A stretch of 64,000 nt of DNA, from contig NZ_WKKE01000009.1 of NCBI RefSeq assembly GCF_009674775.1, positions 1 to 64,000 of the forward strand, written 5' to 3'. Source of the DNA: Flavobacterium sp. LC2016-23. GTDB lineage: Bacteria > Bacteroidota > Bacteroidia > Flavobacteriales > Flavobacteriaceae. The notes under the pieces were generated by a model that ran no database searches, was not told where the DNA came from, and saw only the letters and a program-made list of their open reading frames with translations. The position numbers were made by a program, and so were the translations under genes. Shown piece after piece: positions 1 to 64,000 of this stretch (the stretch's first letter is position 1; each line of letters starts with the position of its first letter).

Positions 1-105
1 ACAGAGTTGCAAATAGCAAATCTGCAGTCATCCAATCAGGTCTTACTGGTAAAAGTTACTTTAGACAATGATCATACGGCTACTAAGAAAGTTATATTTC
101 AATAA
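1..105 (+). CDS. 3' end of a T9SS type C sorting-domain protein (partial)
   Basis: Only the last 34 codons and the stop (TAA at 103-105) lie in the window, in frame 1. The peptide ends in a VLLVKVTLDNDH segment followed by KKVIFQ. It closely resembles the ends of the two large proteins downstream (LLLKITLEN and LLVKVKLTDN, then a basic-hydrophobic tail). That pattern is the last strand of the type C (ChiA-like) sorting domain, which directs proteins through the type IX secretion system of Bacteroidota. It is therefore probably a third paralog in this tandem cluster. Nothing can be said about its N-terminal part. Confidence 0.75.
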   Translation, partial: TELQIANLQSSNQVLLVKVTLDNDHTATKKVIFQ

Positions 106-130
106 AACAGAAACAATTTGTTTACTCCAT

Positions 131-166
131 AAAAAAACCATTTGCCGCGGCGAATGGTTTTTTTTA
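131..166 (+). terminator. Rho-independent terminator
   Basis: A 24-nt near-perfect palindrome at 136-159 (AACCATT arm, GC-rich centre, AATGGTT arm, one T-G wobble) is preceded by an A-run and followed by eight Ts. It sits 30 nt after the stop of the partial gene at 1-105 and should end that transcript. Confidence 0.85.
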
Positions 167-278
167 TGCTTTTTCTTCTCCTTTAATGATAGTAAATATC
201 CCCTGAAGTTGGTATTGCAAGATGTAAATAAGACTATTAAATTGCAGTAAAAATCTTATAATTATTAATTAAACATAT

Positions 279-3200
279 TTGACTTTGAGAACAAAAATAT
301 TCTTTTTAATAATGGTAATCTGTTTCCTCAATAGAACAGAATTATACGGACAACAGGGAAAAGCAGACCGTACATTTAATACCACCGACGATGGCGTAAT
401 TGGTGATGGATTTGATAATATGGTAAGAACCTTATTTTTACAATGGGATAAAAAGCTCCTTGTTGGAGGGGATTATCTGACTTTAAACGGAATGCCATCG
501 CCTTATTTGACACGTCTCAATACAGACGGTTCAATTGATGAGAGTTTTGATACAGGAACAGGTTTAAACGGAAAGGTTTACACTTGTTATGTTCAGCCGG
601 ACAGGAAAATTATAATTGGAGGAAGTTTTACAGCTTATAACGGCATAAGTTCAGGAAGACTAATTCGTTTGAATACTGATGGTTCACATGATCCATCATT
701 CAATACGGCAATTGGAGCAACAAACGGAATCATTTATAAAATCTGTCCGCAGACTGACGGAAAAATTATTCTTGTGGGCAGCTTTACAAAATACAATAAT
801 GTTACCGTAAACAGAATTGCACGTATTTTACCGAACGGAGCACTGGATACTTCTTTTAGCACAGGAACGGGTTCTTCTGTGACTATTACAAATGCTGAAA
901 TATTAGATGATGATAAAATTCTTCTGGCTGGAAATTTTACTGCTTTTAATGGGATGGCAACAAACAGAATTGTCCGCCTGTATCCTGATGGGGGAGTTGA
1001 TGAGAGTTTTAATATCGGAGCAGCTTTTAATGATGATGTAAACGCAATAGCAGTACAGCCTGATGGCAAAATTATCGTGGGTGGAAAATTTACGGCTTAT
1101 AACGAGGTTATGGCCAATAGAATTATTCGGTTAAATCAGGACGGAAGCCCTGATGCCAATTTTCTTTCAGGTTCAGGTTTAAGTAAAGATGCTGTTCAGG
1201 TTATTAAAATTGATGCTTCCGGTACGATTGCAGTTGGTGGATCCTTTAATGGTTTTTATGACAATACTGAAGTCAATAGATTGTTTTTTTTAAATCACGA
1301 CGGAACTCTGAAAAGTGATTTTTATACAGGATCAGGACCTGCCTCTTCTTCTGTTTTGGCTTTAGAAAATAATGCGGAAGGATCTTGGTATATTGGAGGT
1401 TCTTTCTCTGTTTTTGATGGAGTAAATCAGGGTAGACTGGCTAAAATTACTGCTGATGGAGAATATGATACCGCTTATTTAGCAGCAGGGATTGGTTTTA
1501 ATAATTCTGTTTTAAAAGTTCTGGCATTAGAAAATAAAAAGACAATGGTATTTGGAAATTTCAATAAATTCAATGGAAAAACTAGTTCAAGAATAGCAAG
1601 GCTTTTGGAAAATGGTACATTGGATGAGACTTTTAATTTGGAGCATTCAGGTGCAAATAATGTTATAAAAACAGCTGTTCTGCAAAGCGATGGTAAAATT
1701 GTTTTTGCCGGAAATTTTACAAAATACAACGAATTGACTTGTAACAGAATTGCACGAATTTTACCCGATGGTGCAGTTGATACAACATTCAATTTCGGTT
1801 CAGGATTTAATAATCAGGTATATGCGATGGCAATTCAGACGGATCAAAAGATTATCGTGGCCGGTAACTTCAGTTTGTATAATAGTATACCAGCGAACAA
1901 AATAGTCAGATTGCTGCCAGATGGTTTGCCAGATGCCAGTTTTAATGTTGGTTTTGGCGCGAATGCGATTATTGACGCAATCCTCATTCAACACGATGGA
2001 AAAATTCTGGTTGGAGGCCGATTTACTTCTTTTAATGGTACTCTGTCTCCCGGTTTAGTGCGTCTCAATAGTGATGGAAGTATAGATTCCAGTTTCAACA
2101 CGGGAACAGGTTTTGATAAAAATGTATACGTAATGGCTTTACAATCAGATCAGAAAATAATCGTTGGAGGATCTTTTCTGACATACAATGGTATTCCTCA
2201 AAAACGAATTCTCAGATTGAATCCAGATGGAGAGTTAGATACTACTTTTGATTCCGGGGCAGGCTTTAGTAAAGGGGATGTTTTGGCTATTCTCGTACAG
2301 CCCGATGATCGTATTTTGTTAGGCGGGACTTTTTCGGGGACATATAAAACGAAATCCTCCCCAAGGCTTATTAGGCTGTTAAAAACAGGAGAATGGGATA
2401 GCAGTTTTCAGGCTGCTTTAAACAATAAATTGCACACGATGACTTTTACATCTGATCACAAACTGATGATTGGAGGAGATTTCAATTCTGTTTCCGGATT
2501 GTCCAAACATAGAATTGCACGCTTAAAGATTTGCCTTGAAAAGACAGTTTGGGATGGTATTTCATGGTCTAATGGCTTTCCGTCGGGAACAAAAGAAGTT
2601 ACTTTTACAGAAGACTATTCAAATTTAACAACGGCTAATAGCTGTACTTGTGCCATTACTGAAGGAAAAACAGTCACACTTCTAAGTGGAAATACTTTAA
2701 AAATTGAATTCGATTATACCGGTTCCGGAACTTTGATTTTAGATGATACTGCTAGTTTGTATCAGGAGGATGATGAAATTGTAAATGATGGAATCGTACA
2801 GGTAATAAGAAAATCATCTCCTGTTTTACAATTTGATTATACTTATTGGTCTTCTCCGGTAACAAATCAAAAGTTGATCGATGTTTCTCCAAATACATTG
2901 AAAGATAAATTTTTCTCCTATAATTATCAGTTGAAAGATTGGAATTTAGAAAATCCGTCAAACCCTATGATTTTGGGTAAAGCGTATATTATTCGTGGTC
3001 CGCAGCATTTCTCTCCAATATACGCTTCCAGGTTTGATGCCCTGTTTAAAGGGATTCCCAATAATGGAAAAATTAGTTTAGGTTTGGGAGATACGGATAC
3101 TTTTAATTTAATTGGAAATCCCTATCCATCCGCTATTAATGCAGATTTATTTTTAGAAAAAAATACCGAAAGCATTAGGGGAACTCTTTATTTCTGGACA

Positions 3201-4151
3201 CACAATACTCCAATTGCGAACTATCAATATGCTTCAGATGACTATGCGGTTTACAATTTGCTGGGAGGTGTCGGGACAAGAGCCGCATTATCTTCGGGAA
3301 TAAATGAAACAATACCAGACGGAACAATTGCTTCCGGGCAGGCATTTTTTGCCGTTAGTAAAAATACCGGAACCGTTGCCTTTCATAATAGTATGCGCAT
3401 TACTGGCAGGAACTCAATTTTTTTTAAGTCGGATACAAACAATAAAAACACGCAAAAATCAGAAATCGAAAAACATCGTATTTGGTTAAATCTTGAGAAT
3501 ACGAAAGGTGCTTTTAAACAAATTTTGATGGGCTATATCCGGAGATCTTCTGATTTGACAGCGGATGCTGATGGTTATAATGCTGAATCACTTAACGGGA
3601 ATAAGTATGTTGATTTTTATAGTATTCTTGAAAAGAGAAATCTTGTAATTCAAGGCTCAGATATGCCTTTTGCGATATCAGATTCTGTTTCATTGGGCTA
3701 TAATACAAATCTGGAAGGAGATTTTACTATTAGAATAGATCACCTTGACGGACTATATAAAAATTTGAATGTTTATATCGAAGATAAAACACTGAAAGTA
3801 ATCCATAATTTAAAGGATAGTCCCTACTTATTTAAAACTTCCAAAGGCACTTTTAACGAACGTTTTATAATACGATATGAGGATAAGAGTTTAGAAAGCA
3901 GAAGTTTGTTAAAACCTGAAGACAGCATTTTGATTACAGAAAAAGGCCGGTCAGTACAAGTGCATTCAACAAAAGAAAAAATTCAGGAAATTGATGTTTT
4001 CGATATTTCCGGTAAGTTGATTTACACTAAAAAAACAATTAGTGATTTAGAATTTCAGTTACCAAACTTACAAGTGAGCAAACAAATTTTGCTGTTGAAA
4101 ATCACTTTAGAAAATAATTATAAGGCAACCCGAAAAATTGTTTTGCCATAA
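279..4151 (+). CDS. Secreted delta-60 repeat protein with T9SS type C sorting domain
   Basis: This 1290-residue protein starts at a TTG. That start puts basic residues (R4, K6) before the hydrophobic core of a signal peptide ending near residue 24; the internal ATG at 312 would remove them. Residues about 30-750 hold roughly 13 repeats of about 55 residues with the pattern LNxDGSxDxSFxxGxG, then KIIVGGxFxxYNG. These are delta-60 type repeats, a beta-propeller-like family. Residues about 755-1290 form a module clearly homologous to the C-terminus of the next gene, with shared YWSSPV, GKAYIIRGPQ, IGNPYPSA and ASGQAFFA segments, ending in a type C sorting domain. It is probably an exported or surface-attached protein, perhaps adhesive. 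Ligand unknown. Confidence 0.8.
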   Translation: MTLRTKIFFLIMVICFLNRTELYGQQGKADRTFNTTDDGVIGDGFDNMVRTLFLQWDKKLLVGGDYLTLNGMPSPYLTRLNTDGSIDESFDTGTGLNGKVYTCYVQPDRKIIIGGSFTAYNGISSGRLIRLNTDGSHDPSFNTAIGATNGIIYKICPQTDGKIILVGSFTKYNNVTVNRIARILPNGALDTSFSTGTGSSVTITNAEILDDDKILLAGNFTAFNGMATNRIVRLYPDGGVDESFNIGAAFNDDVNAIAVQPDGKIIVGGKFTAYNEVMANRIIRLNQDGSPDANFLSGSGLSKDAVQVIKIDASGTIAVGGSFNGFYDNTEVNRLFFLNHDGTLKSDFYTGSGPASSSVLALENNAEGSWYIGGSFSVFDGVNQGRLAKITADGEYDTAYLAAGIGFNNSVLKVLALENKKTMVFGNFNKFNGKTSSRIARLLENGTLDETFNLEHSGANNVIKTAVLQSDGKIVFAGNFTKYNELTCNRIARILPDGAVDTTFNFGSGFNNQVYAMAIQTDQKIIVAGNFSLYNSIPANKIVRLLPDGLPDASFNVGFGANAIIDAILIQHDGKILVGGRFTSFNGTLSPGLVRLNSDGSIDSSFNTGTGFDKNVYVMALQSDQKIIVGGSFLTYNGIPQKRILRLNPDGELDTTFDSGAGFSKGDVLAILVQPDDRILLGGTFSGTYKTKSSPRLIRLLKTGEWDSSFQAALNNKLHTMTFTSDHKLMIGGDFNSVSGLSKHRIARLKICLEKTVWDGISWSNGFPSGTKEVTFTEDYSNLTTANSCTCAITEGKTVTLLSGNTLKIEFDYTGSGTLILDDTASLYQEDDEIVNDGIVQVIRKSSPVLQFDYTYWSSPVTNQKLIDVSPNTLKDKFFSYNYQLKDWNLENPSNPMILGKAYIIRGPQHFSPIYASRFDALFKGIPNNGKISLGLGDTDTFNLIGNPYPSAINADLFLEKNTESIRGTLYFWTHNTPIANYQYASDDYAVYNLLGGVGTRAALSSGINETIPDGTIASGQAFFAVSKNTGTVAFHNSMRITGRNSIFFKSDTNNKNTQKSEIEKHRIWLNLENTKGAFKQILMGYIRRSSDLTADADGYNAESLNGNKYVDFYSILEKRNLVIQGSDMPFAISDSVSLGYNTNLEGDFTIRIDHLDGLYKNLNVYIEDKTLKVIHNLKDSPYLFKTSKGTFNERFIIRYEDKSLESRSLLKPEDSILITEKGRSVQVHSTKEKIQEIDVFDISGKLIYTKKTISDLEFQLPNLQVSKQILLLKITLENNYKATRKIVLP

Positions 4152-4675
4152 GTAAGAGTACTGTCTTTCCTATCCAAAAACACTCATTTTCTGTAAAGGA
4201 GATGGTTTTTAACTTCTTTCTAAATGTTAAAATATCATTGTTTTTATGTTTGAAATTGAAAAATATCGTGTTTTTAGGATTAAAATTTTAATCCACTTCA
4301 AAATGCATTTCGTCGATAAACGTAAGCTTTATGGGCTAAACGGCTCTTTTTCAGGTGTACATAAAATGTATTAGTGTTAAAATCTTACATTTTAATTGGA
4401 AACATTTAATTTGCCTGTAAATAAAATCGTACCTTGTTGTAATGCTTGTCCAACTCACACAATTATAAGCCAGGAGGTACATTTTGTTTCTCTTTTTATC
4501 TGCCAAAATGTAGATTGCTATTTTAAATACCACTAAAGAAAACCGGCATTTTAGTATTTTTATGATAAGATGCATTTTTTAGTCCTCTTATTTTTTATGG
4601 TATTTAAAATTTAATGTTACCAGACTTCCCCCAGTGTTTGGTTTTTATTTTTCTTTTAACTTAAAAACTAGTCTG
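4152..4675. other. AT-rich intergenic region between two paralogs
   Basis: These 524 bases hold no convincing gene. A perfect 18-bp palindrome (GGATTAAAA/TTTTAATCC) lies at 4277-4294; it has no T-run, so it could be an operator or chance in AT-rich DNA. An in-frame GTG at 4634 lies inside this stretch but is not the preferred start of the next gene. No clear terminator was seen after 4151. Confidence 0.4.
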
Positions 4676-7600
4676 ATGAAAAAAAAATTACCATCTTTTC
4701 TGTTTCCGTTTTCAATGCATTGTTCTTCTGAAGCTAATTTGCATTATTTAGAAATTCCGTTTTTTAAGACAAAACTTTCTTTTCTTTTTTTATTTGTTTT
4801 TGCCTCTTCAGTAGCGCAGACCATATCACATACCTATACAACTAATACTTCGGTATTCGTACCTCCGGGTTTAAGTACGATGACTGTTGAGGCATGGGGC
4901 GCCGGAGGTGCCGGAGGAGGTTCAAGTGTTCCCGGATCTGGTTTTGGAAGAGGAGGAGCCGGTGGTGGCGGTGGTGCATACGCAACAGCTGCGATATCAG
5001 TTTCGGCTCTAACCAATACCAATATAAATGTAGTCGTAGGGGCACAAACAGCCGGTACAACTGGTAACGGTGCAAATGGAGGCAACTCAACAATTACCGG
5101 TTTTGAATCTGTAATTTTAGCAGTTGGAGGATCAGGTGGTACAGCAAATACTGCAGGAGGCACACCAGCTGGCGGTACGGGAGGTCAGGCTTCTGCATCA
5201 TTTGGTAATCCCGGTACAAAGACTTCGGGAGGTAACGGTGATCCTGGAGGAACTTCACTGCTGAGTCTTTTGTTCTCATCCGGTAAAGGTGGAACTGGTG
5301 GTGCACCTGGAGGTGGAGCGGGAGGAGCTGCTATTGCTAGTGTAGTTTTAGGTGTAAATAGTGTAGGTAATAATGGAACCGGCCCCGGTGGCGGTGGCGG
5401 TGGTGCTATGACCGCAGGTACAACGGGACCACTGGCCGGAGGTGCGGGTGCTCCCGGACAGGTTAAAATTGACTATACGTGTCCGACTTACAGTATTACC
5501 GGAGTTTCAGCAGCAAATGCTTGTACTTCAGCCGGAACCTCTTTGGTTACACTAACAGGAAGTGCTGCTTCTTTACCCGTAGGGACTTATACCGTAACGT
5601 ATAACCGCAGTAGTCCGGCTGGCACTGGGCTTACGGCAACTTTAAACGTTGCTGTGGCCGGAACAGGTACTTTTACAGCAGTAGGCTTAACTTCTGCAGG
5701 ATCACGTACTATTACGGTTACAAATCTGGCGTCAGGGGAATGTACCTCGACAATAGGGTCAAACAATGTCGCTAATTTGACTGTTTTTGAAACGACAGAT
5801 GGGGGATCTGTAACAGGTACCTCACCCATTTGTTCCGGGGCAACGAGCGGTTTGTTGACCTTAAGTGATTATACTGGAACAATCTTAAATTGGGAATCAT
5901 CAGTTAGTCCATTTTCAACCTGGACAAATATTCCTAACACAGCTGCAACTTATACTTCTGGCCCTTTAACTGTTACAACTCGGTTCAGAGCTGTAGTTCA
6001 AAATGGGCCATGTTCTTCCGCACATTCTTCCGCTGTAACGATAACGGTAAATCCGCTACCGCAGGGAAGCCTGACGGCGAACGGGCCATTTTGTGCTACA
6101 GGAGCAGGACAACTGACTTTTACAGCGACAGCCGGAACAGGCCCTTACACCATAGTGTACAAAGAAAATGGCGGAGCTGACCAAACGGCAACAAATGTCA
6201 CAAGCGGTACTCCTTTTGCAACTTTTACAACTCCGGTAATTGCTTCAACAACTTATACTTTAGTTTCAGTTACTGGAGCAAATAGTTGTGTCCGAAGTGC
6301 TGCGTTTACCGGAGGTTCTGCCACGATAACGGTAAATCCGTTACCGCAGGGAAGCCTGACTGCGAACGGGCCATTTTGTGCCACAGGAGCAGGACAACTG
6401 ACCTTTACGGCAACTGCTGGTACAGGTCCTTATGTCATAGTCTACAAAGAAAACGGCGGAACCGACCGTACGGCAACAAATGTCACAAGCGGTACTCCTT
6501 TTGCAACTTTTACAACTCCGGTCATTGCTTCAACAACCTATAGTTTAGTTTCAGTTACAGGAGCAAATAGTTGTGTGCGAAGTGCTGCGTTTACTGGTGG
6601 TTCAGCAACAATTTCGATTAATCCAATACCGACTGCTCCGATTAATTCCGGAGTTACTCAGCCGACGTGTGCGGTACAAACGGGTACAATAGTTTTAACA
6701 GGATTACCTAATATAAACAATTATACGATCACACAAACAGGTACTTTTCCAAACACTTATATGGGAGGCAGTGGTCCTGATCCAACAACTTATGTTATTA
6801 CAGGCCTTGCTGCCGGAACCTATAACTTTACCGTTCAGTATGCGGGTAGTTGTGTTTCACCACCTTTATCTAATATTACTATAAATCCGCTTATAACTAA
6901 TACTTACACTACCCTTGGAGGATGGTCAAACGGAACACCAACAATAAATCAAAACGTTGTTTTTGCAGATAATTATACTATTACGGGAGATTTAAACAGT
7001 TGTACCTGTATCGTGAATCCGGGAATAAAAATAACAGTCGCGGCCCTAAATACTTTGACGATAAACAATGCTTTAATTGTTGATCCTGCCGTGGGAACCG
7101 AATTAATATTTGAAAATAATGCAAGCTTAATTCAGATCAATAATAATCCGGGTATAAATTCCGGTACGATCACCTATAAACGAACAGCAAAACAAATTCT
7201 TTGGGGGGATTATGTATATTGGTCGACACCGGTAAGCCCGCAAAAATTAGTTGACGTATCACCTTTAACTTTGTTTGATAAATATTTTGGTTATAATGGA
7301 ACAAATTGGGTTACGACTCCGGGAAATACCACGATGGTTGTGGGGAAAGGTTATATTATTCGCGGACCACAAACGTATTCAAATTCAGTAGGACAAGATT
7401 ACACGGCTTCTTTTACAGGTGTTCCGAACAATGGGACGTTGTCTGGTGAAAATATGGATGCTGATAAGTTATATTTAATCGGGAATCCATATCCTTCTGC
7501 TTTGGATGCAGATTTGTTTTTGAATGAAAACTTATTTTTAGACGGAACCATCTTTTTATGGAATCACAACACTCCTGTGGGAACAGCGGCCCAATATCAA

Positions 7601-8530
7601 TATAGCGACAATGATTATGCCAGTTATAATACAACCGGAGGTATAGGGACATCTGCAAAAAGCTCTCCGGGACATACGGATAATCCGGCAACAGATGCGG
7701 GGGTAAAACCAACTGGTGAAATTGCTTCAGGACAATCTTTTTTTGCAAAAACTATTAGTTCAGGTACGCCAACTTTTAAGAATACGATGAGATTAGGAGG
7801 TGCTGATAATAGTCAATTCTTTAAAACAACAAACACTGCAAAGAAAGCAGATTTGGAAAGACATCGTTTATGGCTTAATATGACAAACGAAGGAGGGGCA
7901 TTTAAGCAATTGCTGGTAGGTTATATAGAAGAAGCTACAAATGGTAACGACAACAGATTCGACGGAATAACCCTTGATGCCAATCCGTTTCTTGATTTTT
8001 ATAGTATAAACGGTACTTACAAATATGTTATTCAGGGACGCGCATTACCTTTTTCAGATAAAGATGTAGTTCCTTTAGGATATCGTTCTGCTATTGTAAG
8101 TGATTTTACTATTGGGATAGATGATTCAGACGGGGATTTGGAAAATCAGGCTGTCTACATCGAAGATAAAGTAACGGGACTGGTACATAATTTAAGGGAT
8201 AGTAATTATACGTTTTCTAGCGGAATAGGAACTTTTGATAATCGCTTTATATTACGATACACCAATACTTCTTTAGGAATAGATGAATTTGAAAACTCCG
8301 GAAAAGAAATTGTTATCAGTACGAAAGATAAAGTAATCAGCATTTACGCCCGTGAGAAAACAATTAACGAGATTCTGATTTATGATCTAACCGGGAACCT
8401 TATTTACAGAAAGACAGAGCTTAATGATCCGGCCTTTCAAATTGTAAATTTAAGATCGCAGCATCAGGTGCTGTTGGTGAAGGTTAAATTAACAGATAAC
8501 ATTACATCCACTCAGAAAGTTATCTTTTAG
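4676..8530 (+). CDS. Giant secreted protein: glycine-rich domain, Ig-like repeats, T9SS type C sorting domain
   Basis: The ATG at 4676 (MKKKLPSF) is preferred over an upstream in-frame GTG at 4634, giving 1284 residues. A long N-terminal segment ends in a hydrophobic stretch and FASSVAQ near residue 48, a likely signal peptidase I site. Residues about 68-265 are extremely glycine-rich, resembling bacterial glycine-rich adhesin or cell-surface domains. Residues about 270-740 are Ig/PKD-like beta repeats and include two almost identical 95-residue units (456-550 and 551-645). Residues about 740-1284 match the C-terminal module of the gene at 279-4151 and end in a type C T9SS sorting domain. It is probably an adhesin-like surface or secreted protein. 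Function inferred only from architecture. Confidence 0.78.
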   Translation: MKKKLPSFLFPFSMHCSSEANLHYLEIPFFKTKLSFLFLFVFASSVAQTISHTYTTNTSVFVPPGLSTMTVEAWGAGGAGGGSSVPGSGFGRGGAGGGGGAYATAAISVSALTNTNINVVVGAQTAGTTGNGANGGNSTITGFESVILAVGGSGGTANTAGGTPAGGTGGQASASFGNPGTKTSGGNGDPGGTSLLSLLFSSGKGGTGGAPGGGAGGAAIASVVLGVNSVGNNGTGPGGGGGGAMTAGTTGPLAGGAGAPGQVKIDYTCPTYSITGVSAANACTSAGTSLVTLTGSAASLPVGTYTVTYNRSSPAGTGLTATLNVAVAGTGTFTAVGLTSAGSRTITVTNLASGECTSTIGSNNVANLTVFETTDGGSVTGTSPICSGATSGLLTLSDYTGTILNWESSVSPFSTWTNIPNTAATYTSGPLTVTTRFRAVVQNGPCSSAHSSAVTITVNPLPQGSLTANGPFCATGAGQLTFTATAGTGPYTIVYKENGGADQTATNVTSGTPFATFTTPVIASTTYTLVSVTGANSCVRSAAFTGGSATITVNPLPQGSLTANGPFCATGAGQLTFTATAGTGPYVIVYKENGGTDRTATNVTSGTPFATFTTPVIASTTYSLVSVTGANSCVRSAAFTGGSATISINPIPTAPINSGVTQPTCAVQTGTIVLTGLPNINNYTITQTGTFPNTYMGGSGPDPTTYVITGLAAGTYNFTVQYAGSCVSPPLSNITINPLITNTYTTLGGWSNGTPTINQNVVFADNYTITGDLNSCTCIVNPGIKITVAALNTLTINNALIVDPAVGTELIFENNASLIQINNNPGINSGTITYKRTAKQILWGDYVYWSTPVSPQKLVDVSPLTLFDKYFGYNGTNWVTTPGNTTMVVGKGYIIRGPQTYSNSVGQDYTASFTGVPNNGTLSGENMDADKLYLIGNPYPSALDADLFLNENLFLDGTIFLWNHNTPVGTAAQYQYSDNDYASYNTTGGIGTSAKSSPGHTDNPATDAGVKPTGEIASGQSFFAKTISSGTPTFKNTMRLGGADNSQFFKTTNTAKKADLERHRLWLNMTNEGGAFKQLLVGYIEEATNGNDNRFDGITLDANPFLDFYSINGTYKYVIQGRALPFSDKDVVPLGYRSAIVSDFTIGIDDSDGDLENQAVYIEDKVTGLVHNLRDSNYTFSSGIGTFDNRFILRYTNTSLGIDEFENSGKEIVISTKDKVISIYAREKTINEILIYDLTGNLIYRKTELNDPAFQIVNLRSQHQVLLVKVKLTDNITSTQKVIF
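6041..6610 (+). repeat. Two 285-bp tandem direct repeats inside the adhesin-like gene
   Basis: Units 6041-6325 and 6326-6610 are nearly identical and exactly in frame (95 codons each). They encode Ig-like units opening with ITVNPLPQGSLTANGPFC. Such units are prone to expansion or contraction by recombination. Confidence 0.9.
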
Positions 8531-8550
8531 ATTTTAAAAATAGTCTAATA

Positions 8551-8588
8551 AAAAAGGCAGTTTACCATGAGGTATAACTGCCTTTTAT
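8551..8588. terminator. Bidirectional terminator between convergent genes
   Basis: Arms AAAAAGGCAGTT (8551-8562) and AACTGCCTTTT (8576-8586) form a strong hairpin with an A-run on one side and Ts on the other. It serves the adhesin-like gene on + and the cupin gene ending at 8589 on -. Confidence 0.85.
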
Positions 8589-9455
8589 TTAAAAAGTCTT
8601 TTGCAAATTCTCATGTGTATTCCGGATTGCTTTTTCATTTTTATAATCAATCCATTTCTGACCTTTGAATTTCCGCATCACAATATCGAAATGGCGCATA
8701 ATGAAAACATTGTAAAATGCTTTTGATAAATTGGAGATGTTTTTTGGAAAAGAACGCAGGCTCATCGAAAATCCGGGTGTCAGATATTTCATGTAATGCC
8801 AATACCCTTCCGGCATGTATAACATTTCACCATGCTTGAGATTGGTAATATACCCTTCTGCATTTTTAAGTGCCGGCCATTTTTCGTAATCAGGATTGTC
8901 AAAATCAATGTCTTCCCTCGAGATCAAAGCATGGGGGACTTTGTACATATACTTTGACTGTTCCGGTGCAAACAACATACATTGTTTCTCTCCATGAAAA
9001 TGAAAATGCAAAATATTGGAATAATCAATATCATAATGCATAAAGACTTTCGAATCCTGTCCTCCAAAAAACAACATGGGCATTTGGCGGACTAATTTTA
9101 AGCCGATATCCGGCCATAAAAAGTCCTCATTCAAGGTAGGAACCTGCTTCATTAAATTATAAAGAAAAATACGGTAATTGGTTGGTCTTTGTTCCAGAAG
9201 ATCAATGTAATCGCTCATTTTCATTTTGGTATGAGCCTCATTAAAGCCATCCTTATGATTTACGGGTCTGTTATCGTATAAGGGAACGATTGTATTACCT
9301 GCGATTTCTTTTATATAGGATAATTTCCATTTATGATAAGCCGGCCAGTCTTCGGTCAGCTCTTCAATAACAACTGGAATTTGCTTTTTGACATATTGGG
9401 AAATAAAATCAGTTTTGGAGATTTTTTTTACCCTTTCGATTTGTTTTAACTTCAT
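8589..9455 (-). CDS. JmjC-like cupin protein (putative Fe(II)/2-oxoglutarate oxygenase)
   Basis: The protein has 288 residues and is cytoplasmic, with no signal peptide. It fits the cupin-like/JmjC family related to FIH-type hydroxylases. The likely iron triad is visible as H140-x-D142 (in FMHYDID) and distal H220 (in EGYWHYM), with MLFAP and GEMLYMP strands typical of the double-stranded beta-helix core. Family members hydroxylate protein or small-molecule substrates using 2-oxoglutarate and oxygen; the substrate here cannot be told. It lies downstream of bioB on the same strand, but a strong hairpin separates them, so it probably has its own promoter. Confidence 0.78.
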   Translation of the reverse strand: MKLKQIERVKKISKTDFISQYVKKQIPVVIEELTEDWPAYHKWKLSYIKEIAGNTIVPLYDNRPVNHKDGFNEAHTKMKMSDYIDLLEQRPTNYRIFLYNLMKQVPTLNEDFLWPDIGLKLVRQMPMLFFGGQDSKVFMHYDIDYSNILHFHFHGEKQCMLFAPEQSKYMYKVPHALISREDIDFDNPDYEKWPALKNAEGYITNLKHGEMLYMPEGYWHYMKYLTPGFSMSLRSFPKNISNLSKAFYNVFIMRHFDIVMRKFKGQKWIDYKNEKAIRNTHENLQKTF

Positions 9456-9465
9456 CTCTTTAAAT

Positions 9466-9499
9466 AAAAAAATTGCTTATAACGCTGTGTTATAAGCAA
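9466..9499 (-). terminator. Terminator of bioB
   Basis: Perfect 11-bp stem TTGCTTATAAC/GTTATAAGCAA (9473-9483 and 9489-9499) with a 5-nt loop. On the minus strand it is followed by a T-rich run (A-run on + at 9466-9472). It lies about 38 nt past the bioB stop. Confidence 0.85.
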
Positions 9500-9536
9500 T
9501 TTAAAAATATTTATTGAGATTTATTAACTCTTTTGA

Positions 9537-10625
9537 TTAATTTTTTGCTTTGATCGAAGCTTCAAGATTTCTTTCAATCGAATGTCCGGGTCTTGACCAT
9601 TTTGGTTTTTCACCTAACGGAGCGAATTGAGAATCTGCTGCTTCAACCGTTTTGGGCTGTGAAACCTTAGTAAATGGTTTCTGCGGATTCAATCCTAACA
9701 ACTCAAACATTTTCATGTCTTCCTGTACATCCGGGTTAGGAGTAGTAAGTAATTTGTCTCCTGCAAAAATAGAATTGGCTCCTGCAAAAAAGCACATGGC
9801 CTGTCCTTCGCGGCTCATATTGGTTCTTCCGGCAGATAAACGAACCTGTGTTTCCGGCATCACAATTCTTGTCGTAGCGACCATACGGATCATTTCCCAG
9901 ATTTCAACCGGTTTTTCATCTTCCATAGGAGTTCCTTCAACGGCAACCAATGCATTAATAGGCACTGATTCCGGTTGAGGATTTAAGGTCGAAAGTGCCA
10001 CAAGCATTCCTGCCCTGTCTTCGATACTTTCTCCCATTCCGATAATTCCTCCGCTGCAAACCGTAACATTGGTTTTACGAACGTTTTCAATTGTTTCTAA
10101 ACGGTCTTCGAAAGCACGTGTCGAAATGACATCTTTATAATAATCTTCAGAAGTATCTAAATTGTGATTGTATGCATATAAGCCCGCTTCTGCCAAACGC
10201 TGTGCCTGGTTTTCGGTAATCATTCCCAAAGTACAGCAAACTTCCATGTCCAGTTTATTGATGGTACGCACCATCTCTAAAACCTGATCGAATTCTTCTC
10301 CGTCTTTTACGTTTCTCCACGCAGCTCCCATACAAACGCGTGAGGATCCGCTTGATTTAGCACGCAAAGCCTGCGCTTTTACCTGACTTACACTCATTAA
10401 ATCATTTCCTTCAACACCTGTGTTGTATCGTGCAGCTTGTGGACAATAGCCGCAATCTTCAGGACATCCTCCTGTTTTTATCGATAACAGCGTAGAAACC
10501 TGTACTACGTTCGGATCGTGTTTTTCTCTGTGAATCGTTGCTGCTTCATAAAGCAGGTCCATCATAGGTTTATTATATATGGCGATTATTTCGTCTTTTG
10601 TCCAGTTGTGTTTTGTAATGCTCAT
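9537..10625 (-). CDS. bioB: Biotin synthase
   Basis: A radical SAM enzyme that inserts sulfur into dethiobiotin, the last step of biotin synthesis. The protein has 362 residues from the MSITKHNW start. The 4Fe-4S cluster motif CxxxCxxC is C54, C58, C61 (GGCPEDCGYC), and the conserved YNHNLDTS and SAGR segments are present. An in-frame ATG 24 bases upstream (10649) is rejected because it falls in a predicted -7 promoter box at 10647-10654. No other biotin genes are adjacent. Length and motifs are normal for the family, so the assignment is firm. Confidence 0.96.
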   Translation of the reverse strand: MSITKHNWTKDEIIAIYNKPMMDLLYEAATIHREKHDPNVVQVSTLLSIKTGGCPEDCGYCPQAARYNTGVEGNDLMSVSQVKAQALRAKSSGSSRVCMGAAWRNVKDGEEFDQVLEMVRTINKLDMEVCCTLGMITENQAQRLAEAGLYAYNHNLDTSEDYYKDVISTRAFEDRLETIENVRKTNVTVCSGGIIGMGESIEDRAGMLVALSTLNPQPESVPINALVAVEGTPMEDEKPVEIWEMIRMVATTRIVMPETQVRLSAGRTNMSREGQAMCFFAGANSIFAGDKLLTTPNPDVQEDMKMFELLGLNPQKPFTKVSQPKTVEAADSQFAPLGEKPKWSRPGHSIERNLEASIKAKN

Positions 10626-10646
10626 TAATACATTTTTTTGATGCTT

Positions 10647-10677
10647 CAAAAGTAGTTAAATTGTTCTAATCCACCAA
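10647..10677 (-). promoter_or_regulatory. Predicted bioB promoter (Bacteroidota -33/-7 type)
   Basis: Read on the minus strand: TTG (10675-10677), 20-nt spacer, TACTTTTG (10647-10654), matching the TTG-N19-TAnnTTTG consensus of Bacteroidota. It lies just upstream of the preferred bioB ATG at 10625. Confidence 0.5.
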
Positions 10678-10714
10678 TGATGTATTCTGTAAATGAATAT
10701 TTAGCACGTTTTTT

Positions 10715-10769
10715 CAAAAAAGAAACACTCTAAAATCATAGAATTACATTTTTTTATGATTTTAGAGTG
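10715..10769 (-). terminator. Terminator of the small membrane protein gene
   Basis: A 15-bp perfect stem (10726-10740 with 10755-10769, CACTCTAAAATCATA type) with a 14-nt loop. On the minus strand a T-rich tract follows (A-rich on + at 10715-10724). It ends the gene whose stop is at 10798. Confidence 0.8.
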
Positions 10770-10797
10770 CTAAATTCTTTAATTTTATTTTGAAAAA

Positions 10798-11235
10798 TTA
10801 ATCTGCGACATATTTATTATTCCAATACAACATCATCATCAAAGTGACAATTACCGATGAAGCTATTCCTTCAAACAGCAGGCAGATGCAATAGGTTGGC
10901 ACAGAAGGATCTCCTCCAAACATAAAAGTCGACGATAGTGTTTTTACATACGCATCACCACCTCTGGCATAACTGTAAACCAGTAATCCGAAAACACTCA
11001 GTGCCACACCTACTACAGAAGTGGCCATTGCAGAAACGGCATTGGAAACAAAATTGGTTTCGCCTTCATGAAGGTTCATTCGCATGGTTTTATTTACGCC
11101 ATAAAATATAAAAAATACATTAAGGGTACGCAGATAAAATAAATCGGCAAGCCCCAATACATTCATCAGTAAAAAATAAATGCCAATTCCAAGGAATATT
11201 AAAAAACCGTTGGTGATTTCTTTAGGTAGTTTCAT
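10798..11235 (-). CDS. Small four-helix membrane protein of unknown function
   Basis: The protein has 145 residues and is not assigned to a named family. Four hydrophobic segments are visible at about residues 10-28, 32-48, 65-88 and 115-138, separated by short charged loops (for example NKTMRMNLHEGETN). There is no cleavable signal, so it is an inner-membrane protein. It starts MKLPKEI, has its own downstream terminator, and lies between ribF and bioB on the same strand. Function cannot be inferred from context. Confidence 0.65.
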   Translation of the reverse strand: MKLPKEITNGFLIFLGIGIYFLLMNVLGLADLFYLRTLNVFFIFYGVNKTMRMNLHEGETNFVSNAVSAMATSVVGVALSVFGLLVYSYARGGDAYVKTLSSTFMFGGDPSVPTYCICLLFEGIASSVIVTLMMMLYWNNKYVAD

Positions 11236-11353
11236 AATGGTTATTTTTAAAGAAGTTAATAGTAAACGATTGACAAACAGTGCTGTATATCAAATTTACT
11301 AAAAAAATAACTACGATGATTTAAAAATACCAAAAAGTACGCTGTGGAGTTTT

Positions 11354-12283
11354 CTAAAGCTGGCCAATAAATGCCAGCGCCGTTTTTTTATCCTGATTTA
11401 ATTGTGCTTTCAGCAGTTCTACGGATCCGAATTTTTGCTCTTCACGAAGATAGTTCAGTAAAGAAATTTCAATTTTCTGCCCGTAAATATCAGCATCAAA
11501 ATCAAAAAGATGTACTTCTATGGTTTGCTTTTCTCCGTTTACAGTTGGATTGTAACCAATATTCATCATGCCGAAAACTTTTGTTCCGTTAATCAGGGTC
11601 TGAACAACGTAAACGCCCTTTTTTGGAATTTTTTTATAGTCTTCTTCAATATGAATGTTGGCTGTCGGAAAACCTATAGTTCTGCCGAGTTGTTTTCCTT
11701 TTACCACTTCACCGTTCAGGAAATAAGCATATCCCAGATAATTATTTGCCAAAGAAATGTTTCCCTCATCTAAGGCTTTTCTGATTTTAGTGGAACTTAC
11801 AGAAACATCCTGAATCTCTTCAGCTGAAATTTGCTCCACCTCAAATCCGTATTCTTTTCCAAAAGCAATTAAATCATTAATATCAGCCGTTCTGTTTCTG
11901 CCAAAACGATGATCATGACCAATAATTATTTTCTGAATATGAAACTGATCCACCAAAATAGAATGCACAAATTCTTCGGCCGTTAATCTTGAAAAACTTT
12001 CGTTAAACGGATGAATGACAAGGTTTTCAATTCCGGTTTGTTCGAGGAGTTTTGTTTTTTCGGAAATCGTATTTAAAAGTTTAATTTCTGATTTTTCCTG
12101 AAGGACCATTCTGGGGTGCGGGAAAAAAGTAAGAACCAGACTTTCGTATTTGCCGTTTTCAGTGTTTTGCGTAATTCGCTCCAGAATTTTTTTATGACCA
12201 ATATGTACACCATCAAAGGTGCCAAGAGTTAAAATAGTTTTCTTGGTGGACCGAAAATCGTTTATAGAATGAAAAAGCTTCAA
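11354..12283 (-). CDS. ribF: Bifunctional riboflavin kinase / FAD synthetase
   Basis: Converts riboflavin to FMN and FMN to FAD in the cytoplasm. At 309 residues it is normal length for RibF. The N-terminal nucleotidyltransferase domain (about 1-180) carries LGTFDGVHIGHKKIL, with the HxGH-type motif, and HDHRFG. The C-terminal kinase domain (about 185-305) carries GRTIGFPTANI, the flavokinase signature. A TAAATTTG-type -7 box lies upstream on the minus strand (12305-12312). It looks monocistronic. Confidence 0.95.
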   Translation of the reverse strand: MKLFHSINDFRSTKKTILTLGTFDGVHIGHKKILERITQNTENGKYESLVLTFFPHPRMVLQEKSEIKLLNTISEKTKLLEQTGIENLVIHPFNESFSRLTAEEFVHSILVDQFHIQKIIIGHDHRFGRNRTADINDLIAFGKEYGFEVEQISAEEIQDVSVSSTKIRKALDEGNISLANNYLGYAYFLNGEVVKGKQLGRTIGFPTANIHIEEDYKKIPKKGVYVVQTLINGTKVFGMMNIGYNPTVNGEKQTIEVHLFDFDADIYGQKIEISLLNYLREEQKFGSVELLKAQLNQDKKTALAFIGQL

Positions 12284-12480
12284 AGCAAATTATTTAAGAT
12301 GGTGCAAATTTATACTATCTATTTTAAAATCGATGCTCAGCGGAATTGATTTTTTAATGAAATTTAGTTTCTTTTTGTTAAAAAGCGGTTAGTCGTCGAT
12401 GAAAAACAATTAAATGTCTAATATATATAATAATTTAATTTAATTGGTTTATTTTTGATAGTTTAAATACCACTCGATTT

Positions 12481-15243
12481 ATGAAAAAACTATTACTTTT
12501 TATATCAATTGTTTTCTGTTATACCCATACGAATGCTCAAAACGATGGTTTGTGGCAGAAAGTAAATGCAACTTCTGTTTTTAACAGAAAGGTAAATTCT
12601 GAAGATTCAGAGAAGTTGTATTTTAAATTAAATGCAGATTTCCTGAAACAAAAACTGGCAGCAGCAACAGATAAACAATCAAAAAGTAATACTTCACAAA
12701 TTACTTTTCCAAATCAAAATGGAATTTTAGAACGTTTTACGATTTGGGAATCTTCTAATTTTGATCCGGAATTGCAGGCAAAATATCCGGATATCAGAGC
12801 GTATGAAGGAGTGGGTATTGATGATAAATCGGCAAAAATCCATTTCAGTCTTTCGCCGGCCGGCTTGCAATCTATGGTACTTCGTACCGATAAAAGCCCG
12901 GAATTTATAGAAAACAATCCGGATGATAAAACGCAATATGTAGTTTTTGCTTCGAAAAGTACGCTTGGGAAGGCCAAATTAAATTGTTCTACAAAAGAAG
13001 GTTCCAATAATCAGAAAACAGCAAAAAATGCGCTTGCCTCAAAAGAAACGGCAAACAATAAGGTTTTTAAAACTTTGAAACTGGCACTCTCTTGTACTGG
13101 AGAATATGCGACTTATTTTGGAGGAACAAAAGCGGGAGCATTGGCGGGAATGAATGCCACACTAACGCGGGTAAATGGAATTTTTAACCGGGATCTTGCT
13201 GTGAAATTGGTTTTGATTGCGAATAATGATGCGATTATTTATACCAATGCATCTACTGATCCGTATTCTAATGCTTCTGCCGGAACGGATGGTGCCTGGA
13301 ATCAGGAAGTTCAGACTACTTTGACAAATGTAATCGGAAATGGTGCATATGATATAGGACATCTTTTCGGTGCTTCAGGCGGAGGAGGAAATGCAGGATG
13401 TATCGGTTGTATTTGCGTGGATCCGACAACTTCTGAACCTGCAGGAAAAGGAAGTGGTTATACGTCACCTTCTAATGCAAAACCGGAAGGAGATACTTTT
13501 GATATTGATTTTGTAATTCACGAATTTGGGCATCAGTTAGGGGCCAATCATACTTTTTCGTACGATGGTAGTGAGAGAACAAATGTAAATGTCGAGCCGG
13601 GAAGTGGTTCTACCATTATGGGATACGCCGGAATTTCTGAGGGGTACGATGTGCAAAATAACTCTGACGATTATTTTGCCTATGTGAGTATTCTGCAAAT
13701 TCAAAATACACTTTCGGGTGTTAGTTGTCCTGTAAGTACAGCTTTGACCAATAATCCGCCAACCATAAGTGCCGGCTCTGATTATACAATACCCAAAGGA
13801 ACTGCCTTCGTTTTAAAAGGAACAGGTTCTGATCCGGAAGGAGATACAATAACCTATTGCTGGGAGGAAAACGATAATGCAACAAGTACATCGGGGGAAA
13901 CGAGTAAAGCATACGCAACAAAACCTGACGGAGCTTTATTCCGTTCTTTTCTGCCGGTTAGCTCACCTGTTCGATATATGCCACAACTGGATGCTGTGCT
14001 GCAAAATAAATTATCATCTACCTGGGAGTCTGTTTCCAATATTGCCAGAACTTTGAATTTTACTTTAACAGGACGCGACAACGCAACTCAGGGCACAGCG
14101 CAAACCAGAACAGACGCTATGGCTGTTGTGGTAAATGCAAATGCAGGACCTTTTGCCGTTACTTCTCAAAACACAGATAATATTGGCTGGGCAAACGGAA
14201 GTCAGCAGACTATTTCATGGAGTGTGAATAACACTACTACTATAGCTGGTTCTGCTAACGTAAATATTAAACTTTCTACAGATGGCGGCTTAACGTTTCC
14301 AACTACATTAGTATCCAATACGCCAAATGACGGTTCGGAAATTATTACGGTTCCAACTGATATTAAAGCGACAACCTGCAGATTGCTGATTGAGCCAACG
14401 GCTAATATTTATTATGCTGTAAACAGCAATCAGTTTGCTATTGGTTACACGGTTTCAACAGATTCAAAAACCTATACTTTCAATACTCCAATTGTTATTC
14501 CGGATGGGAATTTAACCTATACCACAAGAATAATTACGGTGACTGCTCCCTTCAGTACAGCAAAAAATACCATTACGGCAGGTATGGGCAATACTCAGCA
14601 AACCGCAAAAAATACAGCTGCTCCGGATGGAACTGCTATTAGTGATGTCGATTTGAATATTAATTTTACACATACTTATTTATCAGACGTTCAGATTAGT
14701 ATTATGAGTCCTTCGGGCACTATTGTTAATTTGTTTGACGGAAGTTGTGGAAGTGCCTCAAATACTTTGGATTTAAAATATGATGATGCAGGAAGTGCGA
14801 TCTCCTGCGGAATGACAACGCTGCAAACGGTTTCTCCGGCAGGTAAATTAAGTGCGTTTAATAATGAAAATCCTTATGGTGACTGGACCTTAATGGTTCG
14901 TGATATTGATGCCGGAAAAACAGGTACAATAAACTCGGCATCGATTACCATTCAGGCTCAAAAATTTACCTTAGGAACCGATGAGGTGGTAACGGCTATT
15001 GATTTTGCCCTTTTTCCCAATCCAAATAAAGGAAGTTTTACGATTCAGTTTTCACCGGAATCTCCGTCAGGGGTTAAAGTTTTGGTGTCTGATATTTTAG
15101 GACGAACGGTTTATTCAAAATCTTTTGCACCGTCTTCTAATTTTAATGAAAATATTCAGCTTTCCAATGTTTCTTCAGGAATTTATCTGGTAAGTGTTAT
15201 TGATGGTAACCGAAAAACGGTTAAGAAAATAGTAATTAATTAA
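12481..15243 (+). CDS. Secreted reprolysin-like zinc metalloprotease with P domain and T9SS type A sorting domain
   Basis: The protein has 920 residues. A signal peptide (about 1-19, ending TNAQ) is followed by a propeptide-like region and a metzincin catalytic domain with HExxHxxGxxH (H347, E348, H351, H357) and a downstream Met-turn candidate (STIMGYAG). Residues about 650-830 resemble a proprotein convertase P/Homo B domain (SDVDLNINFTHTYLSDVQI, then NPYGDWTLMVRD). Residues about 840-920 are a type A T9SS domain (FPNPNKGSFTI, then SGIYLVSV and KKIVIN). Such enzymes are exported through T9SS and degrade extracellular protein. A TATTTTTG -7-like box sits at 12450-12457. Confidence 0.88.
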   Translation: MKKLLLFISIVFCYTHTNAQNDGLWQKVNATSVFNRKVNSEDSEKLYFKLNADFLKQKLAAATDKQSKSNTSQITFPNQNGILERFTIWESSNFDPELQAKYPDIRAYEGVGIDDKSAKIHFSLSPAGLQSMVLRTDKSPEFIENNPDDKTQYVVFASKSTLGKAKLNCSTKEGSNNQKTAKNALASKETANNKVFKTLKLALSCTGEYATYFGGTKAGALAGMNATLTRVNGIFNRDLAVKLVLIANNDAIIYTNASTDPYSNASAGTDGAWNQEVQTTLTNVIGNGAYDIGHLFGASGGGGNAGCIGCICVDPTTSEPAGKGSGYTSPSNAKPEGDTFDIDFVIHEFGHQLGANHTFSYDGSERTNVNVEPGSGSTIMGYAGISEGYDVQNNSDDYFAYVSILQIQNTLSGVSCPVSTALTNNPPTISAGSDYTIPKGTAFVLKGTGSDPEGDTITYCWEENDNATSTSGETSKAYATKPDGALFRSFLPVSSPVRYMPQLDAVLQNKLSSTWESVSNIARTLNFTLTGRDNATQGTAQTRTDAMAVVVNANAGPFAVTSQNTDNIGWANGSQQTISWSVNNTTTIAGSANVNIKLSTDGGLTFPTTLVSNTPNDGSEIITVPTDIKATTCRLLIEPTANIYYAVNSNQFAIGYTVSTDSKTYTFNTPIVIPDGNLTYTTRIITVTAPFSTAKNTITAGMGNTQQTAKNTAAPDGTAISDVDLNINFTHTYLSDVQISIMSPSGTIVNLFDGSCGSASNTLDLKYDDAGSAISCGMTTLQTVSPAGKLSAFNNENPYGDWTLMVRDIDAGKTGTINSASITIQAQKFTLGTDEVVTAIDFALFPNPNKGSFTIQFSPESPSGVKVLVSDILGRTVYSKSFAPSSNFNENIQLSNVSSGIYLVSVIDGNRKTVKKIVIN

Positions 15244-15282
15244 TTTGTAACTCGTTAGTTGCAATTGAAAATTAGTGTCAGG

Positions 15283-15356
15283 CTGAGCGGAGTCGAAGCC
15301 CCTTTCATGTGAAAAAGCCTTCCACTTCGCTCACGATGCCCTTCGACTCCGCTCAG
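15283..15356. repeat. Intergenic inverted repeat of the CTGAGCGRAGTCGAAG family
   Basis: A perfect 16-bp inverted repeat: CTGAGCGGAGTCGAAG at 15283-15298 and its complement at 15341-15356. A partial copy (CTTCGCTCA) lies in the loop. A second copy with one base changed lies at 52104-52154. It is GC-rich against the AT-rich background and lies between convergent genes, so it may also act in termination. Confidence 0.8.
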
Positions 15357-15407
15357 GATAACATTGATTTCTAAAAGAATAAAGACATTTCACTCAAATT
15401 TATATTT

Positions 15408-16088
15408 TTAGTGCGCCATTGCCATACAGACAATGCTGATCTTAGCTCCCGGAATTTTTAACAGCGCACGGGAACAGGCTTCGAGTGTGGCTCCGGTAGT
15501 CAGGACATCATCGACAATTAAAAAATGTTTATGATGGATTTCTTCTGATAAAAGGACATCAAATATGTTTTCTATATTTTCTGATCTTCCCAAAAGATTC
15601 TTTTTTGATTGTGTTTTCGAATATATTTTTCGATATAAAACAGCGTCATTATAAGGAATGTTCAGATTTTCGGCTATGGCTTTTCCAAAAGTACTGACCT
15701 GATTATAACCTCTTTCCTTAAATTTTCTTTTGTGCAGCGGTACCGGGATAACAACATCAAACGGAGATACTAATGTTAGTTTTTTCAAATCTTCTGCATA
15801 CCAGTTGCCTAAAAGAGTTCCGATTTCTTCCCGTCCTTTGTATTTTAGGTTATGAATGAGTTCCTGTACAATCCCTTTTTTATTAAAATATAAGAAAGCA
15901 GATGCATGCTCAATGTCAATTTTCCCATAAAACTTTTTGACGGCTTCATTTTTAGGATCCAGATGATATTGGGTCAAAGGCATTTCGTGCCGACATCTAC
16001 TGCACAATACACTTTCATAAGTCATTAAAATAGTATGGCATCCGGCACAAACTTTAGGAAAAAACAGGTCAATAATATAATTAAACAC
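15408..16088 (-). CDS. comF: ComF family phosphoribosyltransferase-like protein
   Basis: The protein has 226 residues. It opens with a zinc-ribbon-like set of cysteines (C14, C17, C29, C32 in CAGC and CSRC) followed by a type I PRTase fold with the PRPP-binding motif LIVDDVLTTGATLEAC near residues 188-203. The family name comes from Bacillus ComFC, involved in DNA uptake; relatives are often called GntX or amidophosphoribosyltransferase-like. Its exact reaction in Flavobacteriia is not known. A CAAAAATA (TATTTTTG on minus) -7 candidate lies at 16109-16116, back-to-back with the glyS promoter. Confidence 0.88.
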   Translation of the reverse strand: MFNYIIDLFFPKVCAGCHTILMTYESVLCSRCRHEMPLTQYHLDPKNEAVKKFYGKIDIEHASAFLYFNKKGIVQELIHNLKYKGREEIGTLLGNWYAEDLKKLTLVSPFDVVIPVPLHKRKFKERGYNQVSTFGKAIAENLNIPYNDAVLYRKIYSKTQSKKNLLGRSENIENIFDVLLSEEIHHKHFLIVDDVLTTGATLEACSRALLKIPGAKISIVCMAMAH

Positions 16089-16171
16089 AAATAGAAAGAA
16101 TTTAGTTACAAAAATAACGAAATCAGCGCTTCAATCTTTATTATTTTTCTTTTTTTTAAACGTACTTTTTA

Positions 16172-16179
16172 TATTTTTG
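16172..16179 (+). promoter_or_regulatory. Predicted glyS -7 box, very close to the start codon
   Basis: TATTTTTG matches TAnnTTTG and ends only 7 bases before the ATG at 16187, so the transcript would be nearly leaderless. No clear -33 TTG is seen. Confidence 0.4.
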
Positions 16180-16186
16180 CATCACT

Positions 16187-17725
16187 ATGGCAAAACAAGA
16201 AGATATATTTAAGAATGTGGTTTCGCACGCAAAAGAGTACGGATTTATTTTTCCGTCAAGCGAAGTATACGATGGATTGAGTGCAGTGTATGATTATGCA
16301 CAAAATGGCGTCGAGTTAAAAAAGAATATCCGTGAATATTGGTGGAAATCAATGGTTCAGATGAATGAAAATATTGTCGGCCTTGACGCTGCAATATTAA
16401 TGCATCCGACTACCTGGAAAGCTTCAGGCCACGTTGATGCCTTCAATGATCCGTTAATTGACAATAAAGATTCGAAAAAAAGATACAGAGCTGACGTTTT
16501 AGTCGAAGATTATGCTGAAAAGTTAAATCTGAAAGCTAAAAAAGAAATCGAAAAAGCAAAAGCCCGCTTTGGTGATGCTTTCAACGAACAGGAATTTATT
16601 ACGACAAATGCCCGTGTAGTTGAATATTTGGCTAAAGAGAGAGAAATTCTGGAAAGACTTGCAAAAGGGATGAGCGAAGATCTTCAGGATGTAAAAGCGC
16701 TAATCGAAGAACTGGAAATTGCTGATCCTGAAACGGGTTCAAGAAACTGGACAGACGTTAAGCAATTCAACTTAATGTTTGGTACTAAACTTGGAGCTTC
16801 TGCAGACTCTGCAATGGATTTATATTTACGTCCGGAAACCGCTCAGGGTATTTTTGTGAATTTTCTGAACGTACAAAAATCAGGGCGTATGAAGATTCCG
16901 TTTGGAATTGCCCAGACAGGTAAAGCCTTCAGAAACGAAATCGTTGCAAGGCAATTTATTTTCCGTATGCGTGAATTCGAACAAATGGAAATGCAATTTT
17001 TTGTACGTCCGGGCGAAGAAATGCAAGCTTATGAATACTGGAAAGAAACACGTTTAAAATGGCATTTGTCTTTGGGATTAGGAAAACAAAATTACCGTTT
17101 TCACGATCACGAAAAATTAGCCCACTATGCAAATGCAGCGGCAGATATCGAGTTTAATTTTCCGTTTGGTTTCAAAGAATTAGAAGGAATTCACTCCCGT
17201 ACAGATTTCGACTTAAAAGCACACGAAAAATTTTCAGGTAGAAAACTACAATATTTTGACCCTGAATTAAATGAAAACTATGTGCCATATGTAGTGGAAA
17301 CTTCAGTTGGTTTAGACCGTATGTTCCTGGCTGTTTTCGCTACTTCATTACAGGAAGAAACTCTTGAAGACGGATCAACGAGAACGGTTCTGAAATTACC
17401 TTCGGTTTTAGCACCAACAAAAGCAGCCGTTCTTCCATTAATTAAAAGAGACGGATTGCCTGAAATTTCCAAGAAAATCATAGATGATTTAAAATGGGAT
17501 TTCAATGTGGCTTATGATGAAAAAGATGCAGTAGGCCGTCGTTACAGAAGACAGGATGCTTTGGGAACCCCGTTTTGTATTACGGTAGATCATCAGACCA
17601 TCGAAGATGAAACGGTAACAATTCGTCACAGAGATACCATGAAACAGGATCGTGTAAAAATTACCGAATTAAGAGCCATTATCGAAGATGAAGTTTCGAT
17701 GAAAAACTGGTTGATGAAAATGTAA
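16187..17725 (+). CDS. glyS: Glycyl-tRNA synthetase (single-chain, dimeric type)
   Basis: Charges tRNA-Gly in translation. The 512-residue protein is the alpha2 class II type used by Bacteroidota, not the two-subunit GlyQ/GlyS type. Class II motifs are visible: the motif 2 region with FRNEIVARQFIFRMREFEQMEM, and motif 3 near the C-terminal half (VVETSVGLDRMFLAVF). An anticodon-binding domain follows (LAPTKAAVLPL, then GRRYRRQDALGTPFC). The N-terminus (KEYGFIFPSSEVYDGL) matches the family start. It is followed by a strong terminator at 17747-17786. Confidence 0.97.
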   Translation: MAKQEDIFKNVVSHAKEYGFIFPSSEVYDGLSAVYDYAQNGVELKKNIREYWWKSMVQMNENIVGLDAAILMHPTTWKASGHVDAFNDPLIDNKDSKKRYRADVLVEDYAEKLNLKAKKEIEKAKARFGDAFNEQEFITTNARVVEYLAKEREILERLAKGMSEDLQDVKALIEELEIADPETGSRNWTDVKQFNLMFGTKLGASADSAMDLYLRPETAQGIFVNFLNVQKSGRMKIPFGIAQTGKAFRNEIVARQFIFRMREFEQMEMQFFVRPGEEMQAYEYWKETRLKWHLSLGLGKQNYRFHDHEKLAHYANAAADIEFNFPFGFKELEGIHSRTDFDLKAHEKFSGRKLQYFDPELNENYVPYVVETSVGLDRMFLAVFATSLQEETLEDGSTRTVLKLPSVLAPTKAAVLPLIKRDGLPEISKKIIDDLKWDFNVAYDEKDAVGRRYRRQDALGTPFCITVDHQTIEDETVTIRHRDTMKQDRVKITELRAIIEDEVSMKNWLMKM

Positions 17726-17746
17726 TTTTTTAAAAATAAAACTCAT

Positions 17747-17786
17747 AAAATCCCAAATTCCGTCTTAGGAGTTTGGGATTTTTTTA
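17747..17786 (+). terminator. Terminator of glyS
   Basis: Arms AAAATCCCAAA (17747-17757) and TTTGGGATTTT (17772-17782), followed by a T-run. It lies 21 bases after the glyS stop. Confidence 0.88.
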
Positions 17787-17924
17787 ATTTAGGCCATCTA
17801 TTCAGTGCGGTATTTCATGCTTTATTTTTTATGTTAACATTTACCGGAAATGTATCAACAATTAAATTTTTAAATCGTTGTTATTCGTAATTTTAGGGAT
17901 AGATAAAATCAAGACCTTCCAATA

Positions 17925-18731
17925 TTGAAAAAGTATTCGTATATTATTATTGATGATGACGCCGAAAGCAGTCTGAAAACCAAAACTGTTGCAGAAGGTT
18001 TTTCAGAATTAACTTTTGTCGGATCAGCTGCAGATTTTCAACAAGGATTAACTTTGATTTTAAAGCACCGGCCCTCGCTTGTGTTTTTAGAAATTGATCC
18101 TAAAGATGTAACATGCGATTTATCGCTTTCTTTCATTAGTGAACTGTATCGGTATTTGTCAATTTTGCCTAAAATAATTGTTACTACCTTAAAAAAAGAA
18201 TTGGCTTACGATGCGATTCAGTATGGCGTTTTTGATTATATATTGAAACCTGTTCAGGAAACAGATTTGCTAAAGACTATTTTAAAATTAGATAAGATAA
18301 CCCTGGATGCGCAATTTATTAAAAGAGGAGATTGTAATGCTGCTGTGATTCCCTTCGTTAAAAGTACTCCGAATAGCGAAAAACCACTGATTATCTGTAT
18401 TAAGTCTTACGGTGATTATCGCTATCTGAATGCGTCTGATATCAGTTATTTTCAGGCCGATAACAATTCAACGGATATTTACCTTAATTCCGGTGAAATG
18501 GTCACAGCTTTTAAAACTCTCAAGTATTTTGAGAATGTACTTTCCTATCCTTTTTTCCGAATTCATAACAGTTACATCATTAACCGAAATTATGTGGCAC
18601 GTATTCATAACGGAAACTCAGTCTGTTACATAAAAAACTCTTCGAAAAAAATTCCTTTCTCAAAAACCTACAAATCAAATGTAGACTTAATTATTACTAA
18701 TTTTTCTGAAGGTAATTACTTAGAAGTCTAA
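17925..18731 (+). CDS. LytTR-type regulator with a receiver domain lacking the phospho-aspartate
   Basis: The protein has 268 residues from a TTG start (KKYSYIIIDDD). The N-terminal receiver fold (about 1-120) keeps the acidic pocket D10-D12, the switch threonines T87/T88 and lysine K108 (ILKPVQ). At the phosphoacceptor position it has glutamate E56 (VFLEIDP instead of the usual FLDIxMP). The C-terminal LytTR DNA-binding domain (about 150-262) is normal, with YLNASDISYFQADNN and FFRIHNSYIINRNYV. No histidine kinase of the LytS type is adjacent. The Glu may mimic constant phosphorylation, or D58 might serve instead; both are inferences. A small exported-protein gene follows on the same strand. 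Confidence 0.85.
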   Translation: MKKYSYIIIDDDAESSLKTKTVAEGFSELTFVGSAADFQQGLTLILKHRPSLVFLEIDPKDVTCDLSLSFISELYRYLSILPKIIVTTLKKELAYDAIQYGVFDYILKPVQETDLLKTILKLDKITLDAQFIKRGDCNAAVIPFVKSTPNSEKPLIICIKSYGDYRYLNASDISYFQADNNSTDIYLNSGEMVTAFKTLKYFENVLSYPFFRIHNSYIINRNYVARIHNGNSVCYIKNSSKKIPFSKTYKSNVDLIITNFSEGNYLEV

Positions 18732-18903
18732 AAGTTAAGTAATTACATACATTTGACGCTCATTGACTATCAATTGGGCATGTTCTACCACAAACTGATT
18801 TTTTCGTACAATATTTTTGGATTCTCCACGTAGATTTGTCCCCATGATTGCAATAAAGTAATCATATACCCCCAAATAAATCACAAACAAAAACCTCAAA
18901 ATC

Positions 18904-19158
18904 ATGAAAAAAGCAGCTTTAACATTCGGACTATTTTCTTTAGTAATGGTAGCAACTTCATTTACATCACCGGAAGAAGTAAAAAACGCAGGGAATAAAG
19001 ATTTAAATATTATTAACCCTATCGATAACGGTACTTCAATGGGCAGACGCAAGAGCGATTTTGCCGGAAAACAAAATCAATTGGATTTAAGTACAAAACA
19101 ATCCGGTAGTTTTACTACTGACAGCCAGTCAACACGTATGAGCGTGAAACTGGATTAA
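18904..19158 (+). CDS. Small exported protein of unknown function
   Basis: The protein has 84 residues. MKKAALTFGLFSLVMVATSFTS is a clear Sec signal peptide, leaving about 60 polar residues (GRRKSDFAGKQNQ, then a Ser/Thr-rich tail) with no recognised domain and no cysteine. TATTTTTG at 18812-18819 and TAGATTTG at 18831-18838 are possible -7 boxes upstream, and a terminator follows at 19183-19216, so it is probably a separate transcript. The adjacent LytTR regulator could control it, but no site was identified. Confidence 0.7.
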   Translation: MKKAALTFGLFSLVMVATSFTSPEEVKNAGNKDLNIINPIDNGTSMGRRKSDFAGKQNQLDLSTKQSGSFTTDSQSTRMSVKLD

Positions 19159-19182
19159 GAAATAAAAAATAAAATATAGGAT

Positions 19183-19216
19183 AAGGCTGTCAATTTTTTG
19201 GCAGCCTTTTCTTTTT
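19183..19216 (+). terminator. Rho-independent terminator
   Basis: Stem AAGGCTGTC (19183-19191) with GGCAGCCTT (19200-19208), an 8-nt loop and a T-rich tail. It separates the small exported-protein gene from the sensor kinase gene. Confidence 0.85.
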
Positions 19217-19240
19217 CGGCTATAGTTTTTAGTATTTTTG

Positions 19241-21310
19241 ATGAAATTCAAAATGCTATTGAAAAATAATTATTTAATATTATTCCTGCTGTCTGTCGTT
19301 TTTTTTGGTTGTACCACAAAAGACCGGGAGAAGAAAAATATAAAATTATCGGAAGATAGCCTCGCCACTTATTTATCATTAGCCAATGATATTAACCTTC
19401 CTTTTAAGTACAAACAAGATTATAATAAAAAGGCATTTGACATTATTATAAATCAGAAAGATGACTCTCTCAACAGAGTCAATCTTTTTAGAATTGCCAA
19501 TCGCTATTATAATATGAGCGACTGGAACTCCTATCTTCAAACCACAAAGCTGGTATTGGAACGATCCAAAAACTCCAGGGATTCTGTCAATATGGCGAAA
19601 GCCTATGGCTATTTAGGCGATTATTACAAAGTGAAATCTATTGCGGACAGTGCTTTTATGAATTATTTTAAGGCAGAAAAATTATATCTGAAGATAAACG
19701 ACCATTATAACCTGGCCAAAACTTTTTTAAGTAAAGCGGGTCTTCAGTATAATGAAGGGGATTATTTTGAAAGTGAAATCAGTATTTTTAAAGCACTCCG
19801 GATTTTAAAGCAACGAAAAAACGTTAACGATCAGCTTTACGATTGCTATAACCTATTGGGAATTTTGTATAGCGAACGCGAGGAATTTGACAAAGCTCTT
19901 GAATTTCATCATAATGCCCTGAGCACGCTCACTGATAAATCAATTCCTGCCGACTTTCAATTAAAGGCAACCTCTTTGAATAATATCGGTTTTGTCAATT
20001 TAAGGATGCGGAATTACAGTAAAGCAAAAATGTATTTCAGGAGAGGTCTCGATGAAAAAAATTTATATAAGGAGAATACCTTCCTGTATGCTATTTTATT
20101 AGACAATCTGGCCTATTCAAAGTTTAAACTAAAAGAATCAGGAGGGCTTCCGGATCAGTTTTACAGAGCTTTAAAAATCAGGGACAGCCTGAGTATAAAA
20201 TCAGGTGTTGTATTGAGTAAAATACATTTATCAGAATATTATTTCTCCAGGAAAGATACTTTCAAAGCCATTCAGTATTCGAAACAGGCATTAGTTTTAT
20301 CACGCAGTCTAAACAAAATAAGGGACATACTGGAAGCACTGAAACAAATTGAAACAGTGGATCCTAAAAATGCTTCGGTTTATACAAGGGAATATATTCG
20401 TCTTAATGACCGCATGCTCAAATCGGAGCGTAAAATGGGCGAAAAATTCTCCCGCATTGAATATGAAACGAATGAAATAAAAGACCAAAACTCGAATCTG
20501 CAGGAAAAGAATAAAACCCTGGTGTATGTTTTTAGTATTTGTACTCTGGTCGGTTTGTTTTTTTACGTGTACAAAACCCAACAAGCCAAAAACAGGGAGT
20601 TACTTTTTAAGCAACAGCAGCAAATTGCCAATGAAGATATTTATAATTTGATGATCTCCCAGCAGAATGATATCGAAATGACCCGCATCAGAGAAAAGAA
20701 AAAAGTGGCTCAGGAGCTGCATGACGGTGTTTTGGGAAGAATGTTTGGAGTGCGGATCAGTCTGGACAGTTTAGATAAGATCGATGAAGCGGAAGCCGCC
20801 CTAAAAAGAAAAAAATATTTAACGGAACTTAAAAACATAGAGGAAGATATACGTGAAATTTCACATGATCTAAATAGGGAAAAATCAGAATTAATTAATA
20901 ATTTTGTTTTGATTCTGAACAAATTGTTTGATAATCAACAAAACACTTATCCTTCCAAACTGATTACTGCTTTTGATTCTCAGATTAAATGGGAACTGGT
21001 TAGCAATGCAGTCAAGATTAATTTATACCGGATTGTTCAGGAAGCGTTACAAAATTGTAATAAGTATGCCAGGGCAAAGACGATTACAGTCGAATTTAAA
21101 AGTGAAATAAATTATTTGATTTTAGCTGTCTTTGATGATGGAGTTGGATTTAATCCCCACAGAACCAAAAACGGGATAGGATTGCATAATATCGAATACA
21201 GAGCTGCAGAATGTAAGGGCACCGTTACCATAAAATCTGCCAAAGGAGAAGGAACCCTTCTTTTAGTAAAAATACCCATAGATCAAAAAATTAACCTACA
21301 GAAGAAATGA
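19241..21310 (+). CDS. TPR-containing sensor histidine kinase (HisKA_3 / NarL type)
   Basis: The protein has 689 residues from the ATG at 19241; ATG 19253 and TTG 19238 are alternatives, and a TATTTTTG box at 19233-19240 ends right at the first ATG, favouring 19253 if it is used. An N-terminal hydrophobic segment ends in FFGC, a possible lipobox or anchor. Residues about 70-390 are tetratricopeptide repeats. A transmembrane helix follows (about 428-448), then a HisKA_3 dimerisation region with phospho-histidine H494 in ELHDG, and a HATPase_c domain (NGIGLHNI, GEGTLLLV). The periplasmic TPR sensor plus NarL-type kinase arrangement is common in Bacteroidota. Its stop overlaps the response regulator start by four bases (ATGA). 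Confidence 0.88.
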   Translation: MKFKMLLKNNYLILFLLSVVFFGCTTKDREKKNIKLSEDSLATYLSLANDINLPFKYKQDYNKKAFDIIINQKDDSLNRVNLFRIANRYYNMSDWNSYLQTTKLVLERSKNSRDSVNMAKAYGYLGDYYKVKSIADSAFMNYFKAEKLYLKINDHYNLAKTFLSKAGLQYNEGDYFESEISIFKALRILKQRKNVNDQLYDCYNLLGILYSEREEFDKALEFHHNALSTLTDKSIPADFQLKATSLNNIGFVNLRMRNYSKAKMYFRRGLDEKNLYKENTFLYAILLDNLAYSKFKLKESGGLPDQFYRALKIRDSLSIKSGVVLSKIHLSEYYFSRKDTFKAIQYSKQALVLSRSLNKIRDILEALKQIETVDPKNASVYTREYIRLNDRMLKSERKMGEKFSRIEYETNEIKDQNSNLQEKNKTLVYVFSICTLVGLFFYVYKTQQAKNRELLFKQQQQIANEDIYNLMISQQNDIEMTRIREKKKVAQELHDGVLGRMFGVRISLDSLDKIDEAEAALKRKKYLTELKNIEEDIREISHDLNREKSELINNFVLILNKLFDNQQNTYPSKLITAFDSQIKWELVSNAVKINLYRIVQEALQNCNKYARAKTITVEFKSEINYLILAVFDDGVGFNPHRTKNGIGLHNIEYRAAECKGTVTIKSAKGEGTLLLVKIPIDQKINLQKK

Positions 21311-22005
21311 CAGTTGACCCCAACACTTTAGTTTCGCAATTAATAAAGCAAAATATATTAATTGTAGATGATCATCCTTTTATTATTGAAGGATACAAAA
21401 ATGCGATCACACGTTATAATACGAAACAATACGAATTTGTGATTTCGCAGGCTTACGATTGCAGATCAGGATATGATTTGATACAGGATGAAGCAACACC
21501 GGATTTTGACGTTGCTTTTTTAGATATTAGTATGCCTTCCTATGAAGAAAAGGATATTTTTTCAGGAGAAGATCTCGCCAAATTAATATCCAAAAAAATG
21601 CCTCGCTGCAAAATCGTTTTATTGACGATGTACACGGAATTACTGAAAATTAAAACAATAATCAGGACCATAAGTCCGAACGGTTTGATTATTAAAAATG
21701 ACCTGACTTTTGATGAACTGCTTTTTGCATTCGACAGAGTAATGAAAAATGAAAAATATTACAGCCAGTCGGTGCAGAAAATGCTGAGCCAGGCGCCTTA
21801 TAATTCGATAGAAGTGGATGAATTTGACAAGCAGATTTTATTTCATTTGTCAAAAGGAACCTCTGTGGCCGATATGCCGCAGTATATTCCAATTTCTTTA
21901 AATGCCATAGAAAAGAGAAGGACCAATTTAAAAGAACTTCTGAAAATAAAATCCGGATCTGATGAGGATCTGGTAAAGGAAGCTAAAAGTAAATCGCTTT
22001 TCTAA
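21307..22005 (+). CDS. Response regulator, receiver plus LuxR/NarL-like HTH
   Basis: The protein has 232 residues and begins inside the stop of the kinase gene (ATGA overlap), so the two are translationally coupled and almost surely a cognate pair. The receiver domain (about 14-140) has ILIVDDHPF, the phosphoacceptor D73 in FLDISMP and a lysine in IIKND. The C-terminal part (about 165-232) contains a helix-turn-helix with SLNAIEKRRTNLKELL, similar to LuxR-type recognition helices though divergent. Target genes are unknown. A strong terminator lies at 22023-22072. Confidence 0.88.
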   Translation: MTVDPNTLVSQLIKQNILIVDDHPFIIEGYKNAITRYNTKQYEFVISQAYDCRSGYDLIQDEATPDFDVAFLDISMPSYEEKDIFSGEDLAKLISKKMPRCKIVLLTMYTELLKIKTIIRTISPNGLIIKNDLTFDELLFAFDRVMKNEKYYSQSVQKMLSQAPYNSIEVDEFDKQILFHLSKGTSVADMPQYIPISLNAIEKRRTNLKELLKIKSGSDEDLVKEAKSKSLF

Positions 22006-22022
22006 CCTGAAATTCCAAAAAC

Positions 22023-22072
22023 AAAAAATTCCAAATCCCAATAACGCGAGTCATTGGGATTTGGAATTTTTT
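22023..22072. terminator. Bidirectional terminator between convergent genes
   Basis: A perfect 20-bp stem: AAAAAATTCCAAATCCCAAT (22023-22042) pairs with 22053-22072, with a 10-nt loop. The A and T ends serve the response regulator on + and thiL on -. Confidence 0.9.
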
Positions 22073-22091
22073 ATTTGATATTTTTTAAAGT

Positions 22092-23138
22092 TTATTCGCT
22101 TAAAGCATCCCATCCACGGGCTTTTAAGGCAATTTTGGTATTGGCACGTGTTACTAAATGAATGCCTTCACTTTCATCTGCCATATGACCAATAACCGAG
22201 AAATTCGGATTTCCTTTTATTTTATCGAAATCATTAATGTCAATGGTAAATAACAATTCATAATCTTCACCTCCATTAATCGCAACCGTCGTACTGTCAA
22301 TATTGAATTCTTCACAAGTCGAGATAAATTGCGGATCTAACGGAAGTTTGTCTTCGTATAAATTACAACCCACTTTTGACTGTTTGCACAAATGAATAAT
22401 TTCAGAGGATAATCCGTCCGAAATGTCAATCATTGCCGTGGGCTTGATTTCAAGGGCGTGCAATAAAGTACGGACATCTTTTCGCGCTTCAGGTTTCAGC
22501 TGACGCTCGATCAGATAACTGTACATATCTAAGTCCGGCTGGCTGTTTGGGTTGACCTGAAAAACCTGTTTTTCACGTTCCAAAACCTGTAATCCCATAT
22601 AAGCGGCGCCAATATCTCCGGTAACAACAAGCAAATCGGTTTGTTTGGCACCATTTCTGTAAACGATTTCGGCAGCATCAGCTTCACCGATTGCCGTAAT
22701 GCTAATAATCAGTCCTTTTTGTGATGAGGTAGTGTCTCCGCCAATAACATCTACTTTATATTCTTTTGCAGCGTGCGTAATTCCTTCAAATAATTCTTCT
22801 AAGGCTTCCAGTGGAAAACGATTAGAAACGGCTACAGAGACCGTTATTTGCGTTGGTCGGGCATTCATGGCGCAAATGTCAGACAGGTTTACAACAACAG
22901 ACTTATATCCTAAATGTTTAAGCGGCATATAAGCCAGGTCAAAATGTACGCCTTCAATCAGTAAATCGGTGGAAACCACTACTTTTTTGTCTTTAAAATC
23001 AAGAACCGCTGCATCATCTCCAATACTTTTTAAAGTAGATTCCTGAGTAACATCAAAGTTTTTGGTTAAATGTTCAATCAGGCCAAATTCGCCTAATTGC
23101 GCTATACTGGTACGTTGTGGATTTTTATCTTCGATCAT
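22092..23138 (-). CDS. thiL: Thiamine-phosphate kinase
   Basis: Phosphorylates thiamine monophosphate to thiamine diphosphate, the active cofactor. The 348-residue protein has the AIR-synthetase/ThiL fold: LGEFGLIEHL and IGDDAAVL near residues 42-47 for ATP/Mg binding, then VSTDLLIEGVHFD, GDTTSSQKG and DISDGLSSEIIHLC, all typical ThiL segments. No TPP riboswitch or other thiamine genes are seen nearby. A TACCTTTG -7 candidate lies on the minus strand at 23168-23175. Confidence 0.94.
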   Translation of the reverse strand: MIEDKNPQRTSIAQLGEFGLIEHLTKNFDVTQESTLKSIGDDAAVLDFKDKKVVVSTDLLIEGVHFDLAYMPLKHLGYKSVVVNLSDICAMNARPTQITVSVAVSNRFPLEALEELFEGITHAAKEYKVDVIGGDTTSSQKGLIISITAIGEADAAEIVYRNGAKQTDLLVVTGDIGAAYMGLQVLEREKQVFQVNPNSQPDLDMYSYLIERQLKPEARKDVRTLLHALEIKPTAMIDISDGLSSEIIHLCKQSKVGCNLYEDKLPLDPQFISTCEEFNIDSTTVAINGGEDYELLFTIDINDFDKIKGNPNFSVIGHMADESEGIHLVTRANTKIALKARGWDALSE

Positions 23139-23306
23139 TTTCTTTAAGGTACAAAATTTTTAAGGTGCAAAGGTACAAATTTTAATCGCTTAATACAGCA
23201 GACAAAGACCAGTGTGTCTTTGGTGTCTGTCGGAAACACTTGTAAATCGCGTCTTTTTTTAAATGATATTTTTTTCGCATCTTTAATAGAATAAAAAAAT
23301 CACAAA

Positions 23307-24239
23307 ATGAAAACATTTGCTATCGTTACACTCACCGTAAATCCTTCCGTAGATAAAAGCACTCGTTTTTCAGGCCTGATTGCTGAACATAAAATAAGAT
23401 GCGAAAACCCGAAATTTGATGCTGGCGGAGGCGGAATAAATGTTTCTAAAGCTATTGTACGTTTAGGCGGAAGTTCGTTAGCCGTTTTTACATCAGGCGG
23501 ACCAGTCGGTGAAATGCTCAAAGATTTAGTCAAAAAAGAAGGAGTCATTTTTGAAGCCATTCAGACCGTAACACCAACGAGGGAAAACTTTATTGCAGTT
23601 GATGATACTACGAATTCGCAATATCGTTTTGGATTTTCCGGTAATATTTTATCTGATTCTGAGGTTAAAAAAATCCTTGAAACGATTTCGAATTTAAAAC
23701 CGGGGTTTCTGGTAGTAAGCGGAAGTTTAAATGAAGGTTTGGCAACAGACTTTTATCAAAAAGTGGCTGAAATTGCGAGGAAATCAAATTCGAAATTAAT
23801 AGTAGATACCTCCGGGGAAGCTTTAAAGAAAGTACTGGAAACCGGATGCTACCTGATCAAGCCAAATGTAGGCGAACTGGCAAAATTAGTCGGAGCCGAA
23901 CGTCTGGAAATGGAAGAAGTCAATGAAGCCGCCAAAAAAATCATAGCCAAAGGAGGGGCCGAAATTGTAGTCGTTTCTCTCGGCCCTCAGGGAGCAGTTT
24001 TGGTTACAAAAGATGCTTATGAATATGTTCCGGCGCCAAACGTTGCCAAAAAAAGTACCGTTGGAGCAGGAGACAGCATGGTCGGAGGAATGGTTTGGGC
24101 ATTGTCTCAAAATAAAAGTTTGAAAGAAGTCGTTCGGTGGGGAGTGGCCTGTGGTTCTGCCGCAACAATGAACGAAGGGACACAATTGTTTAAGCCTGAA
24201 GATGCCAATCGTTTGTTTGAATGGTTGAAGGAAAAGTAA
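23307..24239 (+). CDS. PfkB-family sugar kinase, probable phosphofructokinase
   Basis: The protein has 310 residues. It opens TLTVNPSVDKSTRF, as in 1-phosphofructokinase, tagatose-6-phosphate kinase and minor 6-phosphofructokinase (PfkB). The GGGGINVSKAI substrate loop and the ATP-binding/catalytic TVGAGDSMVGG with D256 are both present. It would phosphorylate a sugar phosphate with ATP in glycolysis or a side pathway; the subtype cannot be settled by eye. It is monocistronic, diverging from thiL, and no phosphotransferase system genes are adjacent, which slightly favours a PfkB-like role over FruK. Confidence 0.88.
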   Translation: MKTFAIVTLTVNPSVDKSTRFSGLIAEHKIRCENPKFDAGGGGINVSKAIVRLGGSSLAVFTSGGPVGEMLKDLVKKEGVIFEAIQTVTPTRENFIAVDDTTNSQYRFGFSGNILSDSEVKKILETISNLKPGFLVVSGSLNEGLATDFYQKVAEIARKSNSKLIVDTSGEALKKVLETGCYLIKPNVGELAKLVGAERLEMEEVNEAAKKIIAKGGAEIVVVSLGPQGAVLVTKDAYEYVPAPNVAKKSTVGAGDSMVGGMVWALSQNKSLKEVVRWGVACGSAATMNEGTQLFKPEDANRLFEWLKEK

Positions 24240-24361
24240 TTTTTGGTTAGAAGTTTTTACTACTTAAGGAGGGAAAATAAATATTTTTTTTCCTGCTGAC
24301 AAACTGTTGTCACCGACCCTCAATAATTTTGAAGTATTAAAACAATTAAAACTTTAAAACC

Positions 24362-24841
24362 ATGAAAACATTAGCTGCACAAGTAATTACTCCCGAAGAT
24401 TTGTTGAAACACTGGCAAGGACACCGCGCACTGACCCGTCGCGTAATTGAACTTTTTCCTGAAAAAGATTTCTTTGAATTTTCGATAGGCGGCATGAGAA
24501 CATTTGCCAAATTAACCGATGAACTTTTAGCGATTGCGGTTCCGGGCTTAAAAGGAATTGTAAATAAAGAAGTGAAAGGATTCGCCGAAGAATCAGATAA
24601 ATTGATTTTTAAAGCCCAATATCTTGAAAAATGGGACGAAGCGACTTCAGAAATCAATCAGTATTGGGAAAAATTATCGATTGAAGATTTTAATGAAACC
24701 TTTAATCTTTTCGGACAATATGAATTTCCGGTTATTCAGAATATCTTGTATTTTATTGATAACGAAATACACCACCGCGGACAAGGTTATGTTTATTTAA
24801 GAGCATTGGGGATTGATCCTCCTTTTTTCTGGGAAAGATAG
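24362..24841 (+). CDS. DinB-like metal-binding four-helix protein
   Basis: The protein has 159 residues. It fits the DinB/YfiT-like superfamily: an N-terminal helix with LLKHWQGHRALTRRVIELFP, a middle region, and FIDNEIHHRGQGYVYLRALG near residues 129-149. In this family three histidines bind a metal; His in the first helix and the HH pair are visible. Members include thiol-dependent transferases and stress-induced proteins; the substrate here is unknown. A TAATTTTG -7-like box is at 24324-24331. It converges on the WYL regulator gene, and DinB-like genes are often next to such regulators. Confidence 0.82.
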   Translation: MKTLAAQVITPEDLLKHWQGHRALTRRVIELFPEKDFFEFSIGGMRTFAKLTDELLAIAVPGLKGIVNKEVKGFAEESDKLIFKAQYLEKWDEATSEINQYWEKLSIEDFNETFNLFGQYEFPVIQNILYFIDNEIHHRGQGYVYLRALGIDPPFFWER

Positions 24842-24863
24842 CATTCCTGAAGATTGGCCAGAT

Positions 24864-24915
24864 AAAAAAAAACTCCTGAAGATGAATGTAACATTCGCTT
24901 TAAGGAGTTTTTTTT
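24864..24915. terminator. Bidirectional terminator between DinB-like and WYL genes
   Basis: AAAAACTCCT (24868-24877) pairs with AGGAGTTTTT (24903-24912). A smaller GAATGT/ACATTC hairpin lies in the loop. The A-run on the left and T-run on the right fit both strands. It overlaps the last bases of the WYL gene. Confidence 0.85.
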
Positions 24916-25870
24916 ATAAAAGTCTTTTTCTGTTGATTTCCAGTAATTCTAAAGTCCGGACTTTAAGACTCTCCGGTTCCAGAATGGTAGCATAATCCCC
25001 AAACATTAAAAACCAACGCGGAAAACCACTCTCGATATCACGGCACATAAAGGTCATTTCTATTTGTCCGTCGATTTCTTTTTCAGAGACAAAACCGTGA
25101 TATTTTTTTTCGAATTCGAGGTATCGGGCAATTTTTTTTTCAATCAGGATTCTGACTTTGATCGTCGGAATGGTTTCATTTTTATTTAAATAAGTCTCCA
25201 GGGAATCGTGTTCTATTGTAAAATCACATTCGGTTTTTTTAATGCTCTGAATCCTGTCGGTTCTAAATTGGCGATAATCTTTTCGCAAATGGCAATACCC
25301 CAGAAAATACCAGTTGTTATGATCATGAAAAACGCCGACAGGTTCAATATTTCTGTTCGTTGGTTCTTCTGCTTCTACCGCTTTATAATACAGAATTATT
25401 TGTTTTTTCTCTGCAATACTCTCAAACAAAAGGGCCAGCGTATTGGGTGATTTATCATGAAAAAGCGGTTCAGCGGTTTGCATAACCACTCTTGATTCAA
25501 TGTTCGAGAGCCAGTCTTTATCGGTACTTCGCAAAACCGACTTTAATTTGTACATCGCTGATGCATAATATGATCCAAGAGACGGATCGGTGAATTTCTG
25601 CATCAGTTTTTCGGCAGCAATAAAACTGCTTATTTCTTCACGCGTAAACATAACGGGAGGCAGCCGATAGCCTTCCATCAAAGCATAACCCACTCCGGCC
25701 TCACTGTAAATAGGAACTCCTGAAGCCTCCAAAGTTCGGATATCGCGATAAATAGTTCGTAAACTCACGTCAAAACGATCGGCCAATTCCTGTGCTTTTA
25801 CAATTTTCTTAGATTGTAATTGAATCAGGATAGCGACAATCCGGTCAAATCGTTTTGGGGTTTCGTCCAT
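24914..25870 (-). CDS. YafY-type HTH/WYL transcriptional regulator
   Basis: The protein has 318 residues. The N-terminal winged helix (about 5-60) has KAQELADRFDVSLRTIYRDIRTLEASGVPI, the HTH_11 signature. A WYL ligand-binding domain (about 140-220) has PVGVFHDHNNWYFLGYCHLRKDYRQFRTDRI. WYL domains sense nucleotides or other ligands and regulate stress, DNA repair or defence genes. The neighbouring DinB-like gene is a plausible target, but no operator was found. A TATCTTTG -7 candidate lies on minus at 25908-25915, inside a run of short AAGGTNCA repeats. Confidence 0.9.
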   Translation of the reverse strand: MDETPKRFDRIVAILIQLQSKKIVKAQELADRFDVSLRTIYRDIRTLEASGVPIYSEAGVGYALMEGYRLPPVMFTREEISSFIAAEKLMQKFTDPSLGSYYASAMYKLKSVLRSTDKDWLSNIESRVVMQTAEPLFHDKSPNTLALLFESIAEKKQIILYYKAVEAEEPTNRNIEPVGVFHDHNNWYFLGYCHLRKDYRQFRTDRIQSIKKTECDFTIEHDSLETYLNKNETIPTIKVRILIEKKIARYLEFEKKYHGFVSEKEIDGQIEMTFMCRDIESGFPRWFLMFGDYATILEPESLKVRTLELLEINRKRLL

Positions 25871-26163
25871 TTTTTATTTTCTTTTGAGGTGCAAAGGTGC
25901 AAAGGTTCAAAGATACAAAGGTTCAGCGTTTAGAGAAGTAAAAAATTGGTTCCAAATTAGGACAGATTTATGGGTTGAAAAATTATCTGAAATTTGTATT
26001 TGTCGCAGAGGCGCATAGCAGTGCGTCTGCGCAATCTATATCCGTTTGATTAAAAGACTATGATTTATGTAATTGCCGAAATTCTTTTCGGAAGACGCAC
26101 TGCTGTGCGCCTCTACAATATACCTTGAGAATGTAATATTATGTTTGTTATGAAAAGGTTTTA
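25871..26163. other. Repeat-rich intergenic region upstream of the WYL gene
   Basis: This stretch has no gene. Near 25886-25924 is a run of degenerate 9-10-base units (GGTGCAAA, GGTTCAAA, GATACAAA). Similar units recur at 23159-23178 upstream of thiL. A 22-bp inverted repeat pair at 26007-26114 is listed separately. Confidence 0.5.
26007..26114. repeat. 22-bp inverted repeat pair, MITE/REP-like
   Basis: AGAGGCGCATAGCAGTGCGT (extended to 26007-26028) is the complement of 26093-26114 with a single mismatch; the inner spacer is 64 bases. The arms are GC-rich against an AT-rich background and no ORF lies between them. It looks like a small non-coding palindromic element. Confidence 0.75.
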
Positions 26164-26198
26164 AAAACAAAAAACCCAACAACTTTCGTCATCGGGTT
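26164..26198 (-). terminator. Terminator of lepA
   Basis: On the minus strand AACCCGATGAC pairs with GTTGTTGGGTT (some G-U pairs) around a GAAA tetraloop (+ coordinates 26173-26198), followed by a T-rich run. It lies about 45 bases past the lepA stop. Confidence 0.8.
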
Positions 26199-26240
26199 CA
26201 ATCTATATTCTTTGCTCTTTATTCTGTTTTCTAACAAGAA

Positions 26241-28037
26241 CTAGTCGTTCAATTTCAAAACAGCCATAAAAGCTTCCTGAGGAATTTCAACATTTCCTAC
26301 CTGTCTCATACGTTTTTTACCTTTTTTCTGTTTTTCCAAAAGTTTACGTTTACGGGAGATATCCCCACCGTAACATTTTGCGGTAACGTCTTTACGAAGT
26401 GCTTTAATCGTTTCACGGGCAATGATTTTAGCACCAATTGCCGCCTGAATAGGAATGTCAAATTGTTGTCTCGGGATTAACTCACGTAATTTCTCGGTCA
26501 TTTTTTTACCGATGTTGTAGGCGTTGTCTTCGTGAATCAAGGCAGAAAGCGCATCCACAGTCTGTGCGTTCAGAAGAACATCCAGTTTTACTAATTTCGA
26601 CGTTCTCATTCCGATTGGAGAGTAGTCAAAAGAAGCATACCCTTTAGATACCGTTTTCAGACGATCGTAAAAATCAAATACAATTTCCGCCAGCGGCATA
26701 TCAAAATTAAGTTCCACACGTTCTGTTGTCAAATACGTCTGATTGGTAATCTGACCACGCTTTTCGATACATAAACTCATTACGTTTCCAACGAAATCCG
26801 CTTTTGTAATAATGGTGGCTTTAATAAACGGTTCTTCAACACGGTCCAGTTTTGATGGTTCCGGTAAATCGGACGGATTGTTTACAACAAAAGAAGTTTC
26901 AGGATCTTTTTTGGTATATGCCAGATACGAAACGTTAGGTACTGTAGTAATTACCGTCATGTCGAACTCACGCTCTAATCGTTCCTGGATAATTTCCATG
27001 TGAAGCATTCCTAAGAATCCGCAACGGAAACCAAAACCTAACGCAGCAGAGCTTTCGGGAGTAAATACCAGTGAAGCATCATTCAGCTGCAGTTTTTCCA
27101 TAGAAGAACGCAAATCTTCGTAATCTTCGGTATCAACTGGATAAATTCCGGCGAAAACCATTGGTTTTACATCTTCAAAACCGGTAATCATATTCGTGGT
27201 AGGCGTTTTGGCATCGGTTAGTGTATCACCTACTTTTACCTCTTTGGCTTCTTTAATTCCGGAGATCAAATAACCAACATCACCTGTAGAAATAACATTT
27301 TTAGGAACCTGGTTCAGTTTTAAAGTTCCAACTTCATCGGCAAAATACTCATTGCCGGTGGCCATGAATTTAATTTTTTGTCCTTTTCTGATTTCCCCGT
27401 TTACGACTCTGAAGATTACTTCAATTCCACGAAACGGATTGTAATGTGAATCAAAAATCAGTGCTTGTAACGGTTCGTCCACATTTCCTTTTGGCGGCGG
27501 AATTTTTTCAATAATAGCAGCCAGAATATTTTCGACACCAAAACCTGTTTTTCCCGAAGCGTGAATAATATCTTCCAATTTACATCCCAGTAAATCAATA
27601 ATATCATCGCTCACTTCTTCCGGATTGGCACTTGGTAAATCTACTTTATTCAAAACCGGAATAATTTCGAGGTCATTTTCTAAAGCCAGATATAAGTTAG
27701 AAATCGTTTGTGCCTGAATACTTTGTGCGGCATCAACAATCAAAAGAGCTCCTTCACAGGCAGCAATAGATCTTGAAACTTCGTATGAAAAGTCAACGTG
27801 ACCGGGAGTATCAATTAAATTTAAGATGTATTCTTCTCCTTTATAAGTATATTCCATCTGAATGGCGTGACTTTTTATCGTGATTCCACGCTCGCGCTCC
27901 AGGTCCATGTTGTCCAGCAATTGTGCTTTTTCTTCACGGGCTGTAACGGTTTGTGTGGCACCTAATAAACGGTCTGCCAGTGTACTTTTACCGTGGTCAA
28001 TGTGTGCAATAATGCAAAAGTTACGTATCTTCTTCAT
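26241..28037 (-). CDS. lepA: Elongation factor 4 (back-translocating GTPase)
   Basis: Ribosome-associated translational GTPase, 598 residues, normal length. It starts [20 protein letters not shown], which includes the P-loop. Switch [13 protein letters not shown], the NKVDLP G4 motif, an EF-G-like domain V, and the LepA-specific C-terminal domain ([20 protein letters not shown]) are visible. A TATCTTTG -7 box lies at 28129-28136 on the minus strand, about 90 bases upstream. Confidence 0.97.
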
Positions 28038-28348
28038 TTTCTATTTCAATTCTCTATACGAGTTTTAAGTATTTTTTCGGGTATAAATTTACGCCGTAGC
28101 AATTGCTGCAGAGCGTGTTATTAAGGCGCAAAGATAGCGGAAAGTTTTGGATTCTGGAATGTAGTTGTCCGATTTTGAATTTAGAGGACATAAACAAGGT
28201 TTTAAAAGCGCTGAAAAGCCTTAATTCATTTAAAATCAGTAGCTGATTTACCCTTAGAAATTTACGGAATGTTTTCTTGTACGGGTTTATTTGTGAAAAA
28301 TCCATGCGCAATGCTGAAGATTTTTCTTTGGGCATTTTTTCGGGGGAA
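28038..28348. other. Intergenic region upstream of lepA with a -7 box
   Basis: No credible gene lies here. CAAAGATA (TATCTTTG on minus) at 28129-28136 matches the Bacteroidota -7 element and would drive lepA; no good -33 TTG was found. The minus ORF crossing this region has no recognisable features and is not accepted. No terminator for the upstream regulator gene was recognised. Confidence 0.45.
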
Positions 28349-29086
28349 TTAAAATTCAAAATTGAATCCCTTCTCGGTCAGTTTTTTGTAAACTTCGGGA
28401 TCAAATTTATATAATTTGGCAGCTCTGTGGGAAACCGCTTTTTGTTTTTCTTCGAGTTCGAGCAGTAACTTCATGTGCAGAATTTTTCTGCGAAAGTTGG
28501 GCTTGTCCAGTTCGATTCCTAATATTTCTTCGTAAAGGTGCATCAATTGTAACAAGGTAAATTTTTCGGGTAAAAGATTGAAACCAATCGGAGCCTGACG
28601 AACTCTGTTGCGCAATTGCATCAGACTGAATCTTAAAATTTCATTGTGATCAAAAATCAGATCCGGAACCTCCTTAATTTTATACCATTTCGCTTCAATT
28701 ACTCTTAAACCGGATTTGATGTTATAGTCTTCCCGATTTAGTAAGGTATAATAGCCAATAGTGATTACTCTTTTGAAACTCACACGCCCGGGATCCGTAA
28801 AAGCTTTTAACTGCTCCAGGTAAAGGTGTTCCAGATTGGTTAGTTCGTATACAATTCGGTGTGCAGCATGATCAATACTTTCTTTTGTATTAATACAACC
28901 GCCGAGAAGCCCCCATCGTCCTATGCTTTCTCCTTCTGCATGCTGTACTAAAAGGACTTCGAGATTTTGTTTATTAAATCCAAAAATCACGCAGTCGATT
29001 GTAATTCCGTCAATAATAGCGGTATCGATTTCTTCAGCTATTTCTGAAGTTGCCCTAAGATCGATTTTAGAAGAGAGAGATTCCAT
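28349..29086 (-). CDS. Nudix-HTH transcriptional regulator (NrtR family, XylR-like), copy 2
   Basis: The protein has 245 residues. A Nudix-fold sensor domain (about 28-160) is followed by the NrtR-type winged helix (about 165-245; LLPEKFTLLQLMHLYEEILG, then RAAKLYKFDPEVYKKL). The Nudix box is degenerate: G63 and E69 remain, but catalytic glutamates are replaced (R77-I78-V79-Y80-E81-L82), so hydrolysis is unlikely and the domain probably only binds a ligand. It lies 20 bases downstream of a close paralog on the same strand, diverging from xylBA. Nudix-type regulators of this kind control pentose use in Bacteroidota (AraR and XylR of the NrtR family), so control of xylBA is the likely role. Confidence 0.85.
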   Translation of the reverse strand: MESLSSKIDLRATSEIAEEIDTAIIDGITIDCVIFGFNKQNLEVLLVQHAEGESIGRWGLLGGCINTKESIDHAAHRIVYELTNLEHLYLEQLKAFTDPGRVSFKRVITIGYYTLLNREDYNIKSGLRVIEAKWYKIKEVPDLIFDHNEILRFSLMQLRNRVRQAPIGFNLLPEKFTLLQLMHLYEEILGIELDKPNFRRKILHMKLLLELEEKQKAVSHRAAKLYKFDPEVYKKLTEKGFNFEF

Positions 29087-29106
29087 TTTTGGGTAAAGAC
29101 TGCGGT

Positions 29107-29823
29107 TTAAAACTCAAAATTGAATCCTTTTTCGGTAAGTTTTTTGTAAATGTCCGGGTCAAATTTATACAATTTTGCGGCTCGGTGTGAAACATCCTTT
29201 TGTTTTTCATCAAGCGCTACCAGTAACTTCATGTGCAGAATCTTACGTCTGAAATTTGATTTATCCATTTCTACGCCCAGAATTTCCTCGTAAAGATGCA
29301 TCAGTTGCAATAAAGTAAATTTCTCAGGAAGAAGATTAAATCCCAAAGGTGCCTGGCGAACCCTGTTGCGAAGATGTTTGAGACTGTATGCTAAAATTTC
29401 GTTGTGATCGTAAATTAAATCCGGGATGCTGTTTATTTTGTACCATTTGGCATCAGAAGCTGTAAAACCGGCTTTAATATTATAATCTTCACGTTTTACC
29501 AAAGCATAATATCCAATAGTAATGACACGTCGAAGCGGGAAACGATCCGGATCCCCGAATGCTTTCAATTGCTCTAAGTAAATATTGTCAAGGCCCGTAA
29601 GTTCGTTCAGTAAACGGTGGGCAGCAGAATCGGTGCTCTCTTTTTTATAAATCCAGCCTCCCGGAAGTCCCCATTTTCCTTTACTGATTCCTTCCCCGTG
29701 CTGTACCAAAAGTACTTCCAGACTTCCTTTGTCAAAACCAAAAATGACACAGTCAATTGTGATTGCGTTCATTGCAGTCTGTTCGCTCTTTAAAAGTGAA
29801 TCCTCATCTTCATTTTTAACCAT
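29107..29823 (-). CDS. Nudix-HTH transcriptional regulator (NrtR family, XylR-like), copy 1
   Basis: The protein has 238 residues and the same architecture as its downstream neighbour. Long identical stretches are shared, for example the RNRVRQAP, FNLLPEKFTLLQLMHLYEEI and RAAKLYKFDP segments. Its Nudix box is also dead at the same positions (R70-L71-L72-N73-E74-L75). Being first after the divergent region with xylB, it is the stronger candidate for the xylose-responsive regulator. A half-site-like TTTTGACAAATT lies about 16 bases upstream of its start. The pair looks like a local gene duplication; they may form heterodimers or read different ligands. Confidence 0.87.
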   Translation of the reverse strand: MVKNEDEDSLLKSEQTAMNAITIDCVIFGFDKGSLEVLLVQHGEGISKGKWGLPGGWIYKKESTDSAAHRLLNELTGLDNIYLEQLKAFGDPDRFPLRRVITIGYYALVKREDYNIKAGFTASDAKWYKINSIPDLIYDHNEILAYSLKHLRNRVRQAPLGFNLLPEKFTLLQLMHLYEEILGVEMDKSNFRRKILHMKLLVALDEKQKDVSHRAAKLYKFDPDIYKKLTEKGFNFEF

Positions 29824-30098
29824 ATCCTACTTTAAATTTTGACAAATTAAATAAATAAAATGAATAATTGATATCATAAATCTTTTATATTTTTTTTAAC
29901 ACAACAATTTTCTGATACTCAGCGGGTTGTTTTACCGTCTTTTTTTTTGTTTAATTTATTAATTCTTAAATGTCTGATTGTCAAATTGCTAATTCGATGT
30001 TTTTTCGATAATTTTTATTTCTGTTTGGCTTTCATTTTTAATGTATTAATAAAAATCACTACGCATTAATCGGAATAGCCAAAAAAAATATCTAATAT

Positions 30099-30130
30099 TT
30101 TGTTAATACAGAAAAAATGTTTTACACTTG
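30099..30130 (+). promoter_or_regulatory. Predicted xylB promoter
   Basis: TTTG (30099-30102), 20-base spacer, TACACTTG (30123-30130): seven of eight positions fit TAnnTTTG. Transcription would begin inside the inverted repeat that follows directly. Confidence 0.5.
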
Positions 30131-30167
30131 TAGTCAAATTTACCATAAGATAAGTTCAATTTGACTA
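30131..30167 (+). promoter_or_regulatory. Putative Nudix-regulator (XylR-like) operator
   Basis: Perfect 10-bp inverted repeat: TAGTCAAATT (30131-30140) and AATTTGACTA (30158-30167), 17-base spacer. It abuts the -7 box and covers the expected transcription start, a classic repressor position. The AGTCAA core recurs in the inverted repeat at 60209-60261 before a paralogous regulator gene. Assignment is by inference. Confidence 0.55.
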
Positions 30168-30215
30168 TTAGTTCTTAGGACAACAATAATTCTTTAATTA
30201 AATAAAATATAGCTG

Positions 30216-31709
30216 ATGTTATTTTTAGGAATTGATTTAGGAAGCTCCTCTGTAAAACTCTCTGTTTTTGATCCGGAAAAAGGAGCAACCATTGGTGCAG
30301 TTAGCGTTCCTGATTTTGAAATGCCAATTATTGCTCCGGAATTTGGGTGGGCGGAACAAGATCCGGAATCCTGGTGGAAGTACGTAAAAGACGGAATCAG
30401 GCAATTAGGCTCAAAATCAAATATTGATTTAAAAAAGATTGCCGGAATCGGTATTGCGTATCAAATGCACGGATTGGTTTTGACCGATGAGAATTTAAAT
30501 CCGGTTCGTTCTTCGATTATCTGGTGCGATAGCCGTGCGGCAATTATCGGGGATGAAATTTACGCTAAAATCGGTGCTGAGAATTGTCAGCGACAAATTT
30601 TAGGGAGTCCGGGAAATTTTACTGCTTCCAAATTGAAATGGGTAAAAGATAATGAGCCAAAGGTTTTTGAAAAAGCAAAATACATGATGCTTCCAGGCGA
30701 TTTTATTGCTGCGAAATTATCAAAAACGGCACAAATCAGTACTTCAGGATTGTCCGAAGCGGCTTTATGGAACTTCTCGGAAGGAAAATTAGCTACAGAA
30801 ATTCTGTCTCAGATGGGATTATCGGAAGCCATTGTTCCTGAAATTGTTTCTAATTTCGGCATTCAGGCGACTGTTTACACTGAAATTGCTCAGGAATTGG
30901 GATTAAATTCAGCGGTACAAATAACGTATCGCGCGGGAGACCAGCCCAACAATGCATTATCACTGAATGTTTTGAAACCCGGTGAAATTGCCACCACAGC
31001 CGGAACTTCGGCAGTAGTTTATGCCGTGAGTGATCAGGATACTTACGACAAACAAAACAGAATCAATACTTTTTTACACGTCAATAATACAGAAGCCGAA
31101 AAACGCAACGGTGTAATGTTGTGTATTAACGGTTCCGGAATTTTATACCAGTGGTTGCGAAAAATCATGTCGGTAGACAAGGCCGAACTGATTGCTTACG
31201 AAACATTAAATGCCGAGGCCGCAAAGGTAGAAGCCGGAAGCAACGGACTTCGTTTTTACCCTTTCGGAAATGGGGTGGAACGTATTTTTAATAATAAAAA
31301 TGCAACTTCGGGAATTCAGAATTTAAACTTCAATATCCATCAGCCCTCTCATTTAGTGCGCGCGGCCTGCGAAGGAATCGTGTTTGCCATGAACTACGGT
31401 TTTGATGTCATGAAAGAAGTAGGCGTTTCCGGAACTGTGGTAAGAGCCGGAAATTCAAACCTGTTTTTAAGTCCGGTTTTCAGGGAAATCTTTACCAATA
31501 CCACACAAACTACTTTAGAATTATACAATACTTCGGGAGCTGAAGGTGCCGCGAGAGGCGCTGCTTACGGTTACGGATATTACAGTTCACTGGAAGAAGC
31601 TTTTCAGGGATTGCAATGTCTGGATCGAATTGAACCCAATAAAATCCTGACTACTCAATATCAGGATTTATATCAGGAATGGAAAAATCATATTAAAATC
31701 GAACAATAG
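30216..31709 (+). CDS. xylB: Xylulokinase
   Basis: Phosphorylates D-xylulose to xylulose 5-phosphate for the pentose phosphate pathway. The 497-residue FGGY-family kinase starts [17 protein letters not shown] (phosphate-binding loop) and carries YQMHGLVL and WCDSRAA (substrate region), [12 protein letters not shown] (catalytic Asp in the GDQ motif) and AEGAARGAA near the C-terminus. xylA begins 2 bases after its stop, so the two form an operon. It lies under a promoter with a likely operator for the divergent Nudix regulators. Confidence 0.95.
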
Positions 31710-31711
31710 TA

Positions 31712-33034
31712 ATGAGCACAACAAAACAAACTTATTTCAAAAACATAGACACGATTAAATTCGAAGGAAGAGAAAGTGATAACCCGTTAGCGTTTAAATG
31801 GTACGATGAAAATCGTGTCGTTGCAGGTAAAACCTTAAAAGAACATTTGCGTTTTTCAATGGCTTACTGGCATACGCTATGTAATACGGGAGGCGATCCG
31901 TTCGGTGCTTCGACGGAAACTTTTTCATGGGATAAAAATGAAAATGCAATTCTAAGAGCGAAAGATAAAATGGATGCGGCTTTTGAATTTATGACCAAGC
32001 TGGGTTTGCCTTATTATTGTTTTCATGATGTTGATGTGGTGGATGATGCGCCGACTCTGGCAGAATTTGAAACCCGTATTCAGACTATGGTTGAATATGC
32101 GAAACAGAAGCAACAGGAATCCGGAATTAAATTGTTGTGGGGAACTTCAAACTTATTCAGCAATCCCCGCTACATGAATGGTGCCGCAACGAATCCGAAC
32201 TTTGATGTTTTGGCTTATGCAGGTGCCCAGGCAAAAATTGCAATCGATGCTACTATTGCCTTAGGCGGTGAAAATTATGTTTTCTGGGGAGGCCGTGAAG
32301 GATATATGAGCCTTTTGAATACAGACATGAAAAGAGAACTGGACCACTTGGGGAGGTTTTTAAATACGTGTAAAGATTATGCCCGCAAAGAAGGTTTCAA
32401 GGGAAACTTTTTAATCGAACCAAAACCAATGGAACCGACCAAGCATCAATATGATTTTGATGCAGCGACTTCATTGGGATTCATTACTAAATACGGACTT
32501 CAAAACGATTTCAAATTAAATCTTGAAGTCAACCATGCCACACTTGCTGGACATTCTTTCGAGCATGAATTGCAGGTTGCCGTTGATGCCGGAATGTTAG
32601 GAAGCATTGATGCCAACAGGGGGGATTATCAAAATGGCTGGGACACCGATCAGTTCCCTATTAATCTTCAGGAAGTTACCCAGGCGATGCTGGTTATCCT
32701 TGAAGGTGGCGGAATTCAGGGTGGCGGCGTAAACTTTGATGCCAAAGTGAGAAGAAATTCGATCGATTTAGAAGATAAATTCATCGCACACATTTCAGGA
32801 ATGGATGTTTTTGCAAGAGGATTAATCTGTGCCGATCATATTTTACAAAATACAGATTACAGAAAATTACGCACGCAGCGTTACAGTTCGTTTGACAGTG
32901 GTAACGGAGCGAAGTTCGAAAACGGAGAATTATCTCTGGAAGATCTGAGCAAAATTGCCCGTGCAAATGGGGAACCTCAGCCCTTGAGCGGCAGACAGGA
33001 ATTATTCGAACAGATTATTTCGAATGCATACTAA
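31712..33034 (+). CDS. xylA: Xylose isomerase
   Basis: Interconverts D-xylose and D-xylulose in the cytoplasm. The 440-residue protein is the usual length of the class II (longer) type. Signatures are visible: [11 protein letters not shown] (catalytic His region), [37 protein letters not shown] (metal ligands), [17 protein letters not shown], and the [15 protein letters not shown] metal site. It is translationally coupled to xylB. No terminator precedes the susC-like gene 50 bases on, so the transporter genes may be co-transcribed. Confidence 0.96.
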
Positions 33035-33083
33035 ATTAAATTATAAGGTAACTAACTATAAATTTAACCAATTCTTAATTATT

Positions 33084-36000
33084 ATGAAAAGCAAATATTG
33101 TATAAAAACAACAATGCTTCCGTTTTGTATGGCACTGCTGCTAAGTGTCTTTACATTACAATCTGGTTTTGCACAGGAGCAATCGCAGGTCGTAAGTGGA
33201 AATGTAAAATCGGCAGAAGACGGTATGGGCGTTCCGGGTGCTACGGTTGGAATTGAGGGAACCAAAACGGCAACCTCGACAGATTTTGACGGGAACTTTA
33301 AACTGGAAGCAAAAACGGGTAACGTACTTGTCATCAGTTTTATGGGATTTAAAACGCAACGTATCACTGTTGGAACCCAGAAAACAATTACGGTTACTTT
33401 GCAAACAGAAGCGGCAGACCTTAAGGAGGTTGTCGTAATTGGGTATGGTTCACAGAAAAAAACACTGGTAACAAATGCTGTTACTCAGGTTAGTGGAGAA
33501 AATCTTGCCAGAACAAATACTACAAATGCACTACAAGCTCTTCAGGGTCAGGCTGCGGGAATCCAGATTACGTCTACTTCAGGGCAACCGGGAGAGGGAT
33601 TAAATGTGGTGATCAGAGGTGTGGGTTCAACAGCAGGAAGCAGTCCGCTATATGTGGTAGACGGAATCCTTACAAGTGATATTTCCTATTTGAGCAATTC
33701 AGATATAGAATCTATTTCTGTATTAAAAGATGCTGCGTCTGCTGCTATTTATGGTTCGCAGGCCTCTAATGGAGTTGTTTTGGTTACCACCAAAAAGGGT
33801 AAGAAAGGGGCTGCAGGACAAATGACTTTCGATCAGTATTACGGTGTTCAATCGGTAGCCAGAAAGGTAGATTTACTGGATGCTAAAGAATATGCCACGA
33901 TCTTAAATGAAGCTGCCGTAAATTCTGGTAAAAATCCATACTTTACGAATGCACAAATTGCCGGATTGGGAAAAGGAACCAACTGGATGGATCATATGTT
34001 AACGGATAATGCCGCTACTAAAAACTTCTCATTTGGTGCTTCCGGTGGTTCGGATAATTCGGTTTATTCTGCATCCTTGTCTTATTTAGGGCAGGAAGGA
34101 GTTGTAGGAGGTAAAGATTTATCGAACTATGAGCGTTATAATTTCAGATTCAATTCAGAACATAAATTATACAAAGATGTAGTGACTTTCGGTCAGAACT
34201 TAAGTTTTGCTTACATCAATAAAAACGGAATCGGAGTTGGAAATCAGTACAGCAATTCTTTAAGAAGTGCTTTTCAGGTATCCCCATTATTACCAATGTA
34301 CGATGCCAATGGTAATTATTACGACAGTACCAAAAACAGTGAGCCGTGGTTGGCAGGTCAGGCAAATCCTTATGCCTTAATGGTGTATAACAATCAGAAT
34401 GAAAGCAATAACCAAAAATTGCTTGGAAATGTTTACTTACAGATAGAGCCAATAAAAAACTTGACGTTCAAAACTACTTTAGGCCTTGATTATTATGCCG
34501 GTGAAGGACATTCGTACTTCCCTAAATATCAATTATCGATCTATGCCAACAGCGCTTTTGATAAAGTAACTCAAAACATGAACAAAGGTAAAACACTTAC
34601 CTGGGATAATTTATTGACGTATAAGTTTAATGTTGCCGAAACGCACCGTTTTGAGACCATGGTCGGAACATCCTCTATAAATTTTGACGGAACTACGATA
34701 CAGGCTTCAAATGCAGATTCGTTTTTTAGTGACTTAGAGCATGCCTGGTTAGACAATACGACCAATAAAGACGGCGCCAAAATAGCATTAAATGGTATCA
34801 AGCAACAGACCAAAAGAATGTCTTATTTCGGAAGATTAAATTACAGCTTTAAGGAAACGTATTTGTTAAATGCCACTTTCAGAGTTGACGGATCTTCCAT
34901 TTTTGCGAAGCAGAATGAGTGGGGTTATTTCCCATCCGTTTCCGGAGGCTGGATTGCGTCAAACGAAGAATTTTTAAAAGATTCGAAAGTGATCAACTTC
35001 CTTAAATTGAGAGCATCCTGGGGACAAGTAGGAAATCAGAACGCAAGGGCTTTTCAATACTTATCACCCATAAAAGTAAATAATACCAATTATAATTTTG
35101 GAGAAGAAGGTGCTCTTACTCCCGGAGCCTACCCAAACAGATTGTCAAATCTGGATTTGAAATGGGAAACTTCAGAGCAGGTTGACCTTGGTCTGGATGC
35201 CAGATTTTTAGACAATGCCTTAAATCTTACGGTTGATTTTTATCAGAAAACCAACAAAGACTGGTTGATATTAGCGCCTGTTTTGGCAACCGGAGGAGCT
35301 GACGCACCATTTATTAACGGAGGAGACGTAGTAAATAAAGGGGTTGAGGTGAGTTTAAATTACCAAAACCATATTGGAGATTTTAAATACAATATTAGTG
35401 CAAATGGTGCTTACAACAAAAATACAGTAGGTGCAATACCTACAGCAGACGGAATTATTCATGGATTGCCGAATGAACTTTATGACAATTCAAGTGAATT
35501 CTACAGAGCACAAAACGGATATCCGTTAGGATATTTCTGGGGATATAAAACCGGAGGTGTTTTTCAAAACCAGGCGGAAATTAATAATTACAAATCAGCA
35601 AACGGCGTAGTATTACAGCCTAATGCAGCTCCCGGGGACCTTATTTATGTAAACACAAACGGAGATGATAAAATTGACGCTACTGATAAAACCAGTATCG
35701 GAAATCCTAATCCTGACTTTACTTATGGATTCTCTTTATCAGGTAGCTACAAAGCATTTGACTTTTCGGTTTTGGCGAATGGAGTGGCAGGAAACCAAAT
35801 TGTACAATCCTACAGAAACCAATCGGGTGCATACGGAAATTATACTTCTGCCATATTAGATCGTTGGCATGGAGAAGGTTCTTCGAACACAACACCAAGA
35901 GTAACAGAAGACAACAGAAACTTTACACAGTTTTCAGATTTGTATGTTCAGGATGGAGATTTCTTAAGAATCAGTACGGTAACATTAGGATTTGATTTGG

Positions 36001-36212
36001 CGAAAATGAAACAATCAAAACCGTTTTTTGCAAGTCAGTTCAGACTTTACTTTTCAGTATTAAATCTGTACACTTTTACAAAGTATAACGGTATGGATCC
36101 TGAAATTGGATTTGGTTCTTCAAACGATGACCAAAAATTTTCATCTGGTGTAGATGTTGGATATTATCCACGACCAAGAACATTCATGATGGGATTAAAT
36201 GTTAAACTTTAA
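33084..36212 (+). CDS. SusC/RagA-family TonB-dependent outer-membrane transporter
   Basis: Imports oligosaccharides across the outer membrane with its SusD partner, using TonB energy. The protein has 1042 residues from the ATG at 33084; an upstream in-frame ATG at 33024 overlaps xylA and lacks a signal. The signal peptide ends near QSGFAQ. A carboxypeptidase-regulatory-like domain (about 38-115) is followed by the VVVIGYGSQKK SusC signature, the plug (LQGQAAGIQI and PLYVVDGI, then SIEVLKD-like SISVLKDAASAAIYGSQ) and a long beta-barrel ending in YYPRPRTFMMGLNVKL. The SusD gene follows 10 bases later. Confidence 0.95.
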   Translation: MKSKYCIKTTMLPFCMALLLSVFTLQSGFAQEQSQVVSGNVKSAEDGMGVPGATVGIEGTKTATSTDFDGNFKLEAKTGNVLVISFMGFKTQRITVGTQKTITVTLQTEAADLKEVVVIGYGSQKKTLVTNAVTQVSGENLARTNTTNALQALQGQAAGIQITSTSGQPGEGLNVVIRGVGSTAGSSPLYVVDGILTSDISYLSNSDIESISVLKDAASAAIYGSQASNGVVLVTTKKGKKGAAGQMTFDQYYGVQSVARKVDLLDAKEYATILNEAAVNSGKNPYFTNAQIAGLGKGTNWMDHMLTDNAATKNFSFGASGGSDNSVYSASLSYLGQEGVVGGKDLSNYERYNFRFNSEHKLYKDVVTFGQNLSFAYINKNGIGVGNQYSNSLRSAFQVSPLLPMYDANGNYYDSTKNSEPWLAGQANPYALMVYNNQNESNNQKLLGNVYLQIEPIKNLTFKTTLGLDYYAGEGHSYFPKYQLSIYANSAFDKVTQNMNKGKTLTWDNLLTYKFNVAETHRFETMVGTSSINFDGTTIQASNADSFFSDLEHAWLDNTTNKDGAKIALNGIKQQTKRMSYFGRLNYSFKETYLLNATFRVDGSSIFAKQNEWGYFPSVSGGWIASNEEFLKDSKVINFLKLRASWGQVGNQNARAFQYLSPIKVNNTNYNFGEEGALTPGAYPNRLSNLDLKWETSEQVDLGLDARFLDNALNLTVDFYQKTNKDWLILAPVLATGGADAPFINGGDVVNKGVEVSLNYQNHIGDFKYNISANGAYNKNTVGAIPTADGIIHGLPNELYDNSSEFYRAQNGYPLGYFWGYKTGGVFQNQAEINNYKSANGVVLQPNAAPGDLIYVNTNGDDKIDATDKTSIGNPNPDFTYGFSLSGSYKAFDFSVLANGVAGNQIVQSYRNQSGAYGNYTSAILDRWHGEGSSNTTPRVTEDNRNFTQFSDLYVQDGDFLRISTVTLGFDLAKMKQSKPFFASQFRLYFSVLNLYTFTKYNGMDPEIGFGSSNDDQKFSSGVDVGYYPRPRTFMMGLNVKL

Positions 36213-36222
36213 TAATAAAAAG

Positions 36223-37794
36223 ATGAAAAATACATATTTATATATTTTCTGTTTGAGTTTATTATCTCTGGGTTCTTGTAGTTTAGAAACAGAGCCGATG
36301 ACACCAATAGATACAAGTTTTTACAAAACAAAAGAGGATGCTTATGTAGCATTAGTAGGTTGTTATGACGGAATGCAGGTGGCAACAGGTGGTGCAGGAA
36401 TGGGAGTTCCGGTATTAAGTGAAGTAATGTCTGATGATTGTTTTGGAGGTACCGGAAATTCAGATGGTTACAATTATGCAGCCATAGATGAGTTTGATAT
36501 TACACGATCTCCTGCAGATGTTGATTTACTGAACACCAACTGGATTGCTTATTACAAAGGAATTTACCGTTGTAATATGTTATTGTCCAAAATGGATCAG
36601 ATTCAATGGGACGGGGATACTGCCTTAAGAAATACATACGAATCTGAAACTAAATTTATAAGAGCCTATCTGTATTTTGAAATGGCCCGTTTGTGGGGCA
36701 GTGTGCCTTTGTTAACAGCACCTTCTTCCGAGAACGTACCACAGGCAACTCCGGAAGAAATTTATAAAGTAATTGCAGAAGATTTAGTATTTGCCTCAAA
36801 CAATTTGCCTACAGAAGCCTATAATGCGAAACCAAACGGACGCATTACAAAATGGGCAGCAAAATCTTTATTGGGACGCGTTTATTTATATTACACCGGA
36901 TATTACGGAAAAACGGATTTAGCCGGTGTCGTAACCAAAACTCAGGCCTTAGCACATTTAGAAGATGTTATCGCTTCCAGTGGTCATGGTTTAGTAGCTG
37001 ATTTTTCTACTTTGTGGCCTGCAGCTTCAGTAGAAAAGTATGCAGGTGAAGCCAATAAAGAATTTGTTTTTTCTATTAAATACACCTATACAAGTGATTA
37101 TAGCGGAAATACAGACAGTAACCAATGGATGGTCATGTTTGGAATGAGAGAATTCTCCTCTTATCCGTATGGTCGTGGTTGGGGTGTTACCGTAAATTCA
37201 AAATTATGGAATGCGTACAGTGCAACAGATACCAGACGTACAGCAAGTATCATCGGAGTTGACGAAGAAAAGATCAAATTTGATAAAAAGAACAGCCAGA
37301 GAGAATACACAGGTTACTACAACAAAAAATATTCTCCAATGGTGAATAAAGACGGAGTAGATCTTCCGATTGCTATGGGAAGCCAGTTTTGGGACATCAG
37401 TCAATTTCAGGATTATGTAGTGCTAAGATATTCAGACGTTTTACTAATGGCTGCAGAATTGGGAAGCGGAAGTGCTCAGCTTTACTTTGATGAAGTTAGA
37501 GAAAGAGCGTACAAAGAAAACTTTGTGGCATTACCGGTAACTCCCGAAAACATTTTGAATGAAAGACGCCTGGAGTTTGCTCTTGAAGGAATAAGATACT
37601 ATGATTTATTACGTCAGGGTGTTGGAAAAGCTTCAACAACTATTGCAGAAACAACAACTTTGCTAAATGGCGGAGTACCGGCAACAAAAACAATTTCTGC
37701 AGGTAAAATTCAGGAAACAAAAGGACTGATACAAATTCCAAATACTCAGATCACATTATCAGGTGGGGTTTTGAAGCAAAATGCGGGTTGGTAA
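36223..37794 (+). CDS. SusD/RagB-family glycan-binding lipoprotein
   Basis: The protein has 523 residues from the MKNTYLYIF start (an upstream ATG at 36199 lies within susC). Lipobox SLGSC near residue 18 gives a surface lipoprotein that caps the SusC barrel and captures glycan. The alpha-helical TPR-like core is visible: ESETKFIRAYLYFEMARLWGSVPLL and GRITKWAAKSLLGRVYLYYTGYYG, then YSDVLLMAAE and NERRLEFALEGIRYYDLLRQG near the C-terminus, all standard SusD segments. It lies between susC and a SusE-like lipoprotein in one apparent operon. Confidence 0.95.
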   Translation: MKNTYLYIFCLSLLSLGSCSLETEPMTPIDTSFYKTKEDAYVALVGCYDGMQVATGGAGMGVPVLSEVMSDDCFGGTGNSDGYNYAAIDEFDITRSPADVDLLNTNWIAYYKGIYRCNMLLSKMDQIQWDGDTALRNTYESETKFIRAYLYFEMARLWGSVPLLTAPSSENVPQATPEEIYKVIAEDLVFASNNLPTEAYNAKPNGRITKWAAKSLLGRVYLYYTGYYGKTDLAGVVTKTQALAHLEDVIASSGHGLVADFSTLWPAASVEKYAGEANKEFVFSIKYTYTSDYSGNTDSNQWMVMFGMREFSSYPYGRGWGVTVNSKLWNAYSATDTRRTASIIGVDEEKIKFDKKNSQREYTGYYNKKYSPMVNKDGVDLPIAMGSQFWDISQFQDYVVLRYSDVLLMAAELGSGSAQLYFDEVRERAYKENFVALPVTPENILNERRLEFALEGIRYYDLLRQGVGKASTTIAETTTLLNGGVPATKTISAGKIQETKGLIQIPNTQITLSGGVLKQNAGW

Positions 37795-37816
37795 TTTTAA
37801 CTTAAAAGGAAAAGAA

Positions 37817-39187
37817 ATGAAAAATATTAAAGTATTAATGACATCATTTGTGTTGTTAGCAGCATTGCTGATATCCTCTTGTTCTCCGGACACGTATTCT
37901 CTCGAAGAGCCAATGGCTAAATCGGATATACATTTTGAAATTACCCAGGATCTTACAGCAGATCCGGGCGGAAATACGGTGATCATGAAAAATACCACTC
38001 CCGGAGTGGTTCTGAACTGGGATTACGGTACCGGAAAATCCAGTAAAGCAGTAGAGACCGTAAAATATGCCTTTAAAGGGAATTATACGATTAAGATTTC
38101 AGCAGTAACCGATGGCGGTATCGTTGAATTAGATCCGGTAACCATTACAGTTAGTACAGATAACTTAAATTACGTTAATGATCCTTTATGGACTGCATTA
38201 TCTGGTGGAGTAGGTCATAAAAAATCATGGATCGCTGATAATGGTAAGTATGGTTTAGCTCCGGGTGCGATGTCTTTTGCAGATCCGAACACAGTAGTAG
38301 AATGGGGTAAATTTTCTCCAAACTGGGAACCTGCAGGAAATGCCAATTCAAGTACAGATGCAGATATGCACTGGGGAAGATACATGACATTCAGTCTTGA
38401 CGGAGGACCTTTTATGACCGTTCATGAAGCAAATGGAACAAGTATCGAAAGCGGATCTTATTTCCTTGATATTAATGCTCATACGATAACTACAACAGGA
38501 GCAACTATTTTAAGACCGGACAATTACATTGCAAACGCAAGTAACTGGAACACGGATATTAAAGTATTAACACTTACGGATAATCAGTTGCGAATTGCTA
38601 TTAAGAGAACCAACAGCGAAGGACCATGGTGGTATATCTGGAATTTCGTTTCTAAAGAATATGCAGACAATTATGTTCCTGTAGTTACGGACCCTGTTCT
38701 TGACGAAGGTTTCAATCCAACTTTTGCCCCTGGAGAATTGTTGACCATGTTAACAGGAGGAGCTGGTGCAGGAAGAGTATGGAAATTAGATGCAGCAGGT
38801 AATCCGGTGGACTGGGTTGGAAAAGGAATAGGATGGACAACAGGACCAGGCAGTTCTTACAACTGGGGATGGAATGATGACTGGGCAGCAATCGCCGGTA
38901 ATTCCTGGATACGTTTTGATCAGTGGGAAGGTAAGCTGAACTATACCCGCAGCCAAAACGGAGTAGTTACTACAGGTCTATTTACCATAAATGCCACAAC
39001 CAACGAAATTAATCTTGGAACAAATACATTGCTTCAAAATGCAACCAGCTGGATGAATCCTACTACTAATGTTATTAAAGTAGTGAAAGCCTATAATACA
39101 GGATTCCTTCAAAAAGGAATTTGGTTAGGAACATCTTACGATGCGACTAAGGATGAATGGTTTGTTTTCCATTATATTATCCCTTAA
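37817..39187 (+). CDS. SusE/SGBP-like surface lipoprotein with PKD domain and duplicated module
   Basis: The protein has 456 residues from MKNIKVLMTSF (the upstream ATG at 37781 overlaps SusD). Lipobox LLISSC is at about residues 17-22. A PKD-like beta domain (about 45-110: VVLNWDYGTGKSS, YAFKGNYTIKISAV) precedes two related halves. The first opens WTALSGGVGHKKSWIAD and the second LLTMLTGGAGAGRVWKLDA; both are rich in tryptophan and aromatic residues, as in glycan-binding beta sandwiches. Position after susC-susD points to a surface glycan-binding protein. Specificity cannot be read from sequence. Confidence 0.8.
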   Translation: MKNIKVLMTSFVLLAALLISSCSPDTYSLEEPMAKSDIHFEITQDLTADPGGNTVIMKNTTPGVVLNWDYGTGKSSKAVETVKYAFKGNYTIKISAVTDGGIVELDPVTITVSTDNLNYVNDPLWTALSGGVGHKKSWIADNGKYGLAPGAMSFADPNTVVEWGKFSPNWEPAGNANSSTDADMHWGRYMTFSLDGGPFMTVHEANGTSIESGSYFLDINAHTITTTGATILRPDNYIANASNWNTDIKVLTLTDNQLRIAIKRTNSEGPWWYIWNFVSKEYADNYVPVVTDPVLDEGFNPTFAPGELLTMLTGGAGAGRVWKLDAAGNPVDWVGKGIGWTTGPGSSYNWGWNDDWAAIAGNSWIRFDQWEGKLNYTRSQNGVVTTGLFTINATTNEINLGTNTLLQNATSWMNPTTNVIKVVKAYNTGFLQKGIWLGTSYDATKDEWFVFHYIIP

Positions 39188-39210
39188 AAAATTACAGTTT
39201 TTAGTTTAAC

Positions 39211-39248
39211 AATAACCTGAAAGTTTCAACGTTTTCAGGTTATTTTAA
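39211..39248 (+). terminator. Terminator after the susCDE-like genes
   Basis: Perfect 12-bp stem AATAACCTGAAA (39211-39222) with TTTCAGGTTATT (39233-39244), followed by TT and As. The short T-run may allow partial read-through into the glycosidase genes downstream. Confidence 0.7.
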
Positions 39249-39261
39249 AATTTACAATACT

Positions 39262-41745
39262 ATGCTTCAACTCGCTTTATATAAAAAAATAGGATTGCTT
39301 TTTGGATGTTTTCTTGTACTGACGGCATGCCATACATCGGGTGATCAAAAGTTTAAGGACCGAAAAGTTTCCTTTAATTCAGATTGGAGCTTTCATTTGA
39401 ATGATAGTAGTACAGATAAAGATACCATCGGAACTACAACAAATTGGCGGACTTTAAATGTCCCGCACGATTGGAGTATTGAAGGAAAATTTGACGAAAA
39501 AAGTCCTGCCGGATACGGAGGCGGATCACTAACCGGAGGGTTAGGCTGGTATAAAAAAACATTCAGAGTTGCGGCGGCTGACAGCAGCAAAGTAATATCC
39601 ATCATTTTTGACGGGGTTTATAAAAACAGCGAAGTCTGGATAAACGGACATTATTTAGGAAAACGCCCAAACGGGTATATTGGTTTTCAGTATGAGATGT
39701 CGCCCTATCTGAAGTACGGAGACAAAAACAACGAAATAATTGTTAAGGTTGACAATTCAAAACAACCCAATTCACGCTGGTATTCAGGTTCCGGAATTTT
39801 CAGAAATGTCTGGATCGAAACGACCGACAAACTGCACGTGGGACAATGGGGAACGTACATCACCACTCCAAAAGTTACGGCCGAAAAAGCTTCGGTACAA
39901 GTTGAAACTACGATTCAGAATCAATATTCAGAATCAAAAAAAGCAACTGTAACCATTACTATTTTTAAAGAAGACACTAAAGTAACTTCAGTTACTCAAA
40001 ATATAACAATTGCAGCAAATGCCAATCAAACGATTCAACAGGACGCGCAAGTTGAAACACCAGTTCTATGGTCTGTAGAGAAACCGGAATTGTATACGGC
40101 AGTTACGGAAATTTCGCTTGACGGTGCCGTGATCGATTCGTATAAAACCAATTTTGGAATCAGGAATTTTAAATTTGATACCGATAAAGGTTTTATACTG
40201 AACGGGAAACAGTTAAAAATCAAAGGCGTTTGCATGCACCATGATTTAGGACCATTAGGTTCGGCAATCAATACCAGAGCGATCGAGCGGCAGTTGGAAA
40301 TCCTGAAAGAAATGGGTGTAAACGGAATCAGAACTTCGCACAACCCTCCCGCACCGGAGCTTTTGGATCTTTGTGATAAAATGGGTTTCATTGTCATGGA
40401 TGAAGCTTTTGATATGTGGAAACAAAACAAAACCAAATACGACTATGGCAATGACTGGGACAAATGGCACAAAAAAGATCTGACAGATCAATTACTCCGT
40501 GATCGCAACCATCCGAGTATTTTTATATGGAGTATCGGAAATGAAATTCCCGAACAATGGAATGAAAACGGAGTGGCAATTGCAAAAGAGTTAGCCGCCA
40601 TAACACGTCAATACGATAAAACGCGTCCGATTACAGCAGCCATGAATCCGCCGGTTAATATGAACCTTGACGGGGTGAATCTGCAGTTTGAAAAAGCAGC
40701 GGTTCAATACAATAAAATTGCAGCTTCAGGAGCGCTGGATATTATCGGCTACAATTATGCCCATCAAACCTATGAATATCATAAAAAGAATTTTCCTGGA
40801 ATTCCTTTTATTGCGACAGAAACCACTTCAGGTTTGCAAACCCGTGGCTATTATGACGCTGTTTCAGACACTATTAAAAAATGGCCGGTAAGATGGGATC
40901 TTAAATTTACGGGCGGAAATCCGGGAAATACCGTTTCGGCTTATGATCAGGTACAGGCACCCTGGGGTTCTACACACGAAGCCACCTGGAAAGTCATCAA
41001 AAAATACGATTTCCTTTCGGGCATGTACATCTGGACCGGATTTGATTATATCGGAGAGCCAACGCCGTACGAATGGCCATCTGTCAGTTCGTATTTCGGA
41101 ATTGTAGATTTAGCAGGGTTCCCAAAAGATGTGTATTATATGTACCAAAGCGAATGGACAGACAAAACCGTGCTGCATATCCTGCCACACTGGAACTGGA
41201 AAGCAGGACAAAATGTGGATGTCTGGGCATACTACAATAAAGCAGATGAGGTTGAACTTTTCCTAAACGGAAAATCAGTCGGAATCAGAAGTAAAAAAGG
41301 AGAAGATTTGCATGTGATGTGGAGAATTCCGTTTCAGCCCGGAACACTAAAAGCAGTTTCGCGTAAAAACGGGAAAATTGTTTTAGAAACGGAAATCAAA
41401 ACAGCCGGAAATCCAGCCAACTTAAAATTAACGGCAGACCGAAGTACCATTAATGCCGACGGAAATGATTTGTCATTTGTAACCGTAGATATTTTGGACG
41501 AAAAAGGAGTTTTGGCACCAAATGCAAACAACGAAATCAATTTCTCCCTAAAAGGAAACGGAAAAATTGTGGGTGTCTGCAGCGGAGATCCGGTAAGTCA
41601 TGAATCGTATAAAGGAACAAAGCATACGGCACTGAACGGAAAATGCCTGGTCGTAATTCAGTCCGGTAATGAAACCGGAAGATTAGAACTAACCGCCAAG
41701 GCAAACGGATTGAAACCGGCAACAATTGTAATCACGGCAGAATAA
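39262..41745 (+). CDS. GH2 family beta-galactosidase, lipoprotein
   Basis: The protein has 827 residues; lipobox LVLTAC (to about residue 23) predicts a lipid anchor. Standard GH2 order: sugar-binding jelly roll (about 35-190, with LNVPHDWSIEGKF and SGIFRNVWIETTD), Ig-like domain, TIM barrel with KIKGVCMHHDLGPLG, acid/base E428 in WSIGNE and nucleophile E520 in IATE, then C-terminal beta domains. In a xyloglucan setting it would remove beta-galactose from side chains. Beta-glucuronidase or mannosidase activity is less likely but not excluded. The GH39 gene begins 6 bases after its stop. Confidence 0.88.
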   Translation: MLQLALYKKIGLLFGCFLVLTACHTSGDQKFKDRKVSFNSDWSFHLNDSSTDKDTIGTTTNWRTLNVPHDWSIEGKFDEKSPAGYGGGSLTGGLGWYKKTFRVAAADSSKVISIIFDGVYKNSEVWINGHYLGKRPNGYIGFQYEMSPYLKYGDKNNEIIVKVDNSKQPNSRWYSGSGIFRNVWIETTDKLHVGQWGTYITTPKVTAEKASVQVETTIQNQYSESKKATVTITIFKEDTKVTSVTQNITIAANANQTIQQDAQVETPVLWSVEKPELYTAVTEISLDGAVIDSYKTNFGIRNFKFDTDKGFILNGKQLKIKGVCMHHDLGPLGSAINTRAIERQLEILKEMGVNGIRTSHNPPAPELLDLCDKMGFIVMDEAFDMWKQNKTKYDYGNDWDKWHKKDLTDQLLRDRNHPSIFIWSIGNEIPEQWNENGVAIAKELAAITRQYDKTRPITAAMNPPVNMNLDGVNLQFEKAAVQYNKIAASGALDIIGYNYAHQTYEYHKKNFPGIPFIATETTSGLQTRGYYDAVSDTIKKWPVRWDLKFTGGNPGNTVSAYDQVQAPWGSTHEATWKVIKKYDFLSGMYIWTGFDYIGEPTPYEWPSVSSYFGIVDLAGFPKDVYYMYQSEWTDKTVLHILPHWNWKAGQNVDVWAYYNKADEVELFLNGKSVGIRSKKGEDLHVMWRIPFQPGTLKAVSRKNGKIVLETEIKTAGNPANLKLTADRSTINADGNDLSFVTVDILDEKGVLAPNANNEINFSLKGNGKIVGVCSGDPVSHESYKGTKHTALNGKCLVVIQSGNETGRLELTAKANGLKPATIVITAE

Positions 41746-41751
41746 AAACCT

Positions 41752-43344
41752 ATGAAAAGAAATGTAATACTGCTCTTTATTTTCATAAGTCTGATCAATA
41801 GCCCATTGTTCGGACAAAATTCAGCTGCTCAGAAAGCTGCTGAAGACCGGATTATAAAAGTCGATTATACTAAATCGGCAGGAGCTTTTAATACCATGTT
41901 TAAAGAATGCGTCGGAGCCGGAAGAGCAAATGAAGGATTACGCGCAGACTGGCAGCAGCAACTCGCAATGCTGAAAAAAGATTGTGATTTTAAATACATC
42001 AGAATGCACGGTTTATTATCAGATGATATGGCGGTTTATTATGAAGATGAAAAAGGAAATTCACAATACAATTATCAGTATGTAGATGCTTTGTTCGATT
42101 TTATTGTGAGTATCAAAATGAAACCTTTTGTTGAATTAGGTTTTATGCCTTCAGGTTTAGCCAGCGGAAAGCAGACTATTTTTTGGTGGAAAGGAAATGT
42201 TACACCTCCAAAAGATTATAAAAAATGGGAAGACTTTATGCAAAACTTAACAGCGCATTTCACCCAGCGTTACGGAGCGGAAGAAGTGAAGACCTGGTAT
42301 TTTGAAGTCTGGAATGAACCTAACCTTTCACCGGGATTCTGGACAGGAACCCAGAAAGATTATTTTAAATTATACGAATATGCGGCCCGCGGCATAAAAA
42401 GCGTAAATACAGCGTACAAAGTCGGAGGCCCCGCAACAGCAGGAGCAGCATGGGTTCCGGAAACAATTGATTTTTGTGCTAAAAATAAGGTGCCAATCGA
42501 TTTTATTTCGACCCATTCCTACGGCGTAAAAAGTGGCTATTTAGATGAATTTGGAACTTCGGGAACCATCTTAAATAAAGACGAGACCAGTGTAAGTGGT
42601 GATGTTCTGAATTCACGTCAGCAGATTGCAAATTCGGCTAAGCCAAATCTTGAATTGCATTATACAGAATGGAGTTCCTCCTACACACCGGCAGATCCCA
42701 TTCACGATAGTTATCACTCGGCAGCTTATATTCTGCAGAAACTAAAACAAGTTGGAAATGCCGCAAACTCGATGTCGTATTGGGTTTTTACCGATATCTT
42801 CGAAGAGTCAGGCCCGAGATATACACCTTTTCATGGTGGTTTCGGATTGCTGAATCTTCAGGGAATTAAAAAACCGGCTTATTTCTCCTATTCTTTTCTG
42901 AATAAGCTAGGGGAAACAGAACTTCAAAATAAAGATACTTCATCATGGGCTTGCAAAAATTCAAAAGGAGATGTTCAGCTTTTATTTTGGGATTTCACCA
43001 ATACGCATCCCGGAGATACGGTGCTGAATCAAACCTATTACATTCAGGATTTACCAGCTAAAGAAAAAGGAAAGGTAAAAATTGAAGTTGACGGACTACA
43101 GAAAGGAAAATACCTTTTAGAGATCTATAAAGTAGGTTATAAAGTAAACGACGCTTACGCAGATTATCTCTCCATGGGAAGACCCAAACAATTAACAGTG
43201 GCGCAGGTAAATAAAATCAAAGAGAAAAACAGTGGCGCTTTACTGGCATCAGAAAAAGTAGTAATTGATTCAAAAGGAACTTATACTAAGGATTTCACCA
43301 TAAATGAAAATGATGTTTTTCTGGTGAATCTTGTAAAACAATAA
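41752..43344 (+). CDS. GH39 family glycosidase, probable beta-xylosidase
   Basis: The protein has 530 residues. The signal peptide ends near LFGQ (about residue 22). The TIM barrel carries KYIRMHGLLSDDM, acid/base E189 in EVWNEPN and nucleophile E306 in HYTEWSSS, matching GH39 beta-xylosidases (alternatively alpha-L-iduronidase or a related specificity). A beta-sandwich tail follows. It would release xylose, feeding xylA/xylB upstream. It sits 6 bases after GH2 and 44 bases before GH3 in one apparent operon. Confidence 0.88.
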   Translation: MKRNVILLFIFISLINSPLFGQNSAAQKAAEDRIIKVDYTKSAGAFNTMFKECVGAGRANEGLRADWQQQLAMLKKDCDFKYIRMHGLLSDDMAVYYEDEKGNSQYNYQYVDALFDFIVSIKMKPFVELGFMPSGLASGKQTIFWWKGNVTPPKDYKKWEDFMQNLTAHFTQRYGAEEVKTWYFEVWNEPNLSPGFWTGTQKDYFKLYEYAARGIKSVNTAYKVGGPATAGAAWVPETIDFCAKNKVPIDFISTHSYGVKSGYLDEFGTSGTILNKDETSVSGDVLNSRQQIANSAKPNLELHYTEWSSSYTPADPIHDSYHSAAYILQKLKQVGNAANSMSYWVFTDIFEESGPRYTPFHGGFGLLNLQGIKKPAYFSYSFLNKLGETELQNKDTSSWACKNSKGDVQLLFWDFTNTHPGDTVLNQTYYIQDLPAKEKGKVKIEVDGLQKGKYLLEIYKVGYKVNDAYADYLSMGRPKQLTVAQVNKIKEKNSGALLASEKVVIDSKGTYTKDFTINENDVFLVNLVKQ

Positions 43345-43388
43345 ACGCTTCACTAACGAACACAAAAAACATAATAAATTTACGAACC

Positions 43389-45626
43389 ATGAAAAATAAA
43401 ATAATATTCCTGTCAGCAGCTTTGGCCTTTACAGCATTTACTTCCTGTAAAAACGAGGCACAAAGTTCAGGTTCTGATTCAGCTCAGACAGAAGAATATA
43501 AAGGAAAAGAAATAGATACCACACATGACGCCGAAATAGATAAGCTGATTGCTCAAATGACAATCGAAGAAAAAATCGGAATGCTGCACGGTAACAGTAT
43601 GTTTAGTACCGGTGGCGTAAAACGTCTGGGAATTCCGGAATTAAAAATGGCCGACGGACCTTTGGGAGTTCGTGAAGAAATTTCGCGTGACAATTGGGCA
43701 CCTGCAGGTTTAACGAACGATTTTGCAACCTATTATCCTGCCGGAGGAGGTTTGGCTGCCACCTGGAATACGGAAATGGCCCATACTTTCGGAAGCAGTT
43801 TAGGAGAAGAATTACGCGCCAGAGATAAAGATATGCTGCTTTCGCCAGCCATCAATATGGTAAGAACCCCACTTGGGGGAAGAACCTACGAATACATGTC
43901 CGAAGATCCGTTTTTGAATAAAAAAATCGCCGTGCCGTTAATCGTTGGTTTACAGGAAAAAGATGTGATGGCCTGCGTGAAACATTTCGCAGCAAACAAT
44001 CAGGAAACGAACCGTGATTTCGTCGATGTACAAATTGACGAACGTGCGCTTCGTGAAATTTATTTACCGGCCTTTGAAGCAGCTGTAAAAGAAGGAAAAT
44101 CATATGGTATCATGGGAGCTTACAACAAGTTCAGAGGCGAATATTTATGTGAAAATGATTATATGCTGAATAAAATTCTTCGTGACGAGTGGGGATTTAA
44201 AGGAATTGTAGTTTCAGACTGGGCTGCGGTACATTCAACAGCAAAATCATTGAAAAATGGTCTGGACATTGAAATGGGAACGCCAAAACCTTTCAATGAA
44301 TTTTTCCTGGCAGACAAATTAATTGCTGCCGTGAAGTCCGGAGAAGTTTCCGAAGCTGAAATTAACCTGCATGTAAAACGTATTTTAAGAATGTTGTTTC
44401 AGGTAAAAGCAATGGGTGGCGGCGAACGTGCTAAAGGAAGCATTGCAACAGAAGCACATTACCAGGATGCCTACAAAATCGCAGCAGAAGATATCGTATT
44501 GCTTAAAAATGAAAACAATGCACTTCCCTTAAAACTCGATGGTGTAAAATCAATCGCAGTAATCGGAAACAATGCCACGAAGAAAAATGCTTTGGGCGGA
44601 TTCGGAGCCGGTGTAAAAACCAAAAGAGAAATTACTCCTTTGGAAGGACTGAAAAACAGACTGCCTTCATCCATCAAAATCAATTATGCAGAAGGATATC
44701 TTGAGCGTTACGATGAAAAAAACAAAGGAAATTTAGGAAACATTACTTCCAATGGACCGGTTACGATAGACCAGTTAGATCCGGCTAAATTGCAGGAAGC
44801 CATTGAAGCCGCTAAAAATTCGGATGTTGCCATCATTTTTGCAGGTTCCAACCGTGATTACGAAACCGAAGCTTCTGACCGCAGAAACTTAAACTTACCA
44901 TTCGGACAGGAAGAATTAATTCAAAAAGTATTGGCCGTAAACCCAAAGACTATTGTCGTGATGGTGGCCGGAGCGCCTTTCGATATTGATGCGGTAAGCA
45001 AAAAAACATCCGCTTTGGTGTGGAGCTGGTTTAACGGTTCTGAAGGTGGAAATGCGTTGGCAGATGTATTACTTGGAAAAGTAAACCCGTCAGGAAAATT
45101 ACCGTGGACAATGCCTAAAAAAATCATGGATTCTCCTGCACACGCAACCAACAGTTTCCCGGGAGGAAAAACAGTTACTTATGCAGAAGGAATTTTAATA
45201 GGATACCGTTGGTTTGATACTAAAAATATCGCACCGTTATATCCTTTCGGATTCGGATTGTCTTACACCACTTTTGCTTTCGATAATGCAAAATCAGATA
45301 AGTCAGAATATGCGTTGAACGAAACCATTACCGTTTCGGTTGAGGTAAAAAATACCGGAAAAGTCGACGGTAAAGAAGTCGTACAAGTATATGCTTCTAA
45401 AACAGATTCAAAAATTACACGTGCCGCACAGGAATTAAAAGGTTTCCAAAAAACAGCCGTGAAAGCAGGAAGTTCCAATACTGTAACCATCAAAGTTCCG
45501 GTGAAAGAACTGGCGTATTATGATGTAACGGCAAAAAAATGGACCGTTGAACCGGGGAAATATATTTTGAAAGTAGGAAATTCTTCGAGAGACATCAAAA
45601 AAGAAATTACGGTGACCATTAAGTAA
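43389..45626 (+). CDS. GH3 family beta-glucosidase/beta-xylosidase, lipoprotein
   Basis: The protein has 745 residues; a lipobox ends in FTSC (residue 19). The N-terminal TIM barrel has MADGPLGVR, VKHFAANNQETNRD and nucleophile D277 in IVVSDWAAVHS. The C-terminal alpha/beta sandwich (about 390-610) and a fibronectin III-like domain (about 650-745) complete the usual GH3 architecture. It resembles exo-acting BglX-type beta-glucosidases and would hydrolyse short oligosaccharides, probably in the periplasm. GH3 substrate cannot be fixed by eye. A hairpin at 45665-45706 follows the stop. Confidence 0.92.
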   Translation: MKNKIIFLSAALAFTAFTSCKNEAQSSGSDSAQTEEYKGKEIDTTHDAEIDKLIAQMTIEEKIGMLHGNSMFSTGGVKRLGIPELKMADGPLGVREEISRDNWAPAGLTNDFATYYPAGGGLAATWNTEMAHTFGSSLGEELRARDKDMLLSPAINMVRTPLGGRTYEYMSEDPFLNKKIAVPLIVGLQEKDVMACVKHFAANNQETNRDFVDVQIDERALREIYLPAFEAAVKEGKSYGIMGAYNKFRGEYLCENDYMLNKILRDEWGFKGIVVSDWAAVHSTAKSLKNGLDIEMGTPKPFNEFFLADKLIAAVKSGEVSEAEINLHVKRILRMLFQVKAMGGGERAKGSIATEAHYQDAYKIAAEDIVLLKNENNALPLKLDGVKSIAVIGNNATKKNALGGFGAGVKTKREITPLEGLKNRLPSSIKINYAEGYLERYDEKNKGNLGNITSNGPVTIDQLDPAKLQEAIEAAKNSDVAIIFAGSNRDYETEASDRRNLNLPFGQEELIQKVLAVNPKTIVVMVAGAPFDIDAVSKKTSALVWSWFNGSEGGNALADVLLGKVNPSGKLPWTMPKKIMDSPAHATNSFPGGKTVTYAEGILIGYRWFDTKNIAPLYPFGFGLSYTTFAFDNAKSDKSEYALNETITVSVEVKNTGKVDGKEVVQVYASKTDSKITRAAQELKGFQKTAVKAGSSNTVTIKVPVKELAYYDVTAKKWTVEPGKYILKVGNSSRDIKKEITVTIK

Positions 45627-45664
45627 AAATATGGCAGGCGTTTTTAAATCCTATAAGTCATTTT

Positions 45665-45706
45665 AGGAAATATAAGTATTTCATTTAAGCCAAACTTATA
45701 TTTCCT
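45665..45706. repeat. 13-bp perfect inverted repeat between GH3 and GH5 genes
   Basis: AGGAAATATAAGT (45665-45677) and ACTTATATTTCCT (45694-45706), 16-base spacer, 39 bases after the GH3 stop. There is no T-run, so it could be an mRNA-stabilising hairpin, a weak terminator or an operator. A smaller CCTGA/TCAGG repeat lies near 45779-45791. Confidence 0.6.
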
Positions 45707-45820
45707 TACATTACTTATATGGTTAGTCAGCACCACCACTCAAAAAATGATTTTTAAGAAATGAAATAGAATGGGTTACCTGAGGGTCAGGAGCTCCTTA
45801 ACTAATTTTTGATTTATAAA

Positions 45821-47332
45821 ATGGAAAAGAGTATAAAAAATTACCTTATTACGGCCCTGCTTTGTATTGTTGTTAGCGGCGTTTTTGCCTGTAGTTCAGA
45901 AAAAGACGTACCGGAAAACACCGTTGGAAAAACGCTTACGGTAAATACAAACAAAATAGATTTCGAAGCCAAAGAAAGTGCCGCCAATGTTGTCATTGCG
46001 GCAGAAGTTACCTCATGGACCATCAGTGCTTCAGATGCCACGTGGATTCAGCTGAGCAAGACGTCCGGAAGTAAGGGAACCAGTCTGGTAACCATTACAG
46101 CTTTAGAAAACAAAACAAAAGACACCAGAACAGCTACAATCAAAATCAGTTCAGCAGAAGCGGCACCTTTACAGGTTTCGGTTTCTCAGGCTGGTGCTGT
46201 TACAATCGAGCAGGGACTATATCCAAGTTACAATACCAATCCGATCGCAGCAGATGCTTCAGGTATGAGCAGTACCGCAGTACAACTTGCAGCAAAAATA
46301 AAACTGGGCTGGAATATCGGAAATACCATGGAAGCCACCAACGGAGAAACAGCATGGGGGAATCCAAAAGTGACAAAAGCATTAATTGATGCAGTTAAGG
46401 CAAATGGATTCAACGCCATCAGAATTCCGTGTTCCTGGAATCAGTATGTAGCCAATACCGCCACAGCACAAATAAAAACGGACTGGTTAAACAGGGTCAA
46501 AGAAGTGGTGCAGTATTGTGTGGATAACGATATGTATGTGGTCATTAACATTCACTGGGACGGCGGATGGCTCGAAAATAATATCACTGAAGCCAAAAAA
46601 GCAGAAAACAATGCCAAACAAAAGGCATTTTGGGAACAGATAGCAACACACTTCAGAGGATTCGATGAGCATTTGCTTTTTGCCAGTGCCAATGAACCGA
46701 ATGTTGAAGATGCCACACAAATGGCCGTTTTAACCTCCTATCACCAGACTTTTATCGATGCCGTTCGTGCCACCGGAGGTAAAAATGCCTATCGTACCTT
46801 AGTCGTTCAGGGACCGGCAACGGATATTGAAAAAACAAATAAACTGATGCTTAACCTGCCTGTAGATAAGATCCCTAACCGAATGATGGTTGAGGTGCAT
46901 TATTATTCTCCGTGGAATTTTGCTGGTTTAACCAAAGATGAAAGCTGGGGAAAAATGTTCTATTACTGGGGAACAGGATTTCATTCCACAACAGACACAG
47001 AGCGCAATGCTACATGGGGTGAAGAAACGGATGTAGCGAAGAATTTCAAATTGATGAAAACGCAGTTTGTAGATAAAGGAATTCCTGTTTTACTGGGAGA
47101 GTTTGGAGCAATCCGCAGAACTTCTTTAACAGGAGATGCTTTGACCTTACATTTGAATGCAAGAGCTTATTACTTAAAAACAGTAGTAAAACAAGCAAAG
47201 GCAAATGGATTATTGCCTTTTTACTGGGATGAAGGAAGCACCGGAGACAAGGGTTTTGGAATCTTCAACAGATCCAATAATACGGTTTTCGATACAAAAG
47301 CTTTAAACGCATTGATTGAAGGATTGCAATAA
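45821..47332 (+). CDS. BACON-domain GH5 endoglucanase (GH5_4-like), lipoprotein
   Basis: The protein has 503 residues from the ATG MEKSIKN; a TTG 12 bases upstream is not needed. A lipobox-like VFACSS is near residue 25. A BACON domain (about 40-125: WTISASDATWIQLSKTSGSKG and VSQAG) precedes a GH5 TIM barrel with LGWNIGNTMEA, GFNAIRIPCSW and VVINIHWDGGW, acid/base E292 in ASANEPN and nucleophile E427 in LLGEFGA. The opening GWNxGNT and WGNP segments are typical of subfamily GH5_4, which includes endo-xyloglucanases and mixed-linkage glucanases. BACON-GH5 proteins act at the cell surface in Bacteroidota xyloglucan loci. Confidence 0.92.
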   Translation: MEKSIKNYLITALLCIVVSGVFACSSEKDVPENTVGKTLTVNTNKIDFEAKESAANVVIAAEVTSWTISASDATWIQLSKTSGSKGTSLVTITALENKTKDTRTATIKISSAEAAPLQVSVSQAGAVTIEQGLYPSYNTNPIAADASGMSSTAVQLAAKIKLGWNIGNTMEATNGETAWGNPKVTKALIDAVKANGFNAIRIPCSWNQYVANTATAQIKTDWLNRVKEVVQYCVDNDMYVVINIHWDGGWLENNITEAKKAENNAKQKAFWEQIATHFRGFDEHLLFASANEPNVEDATQMAVLTSYHQTFIDAVRATGGKNAYRTLVVQGPATDIEKTNKLMLNLPVDKIPNRMMVEVHYYSPWNFAGLTKDESWGKMFYYWGTGFHSTTDTERNATWGEETDVAKNFKLMKTQFVDKGIPVLLGEFGAIRRTSLTGDALTLHLNARAYYLKTVVKQAKANGLLPFYWDEGSTGDKGFGIFNRSNNTVFDTKALNALIEGLQ

Positions 47333-47451
47333 AAAATAGTGTACCCCAAAGTTACAGGGATTATCGCAAGGAACGCAGACTATACCCAACTTTGCGGTAC
47401 TTTGCAACTTTGCGGTAATTTTTTTATGCTTAATTTTAAATAAAAAAAAAA

Positions 47452-49398
47452 GTGAAGAAAAATATCACCTTTCTCTTTCTGGTTTTCTGCATAATCGCCA
47501 ACGCCAATGTAAGGATGCCCTTGTTGTTTTCTGACGGAATGGTGCTGCAGCGCAATAAACCAATTCCGGTTTGGGGCTGGGCCGATCCCGGTGAAAAAGT
47601 AGAAATTCATTTTAACAAACAGACCAAAACCGTTCAGGCTGACAAAAAAGGTAAGTGGATAGTTACTCTAAGCCCGGAAAAAGCGGGTGGACCTTTTGAA
47701 TTAAACATTACAGGAAAAAATAAAATCACCATCAAAAATGTTTTGGTTGGTGAAGTCTGGATCTGCAGCGGACAATCCAACATGGAATTTCAGGTGGTTA
47801 AAACAACGAATGCCCAAAAAGAAATAGAAGACTCCAATTATCCGATGATTCGTCATTTTGGAGTGGCGCAGGATTTAAGCGGTTCCCCAAAAAGCGATTT
47901 AAAAGCAGGAAAATGGGAAGTCAGCAGCAAAGAAACAGTAGGGAACTTTACGGCCGTCGGGTATTATTTTGCTAAAAAATTATACGCCGAATTAAAAATC
48001 CCGATCGGAATCATCAATACCTCCTGGGGCGGAACCAATATAGAAACCTGGACAAGCCGCGAAGCCTTTCAGCAAAGTGATGAATTCAAAGCGATTATTG
48101 CCGATGTTCCGGTTTTGAATATAGATTCAATTTCGAAATTGTATGCCGGAAAAATGAAGGAAAGAGTAGAAAGAATTCAGGGAACCGAAGTAACTGCCGC
48201 AAACGAAAATACATTCAGGGAACCAGCCTTTAATGATCAGTCCTGGGGAACATTAAACACACCGGATTTATGGGAAAATCAGCCATTGGGAGACTTAGAC
48301 GGTGTAGTCTGGATGCGTAAGGCTATTACACTTTCAGCAGAAGATATTAAAAACAAGGCCATTCTAAGCCTGGCCAAAATCGACGATGAAGACATCACCT
48401 ATGTAAACGGAATAGAAGTGGGAACCAATAAAGCCTGGGATGCCAGAAGAGTATACGAAATTCCGGCAAATGTTTTAAAAGAAGGAACCAATGTAATAGC
48501 CATAAGAATTGTGGACAACAGCGGTGGCGGCGGAATTTACGGAGAAAAAGAAGATTTAAAATTAACAGTCGGTTCCAGAATAATTCCGCTTGACGGAAAA
48601 TGGAAATTCAGGGTAATCGTCGTAAAGACGGCTTTGTCTCCAAACAGCTATCCATCCTTATTGTACAATGCGATGATAAATCCCCTTGTTCCATATGCAT
48701 TCGAAGGTGTTTTATGGTATCAGGGCGAAGCCAATGTAACGAGAGCAAGTCAGTACAAAAAAGCATTTCCGCTGATGATTACGGACTGGAGAACAAAATG
48801 GAATCAGGGTAATTTCCCCTTCTATTTCGTACAGCTGTCTACTTTCAACGAGTTTGGAGGCAACAGTCAGAAAGGAAGCCGTTGGGCCGAACTTCGCGAA
48901 GCACAAACCGAAACGTTAAAACTACCCAACACGGGAATGGCCGTAACAACCGATATCGGAAATGCAAAAGACATTCATCCAACCAACAAACAGGACGTTG
49001 GTTTGCGTTTGGCAGCGATTGCCATGAATAATGTGTATGGTAAAAAACAGGTTTTCAGCGGTCCGGTTTATCAATCTCACGAAATAAAAGGAAATCAAAT
49101 TATTTTAAATTTTAACCATATCGGCAGCGGATTAGCAACTCCTGATAATACTGAATTAAAAGGTTTCGAAATCGCAGGTGCCGACAAAATATTTCATCCG
49201 GCGAAAGCCATTATACAAAACAACAAAATAATCGTTTCCGCTCCTGAAGTTCCAAATCCAGTTGCCGTTCATTATGGCTGGGCAGACGACGATACCGAAA
49301 TCAATCTTTTCAATAAAGAAAAATTTCCGGCATCACCGTTCAGAACCGATAACTGGGAAATGATAACAGCAAACGAGAAATATAAAGTCAGTAAATAA
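47452..49398 (+). CDS. SGNH carbohydrate esterase (sialate O-acetylesterase-like, possibly CE20)
   Basis: The protein has 648 residues from a GTG start followed by a clear signal peptide. The SGNH hydrolase domain carries the nucleophile S109 in CSGQSNMEF, GTNIETW, WYQGEAN and D507-x-H509 in KDIHPTNK. Between the two halves of the catalytic fold (about 240-380) is an inserted jelly-roll-like domain (VNGIEVGTNKAWD, VIAIRIVDNSGGGG). That arrangement is known from the Xanthomonas xyloglucan acetylesterase of family CE20 and from sialate O-acetylesterase homologs. In this plant-glycan locus de-acetylation of xyloglucan is more likely than action on sialic acid; this is an inference. Confidence 0.85.
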   Translation: MKKNITFLFLVFCIIANANVRMPLLFSDGMVLQRNKPIPVWGWADPGEKVEIHFNKQTKTVQADKKGKWIVTLSPEKAGGPFELNITGKNKITIKNVLVGEVWICSGQSNMEFQVVKTTNAQKEIEDSNYPMIRHFGVAQDLSGSPKSDLKAGKWEVSSKETVGNFTAVGYYFAKKLYAELKIPIGIINTSWGGTNIETWTSREAFQQSDEFKAIIADVPVLNIDSISKLYAGKMKERVERIQGTEVTAANENTFREPAFNDQSWGTLNTPDLWENQPLGDLDGVVWMRKAITLSAEDIKNKAILSLAKIDDEDITYVNGIEVGTNKAWDARRVYEIPANVLKEGTNVIAIRIVDNSGGGGIYGEKEDLKLTVGSRIIPLDGKWKFRVIVVKTALSPNSYPSLLYNAMINPLVPYAFEGVLWYQGEANVTRASQYKKAFPLMITDWRTKWNQGNFPFYFVQLSTFNEFGGNSQKGSRWAELREAQTETLKLPNTGMAVTTDIGNAKDIHPTNKQDVGLRLAAIAMNNVYGKKQVFSGPVYQSHEIKGNQIILNFNHIGSGLATPDNTELKGFEIAGADKIFHPAKAIIQNNKIIVSAPEVPNPVAVHYGWADDDTEINLFNKEKFPASPFRTDNWEMITANEKYKVSK

Positions 49399-49411
49399 GA
49401 TATTTGGGCGT

Positions 49412-49476
49412 GACCGCATCCCGATAAGAGGGCAAACATACAGGGTGTACATGCGCCCTCTTATCGGGATGCGGTC
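49412..49476. repeat. REP-like GC-rich palindrome (22-bp perfect arms)
   Basis: Arms at 49412-49433 and 49455-49476 are perfectly complementary (GACCGCATCC... and ...GGATGCGGTC), 21-base loop. The GC-rich tail CGGGCTATCCGCACTACTTC and a later TCCTTCG/CGAAGGA hairpin near 49547-49561 extend the unit to about 49575. The composition contrasts with flanking DNA, and no ORF is present. Confidence 0.8.
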
Positions 49477-49666
49477 GGGCTATCCGCACTACTTCGGTAG
49501 TTAGCTCCTATCCCTCACGCGGACAAATAGGAAAATTTGTTTTTTGTCCTTCGACGAAGGAAACCCGGACAATAGCGAACAGACGAAGTAAATCACAATC
49601 GTAAATCGATAAATTGTAGCAATACCAGAAGCAAAAAAATATCAAAAAGCAAAAAAATACCCGCTT

Positions 49667-52075
49667 ATGAAGTTAACCATCATAAAAAAAACATTTTTCA
49701 TTTTACTGCTCACTTCTTTCTGTATCAAAGCAATAGCCCAGTCCAGTCATGTTTTGTGGTACAATCAGCCGGCTGAATTCTTCGAAGAAAGTCTGGTTTT
49801 AGGAAACGGAAAATTGGGGGCAACCGTTTTTGGAGGCGCCAATTCCGATAAAATCTATCTGAACGATGCCACACTTTGGTCCGGAGAGCCTGTAAACGCG
49901 AATATGAATCCTGAGGCCTATAAAAATATTCCGGCGATTCGCGAAGCATTAAAAAATGAAAACTACAAACTGGCCGAAGAATTAAATAAAAAAATTCAGG
50001 GTAAAAACTCCGAGTCGTTTGCGCCTTTGGGAACGTTGGAAATCAACAATTCCGAGAAAGGAAAAGCCGTCAATTATCACCGGGAACTGGATATTTCGAA
50101 TGCCATATCCAAAGTAAGTTACGAAATGGCCGGCATAAAATATACCCGTGAATATTTTGTCTCAGCTCCCGATCAGACTATGGTCATCAAATTGACAAGT
50201 GATCAGAAAGGAGCTTTAAATTTTGATATTAATTTAAAGAGTTTACTGAAATCAACTGTTGAGGTCAGAAATAATATACTGGTCATGACTGGTTTTGCAC
50301 CCATTCATGAAAATGAAGGATATACCGTTCTTCCAAAATATAAGGAAGTAAAAGAAAGAGGGACACGATTTACCACTTTAATCCAAATTAAAAAAACAGA
50401 CGGGAAAATTACAAATTCGAGAGAATCATTATCCCTGAAAGAAGCAACCGAAGCTATTATTTATGTTTCTGTGGCAACGAGTTTTAATGGTTTTGACAAA
50501 AATCCGGCCACCGAAGGGGTAGACGATATTGCGATTGCATTGCAAAACCTGAATAAAACCTTTACTAAACCATTCGATAAAGTAAAAGAAAATCATATTG
50601 CAGATTATCAGAAGTTTTATAACCGAGTAAATCTGGATTTAGGAAAAACAACAGCACCGGATCTTCCGACTGATGAACGTTTATTGCGCTACGCTGACGG
50701 AAAAGAAGATAAAAACTTAGAAATCCTGTATTTTCAGTACGGACGTTATCTCCTGATCAGCAGTTCACGGACAATGGGTGTTCCGGCCAATTTACAAGGC
50801 ATCTGGAATCCGTATCTTAATCCGCCCTGGAGCAGTAATTATACCATGAATATCAATCTGGAGGAAAATTACTGGCTGGCTGAAAACACCAACCTTTCAG
50901 AAATGCATTTGCCACTTTTAAGTTTTATAAAAAACCTGTCCGTAACCGGAAAAGTGACTGCAAAGACTTTTTATGGCGTGAACAAAGGCTGGGCAGCAGC
51001 TCATAATTCCGATATCTGGGCAATGTCAAATCCGGTTGGGCAATTCGGAAAAGAAGATCCAAGCTGGGCCTGCTGGCCATTATCAGGAGCCTGGTTGAGT
51101 ACACATATCTGGGAACATTATGTTTTTACCCAGGACAAAGAATACCTGAAAAAAGAAGGCTATCCGATTATGAAAGGTGCCTCGGAATTCTTTCTGGAAT
51201 GGATGATTACCGATAAAAACGGTAAATTAATCACATCGCCATCCACCTCTCCCGAGAATAAATACATCACGCCCGATGGTTTTATCGGGGCAACGATGTA
51301 TGGCGGAACAGCCGATCTGGCCATGATTCGTGAATGTTTTGATAAAACCATTAAAGCAGCAAAGGTTTTAAATACAGATTCCGATTTCAGGGCAAAACTA
51401 GAGGCGGCACTTTCGAAATTACATCCGTACCAGGTTGGTAAAAAAGGAAATCTCCAGGAATGGTATTTCGACTGGAATGACGAAGACCCAAAACACCGTC
51501 ATCAGTCGCAGTTGTTCGGACTTTTTCCGGGCAATCATATTACGCCTTTAAAAACTCCGGATCTGGCAAAAGCTGCCAAAGAAACACTCGAAATAAAAGG
51601 AGATGAAACAACAGGCTGGTCGAAAGGCTGGCGTATTAACCTTTGGGCAAGGCTTTGGGACGGCAATCGCGCCTACAAAATGTTCAGGGAATTGTTGCGA
51701 TACGTAGATCCGGACGGTAAAAAAACGAAAACACCGAGAAGAGGAGGAGGTACCTATCCCAATTTATTTGATGCACACCCGCCTTTTCAGATCGATGGGA
51801 ATTTTGGAGGTGCAGCTGCCGTGGCAGAAATGCTGGTGCAATCAGATGAAAATGAAATCAGATTATTGCCGGCCTTACCCGATGCCTGGGAGAGTGGCGC
51901 TGTAAAAGGCATCTGTGCCCGTGGCGGATTCGAAATTGAAATGGAATGGAGCAACAAAACCTTAAATAAACTGGTGGTGTTTTCTAAAAAAGGAGGAAAA
52001 ACCGTTTTAATCAACGGCGATAAGAAACGCGAAATCACTTTGGAAAAAGGACAGACTACAGAAATAAACTGGTAG
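49667..52075 (+). CDS. GH95 family glycosidase, probable alpha-L-fucosidase
   Basis: The protein has 802 residues; the signal peptide ends near AIAQ (residue 25). Family features: SLVLGNGKLGATVFGG with LNDATLWSGEP in the N-terminal beta domain, LQGIWNPYLNPPWSSNYT then N395-I-N397 (the conserved catalytic Asn pair), HRHQSQLFGLFPG in the (alpha/alpha)6 barrel, and HPPFQIDGNFGGAAAVAEML near the end. GH95 enzymes cleave alpha-1,2-fucose by inversion; some are alpha-L-galactosidases. On xyloglucan it would remove terminal fucose before GH2 removes galactose. It is the last gene of the locus. Confidence 0.92.
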   Translation: MKLTIIKKTFFILLLTSFCIKAIAQSSHVLWYNQPAEFFEESLVLGNGKLGATVFGGANSDKIYLNDATLWSGEPVNANMNPEAYKNIPAIREALKNENYKLAEELNKKIQGKNSESFAPLGTLEINNSEKGKAVNYHRELDISNAISKVSYEMAGIKYTREYFVSAPDQTMVIKLTSDQKGALNFDINLKSLLKSTVEVRNNILVMTGFAPIHENEGYTVLPKYKEVKERGTRFTTLIQIKKTDGKITNSRESLSLKEATEAIIYVSVATSFNGFDKNPATEGVDDIAIALQNLNKTFTKPFDKVKENHIADYQKFYNRVNLDLGKTTAPDLPTDERLLRYADGKEDKNLEILYFQYGRYLLISSSRTMGVPANLQGIWNPYLNPPWSSNYTMNINLEENYWLAENTNLSEMHLPLLSFIKNLSVTGKVTAKTFYGVNKGWAAAHNSDIWAMSNPVGQFGKEDPSWACWPLSGAWLSTHIWEHYVFTQDKEYLKKEGYPIMKGASEFFLEWMITDKNGKLITSPSTSPENKYITPDGFIGATMYGGTADLAMIRECFDKTIKAAKVLNTDSDFRAKLEAALSKLHPYQVGKKGNLQEWYFDWNDEDPKHRHQSQLFGLFPGNHITPLKTPDLAKAAKETLEIKGDETTGWSKGWRINLWARLWDGNRAYKMFRELLRYVDPDGKKTKTPRRGGGTYPNLFDAHPPFQIDGNFGGAAAVAEMLVQSDENEIRLLPALPDAWESGAVKGICARGGFEIEMEWSNKTLNKLVVFSKKGGKTVLINGDKKREITLEKGQTTEINW

Positions 52076-52103
52076 ATACTCTCTTTTGAAAAGGACTGTC
52101 AAC

Positions 52104-52154
52104 CTGAGCGAAGTCGAAGGCTTTATTATTAGGAAGGGCTTTGACTTCGCTCAG
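52104..52154. repeat. Second copy of the CTGAGCGRAGTCGAAG inverted repeat
   Basis: CTGAGCGAAGTCGAAG (52104-52119) pairs with 52139-52154 with one G-U mismatch. It differs by one base from the repeat at 15283-15356. Both copies are in gaps between convergent genes. Confidence 0.8.
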
Positions 52155-52161
52155 CCGGACA

Positions 52162-52207
52162 AAAAAATATACCCGACAGGTTTTTAAAACCTGTCGGGTA
52201 TATTTTT
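52162..52207. terminator. Strong bidirectional terminator
   Basis: A 16-bp perfect stem (ATACCCGACAGGTTTT at 52169-52184 region with its complement to 52201), an A-run before it and a T-run after it. It ends GH95 on + and the CvpA-like gene on -. Confidence 0.9.
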
Positions 52208-52215
52208 TAAGGATA

Positions 52216-52767
52216 TTATTCTTTCGCAGAAGCTTCAGTTTCTTTTTCTGTATCGTTTTTCTTTTGACTTTCTTTAAAAGCCTCGTACCATTTTTCAATA
52301 GAAGGATAAACGAAAGCCGCTACTTTCTTAATCGGATTGTAGAAAACAGATTTATCGAGTGTTTCCTTTTTGGCGAACGTATTGTTGAAGTTTATTTTTT
52401 CAAAAAGAGCAATTACGATACTCAGAATCAGGATGGTTCTCAGAACCCTGAAAAAACCGCCCCCCAATTTATTTAACCAGCCCAGCATCGCAAAATCAGC
52501 AATTCCGGTTAGGAATTTGGCCAGTAAATAGACCGCAATCACGACCAGGATAAAAGTCAGGATAAAAGCCGTAATCTGAATGTTAGTTGGATTCCAGCTG
52601 ACATGTTTTGCAATCAGGTCCTTCATAAAAGAAGAAAATTTTATCGCTAAATAAATGCCCAACAGCAAAGAAACAAAAGAAGCAATTTCGACAAAAAGTC
52701 CGTTTTTAATCCCTTTGTACAAGCTAAAAGCCAGAAGTGCTCCTAAAATAATATCTAAAAAACTCAT
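52216..52767 (-). CDS. CvpA family inner-membrane protein
   Basis: The protein has 183 residues from MSFLDIILG (an ATG 27 bases upstream is less likely, as family members start MSxLD). Four hydrophobic segments at about residues 2-20, 25-45, 62-82 and 98-118 include LGALLAFSLYKGIKNGLFVEIASFVSLLLG (split here by loops) and the WLNKLGGGFFRVLRT hallmark. The C-terminus is a charged cytoplasmic tail. CvpA (colicin V production) proteins affect envelope homeostasis; the precise role is not known. A TATATTTG -7 candidate lies on minus at 52792-52799. Confidence 0.87.
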   Translation of the reverse strand: MSFLDIILGALLAFSLYKGIKNGLFVEIASFVSLLLGIYLAIKFSSFMKDLIAKHVSWNPTNIQITAFILTFILVVIAVYLLAKFLTGIADFAMLGWLNKLGGGFFRVLRTILILSIVIALFEKINFNNTFAKKETLDKSVFYNPIKKVAAFVYPSIEKWYEAFKESQKKNDTEKETEASAKE

Positions 52768-53085
52768 ATTTCCCTTTGTTTTACTGTGGCGCAAATATAA
52801 AAGAATTATCCAGTTTTAAGGGACAAAGGTTCATAGGTTTGATTTTGTATGCCTTTTATTTAAAAGAATACATAAACCAAAAATAACCGGTGTTAATCCG
52901 TTAAACCCGCTAAATCGGTAGGTAATTTATTCAATACAATAGTACAAACAGTTAATTCTAGGTCTTTGCATTGAAGTTGCTATCTTTGCACTAAAAATTT
53001 TAGAGTTCAGATTGTTGATTTTAAATTTAAATAATCATTAAATCATTGCTCGGTCTAAAATCTAAAATCTAAAATCACAAATAAA
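52768..53085. other. Divergent intergenic region with two -7 boxes
   Basis: No gene is present. CAAATATA at 52792-52799 (TATATTTG on minus) would serve the CvpA-like gene. TATCTTTG at 52981-52988 would serve the gene at 53086. Neither has a well-spaced -33 TTG. Near 53051-53079 there are simple TCTAAAATC repeats. Confidence 0.45.
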
Positions 53086-53442
53086 ATGTCCAGAGATACA
53101 CAACTTAAAGAGCGATGGGAAAAGCTCGTCGATATACTTTCAAATCAATTTTCACAAGGCGAAGACCTTGATTTAGATGCCATCATTTACCTGATCGGAG
53201 TTCAGGAACTCGGAAAAGTGCATCGTGAATTCAAAAAAGATGAAAAACTTAATCTGATGCACATTGCCATTTGCCGGTTACTGGAGCCATATGGTTTTTA
53301 TGAATTCGAATATTTCGATGAAGACGGCTGGCCACATTACAGGGTAAAAGAAGAATTACCGCCGCTAAAAGCAGGTGAGCAGTCGGTTTTAATGAAAGAA
53401 GCCATTGTAAATTATTTTTTAGAAAGAGAAGTTATTGAATAG
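53086..53442 (+). CDS. Conserved small protein of unknown function upstream of pheS
   Basis: The protein has 118 residues, acidic and soluble, with no signal or membrane segment. It reads MSRDTQLKERWEKLVDILS, an acidic stretch (GEDLDLDAIIYLIGVQELG), FKKDEKLNLMHIAICRLLEPYG and a tail ending FLEREVIE. It is mostly helical in character. It was not assigned to a named family. A TATCTTTG promoter box lies about 100 bases upstream, and pheS follows after 116 bases with its own -7-like box (TAAATTTG, 53535-53542), so they may be separate units. Confidence 0.75.
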   Translation: MSRDTQLKERWEKLVDILSNQFSQGEDLDLDAIIYLIGVQELGKVHREFKKDEKLNLMHIAICRLLEPYGFYEFEYFDEDGWPHYRVKEELPPLKAGEQSVLMKEAIVNYFLEREVIE

Positions 53443-53558
53443 GTTTTAGACGAAGTCGCAGTATAAGTTTTGGAATTTGGGTAACAGTAAGCTGAAAACT
53501 GTTATTGCGACTAAAGAATTTCAACTAAAATCACTAAATTTGTTCCCTCAATTATAGA

Positions 53559-54584
53559 ATGGAAATGATAGATAAGATAAAAGAGTATATTGGCGAGGCA
53601 GAAGCTTTTTCAACAGAAAATCCTGCAGAGCTGGAAGCATTCCGTATTAAATTCTTAGGAAAAAAAGGGGTTTTGAATGACTTTTTTGCCGAATTCAAAA
53701 ATGTACCAAACGATCAGAAAAAAGAATTCGGACAAGTTATAAATGCATTAAAAACAACTGCTGAAGATAAAGTTAAAGTAATTGTTGAAGCATTAGAAAG
53801 TAAAGAAGAATCTAAAGGGGTTTTTGGTGATTTAACACGTGCGGCAGAACCGGTAATTATTGGTTCACGTCATCCTATTTCGATCGTTAAAAACCAGATT
53901 ATCGATATTTTTGCGAACATTGGATTCAACGTTTCCGAAGGACCGGAAATTGAAGATGACTGGCACAACTTTACCGCTTTGAACTTACCGGAATACCATC
54001 CGGCACGTGATATGCAGGATACATTTTTCATTCAGACCAATCCTGACGTGTTGTTGCGTACGCATACATCTTCTGTTCAGGTGCGTTATATGGAAAACCA
54101 CAAACCGCCAATCCGTACCATTTCTCCGGGACGTGTTTTTCGTAATGAAGCGATTTCGTCACGTTCACACTGTATTTTCCATCAGGTAGAAGGATTGTAT
54201 ATTGATAAAGACGTTTCGTTTGCAGATTTAAAGCAGACATTGCTTTATTTCACCAAAGAAATGTTCGGAAAATCAAAAATCCGCTTACGTCCGTCTTATT
54301 TTCCGTTTACAGAACCAAGTGCTGAAATTGATATTTACTGGGGTCTGAAAACCGAAACCGATTATCGTATCACAAAAGGAACAGGCTGGCTGGAAATTGG
54401 AGGTTGCGGAATGGTAGATCCTAACGTTCTTAAAAACTGTGACATCAATCCTGATGAATACAACGGTTTTGCTTTCGGAATGGGAGTGGAGCGTATCGCG
54501 ATGTTGTTGTATCAGATTGGTGATATCCGTATGTTTTACGAAAATGACGTTCGTTTCTTAGAGCAGTTTAAATCGAATATATAA
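53559..54584 (+). CDS. pheS: Phenylalanyl-tRNA synthetase alpha subunit
   Basis: Catalytic subunit of the alpha2-beta2 enzyme that charges tRNA-Phe. The 341-residue protein has an N-terminal coiled coil (about 1-85), motif 2 with [43 protein letters not shown], and motif 3 [19 protein letters not shown] near the end. It starts MEMIDKI; the Met at codon 3 (53565) is an equally good start. pheT is not adjacent, as is common in Bacteroidota. A terminator follows at 54663-54699. Confidence 0.97.
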
Positions 54585-54662
54585 TTTTAGATTGAAGATT
54601 TTAGATTTCAGATTATGCTGGCAGGATCTAAAATTGTTAATCCTTATTAATTACAATACAAT

Positions 54663-54699
54663 AAACCTTTGTTGAAGTTTAGACTTTGACAAAGGTTTT
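54663..54699 (+). terminator. Terminator downstream of pheS
   Basis: AAACCTTTGT..AAGT pairs with ACTT..ACAAAGGTTT (54663-54699) and ends in Ts. It lies 79 bases past pheS and just upstream of the next gene. Confidence 0.75.
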
Positions 54700-54715
54700 A
54701 AAGCTTTTAACAAAA

Positions 54716-55123
54716 ATGAAAAAAGACATAACAATCCCGGAAGTAGAAAACGTTTTTCTTGCTGCCGTTCAGGAGTGGAGCGACGATTTTATGGAGAAGG
54801 TATGGTACGCTTATCTTGTAAACGACAGCGACTTTAATTTAGACAGCGTCATGGTGGTTTCGAAAGCATTTGGTACAATAGACGGCGAAATGAAAAAAAC
54901 GTCTGTTTTACGCCACGCTTTTGTTGAAGTTCCTGCGGTTTCTGTAGTGAAAATCGAAATGATTGAAAAAAGCCTGTTGGTGCTAAACAACGAATTCATG
55001 GTAACGTTCTTTATCGGAAATACGTTATATGACAAGAAATTCATTTTCAAATCTAACTTAATCAACGAAAAAAATACGGAAGAAGTGCCGATTTTGTTTG
55101 TTGAGGGGGTGATGGTGAAGTAG
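54716..55123 (+). CDS. Conserved protein of unknown function downstream of pheS
   Basis: The protein has 135 residues from MKKDITIPEVE; an in-frame TTG-type start at 54686 overlaps the terminator hairpin and is rejected. It is soluble, with no signal peptide. Alternating beta-strand-like stretches (VWYAYLVNDSDFNLDSVMVV, EVPAVSVVKIEMI, EFMVTFFIGNTLYDKKFIF) suggest a small beta-rich fold. No catalytic motif was recognised. A strong terminator follows. No function is proposed. Confidence 0.7.
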   Translation: MKKDITIPEVENVFLAAVQEWSDDFMEKVWYAYLVNDSDFNLDSVMVVSKAFGTIDGEMKKTSVLRHAFVEVPAVSVVKIEMIEKSLLVLNNEFMVTFFIGNTLYDKKFIFKSNLINEKNTEEVPILFVEGVMVK

Positions 55124-55177
55124 AGAAAATAGAGTATAGAATAAAGAAAATAGACTTTAGAAAATATATAAAAGAAG

Positions 55178-55218
55178 AAAGAGTCAAGACGAAATTAATA
55201 AGTCCTGACTCTTTTTTT
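55178..55218. terminator. Terminator nested in a larger inverted repeat
   Basis: AAAGAGTCAAGAC (55178-55190) pairs with GTCCTGACTCTTT (55202-55214; one mismatch) and is followed by Ts. It is flanked by a perfect 16-bp inverted repeat, AGAGTATAGAATAAAG (55131-55146) with 55237-55252, so the whole 122-base region can fold. It lies between convergent genes. Confidence 0.82.
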
Positions 55219-55273
55219 ATGTTCAGAGATAAGAATCTTTATTCTATACTCTATGTTCTATATTCTTAAAAAT

Positions 55274-56269
55274 TTAATCCAATGACTCCGTCAACTTCTT
55301 AAAAACCGATTTAGCGTCTTTACCTTCATATAAAATACTGTAAACGGCGTCGATAATTGGCGTTTTGGCACCATAACCCTGATTTAGTTTATAGGCACTT
55401 TTCGTGGCGTAGTACCCTTCGGCAACCATGCTCATTTCCATCATCGCACTTTTTACCGTGTATCCTTTTCCGATCATATTTCCGAACATTCTGTTTCTTG
55501 AAAACACAGAATATCCCGTAACCAATAAATCACCTAAATAAGCAGAATCATTAATGTTACGTTTCATTTTATGAACTTTTCTGATGAATTTTTTCATTTC
55601 ACGAATTCCGTTACTCATCATAACCGACTGAAAATTATCTCCATAGCCTAAACCATGTGCAATTCCGGCAGCAATAGCGTAAATGTTTTTAAGCATGGCA
55701 GCATATTCGGTACCGATAATATCATCTGAAATTTTGGCTTTAATGTAGTTTCCGGAAAGAGATTTTGCAACAATACTGGCTTTGTCCGGATCGCCACAGG
55801 CAATGGTCAGATAAGAAAGTCTTTCCAATGCCACTTCTTCAGCGTGACAAGGACCTGTAATTACGCCAATGTTATAGTAAGGTATGTCGTATTGAATATG
55901 GAAATGTTCTCCAACAATTAAACTGGTTTCCGGGACAATACCTTTAATAGCAGAGAAAATAATTTTATCGGCTAAGGAAACGGTTAAGTTTTTAAGTTCT
56001 GCATCCAGGAAAGCAGAAGGAATAGCAAAAATTACGTAATCTGCATATTCAACGGCTTCATTTATATTATTGGTTAATTTAAGTTTTTTAGTGTCAAATT
56101 CCACCGAACTCAAATAATTTGGATTGTGTTTGTATTTTTCAATGTGCTCGATGGCAGCATCATTGCGCATGTACCACGCAATTTCGGAAAGATTTACACA
56201 AAGCATTTTTGCAATTGCCGTAGCCCAGCTTCCTCCTCCAATTACTGCAAATTTTAAATTTTCGCTCAT
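55274..56269 (-). CDS. gpsA: Glycerol-3-phosphate dehydrogenase (NAD(P)+)
   Basis: Reduces dihydroxyacetone phosphate to sn-glycerol 3-phosphate for phospholipid synthesis. The 331-residue protein has the Rossmann motif AVIGGGSWATAIAKML at the N-terminus, VIFAIPSAFL, FSAIKGI, the GPCHAEEVA substrate region, and catalytic AAMLKNIYAIAAGIAHGLGYGDN with the conserved lysine. C-terminal helices include GDLLVTGYSVFSRNRMFG. Length and motifs are typical. It is monocistronic. Confidence 0.95.
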   Translation of the reverse strand: MSENLKFAVIGGGSWATAIAKMLCVNLSEIAWYMRNDAAIEHIEKYKHNPNYLSSVEFDTKKLKLTNNINEAVEYADYVIFAIPSAFLDAELKNLTVSLADKIIFSAIKGIVPETSLIVGEHFHIQYDIPYYNIGVITGPCHAEEVALERLSYLTIACGDPDKASIVAKSLSGNYIKAKISDDIIGTEYAAMLKNIYAIAAGIAHGLGYGDNFQSVMMSNGIREMKKFIRKVHKMKRNINDSAYLGDLLVTGYSVFSRNRMFGNMIGKGYTVKSAMMEMSMVAEGYYATKSAYKLNQGYGAKTPIIDAVYSILYEGKDAKSVFKKLTESLD

Positions 56270-56644
56270 TATTTTAATAATTTAAAACAAAAGTACTTAA
56301 TAATGTAGTAATAATACAAAATCTGATTTAAGAAATTTAAATACGTGCTGTAATTACAATGGTTTTCAGGGACTTTGGAATAATGGGAAAATATTTTAAC
56401 AAGTACACAATAATTTTGTAATCCCTGCGTTGTAAGTAATTACAAATTAGAATTTTAATGAGTTTAGCAAAAATTGAGTTAGTTAGTTTTGTTTTAGTAT
56501 TTTAAAAGGCGTTCCTAAATAAATTAAGAACGCCTTTTTTGTACTTTATCTTTAAGTCGCACTACTCAGTTTACAGTCGCAGTATACAGTTACAGTTTTC
56601 AGTGCGGTTTTCAACTGAGACTGAACACTGAGACTGAATACTAA
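56270..56644. other. Intergenic region with a hairpin and short repeats
   Basis: No ORF is credible here. A stem AAAAGGCGTTC (56504-56514) with GAACGCCTTTT (56528-56538) is followed on + by a T6 run and on - by TTTTAAAA. It may end the YqhD-like gene (106 bases away on -) or an unannotated + strand RNA. Between 56570 and 56640 lie degenerate CAGT-type repeats, including two ACTGAGACTGAA copies. Confidence 0.5.
56504..56540. terminator. Terminator-like hairpin with the better T-run on +
   Basis: An 11-bp perfect stem with a 13-base loop and TTTTTT on the + side. No + strand gene ends nearby; the nearest user is the minus-strand YqhD-like gene. Confidence 0.65.
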
Positions 56645-57802
56645 TTAATAGCTCATTTCCACAATAGCTTTTACCTTATCTAAAGTAATCAGTTGTTTTT
56701 CTCCCAGACCTTTCCATCCTCTTTCGTCAAAACGGTTTACAATGAAATCAGCGGTTTTATTATAGTTGTCGGTGTATTGCGATAATTTAGTGTCCATTCC
56801 CATAGTGTGGAAAAATTCTACGGTTTTATTAATCGCTTCTTTCGCCACTTCGTCATCAGAACCGGTTAAGTTGAAGATACGTCTTCCGTATTGTGCTAAT
56901 TTTTCTTTTTTGGTGTCGAACATTACATTGTATAAGCTTGGGCCTATAATTGCCAGTGTTCTTGCATGATCGATACCGTATAAAGCGGTTAATTCGTGAC
57001 CAATCATATGGGTGGCCCAGTCCGAAGGAACTCCTTTTTGAATCAATCCGTTTAACGCCATTGTACAACTCCACATAAAGTTCGAAGCCAAAGCGTAATC
57101 TGTTGGGTTTTCAACGACCTTTGGACCAACTTCAATTAACGTTTGTAAAATTCCTTCGGCGATTCTGTCTTGCAGATAACCTTCGTGCGGATACGTTAAG
57201 TATTGCTCCATAACGTGTGTATAAGCGTCAACAACACCGTTTTGGATTTGTCTTTTTGGCAAAGATTCAATAACCGTTGGATCACAAATAGAGAATTTTG
57301 GAAATAAAGCACTTCCGCCGGAAGCTAATTTTTCCTGAGTTGCTTTAATTGTTACGACATATCCGGAATTCATTTCGCTTCCCGTTGCAGGCAATGTCAA
57401 AATAGTTCCAAATGGCACTGCATTTTCTTTAATCAGCAAACGTTTTTGTAAAATATCAATTGGGTTTCCATCAAAATTAACCGCGGCCGAAATAAATTTC
57501 ACGCCATCAATAACAGATCCACCGCCAACAGCCAGGATAAAGTCTATTTTTTCGGCTTTTATAATTTCAACAGCTTTCATCAAAGTTTCAAAATGTGGAT
57601 TTGGTTCAATTCCTCCAAATTCTACGATTTCAAAACCTTTTAAGTTATGGATTACCTGTTCGTGAATTCCGTTTTTAAAGATACTTCCACCACCATAAGC
57701 CAATAATATTTTGGCATCTTTTGGAACTAAAGTTGAAAGTTTTTCGATTTGTCCTTTTCCGAAGATCAAATTCGTCGGATTGTATAATTCAAAGTTTAGC
57801 AT
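56645..57802 (-). CDS. yqhD: Iron-containing alcohol dehydrogenase, YqhD-like NADPH-dependent aldehyde reductase
   Basis: The protein has 385 residues. It matches the YqhD/BDH branch of type III alcohol dehydrogenases: NPTNLIFGKGQIEKL, YGGGSIFKNGI, FGGIEPNPHFETL, ILAVGGGSVIDGVKFI (cofactor loop) and LPATGSEMNSGYV. Metal ligands are visible in GVVDAYTHVMEQYL (Asp, His) and in IGHELTALYGIDHARTLAI (two His). YqhD enzymes reduce short aldehydes, including lipid-peroxide and methylglyoxal products, with NADPH. It lies next to an exported DJ-1-like protein and a LysR regulator, suggesting a reactive-aldehyde theme. Confidence 0.88.
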   Translation of the reverse strand: MLNFELYNPTNLIFGKGQIEKLSTLVPKDAKILLAYGGGSIFKNGIHEQVIHNLKGFEIVEFGGIEPNPHFETLMKAVEIIKAEKIDFILAVGGGSVIDGVKFISAAVNFDGNPIDILQKRLLIKENAVPFGTILTLPATGSEMNSGYVVTIKATQEKLASGGSALFPKFSICDPTVIESLPKRQIQNGVVDAYTHVMEQYLTYPHEGYLQDRIAEGILQTLIEVGPKVVENPTDYALASNFMWSCTMALNGLIQKGVPSDWATHMIGHELTALYGIDHARTLAIIGPSLYNVMFDTKKEKLAQYGRRIFNLTGSDDEVAKEAINKTVEFFHTMGMDTKLSQYTDNYNKTADFIVNRFDERGWKGLGEKQLITLDKVKAIVEMSY

Positions 57803-57825
57803 AATTTTTTATAGTTTCTAAGATG

Positions 57826-57978
57826 CTAAGGTTCTGAGGTACTAAGTTTTTTTTTCAAACTTAAGTCTAAGAATCTCAGTATCATGTTTTCTTTTTAGAT
57901 TCTAAGGTTCTGAGGCATTGAGTCTCTAAGCTTTGAAAAAATACCAAATCTTAGCAACTTAGAACCTCAGAACCTTAG
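57826..57978. repeat. Three copies of CTAAGGTTCTGAGG, two direct and one inverted
   Basis: Exact 14-mers at 57826-57839 and 57902-57915 on + and the complement at 57965-57978. These can form alternative hairpins in the space between the DJ-1-like and YqhD-like genes. Looser variants (CTAAGAATCTCAG) lie between them. Confidence 0.8.
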
Positions 57979-57982
57979 TCCC

Positions 57983-58747
57983 TTATTTATTTAATTGCTC
58001 CAATAATTTACCTGCCACTAATTTTGATGAAGCGGGATTTTGTCCTGTAATTAGAAGTCCGTCTTCAACAGCGTAAGGCTGCCAGTTTCCTATTTTAGAG
58101 AATTTTGCCCCATTTTGAGTTAAAGCGTCTTCCAATAAAAAAGGAACCACTTTTGTTAAACCAACTGCTTCTTCTTCTTCATTTGTAAAACCGGTTACTT
58201 TTTTGCCTTTTACTAAATAATCCCCTTTTACTTTTACATTTTTCAACACTGCCGGAGCGTGACATACAAAAGCAACCGGTTTGTTGTGCGTATAAAAAGA
58301 TTCGATTAAAGCAATTGAATTTTTATCTTCTACTAAATCCCAAAGTGGTCCGTGACCTCCCGGATAGAACACAGCATCATAATCTTTCTGGTTGATAGTT
58401 GAAAGCTTATGTGTGTTTTTTAGTTTTTCCTGTAATACTTGGTCGGCATCAAAACGTTTGGTGTCTTCCGTTGCAGAAGAAGGATCCGCACTTTTAGGAT
58501 CAATTGGAGGCTGACCTCCAAGTGGGGAAGCAATCGTGATTTCGATTCCCTTGTCTAGTAATTCATAATAAGGTGCAGCAAATTCTTCTGACCAAAACCC
58601 TGTTTTTTCTCCTGTGTTGCCCAGTTTATCGTTACTGGTGACAACAAATAATACTTTTTTCATACCTTTTTTATTTAATTTTTGAGCGGTAGCAGAAAAG
58701 CTAACGGCTGTGAGTGCTATAATTGCGAGTAATGCTATTTTTTTCAT
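57983..58747 (-). CDS. Exported DJ-1/PfpI family protein (Hsp31/glyoxalase III-like)
   Basis: The protein has 254 residues. Its first ~22 residues (MKKIALLAIIALTAVSFSATAQ) are a Sec signal, unusual for this mostly cytoplasmic superfamily. The DJ-1/PfpI fold shows VLFVVTSNDKLGNTGEKTG, WSEEFAAPYYELLDKGIEI (the conserved Glu), FYPGGHGPLWDL, and the nucleophile Cys in FVCHAPAVLKNV. Members act as chaperones, deglycases or glutathione-independent glyoxalases. It is divergent from a LysR gene 86 bases away, so that regulator probably controls it. A TAAATTTG -7 candidate lies on minus at 58765-58772. Confidence 0.88.
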   Translation of the reverse strand: MKKIALLAIIALTAVSFSATAQKLNKKGMKKVLFVVTSNDKLGNTGEKTGFWSEEFAAPYYELLDKGIEITIASPLGGQPPIDPKSADPSSATEDTKRFDADQVLQEKLKNTHKLSTINQKDYDAVFYPGGHGPLWDLVEDKNSIALIESFYTHNKPVAFVCHAPAVLKNVKVKGDYLVKGKKVTGFTNEEEEAVGLTKVVPFLLEDALTQNGAKFSKIGNWQPYAVEDGLLITGQNPASSKLVAGKLLEQLNK

Positions 58748-58833
58748 AATATGTAATTTTAGTACAAATTTACGGCAATAGTGATATTGGTAAAAATAAA
58801 ATAAACTATGTTTGTTATAAATATATTTATATC

Positions 58834-59739
58834 ATGGTAAATCTCGAATGGTACAGAACCTTTAAGTCGGTTTATAAAAACGGCAATTTTTCTATTGCCG
58901 CTAAAGAATTGTTTATGAGTCAGCCTGCTGTAAGTCAGCAGATTTCTATGCTGGAAGCTCACGTGGGTAATAAATTATTTAATCGGAAGTCAAAAGGGGT
59001 AGAAGCTACCGAGTACGGAAAGTTACTCAATAATTTAATTATTGATGCACTTGATCGTCTGGAAAATGTCGAAACCACTTTTAGGGCAAAAGCACAGGAT
59101 TCCGTTCGGTTGATTTCTGTCGGAGTTTCAAAAGATTTATTCAATAGCGTCGGAAGCACTTTAATTTCAAAATTTGACTTTATAGATTTTACGTTTGGAG
59201 ATGATGATGCTCTTTTTTCTCTGGTAGACGCTAAAAAACTGGATTTCGCAATTGTAACGAAGCAATTTGAAACCTTTGATACGATTTATGAAATCGTGGG
59301 AAAAATTAAGTTGGTCATGGTGGCGCCGATAAATTTAGATGCGGAAAAATTCCGTCAGATTTTAAAAACAGATAATTATACAGAAACGGAACAATGGCTT
59401 AATGAGCAAAAATGGTATTGTCACGACGCGAGAATTTCGCATATAAAATTATTCTGGCTACATGCGTTTAATAAAAAAAGGCCCTCAATGGTTCCTAATT
59501 ATATTATTCCGTCCGAATCTGAAATGCTCGAAATGTTGTCCAGAAACTCCGGAGTGGCGATCACCTGGAATTGTAATGCAAGAAGATATATTAAGGAAAA
59601 TAAACTGCAGCTGTTATGGAATAGCTTCCATGTGCCGGAGGAATTTGTGTATGTGCTCACTGCTAAGAATAACAATGTGAATTCCTTTTTTGATAGTATT
59701 TCGAAAGAATTGAAGTTGTTTTTTGGTAATAGGCTGTAA
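58834..59739 (+). CDS. LysR family transcriptional regulator
   Basis: The protein has 301 residues. The N-terminal winged helix (about 3-60) has LEWYRTFKSVYKNGNFSIAAKELFMSQPAVSQQISMLEAHVG then LFNRKSKG (given in parts: FSIAAKELFMSQPAVSQQ is the HTH). The rest is a periplasmic-binding-protein-like sensor domain. It is divergent from the DJ-1-like gene across 86 bases, the usual layout for a LysR regulator and its target. The effector is unknown. Its start MVNLEWYR is supported by the family's N-terminus. Confidence 0.92.
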   Translation: MVNLEWYRTFKSVYKNGNFSIAAKELFMSQPAVSQQISMLEAHVGNKLFNRKSKGVEATEYGKLLNNLIIDALDRLENVETTFRAKAQDSVRLISVGVSKDLFNSVGSTLISKFDFIDFTFGDDDALFSLVDAKKLDFAIVTKQFETFDTIYEIVGKIKLVMVAPINLDAEKFRQILKTDNYTETEQWLNEQKWYCHDARISHIKLFWLHAFNKKRPSMVPNYIIPSESEMLEMLSRNSGVAITWNCNARRYIKENKLQLLWNSFHVPEEFVYVLTAKNNNVNSFFDSISKELKLFFGNRL

Positions 59740-59822
59740 TTTAAAACAGGTGAAAATTCTTCTTTTTCTTTTGAGTGTATCGTTTAAAAAGGATAATTTT
59801 GATAAACAAACTGAACTTCCCA

Positions 59823-60182
59823 ATGATGAAAAAGCTTACAATGATTTTAATGAGTATGCTGGTATTTTTTGTGATTAATTCCTGTAGTAAACATGAGGAT
59901 GAGGCAATATTTGATTGTCTGGCCGCATCAATTTATATTAAATTGCATAATTCGACGGATCCCAATTTTCCAAAGCTCATGAATTACTCCGTTGAATACA
60001 CCGGGACCGGAACTTTAGTTGAAGTAAAATGGAACTTTGGTGATGGAACCACCGGAGCGGGTACGCTCGTTACCCACTTGTATACTAAGGCAGGAACCTA
60101 TGAGGCTAAGTCCGAGGTTACGATTAGGAAAGAGAGTTCAGAATGTACTTCCGGTCTGAAGAGAACGGTGACGGTGGACTAG
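59823..60182 (+). CDS. Small PKD-domain lipoprotein
   Basis: The protein has 119 residues from MMKKLTMIL; an in-frame GTG at 59775 adds no useful sequence. Lipobox FFVINSC gives a lipid-anchored protein. Residues about 55-115 form a PKD beta domain (VEVKWNFGDGTTGAG, HLYTKAGTYEAKSEVTI), with Cys at both ends possibly in a disulfide. PKD domains mediate protein or glycan contacts on the cell surface. It follows the LysR gene but is not obviously part of that unit. Role unknown. Confidence 0.78.
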   Translation: MMKKLTMILMSMLVFFVINSCSKHEDEAIFDCLAASIYIKLHNSTDPNFPKLMNYSVEYTGTGTLVEVKWNFGDGTTGAGTLVTHLYTKAGTYEAKSEVTIRKESSECTSGLKRTVTVD

Positions 60183-60208
60183 AAGCAGACAGAAAATAAA
60201 ATATACAA

Positions 60209-60261
60209 GAGAGTCAATTTCGTGATTTATTGCATAGGCATAAATAATGAAATTGACTCTC
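60209..60261 (+). promoter_or_regulatory. Putative operator before the Nudix-peptidase-helicase operon
   Basis: Perfect 13-bp inverted repeat: GAGAGTCAATTTC (60209-60221) and GAAATTGACTCTC (60249-60261), 27-base spacer that itself has partial dyad symmetry. A TATATTTG -7 box (60268-60275) follows directly. There is no T-run, so a terminator is less likely. The half-site resembles that before xylB (AGTCAA plus WTT). Confidence 0.6.
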
Positions 60262-60295
60262 ATTCGTTATATTTGTGAGATATGATTTTTTAATT

Positions 60296-60988
60296 ATGGA
60301 AAATTTTCAAAATATTCGAATTGCTGTTGACGCCATTGTTTTTGGATATAAAAACAACAATTTGTATGTGCTTTTAATCGAACAGAAATTTGGCTCGGCC
60401 GAAAAATACTGGGCTTTACCGGGAGGTTTGGTGAAACCGGAGGAATCTTTAAGCGATGCTGTAATAAGAGAATTGCGTGAAGAAACCAATGTACAGCTGA
60501 CTTTCATGGAGCAGCTTTACACTTTCGGAGATGATATTAAAAGAGATTCCAGAAATCGTGTGATTTCGGTAGCGTATTATGCGCTAGTTGATGCCTCAAA
60601 TCTGGAAATTAAAGCAGATACAGATGCCGAAAAAGTGCAATGGTTTAAAATAGATGAAGTTCCTTCTTTGGCTTTTGATCATAATTTGATCTTAAAAAAA
60701 GCAGTCGAACGATTAAAAGCTAAACTTACTTACGAACCCATTGGTTTTGATTTACTGCCAAAAGAATTTCTGTTTTCTGAACTTGAAAATTTGTATTGTA
60801 CCATTTTGGAAAAGGAAATTGACAGAAGAAATTTCAGGAAAAAGATTCTCAGTTATGGTTTTATAGAAGAAACGGAAATTTTTTCAGCAGTAAAAACCGG
60901 AAGACCGGCAAAATTATTTAAGTTTAATAAATTAAAATATAATGATTTAATAGAAAGAGGTTTTCATTTCGAAATAAAATTTGCTTAA
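60296..60988 (+). CDS. Nudix-HTH regulator (NrtR family) with near-intact Nudix box
   Basis: The protein has 230 residues from the ATG MENFQN; an upstream GTG at 60275 overlaps the -7 box. The Nudix domain (about 8-145) has G44, E50, then R58-E59-L60-R61-E62-E63, a nearly canonical box (Gly replaced by N65), unlike the dead boxes of its two paralogs at 28349-29823. The C-terminal NrtR winged helix (about 148-230) has FDLLPKEFLFSELENLY and GRPAKLFKFNKLKYNDL. NrtR proteins repress their targets and respond to ADP-ribose or related metabolites. It leads a tight operon with a peptidase (12 bases on) and a DUF4011 protein, so it likely regulates those genes and itself. Confidence 0.88.
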   Translation: MENFQNIRIAVDAIVFGYKNNNLYVLLIEQKFGSAEKYWALPGGLVKPEESLSDAVIRELREETNVQLTFMEQLYTFGDDIKRDSRNRVISVAYYALVDASNLEIKADTDAEKVQWFKIDEVPSLAFDHNLILKKAVERLKAKLTYEPIGFDLLPKEFLFSELENLYCTILEKEIDRRNFRKKILSYGFIEETEIFSAVKTGRPAKLFKFNKLKYNDLIERGFHFEIKFA

Positions 60989-60999
60989 ACTACAGTATA

Positions 61000-62202
61000 A
61001 TGATTAAACCATTTCCATTCCATTCCGATTTAAGGGATTATTTTAAAAAGCAGGACAAAACCTGGTCCTGGTTTTCTGAAGAAAAGATTAAAGCAGAACA
61101 GCAAGAAGCCTTTAAAACGGATTTATTAAAAAATTCCTACAGAATAGATCCCGATACGGAACCAAAAGTGTATGAAATCCTGAATGTTGCAAAAGATAAA
61201 TTGGGAATCATTGTTCCGATTACCATCTATCAATCGCAAAGCATGGATGGCAATAATGCCGGAGTTGTTTTTTTTGATAACGAAGCGCATATTATTTTAT
61301 CAGGAACGATTTTAAAACTGCTTAACGAAGACGAATTACTGGTTTTGTTCGGACATGAACTGTCGCATATTGTCTTGTTTAGTTTGGAAAATGGCGATTT
61401 TGAAATTACCAACAGAATTATCAATACCATTGCCAGCGACAGCAGCAGTGAATTGTTTTATTATGAAACGGCAAGATTGTACCAGCTTTATACCGAATTA
61501 TTTTGTGATTTGGGTGCTCTGAAAGTCAGCGGAAGTCTGGAAACTACGATTCAGACCTTGGTAAAATTAAATACCGGATTAGAAAAAGTCTCGGCAGAAA
61601 GTTATCTTAAACAAGCCAACGAAATTCTGGAACGAATAGAAAAAGGATCTAATGGAGAAACGCATCCTGAGAATTTTATTCGCGCGAAAGCTTTGGAAAT
61701 TTTCGAAAAAGACAATTCCGGTTACTATTCGAAAACAGAAAAAATTATTTCGGGAAAAACCGATTTGCATCAACTGAACTTATTTAATAAAAAACTGGTT
61801 TTTGATACTACAAAAGAATTAATCTCGATTATTCTTAAACCAAAATGGGCCCAATCTGAATATTGCCATGCACTTTACAAACAATATTTTGCGAATTCAG
61901 CTATAAGAACCGACGCTTTTATTGATGCTGTTTTCAAACTCAAAATAGAAAACAGCAGGAAAAACTTAAAGGAATATTACGCTTATGTCATGCTCGACTT
62001 TGCCTTATGTGATCCTGATTTGAAAGAAGCATTTATCGGGCATATTCTGGATATTGCGGAGCAATTAAGTCTGCAGGAAGAAATGAAATGGATTCTGAAA
62101 AAGGAATTGAACCTGACGGAGAAAAACTATAAATCATTCGCTGAAAACTGCACGAAGACTTTAAATACTATTTTAGAATCAGATCAGGAAAATACTTATT
62201 AA
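61000..62202 (+). CDS. Cytoplasmic M48-like zinc metallopeptidase
   Basis: The protein has 400 residues, with no signal peptide and no membrane helix, unlike HtpX or Ste24 members of M48. The zinc site HExxH is H119-E120-L121-S122-H123 (VLFGHELSHI), and a likely third ligand E166 in ELFCD with D170 matches the ExxxD of M48. Upstream NNAGVVFFDNEAHIILSGTIL fits the edge strand and substrate cleft. Residues about 200-400 are helical with no recognised domain. It begins 11 bases after the Nudix regulator stop, and the DUF4011 gene starts 1 base after its own stop. A soluble peptidase coupled to a helicase-family protein is unusual. Confidence 0.82.
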   Translation: MIKPFPFHSDLRDYFKKQDKTWSWFSEEKIKAEQQEAFKTDLLKNSYRIDPDTEPKVYEILNVAKDKLGIIVPITIYQSQSMDGNNAGVVFFDNEAHIILSGTILKLLNEDELLVLFGHELSHIVLFSLENGDFEITNRIINTIASDSSSELFYYETARLYQLYTELFCDLGALKVSGSLETTIQTLVKLNTGLEKVSAESYLKQANEILERIEKGSNGETHPENFIRAKALEIFEKDNSGYYSKTEKIISGKTDLHQLNLFNKKLVFDTTKELISIILKPKWAQSEYCHALYKQYFANSAIRTDAFIDAVFKLKIENSRKNLKEYYAYVMLDFALCDPDLKEAFIGHILDIAEQLSLQEEMKWILKKELNLTEKNYKSFAENCTKTLNTILESDQENTY

Positions 62203-62203
62203 G

Positions 62204-64000
62204 ATGATTACACCCATTAAGGAATCCGCTTTTTATCAATTTATCACCGAAAATTTCCAGCGGGGAACTTTTGCCAACGATGATATTATTGCCATAATAT
62301 TACCTTTGCTGAAAACGGTTGCCGCTATTCATAATCAGGGAAAAGTGGCGTCACTGCAGGATATTTCGACTATTTATATCGAAAATCAGCATTTTCATAT
62401 TACGGACAATGCTTTCGAAATAAAAGATAATTCGAAAGCAATTGCGGCGTTTTTTAAAAGTAAAAGTAAAGCGTTTGAAATTTCGGGCGAACATTTTACA
62501 ACCACCGAAATCGGGGAAGGCGTAAAAAGAGAATATGGCGATAAAAGTGTTTCTGAAGAGGATGGTGAAAATGTTAGGAAACCTGCTTACATAAAAGATT
62601 ACGGCTCTTTCGAATTTGAATTCGGTCATCACGATCCGGTGACAGATATTTTTGTTCTGGGAATGATCCTGGCCAGTATCGCATTGCAATTTGATTTTAC
62701 CAATATCGAAGACGTGAAGCGTTTTGTGGAATATCGCAGGAAAATGTATTTCCTGAACAGCAAAATAAATCCTGCAATTGCCAATATTATTTTGGGAATG
62801 ACAGAACTGAATCGCGAGAATCGCTGGAAAGATTTAAATGAAATCGTAGAAAAACTGCAGAATTACAGAGATTACAATCCTGAAACGGAGTATGATTTAT
62901 CAAGTTTAATTGATGCGAAAGTTCAGAATAAAAATCAATTCATTCACGAAAAACTCCGAAACCGATTATTTGATAATAGTAAGCGAAACCGGCTTTTATA
63001 CTTTCAGCCGAATTTAAAATTCCTGAACCTGACCGTTTCTTCGGTTCCGCAGGCATTGAATTATGAAAATATAAATCCGGATGCTATTTTTTACTGGAAT
63101 GCGGAGATTTCAAAGAAAATCAGCAATACCAGTACGATTTCACTCAATAAATATTTAGAATTTCAGGACAATACCTATATCGTTCCTACGCTTGATAAAA
63201 TTCGTTTAGAAGCGAATAAGGACATTAACGAATACGGCTTTAGCCAGTTAAAACTCGTTTTGTGTAACCTGAACTGGTTTAATACCAAAGAAGAAAGTAC
63301 AGAAAAAATAGTTTCACCTTTGCTTCTGGCATCCGTTACGCTGACGAAGAAAAAAGGGGTGAAAGATGATTATTCCTTAGAATTTCTCGATTCTGAAGTG
63401 GAAATAAACCCTGTTTTGGCCAATATGCTAAAAGATTTATATGACATTCGATTACCGGAACGCATACAGCTTTCGGAAACCAAAATCGAAGAAGTTTATG
63501 AATTATTGCGCATACAAGTGGAGAAAAACAGTTCCGGAATTGTTTTGGATTATATCGACAAACCCAAAATAAAACTGATTCATTCGCAGGCCAGGCAAAT
63601 CCTGACACAGTTTAATAAACGCTCCAAAAAGAAGGAAGCCATTCAGGATCAAAAAAATCTGAGTTATTCTTATAAGCCCGAAAATTTTCAGCCGTATGGT
63701 TTAGAATTGTTCCGAAATTATGTTTTTACGAAGGCTTCCTCTTTAGAATACCTGATCAACAGCGATATAAAACAGAACCCGCATTTTTTCAATGAAACCA
63801 AAACCATAGGAAGAGAATTTTACCAGCTTGATGAAGGTGATGTAAATCCTTTCCGTTGGGAATTTGATACCTGCAATTTAATCTTAGGCAATTTTAATTA
63901 TAAAAAAATGTCTTTGGTTCGCGATTACAATCAGGTTATCGAAAATAATGTTGAAAGTAATGTTTTCGGGAATTTGTTCAATTCACTGGCACAAAAAGAG
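62204..64000 (+). CDS. DUF4011-type protein, N-terminal part of a probable SF1 helicase (partial)
   Basis: This ORF runs open to the window edge: 599 codons, no stop. The ATG is one base after the peptidase stop, so the genes are translationally coupled. Residues about 1-235 are an N-terminal region I cannot assign. From about 245 the DUF4011 pattern appears: LRNRLFDNSKRNRLLYFQPN (the LLDxSxRNRLLxF motif), then a PLLLASVTL strand, VEINPVLANMLKDLYDIRLPE, and RWEFDTCNLILGNFNYKKMS. In this family an AAA_11/AAA_12 superfamily 1 helicase core normally follows, often with a C-terminal nuclease-like domain; those lie beyond the window, so they are expected but not seen. Confidence 0.8.
   Translation, partial: MITPIKESAFYQFITENFQRGTFANDDIIAIILPLLKTVAAIHNQGKVASLQDISTIYIENQHFHITDNAFEIKDNSKAIAAFFKSKSKAFEISGEHFTTTEIGEGVKREYGDKSVSEEDGENVRKPAYIKDYGSFEFEFGHHDPVTDIFVLGMILASIALQFDFTNIEDVKRFVEYRRKMYFLNSKINPAIANIILGMTELNRENRWKDLNEIVEKLQNYRDYNPETEYDLSSLIDAKVQNKNQFIHEKLRNRLFDNSKRNRLLYFQPNLKFLNLTVSSVPQALNYENINPDAIFYWNAEISKKISNTSTISLNKYLEFQDNTYIVPTLDKIRLEANKDINEYGFSQLKLVLCNLNWFNTKEESTEKIVSPLLLASVTLTKKKGVKDDYSLEFLDSEVEINPVLANMLKDLYDIRLPERIQLSETKIEEVYELLRIQVEKNSSGIVLDYIDKPKIKLIHSQARQILTQFNKRSKKKEAIQDQKNLSYSYKPENFQPYGLELFRNYVFTKASSLEYLINSDIKQNPHFFNETKTIGREFYQLDEGDVNPFRWEFDTCNLILGNFNYKKMSLVRDYNQVIENNVESNVFGNLFNSLAQKE

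Follow-up and report, generated by a model that had tools for sequence, protein, structure and literature searches.

A protease-paired DUF4011 helicase cassette in a NARP1-type operon of Flavobacterium, a possible nuclease-dead relative of anti-phage helicases

Introduction

The large DUF4011 helicases Hhe, PDC-S37 and ProA are classed as anti-phage proteins, PDC-S37 as a PADLOC candidate and ProA in NCBIfam. Mokosh type I combines a kinase-helicase, MkoA, with a PLD nuclease, MkoB. NARP1, the Adps-Namat pathway that makes NAD+ from ADP-ribose and nicotinamide, has been described in phages and on chromosomes; its Namat enzymes carry the signature GSX-Phi-X-Phi-X-Phi-TRD with aromatic residues at positions 3 and 7 (PMC12774641). 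The host role of bacterial NARP1 is stated to be open, and NAD/ADPR homeostasis in the service of nucleic-acid integrity has been proposed (PMC12774641). Phage RyDEP, a glycosidase inserted in a NARP1 operon, makes ADP-ribose for Adps-Namat (PMC13232231). ARG-centred systems counter ADP-ribosylation and combine a Nudix or WYL repressor with an ADP-ribosylglycohydrolase in an operon free of ART or sirtuin modifiers; in the passages of PMC9503650 that treat them, they occur in actinobacteria, planctomycetes and proteobacteria and are accompanied by rhodanese-phosphatases and chaperones.

A locus of Flavobacterium sp. LC2016-23 (GCF_009674775.1) has features of each of these systems. The window, the whole 64,000-nucleotide stretch that was analysed (positions 1-64,000 of the forward strand of contig NZ_WKKE01000009.1), ends inside an operon of NARP1 type into which a gene pair, encoding an M48 peptidase and a DUF4011 helicase, has been inserted. 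Our leading reading, held tentatively and at close to an even chance, is that this cassette is a nuclease-dead, protease-coupled relative of the Hhe/PDC-S37 anti-phage helicases. It draws on the pairing of the two genes, their domain make-up, the insertion point, the pattern of gain and loss and the loss of nuclease residues, all of which can be read off the sequences compared; a defence role is plausible but unproven.

An NrtR-associated NARP1-type operon

The original prediction described a tight three-gene operon headed by an NAD-metabolite-sensing regulator. The genes are where it placed them (Table 1), with 11 bases between nrtR and the M48 peptidase gene and 1 base between the latter and the DUF4011 gene; they are, however, only the opening three of nine operon genes, and the other six lie beyond position 64000. 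All nine are co-directional, in the order nrtR, M48 peptidase, DUF4011 helicase, Prs-like kinase, NADAR, macrodomain, KptA, ADP-ribosylglycohydrolase and “nadV”. The expected regulator is indeed NrtR-like and stands in an ADP-ribose/NAD context: its Nudix domain (NUDIX, 71.2 bits) is fused to a winged helix (NrtR_WHD, 78.4 bits), each above the Pfam cut-off, while the NCBIfam NtrR model gives 137.7 bits, below its cut-off of 400. The gene has an alternative GTG start at 60275, and its product is predicted to be the ADP-ribose-sensing repressor of the operon.

Table 1. Features of the locus (positions in the window unless stated otherwise)
Feature	Position	Strand	Basis or remark
PKD-domain lipoprotein gene	59820..60182	+	Pfam PKD; start approximate, ATG codons near 59823
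Hairpin	60209..60261		perfect 13-bp inverted repeat, arms 60209-60221 / 60249-60261
TATATTTG, Bacteroidota -7-like promoter element of nrtR	60268..60275	+	sequence and upstream-region comparison
nrtR-like gene, Nudix-winged-helix repressor	60296..60988	+	ATG start; Pfam NrtR_WHD and NUDIX
M48-like zinc metallopeptidase gene	61000..62202	+	Pfam, alignment, AF2 model
DUF4011 SF1 helicase gene, 1801 aa	62204..64000, ends at 67609 in contig	+	Pfam DUF4011, 49 bits
Helicase, kinase C-lobe-like domain	residues ~1-230
Helicase, DUF4011	residues 254-409
Helicase, SF1 motifs	residues 620-742, 1254-1547
Helicase, REase domain	residues 1603-1698		catalytically empty
Helicase, WGR domain	residues 1738-1798

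What does the host operon make? The “nadV” product carries the Namat signature GSFTYQYNTRD (this or GSYTYQYNTRD is found in 18/18 copies), is 59% identical to the Namat of phage SPbetaL1 and has 9W5X and 9W5W, both Namat, as its top PDB matches; the Prs-like protein (TIGR01251, 134 bits), a candidate Adps, is 43% identical to a phage copy that adjoins a Namat-like gene. Because of the signature and the identity to the SPbetaL1 enzyme, the pathway is assigned to a chromosomal NARP1 type, and the operon appears to rebuild NAD+ from ADP-ribose and nicotinamide; plain nicotinamide salvage (Prs-NadV) was the working assignment until the signature was found. The further enzymes of the operon would supply this pathway by releasing ADP-ribose from DNA, RNA or protein. 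Apart from KptA, the RNA-repair member of the ART superfamily, the operon holds no ART toxin or sirtuin gene, and with NrtR and an ADP-ribosylglycohydrolase it has the make-up of an ARG-centred system. A search of the organism’s own genome for an NADase or ART that could account for the operon found neither DarT nor TIR_2, and this explanation was set aside.

The perfect 13-bp inverted repeat ahead of the operon was also correctly predicted. It begins 27 nt 3' of the stop codon of the PKD lipoprotein gene, which lies outside the operon, upstream of nrtR, and is missing at several related loci. Perfect repeats of at least 13 bp with a spacer of up to 40 number eight in the 64 kb and zero in six simulated windows, and the element is thus more than a chance product; its folding energy is -27.1 kcal/mol (z = -7.9). 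Among the upstream regions compared, the hairpin is present only in genomes that also bear the PKD gene, and in related genomes its arms have changed on both sides with pairing retained. It is probably a terminator-like element and not a regulator site of the nrtR operon: a role as NrtR operator was rejected because the repeat is tied to the PKD gene, varies in sequence while keeping its pairing, and the box is elsewhere. With a single copy in the genome, it is not a dispersed repeat element either.

The boxes that NrtR binds, we infer, are of the TGYGTA-N5-TACRCA type; in those scanned genomes that have both nrtR and prs, they stand in tandem ahead of the prs-like gene. Comparison of upstream regions reveals a box ahead of nrtR itself in several relatives and none there in the window’s genome. 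The only perfect match in this 5.39 Mb genome lies downstream of the helicase gene, so control of the cassette by ADP-ribose is putative.

A two-gene cassette inserted behind nrtR

Co-occurrence of the three genes, which the original prediction proposed to check, holds for two of them. The M48 and helicase genes are paired in 24/24 related loci, directly adjacent in 23 and separated by a single ORF in one, but nrtR is absent from eight of these loci, and in all 12 cassette-free genomes the prs-like gene follows directly 3' of nrtR. A conserved trio was discarded on these counts; the M48 and helicase genes instead appear to form a cassette separate from nrtR and the NARP1 genes. The pair reaches Pedobacter and Chitinophagaceae at 36–42% identity, where nrtR is absent, and a profile of the helicase N-terminus matches two of 395 genomes of the phylum, only those that also have a true M48 homologue. 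Distant M48 matches (L017 and L018) proved to be common M48-TerB and M48 proteins with unrelated surroundings and were set aside.

In the part of the genus Flavobacterium that carries the cassette, the stop codon of nrtR marks one edge of the insertion and the NrtR box of the NARP1 genes the other; the box and promoter of these genes are retained behind the cassette. Filled and empty sites are interleaved in the nrtR-prs tree. Cargo of the operon differs among related genomes in any case, and the gpsA-nadD interval that houses it might simply be a variable spot, with the pair serving proteostasis at large, or some other process that has nothing to do with NAD, and nrtR an accidental neighbour. 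That nrtR has no NrtR box ahead of it in the window’s genome is consistent with such a passenger, as is a locus (L067) with the M48-helicase pair at the same chromosomal place in the absence of nrtR, the prs-like gene and Namat. Against a passenger stands the constant address: in 15 Flavobacterium-type loci, the cassette always lies between nrtR and the box, co-directional and a short gap behind nrtR, and another locus (L059) has nrtR with its box and the M48-helicase pair but no adjoining prs-like gene. We regard the passenger reading as quite unlikely.

A helicase lacking canonical nuclease residues and its peptidase partner

Reading past position 64000 bears out the predicted SF1 helicase: its motifs are intact and conserved among homologues. 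The N-terminus gives kinase-fold structural matches (Z up to 14.7), with no N-lobe and no conserved Asp at the HRD-like place, so that it does not have the make-up of an active protein kinase (N-lobe with Gly-loop and Lys, HRD and DFG residues); the WGR domain (60 bits) is found in all homologues. The nuclease domain anticipated beyond the window’s end is there as a REase fold (MTES_1575, 46 bits, cut-off 38), but without its catalytic residues: the canonical Asp is replaced by H, N, S or T and the canonical Glu by M, I, L or S, leaving D/E in 0/23 homologues, while Hhe and a Klebsiella relative retain both. Could the protein still be a working Hhe-type helicase-nuclease that uses non-canonical residues, with the M48 peptidase in an accessory or processing role? 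The above-cut-off domain score and the invariance of D1647, D1648, H1651 and an EQY motif argue for it; the replacement of Asp and Glu in 23/23 homologues makes it improbable, and the domain is predicted to be nuclease-dead.

Family profiles that match the helicase are PDC-S37 (664 bits over residues 551-1701), ProA (629), Hhe (312-426) and MkoA (130); the ProA and Hhe scores are far below the NCBI equivalog cut-offs of 1500 and 2000 (Hhe NF042953, 426 of 2000 bits).

The predicted HExxH peptidase is likewise confirmed as M48-like (Peptidase_M48, 30.8 bits, cut-off 20.3). HELSH (H119, E120, H123) and the distal zinc ligand E166 are invariant across 18 homologues, and the AF2 model (pLDDT 88.6) has the M48 fold, matching ZMPSTE24 (Z 9.7) and BepA (Z 9.3).

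Defence or repair?

If the helicase has no nuclease of its own, through what does it act? A candidate answer is the peptidase. The helicase would translocate along nucleic acid, its WGR domain may sense abnormal substrates, DNA ends for example, and the output could be passed to the M48 peptidase, either as an effector protease directed at a phage or host protein or as a processing enzyme switched on by the helicase. In genomes with an NrtR box before nrtR, in contrast to the window’s genome, NAD+ breakdown may turn on the cassette. The full version of this proposal, an undescribed two-gene defence system with M48 as effector of a nuclease-less DUF4011 helicase and NrtR-tied expression upon NAD+ breakdown, is possible but on balance doubtful. 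No description of the pair was found in the papers searched for DUF4011, Hhe, ProA, Mokosh and M48-helicase antiphage systems.

The stress or anti-phage role originally proposed finds a footing in the helicase’s anti-phage relatives, but enrichment in defence islands, which the original prediction proposed to look for, was not seen: ten neighbours of distant cassette copies, compared with PADLOC, gave a single match, a dGTPase at one locus. Nor was a copy of the peptidase found in phages, plasmids or viral contigs, and a mobile or phage-borne cassette was rejected. Both observations were counted against the defence reading, as were the low Hhe/ProA scores and the position of the perfect NrtR box, behind the helicase only.

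Alternatively, the pair may serve repair, the helicase and peptidase sharing, in the manner of Wss1/SPRTN, the work of removing ADP-ribosylated adducts or proteins trapped on DNA. PARPs bind DNA ends through their WGR domain, and the cassette resides in an operon whose enzymes, NADAR, macro, ARH and KptA among them, would strip nucleic acids of ADP-ribose and restore NAD+; the nucleic-acid-integrity role proposed for bacterial NARP1 (PMC12774641) points the same way. The peptidase has a SprT-like Pfam match of 21.1 bits and matches the SPRTN-type structure 6mdw (Z 4.7). The SprT match, however, is below its cut-off of 25.6, and M48 is the better assignment in both sequence and fold; the patchy presence and absence of the cassette is unusual for core repair; and outside Flavobacterium no ADP-ribose genes were found beside the pair in the loci examined. 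We regard repair as rather unlikely.

Should the relationship to anti-phage helicases be borne out, this helicase family would be able to trade a nuclease for a protease, and bacteria would be keeping NARP1 operons on their chromosomes, under a repressor that senses ADP-ribose, as docking places for conflict genes. Bacterial NARP1 would gain a physiological home, an operon under NrtR that recycles the ADP-ribose supplied by NADAR, macro, ARH and PARG hydrolases.

Comparison with known systems

The operon shares with NARP1 the Prs-like gene and a Nampt homologue bearing the Namat signature (PMC12774641); it differs in having NrtR, tandem NrtR boxes, a cargo of ADP-ribose hydrolase genes between those for the two enzymes and, in addition, the M48-helicase cassette. 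Like RyDEP (PMC13232231), the cassette is an extra inside a NARP1 operon; unlike RyDEP, it is chromosomal and is no ADP-ribose enzyme. With ARG-centred systems, as far as the relevant passages of PMC9503650 describe them, the operon has in common the Nudix-HTH repressor, ADP-ribosylglycohydrolase, Macro, NADAR and REase/helicase genes, with a calcineurin-like phosphatase now and then; a rhodanese-phosphatase, frequent in those systems, is missing from the present operon, and section 3.8 of that paper mentions neither Namat nor an M48-helicase pair.

Mokosh type I resembles the cassette in its two-gene layout and in a protein that joins a kinase fold to an SF1 helicase. Here, by contrast, the kinase is reduced to a C-lobe without a conserved catalytic Asp, the MkoA profile spans the helicase only, and the helicase gene is flanked by the M48 and prs-like genes, with no PLD gene. 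Hhe, PDC-S37 and ProA have the same DUF4011 region, SF1 motifs and C-terminal REase-fold domain. Hhe is defined by a REase/Vsr-like nuclease with an intact active site; the Flavobacterium helicase has the domains and lacks the nuclease residues, adds the kinase C-lobe-like domain at its N-terminus and WGR at its C-terminus, and its gene is always paired with that of an M48 peptidase.

A conserved peptidase-helicase pair in a longer operon

The 5.39-Mb source genome belongs to Flavobacterium sp. LC2016-23, and its close relatives at this locus are also Flavobacterium; the window covers bases 1-64000 of contig 9. Its nrtR, M48 and DUF4011 genes are present as originally predicted, but they do not form a three-gene operon: past base 64000, six more co-directional genes continue it (see table). 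The conserved unit is the M48-helicase pair. A peptidase search of 84,980 species genomes returned 24 loci; the helicase gene lies downstream on the same strand in every one, adjoining in 23 and separated by a single ORF in one, at identities as low as 36-42% in Pedobacter, Chitinophagaceae and other Bacteroidota MAGs. The predicted adjacency of three genes thus holds for two, as nrtR precedes the pair at only 16/24 loci; a prs-like gene follows at 15. A helicase N-terminus profile matched 2 of 395 phylum genomes, the same two that hold a true peptidase homolog.

Features of the locus and of the helicase
Feature	Position	Strand	Basis
Inverted repeat	60209-60261		
NrtR-like gene (nrtR)	60296-60988		
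M48-like peptidase gene	61000-62202		
DUF4011 helicase gene, complete, 1801 aa	62204-67609	same as nrtR	contig sequence
DUF4011 domain	helicase residues 254-409		Pfam
AAA_11	helicase residues 620-742		Pfam
AAA_12	helicase residues 1335-1547		Pfam
REase MTES_1575	helicase residues 1603-1698		Pfam, 46 bits (cut-off 38)
WGR	helicase residues 1738-1798		Pfam, 60 bits
Perfect box pattern	contig 67622-67638		
Ribose-phosphate-pyrophosphokinase-like (prs-like) gene	contig 67703-68536	same as nrtR	Pfam
NADAR gene	contig 68533-69072	same as nrtR	Pfam
Macrodomain gene	contig 69077-69598	same as nrtR	Pfam
RNA 2'-phosphotransferase KptA/Tpt1 gene	contig 69610-70167	same as nrtR	Pfam
ADP-ribosylglycohydrolase gene	contig 70176-71126	same as nrtR	Pfam
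NAMPT-family gene	contig 71123-72592	same as nrtR	Pfam
nadD, gmk	after NAMPT-family gene	opposite	Pfam

Neighborhoods vary. The Pedobacter pair sits among hisS, a DUF6252 gene, an AraC-type HTH gene and an SDR gene; at L067 (10001-16612) it lies ahead of nadD/gmk, at the chromosomal position seen in the window's genome, and nrtR, the prs-like gene and nadV (Namat-like) are all absent there. In a Bacteroidetes MAG (L059, 9269-16622), an NrtR box and nrtR precede the pair, and no prs-like gene or nadV lies behind the helicase within the remaining 3 kb of the locus; here, NrtR control could be restricted to the cassette.

Insertion into a NARP1-like operon

Where does the cassette insert? In scanned nrtR+prs+ genomes, the prs-like gene is preceded by two copies of the palindrome TGYGTA-N5-TACRCA, a motif derived from these same loci, at a distance of ~52 bp from each other; a box also precedes nrtR at related loci L012, L013, L015, L035, L039, L041, L043, L044 and L059. 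NrtR would bind these boxes. A scan upstream of nrtR in the window's genome found none; the perfect pattern occurs in that genome once, downstream of the helicase stop and ahead of the prs-like gene. In genomes without the cassette (empty), the first box and the nrtR stop codon overlap (TTTGCGTAATTTTTACACA); in those with it (filled), the end of nrtR reads TTTGCTTAA or a close variant, followed by the cassette, with the box after the helicase. Filled and empty genomes interleave in an nrtR-prs tree, so several switches of state have occurred at this site.

The inverted repeat noted ahead of the operon is real (above chance, single-copy, folding into a long hairpin), but it starts 27 nt past the stop of a PKD lipoprotein gene, is confined to loci with that gene, and its arms covary in relatives; a terminator-like hairpin fits better than an operator. 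The window also holds two perfect inverted repeats of 22 bp, far beyond chance expectation, with their left ends at 49412 and 52162.

In 12 cassette-free Flavobacterium genomes, the prs-like gene directly follows nrtR and nadV comes last, behind variable cargo. Across the Flavobacterium operons of this type (L033-L044, L012-L014, L045-L055), what lies between the prs-like gene and nadV is highly variable: genes for NADAR, macro, KptA, ARH (one or two copies), microbial PARG, calcineurin-like phosphatase, DUF4291, adenylosuccinate-synthetase-like and nucleoside-deoxyribosyltransferase-like proteins, and unknown ORFs 111 and 291 aa long. The nadV product matches Namat crystal structures 9W5X/9W5W at 614 bits versus 236 bits for human NAMPT, is 59% identical to SPbetaL1 Namat, and the published Namat signature is present in 18/18 copies; by these comparisons the host operon appears NARP1-like. 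NARP1 converts ADP-ribose and nicotinamide into NAD+; chromosomal versions exist, their physiological role being open (PMC12774641). The operon hydrolases belong to families that release ADP-ribose, the NARP1 substrate; that NrtR proteins sense ADP-ribose is established (cited in PMC9503650). Hydrolases, NARP1 and NrtR would together form a closed ADP-ribose recycling loop; RyDEP provides a phage precedent for supplying ADP-ribose to NARP1 (PMC13232231). The NrtR-like protein has a near-complete Nudix box (GLVKPEESLSDAVIRELREE) and so may still hydrolyze ADP-ribose alongside sensing.

Peptidase and helicase

The peptidase is recognized as M48 from sequence (Pfam, 30.8 bits); HELSH and Glu166 are retained in 18 homologs, with one of the four positions between the histidines variable, and the catalytic residues are intact. 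Residues 17-240 of its AF2 model (pLDDT 88.6) match ZMPSTE24 (Z 9.7, 189 residues) and BepA (Z 9.3); the C-terminal 150 residues form a helical extension hardly covered by these matches.

The helicase motifs expected beyond base 64000 are there: an alignment of 23 homologs shares Walker A GPPGTGKS, Walker B DEASQ, GDxxQMPP, WHYRS, QGDERD and GGEKRLNVxFSRA. The anticipated nuclease is there in fold but not in catalytic residues. All 23 homologs have H, N, S or T in place of the catalytic Asp of the REase domain, and M, I, L or S in place of its Glu; the nuclease is therefore predicted to be dead. An AF2 model of residues 1-261 (pLDDT 73) has only protein kinases as top structural matches (Foldseek probability about 1.00; LIMK1, Z 14.7; PknB, Z 14.1), mainly over the C-lobe and with the catalytic Asp not conserved; the model points to a pseudokinase-like module.

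A possible role and known systems

The helicase would sense nucleic acids, guided by WGR, and the peptidase would be the effector. The proposed defense role is plausible, but its simple form is weakened because the searched phages, plasmids and viral contigs held no mobile copies of the peptidase and the expected enrichment in defense islands was not seen: among ten neighbors of distant pair copies, PADLOC matched only a dGTPase. This dGTPase-family gene (L063, 2082-3440; 221 bits) lies beside a Chitinophagaceae copy of the pair, on the opposite strand.

Among anti-phage profiles, the helicase is closest to PDC-S37 (664 bits), Hhe (312 bits) and MkoA (130 bits); ProA scores 629 bits, below its 1500-bit cut-off. 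Unlike the present helicase, Hhe from a Klebsiella plasmid and a Klebsiella variicola relative both keep the REase Asp and Glu, in the motifs IDLAV/IDLGI and GIECDG/GVECDG. Another DUF3320/DUF4011-type helicase, on a Bacteroides plasmid (L071, 2119-9208), keeps the Asp, has lost the Glu, and adjoins a reverse transcriptase gene on the opposite strand. Because its own genome has no DarT and no TIR_2 match, the operon may counter ADP-ribosylation or NAD+ loss of outside origin, in line with the ARG-centered proposal of PMC9503650.
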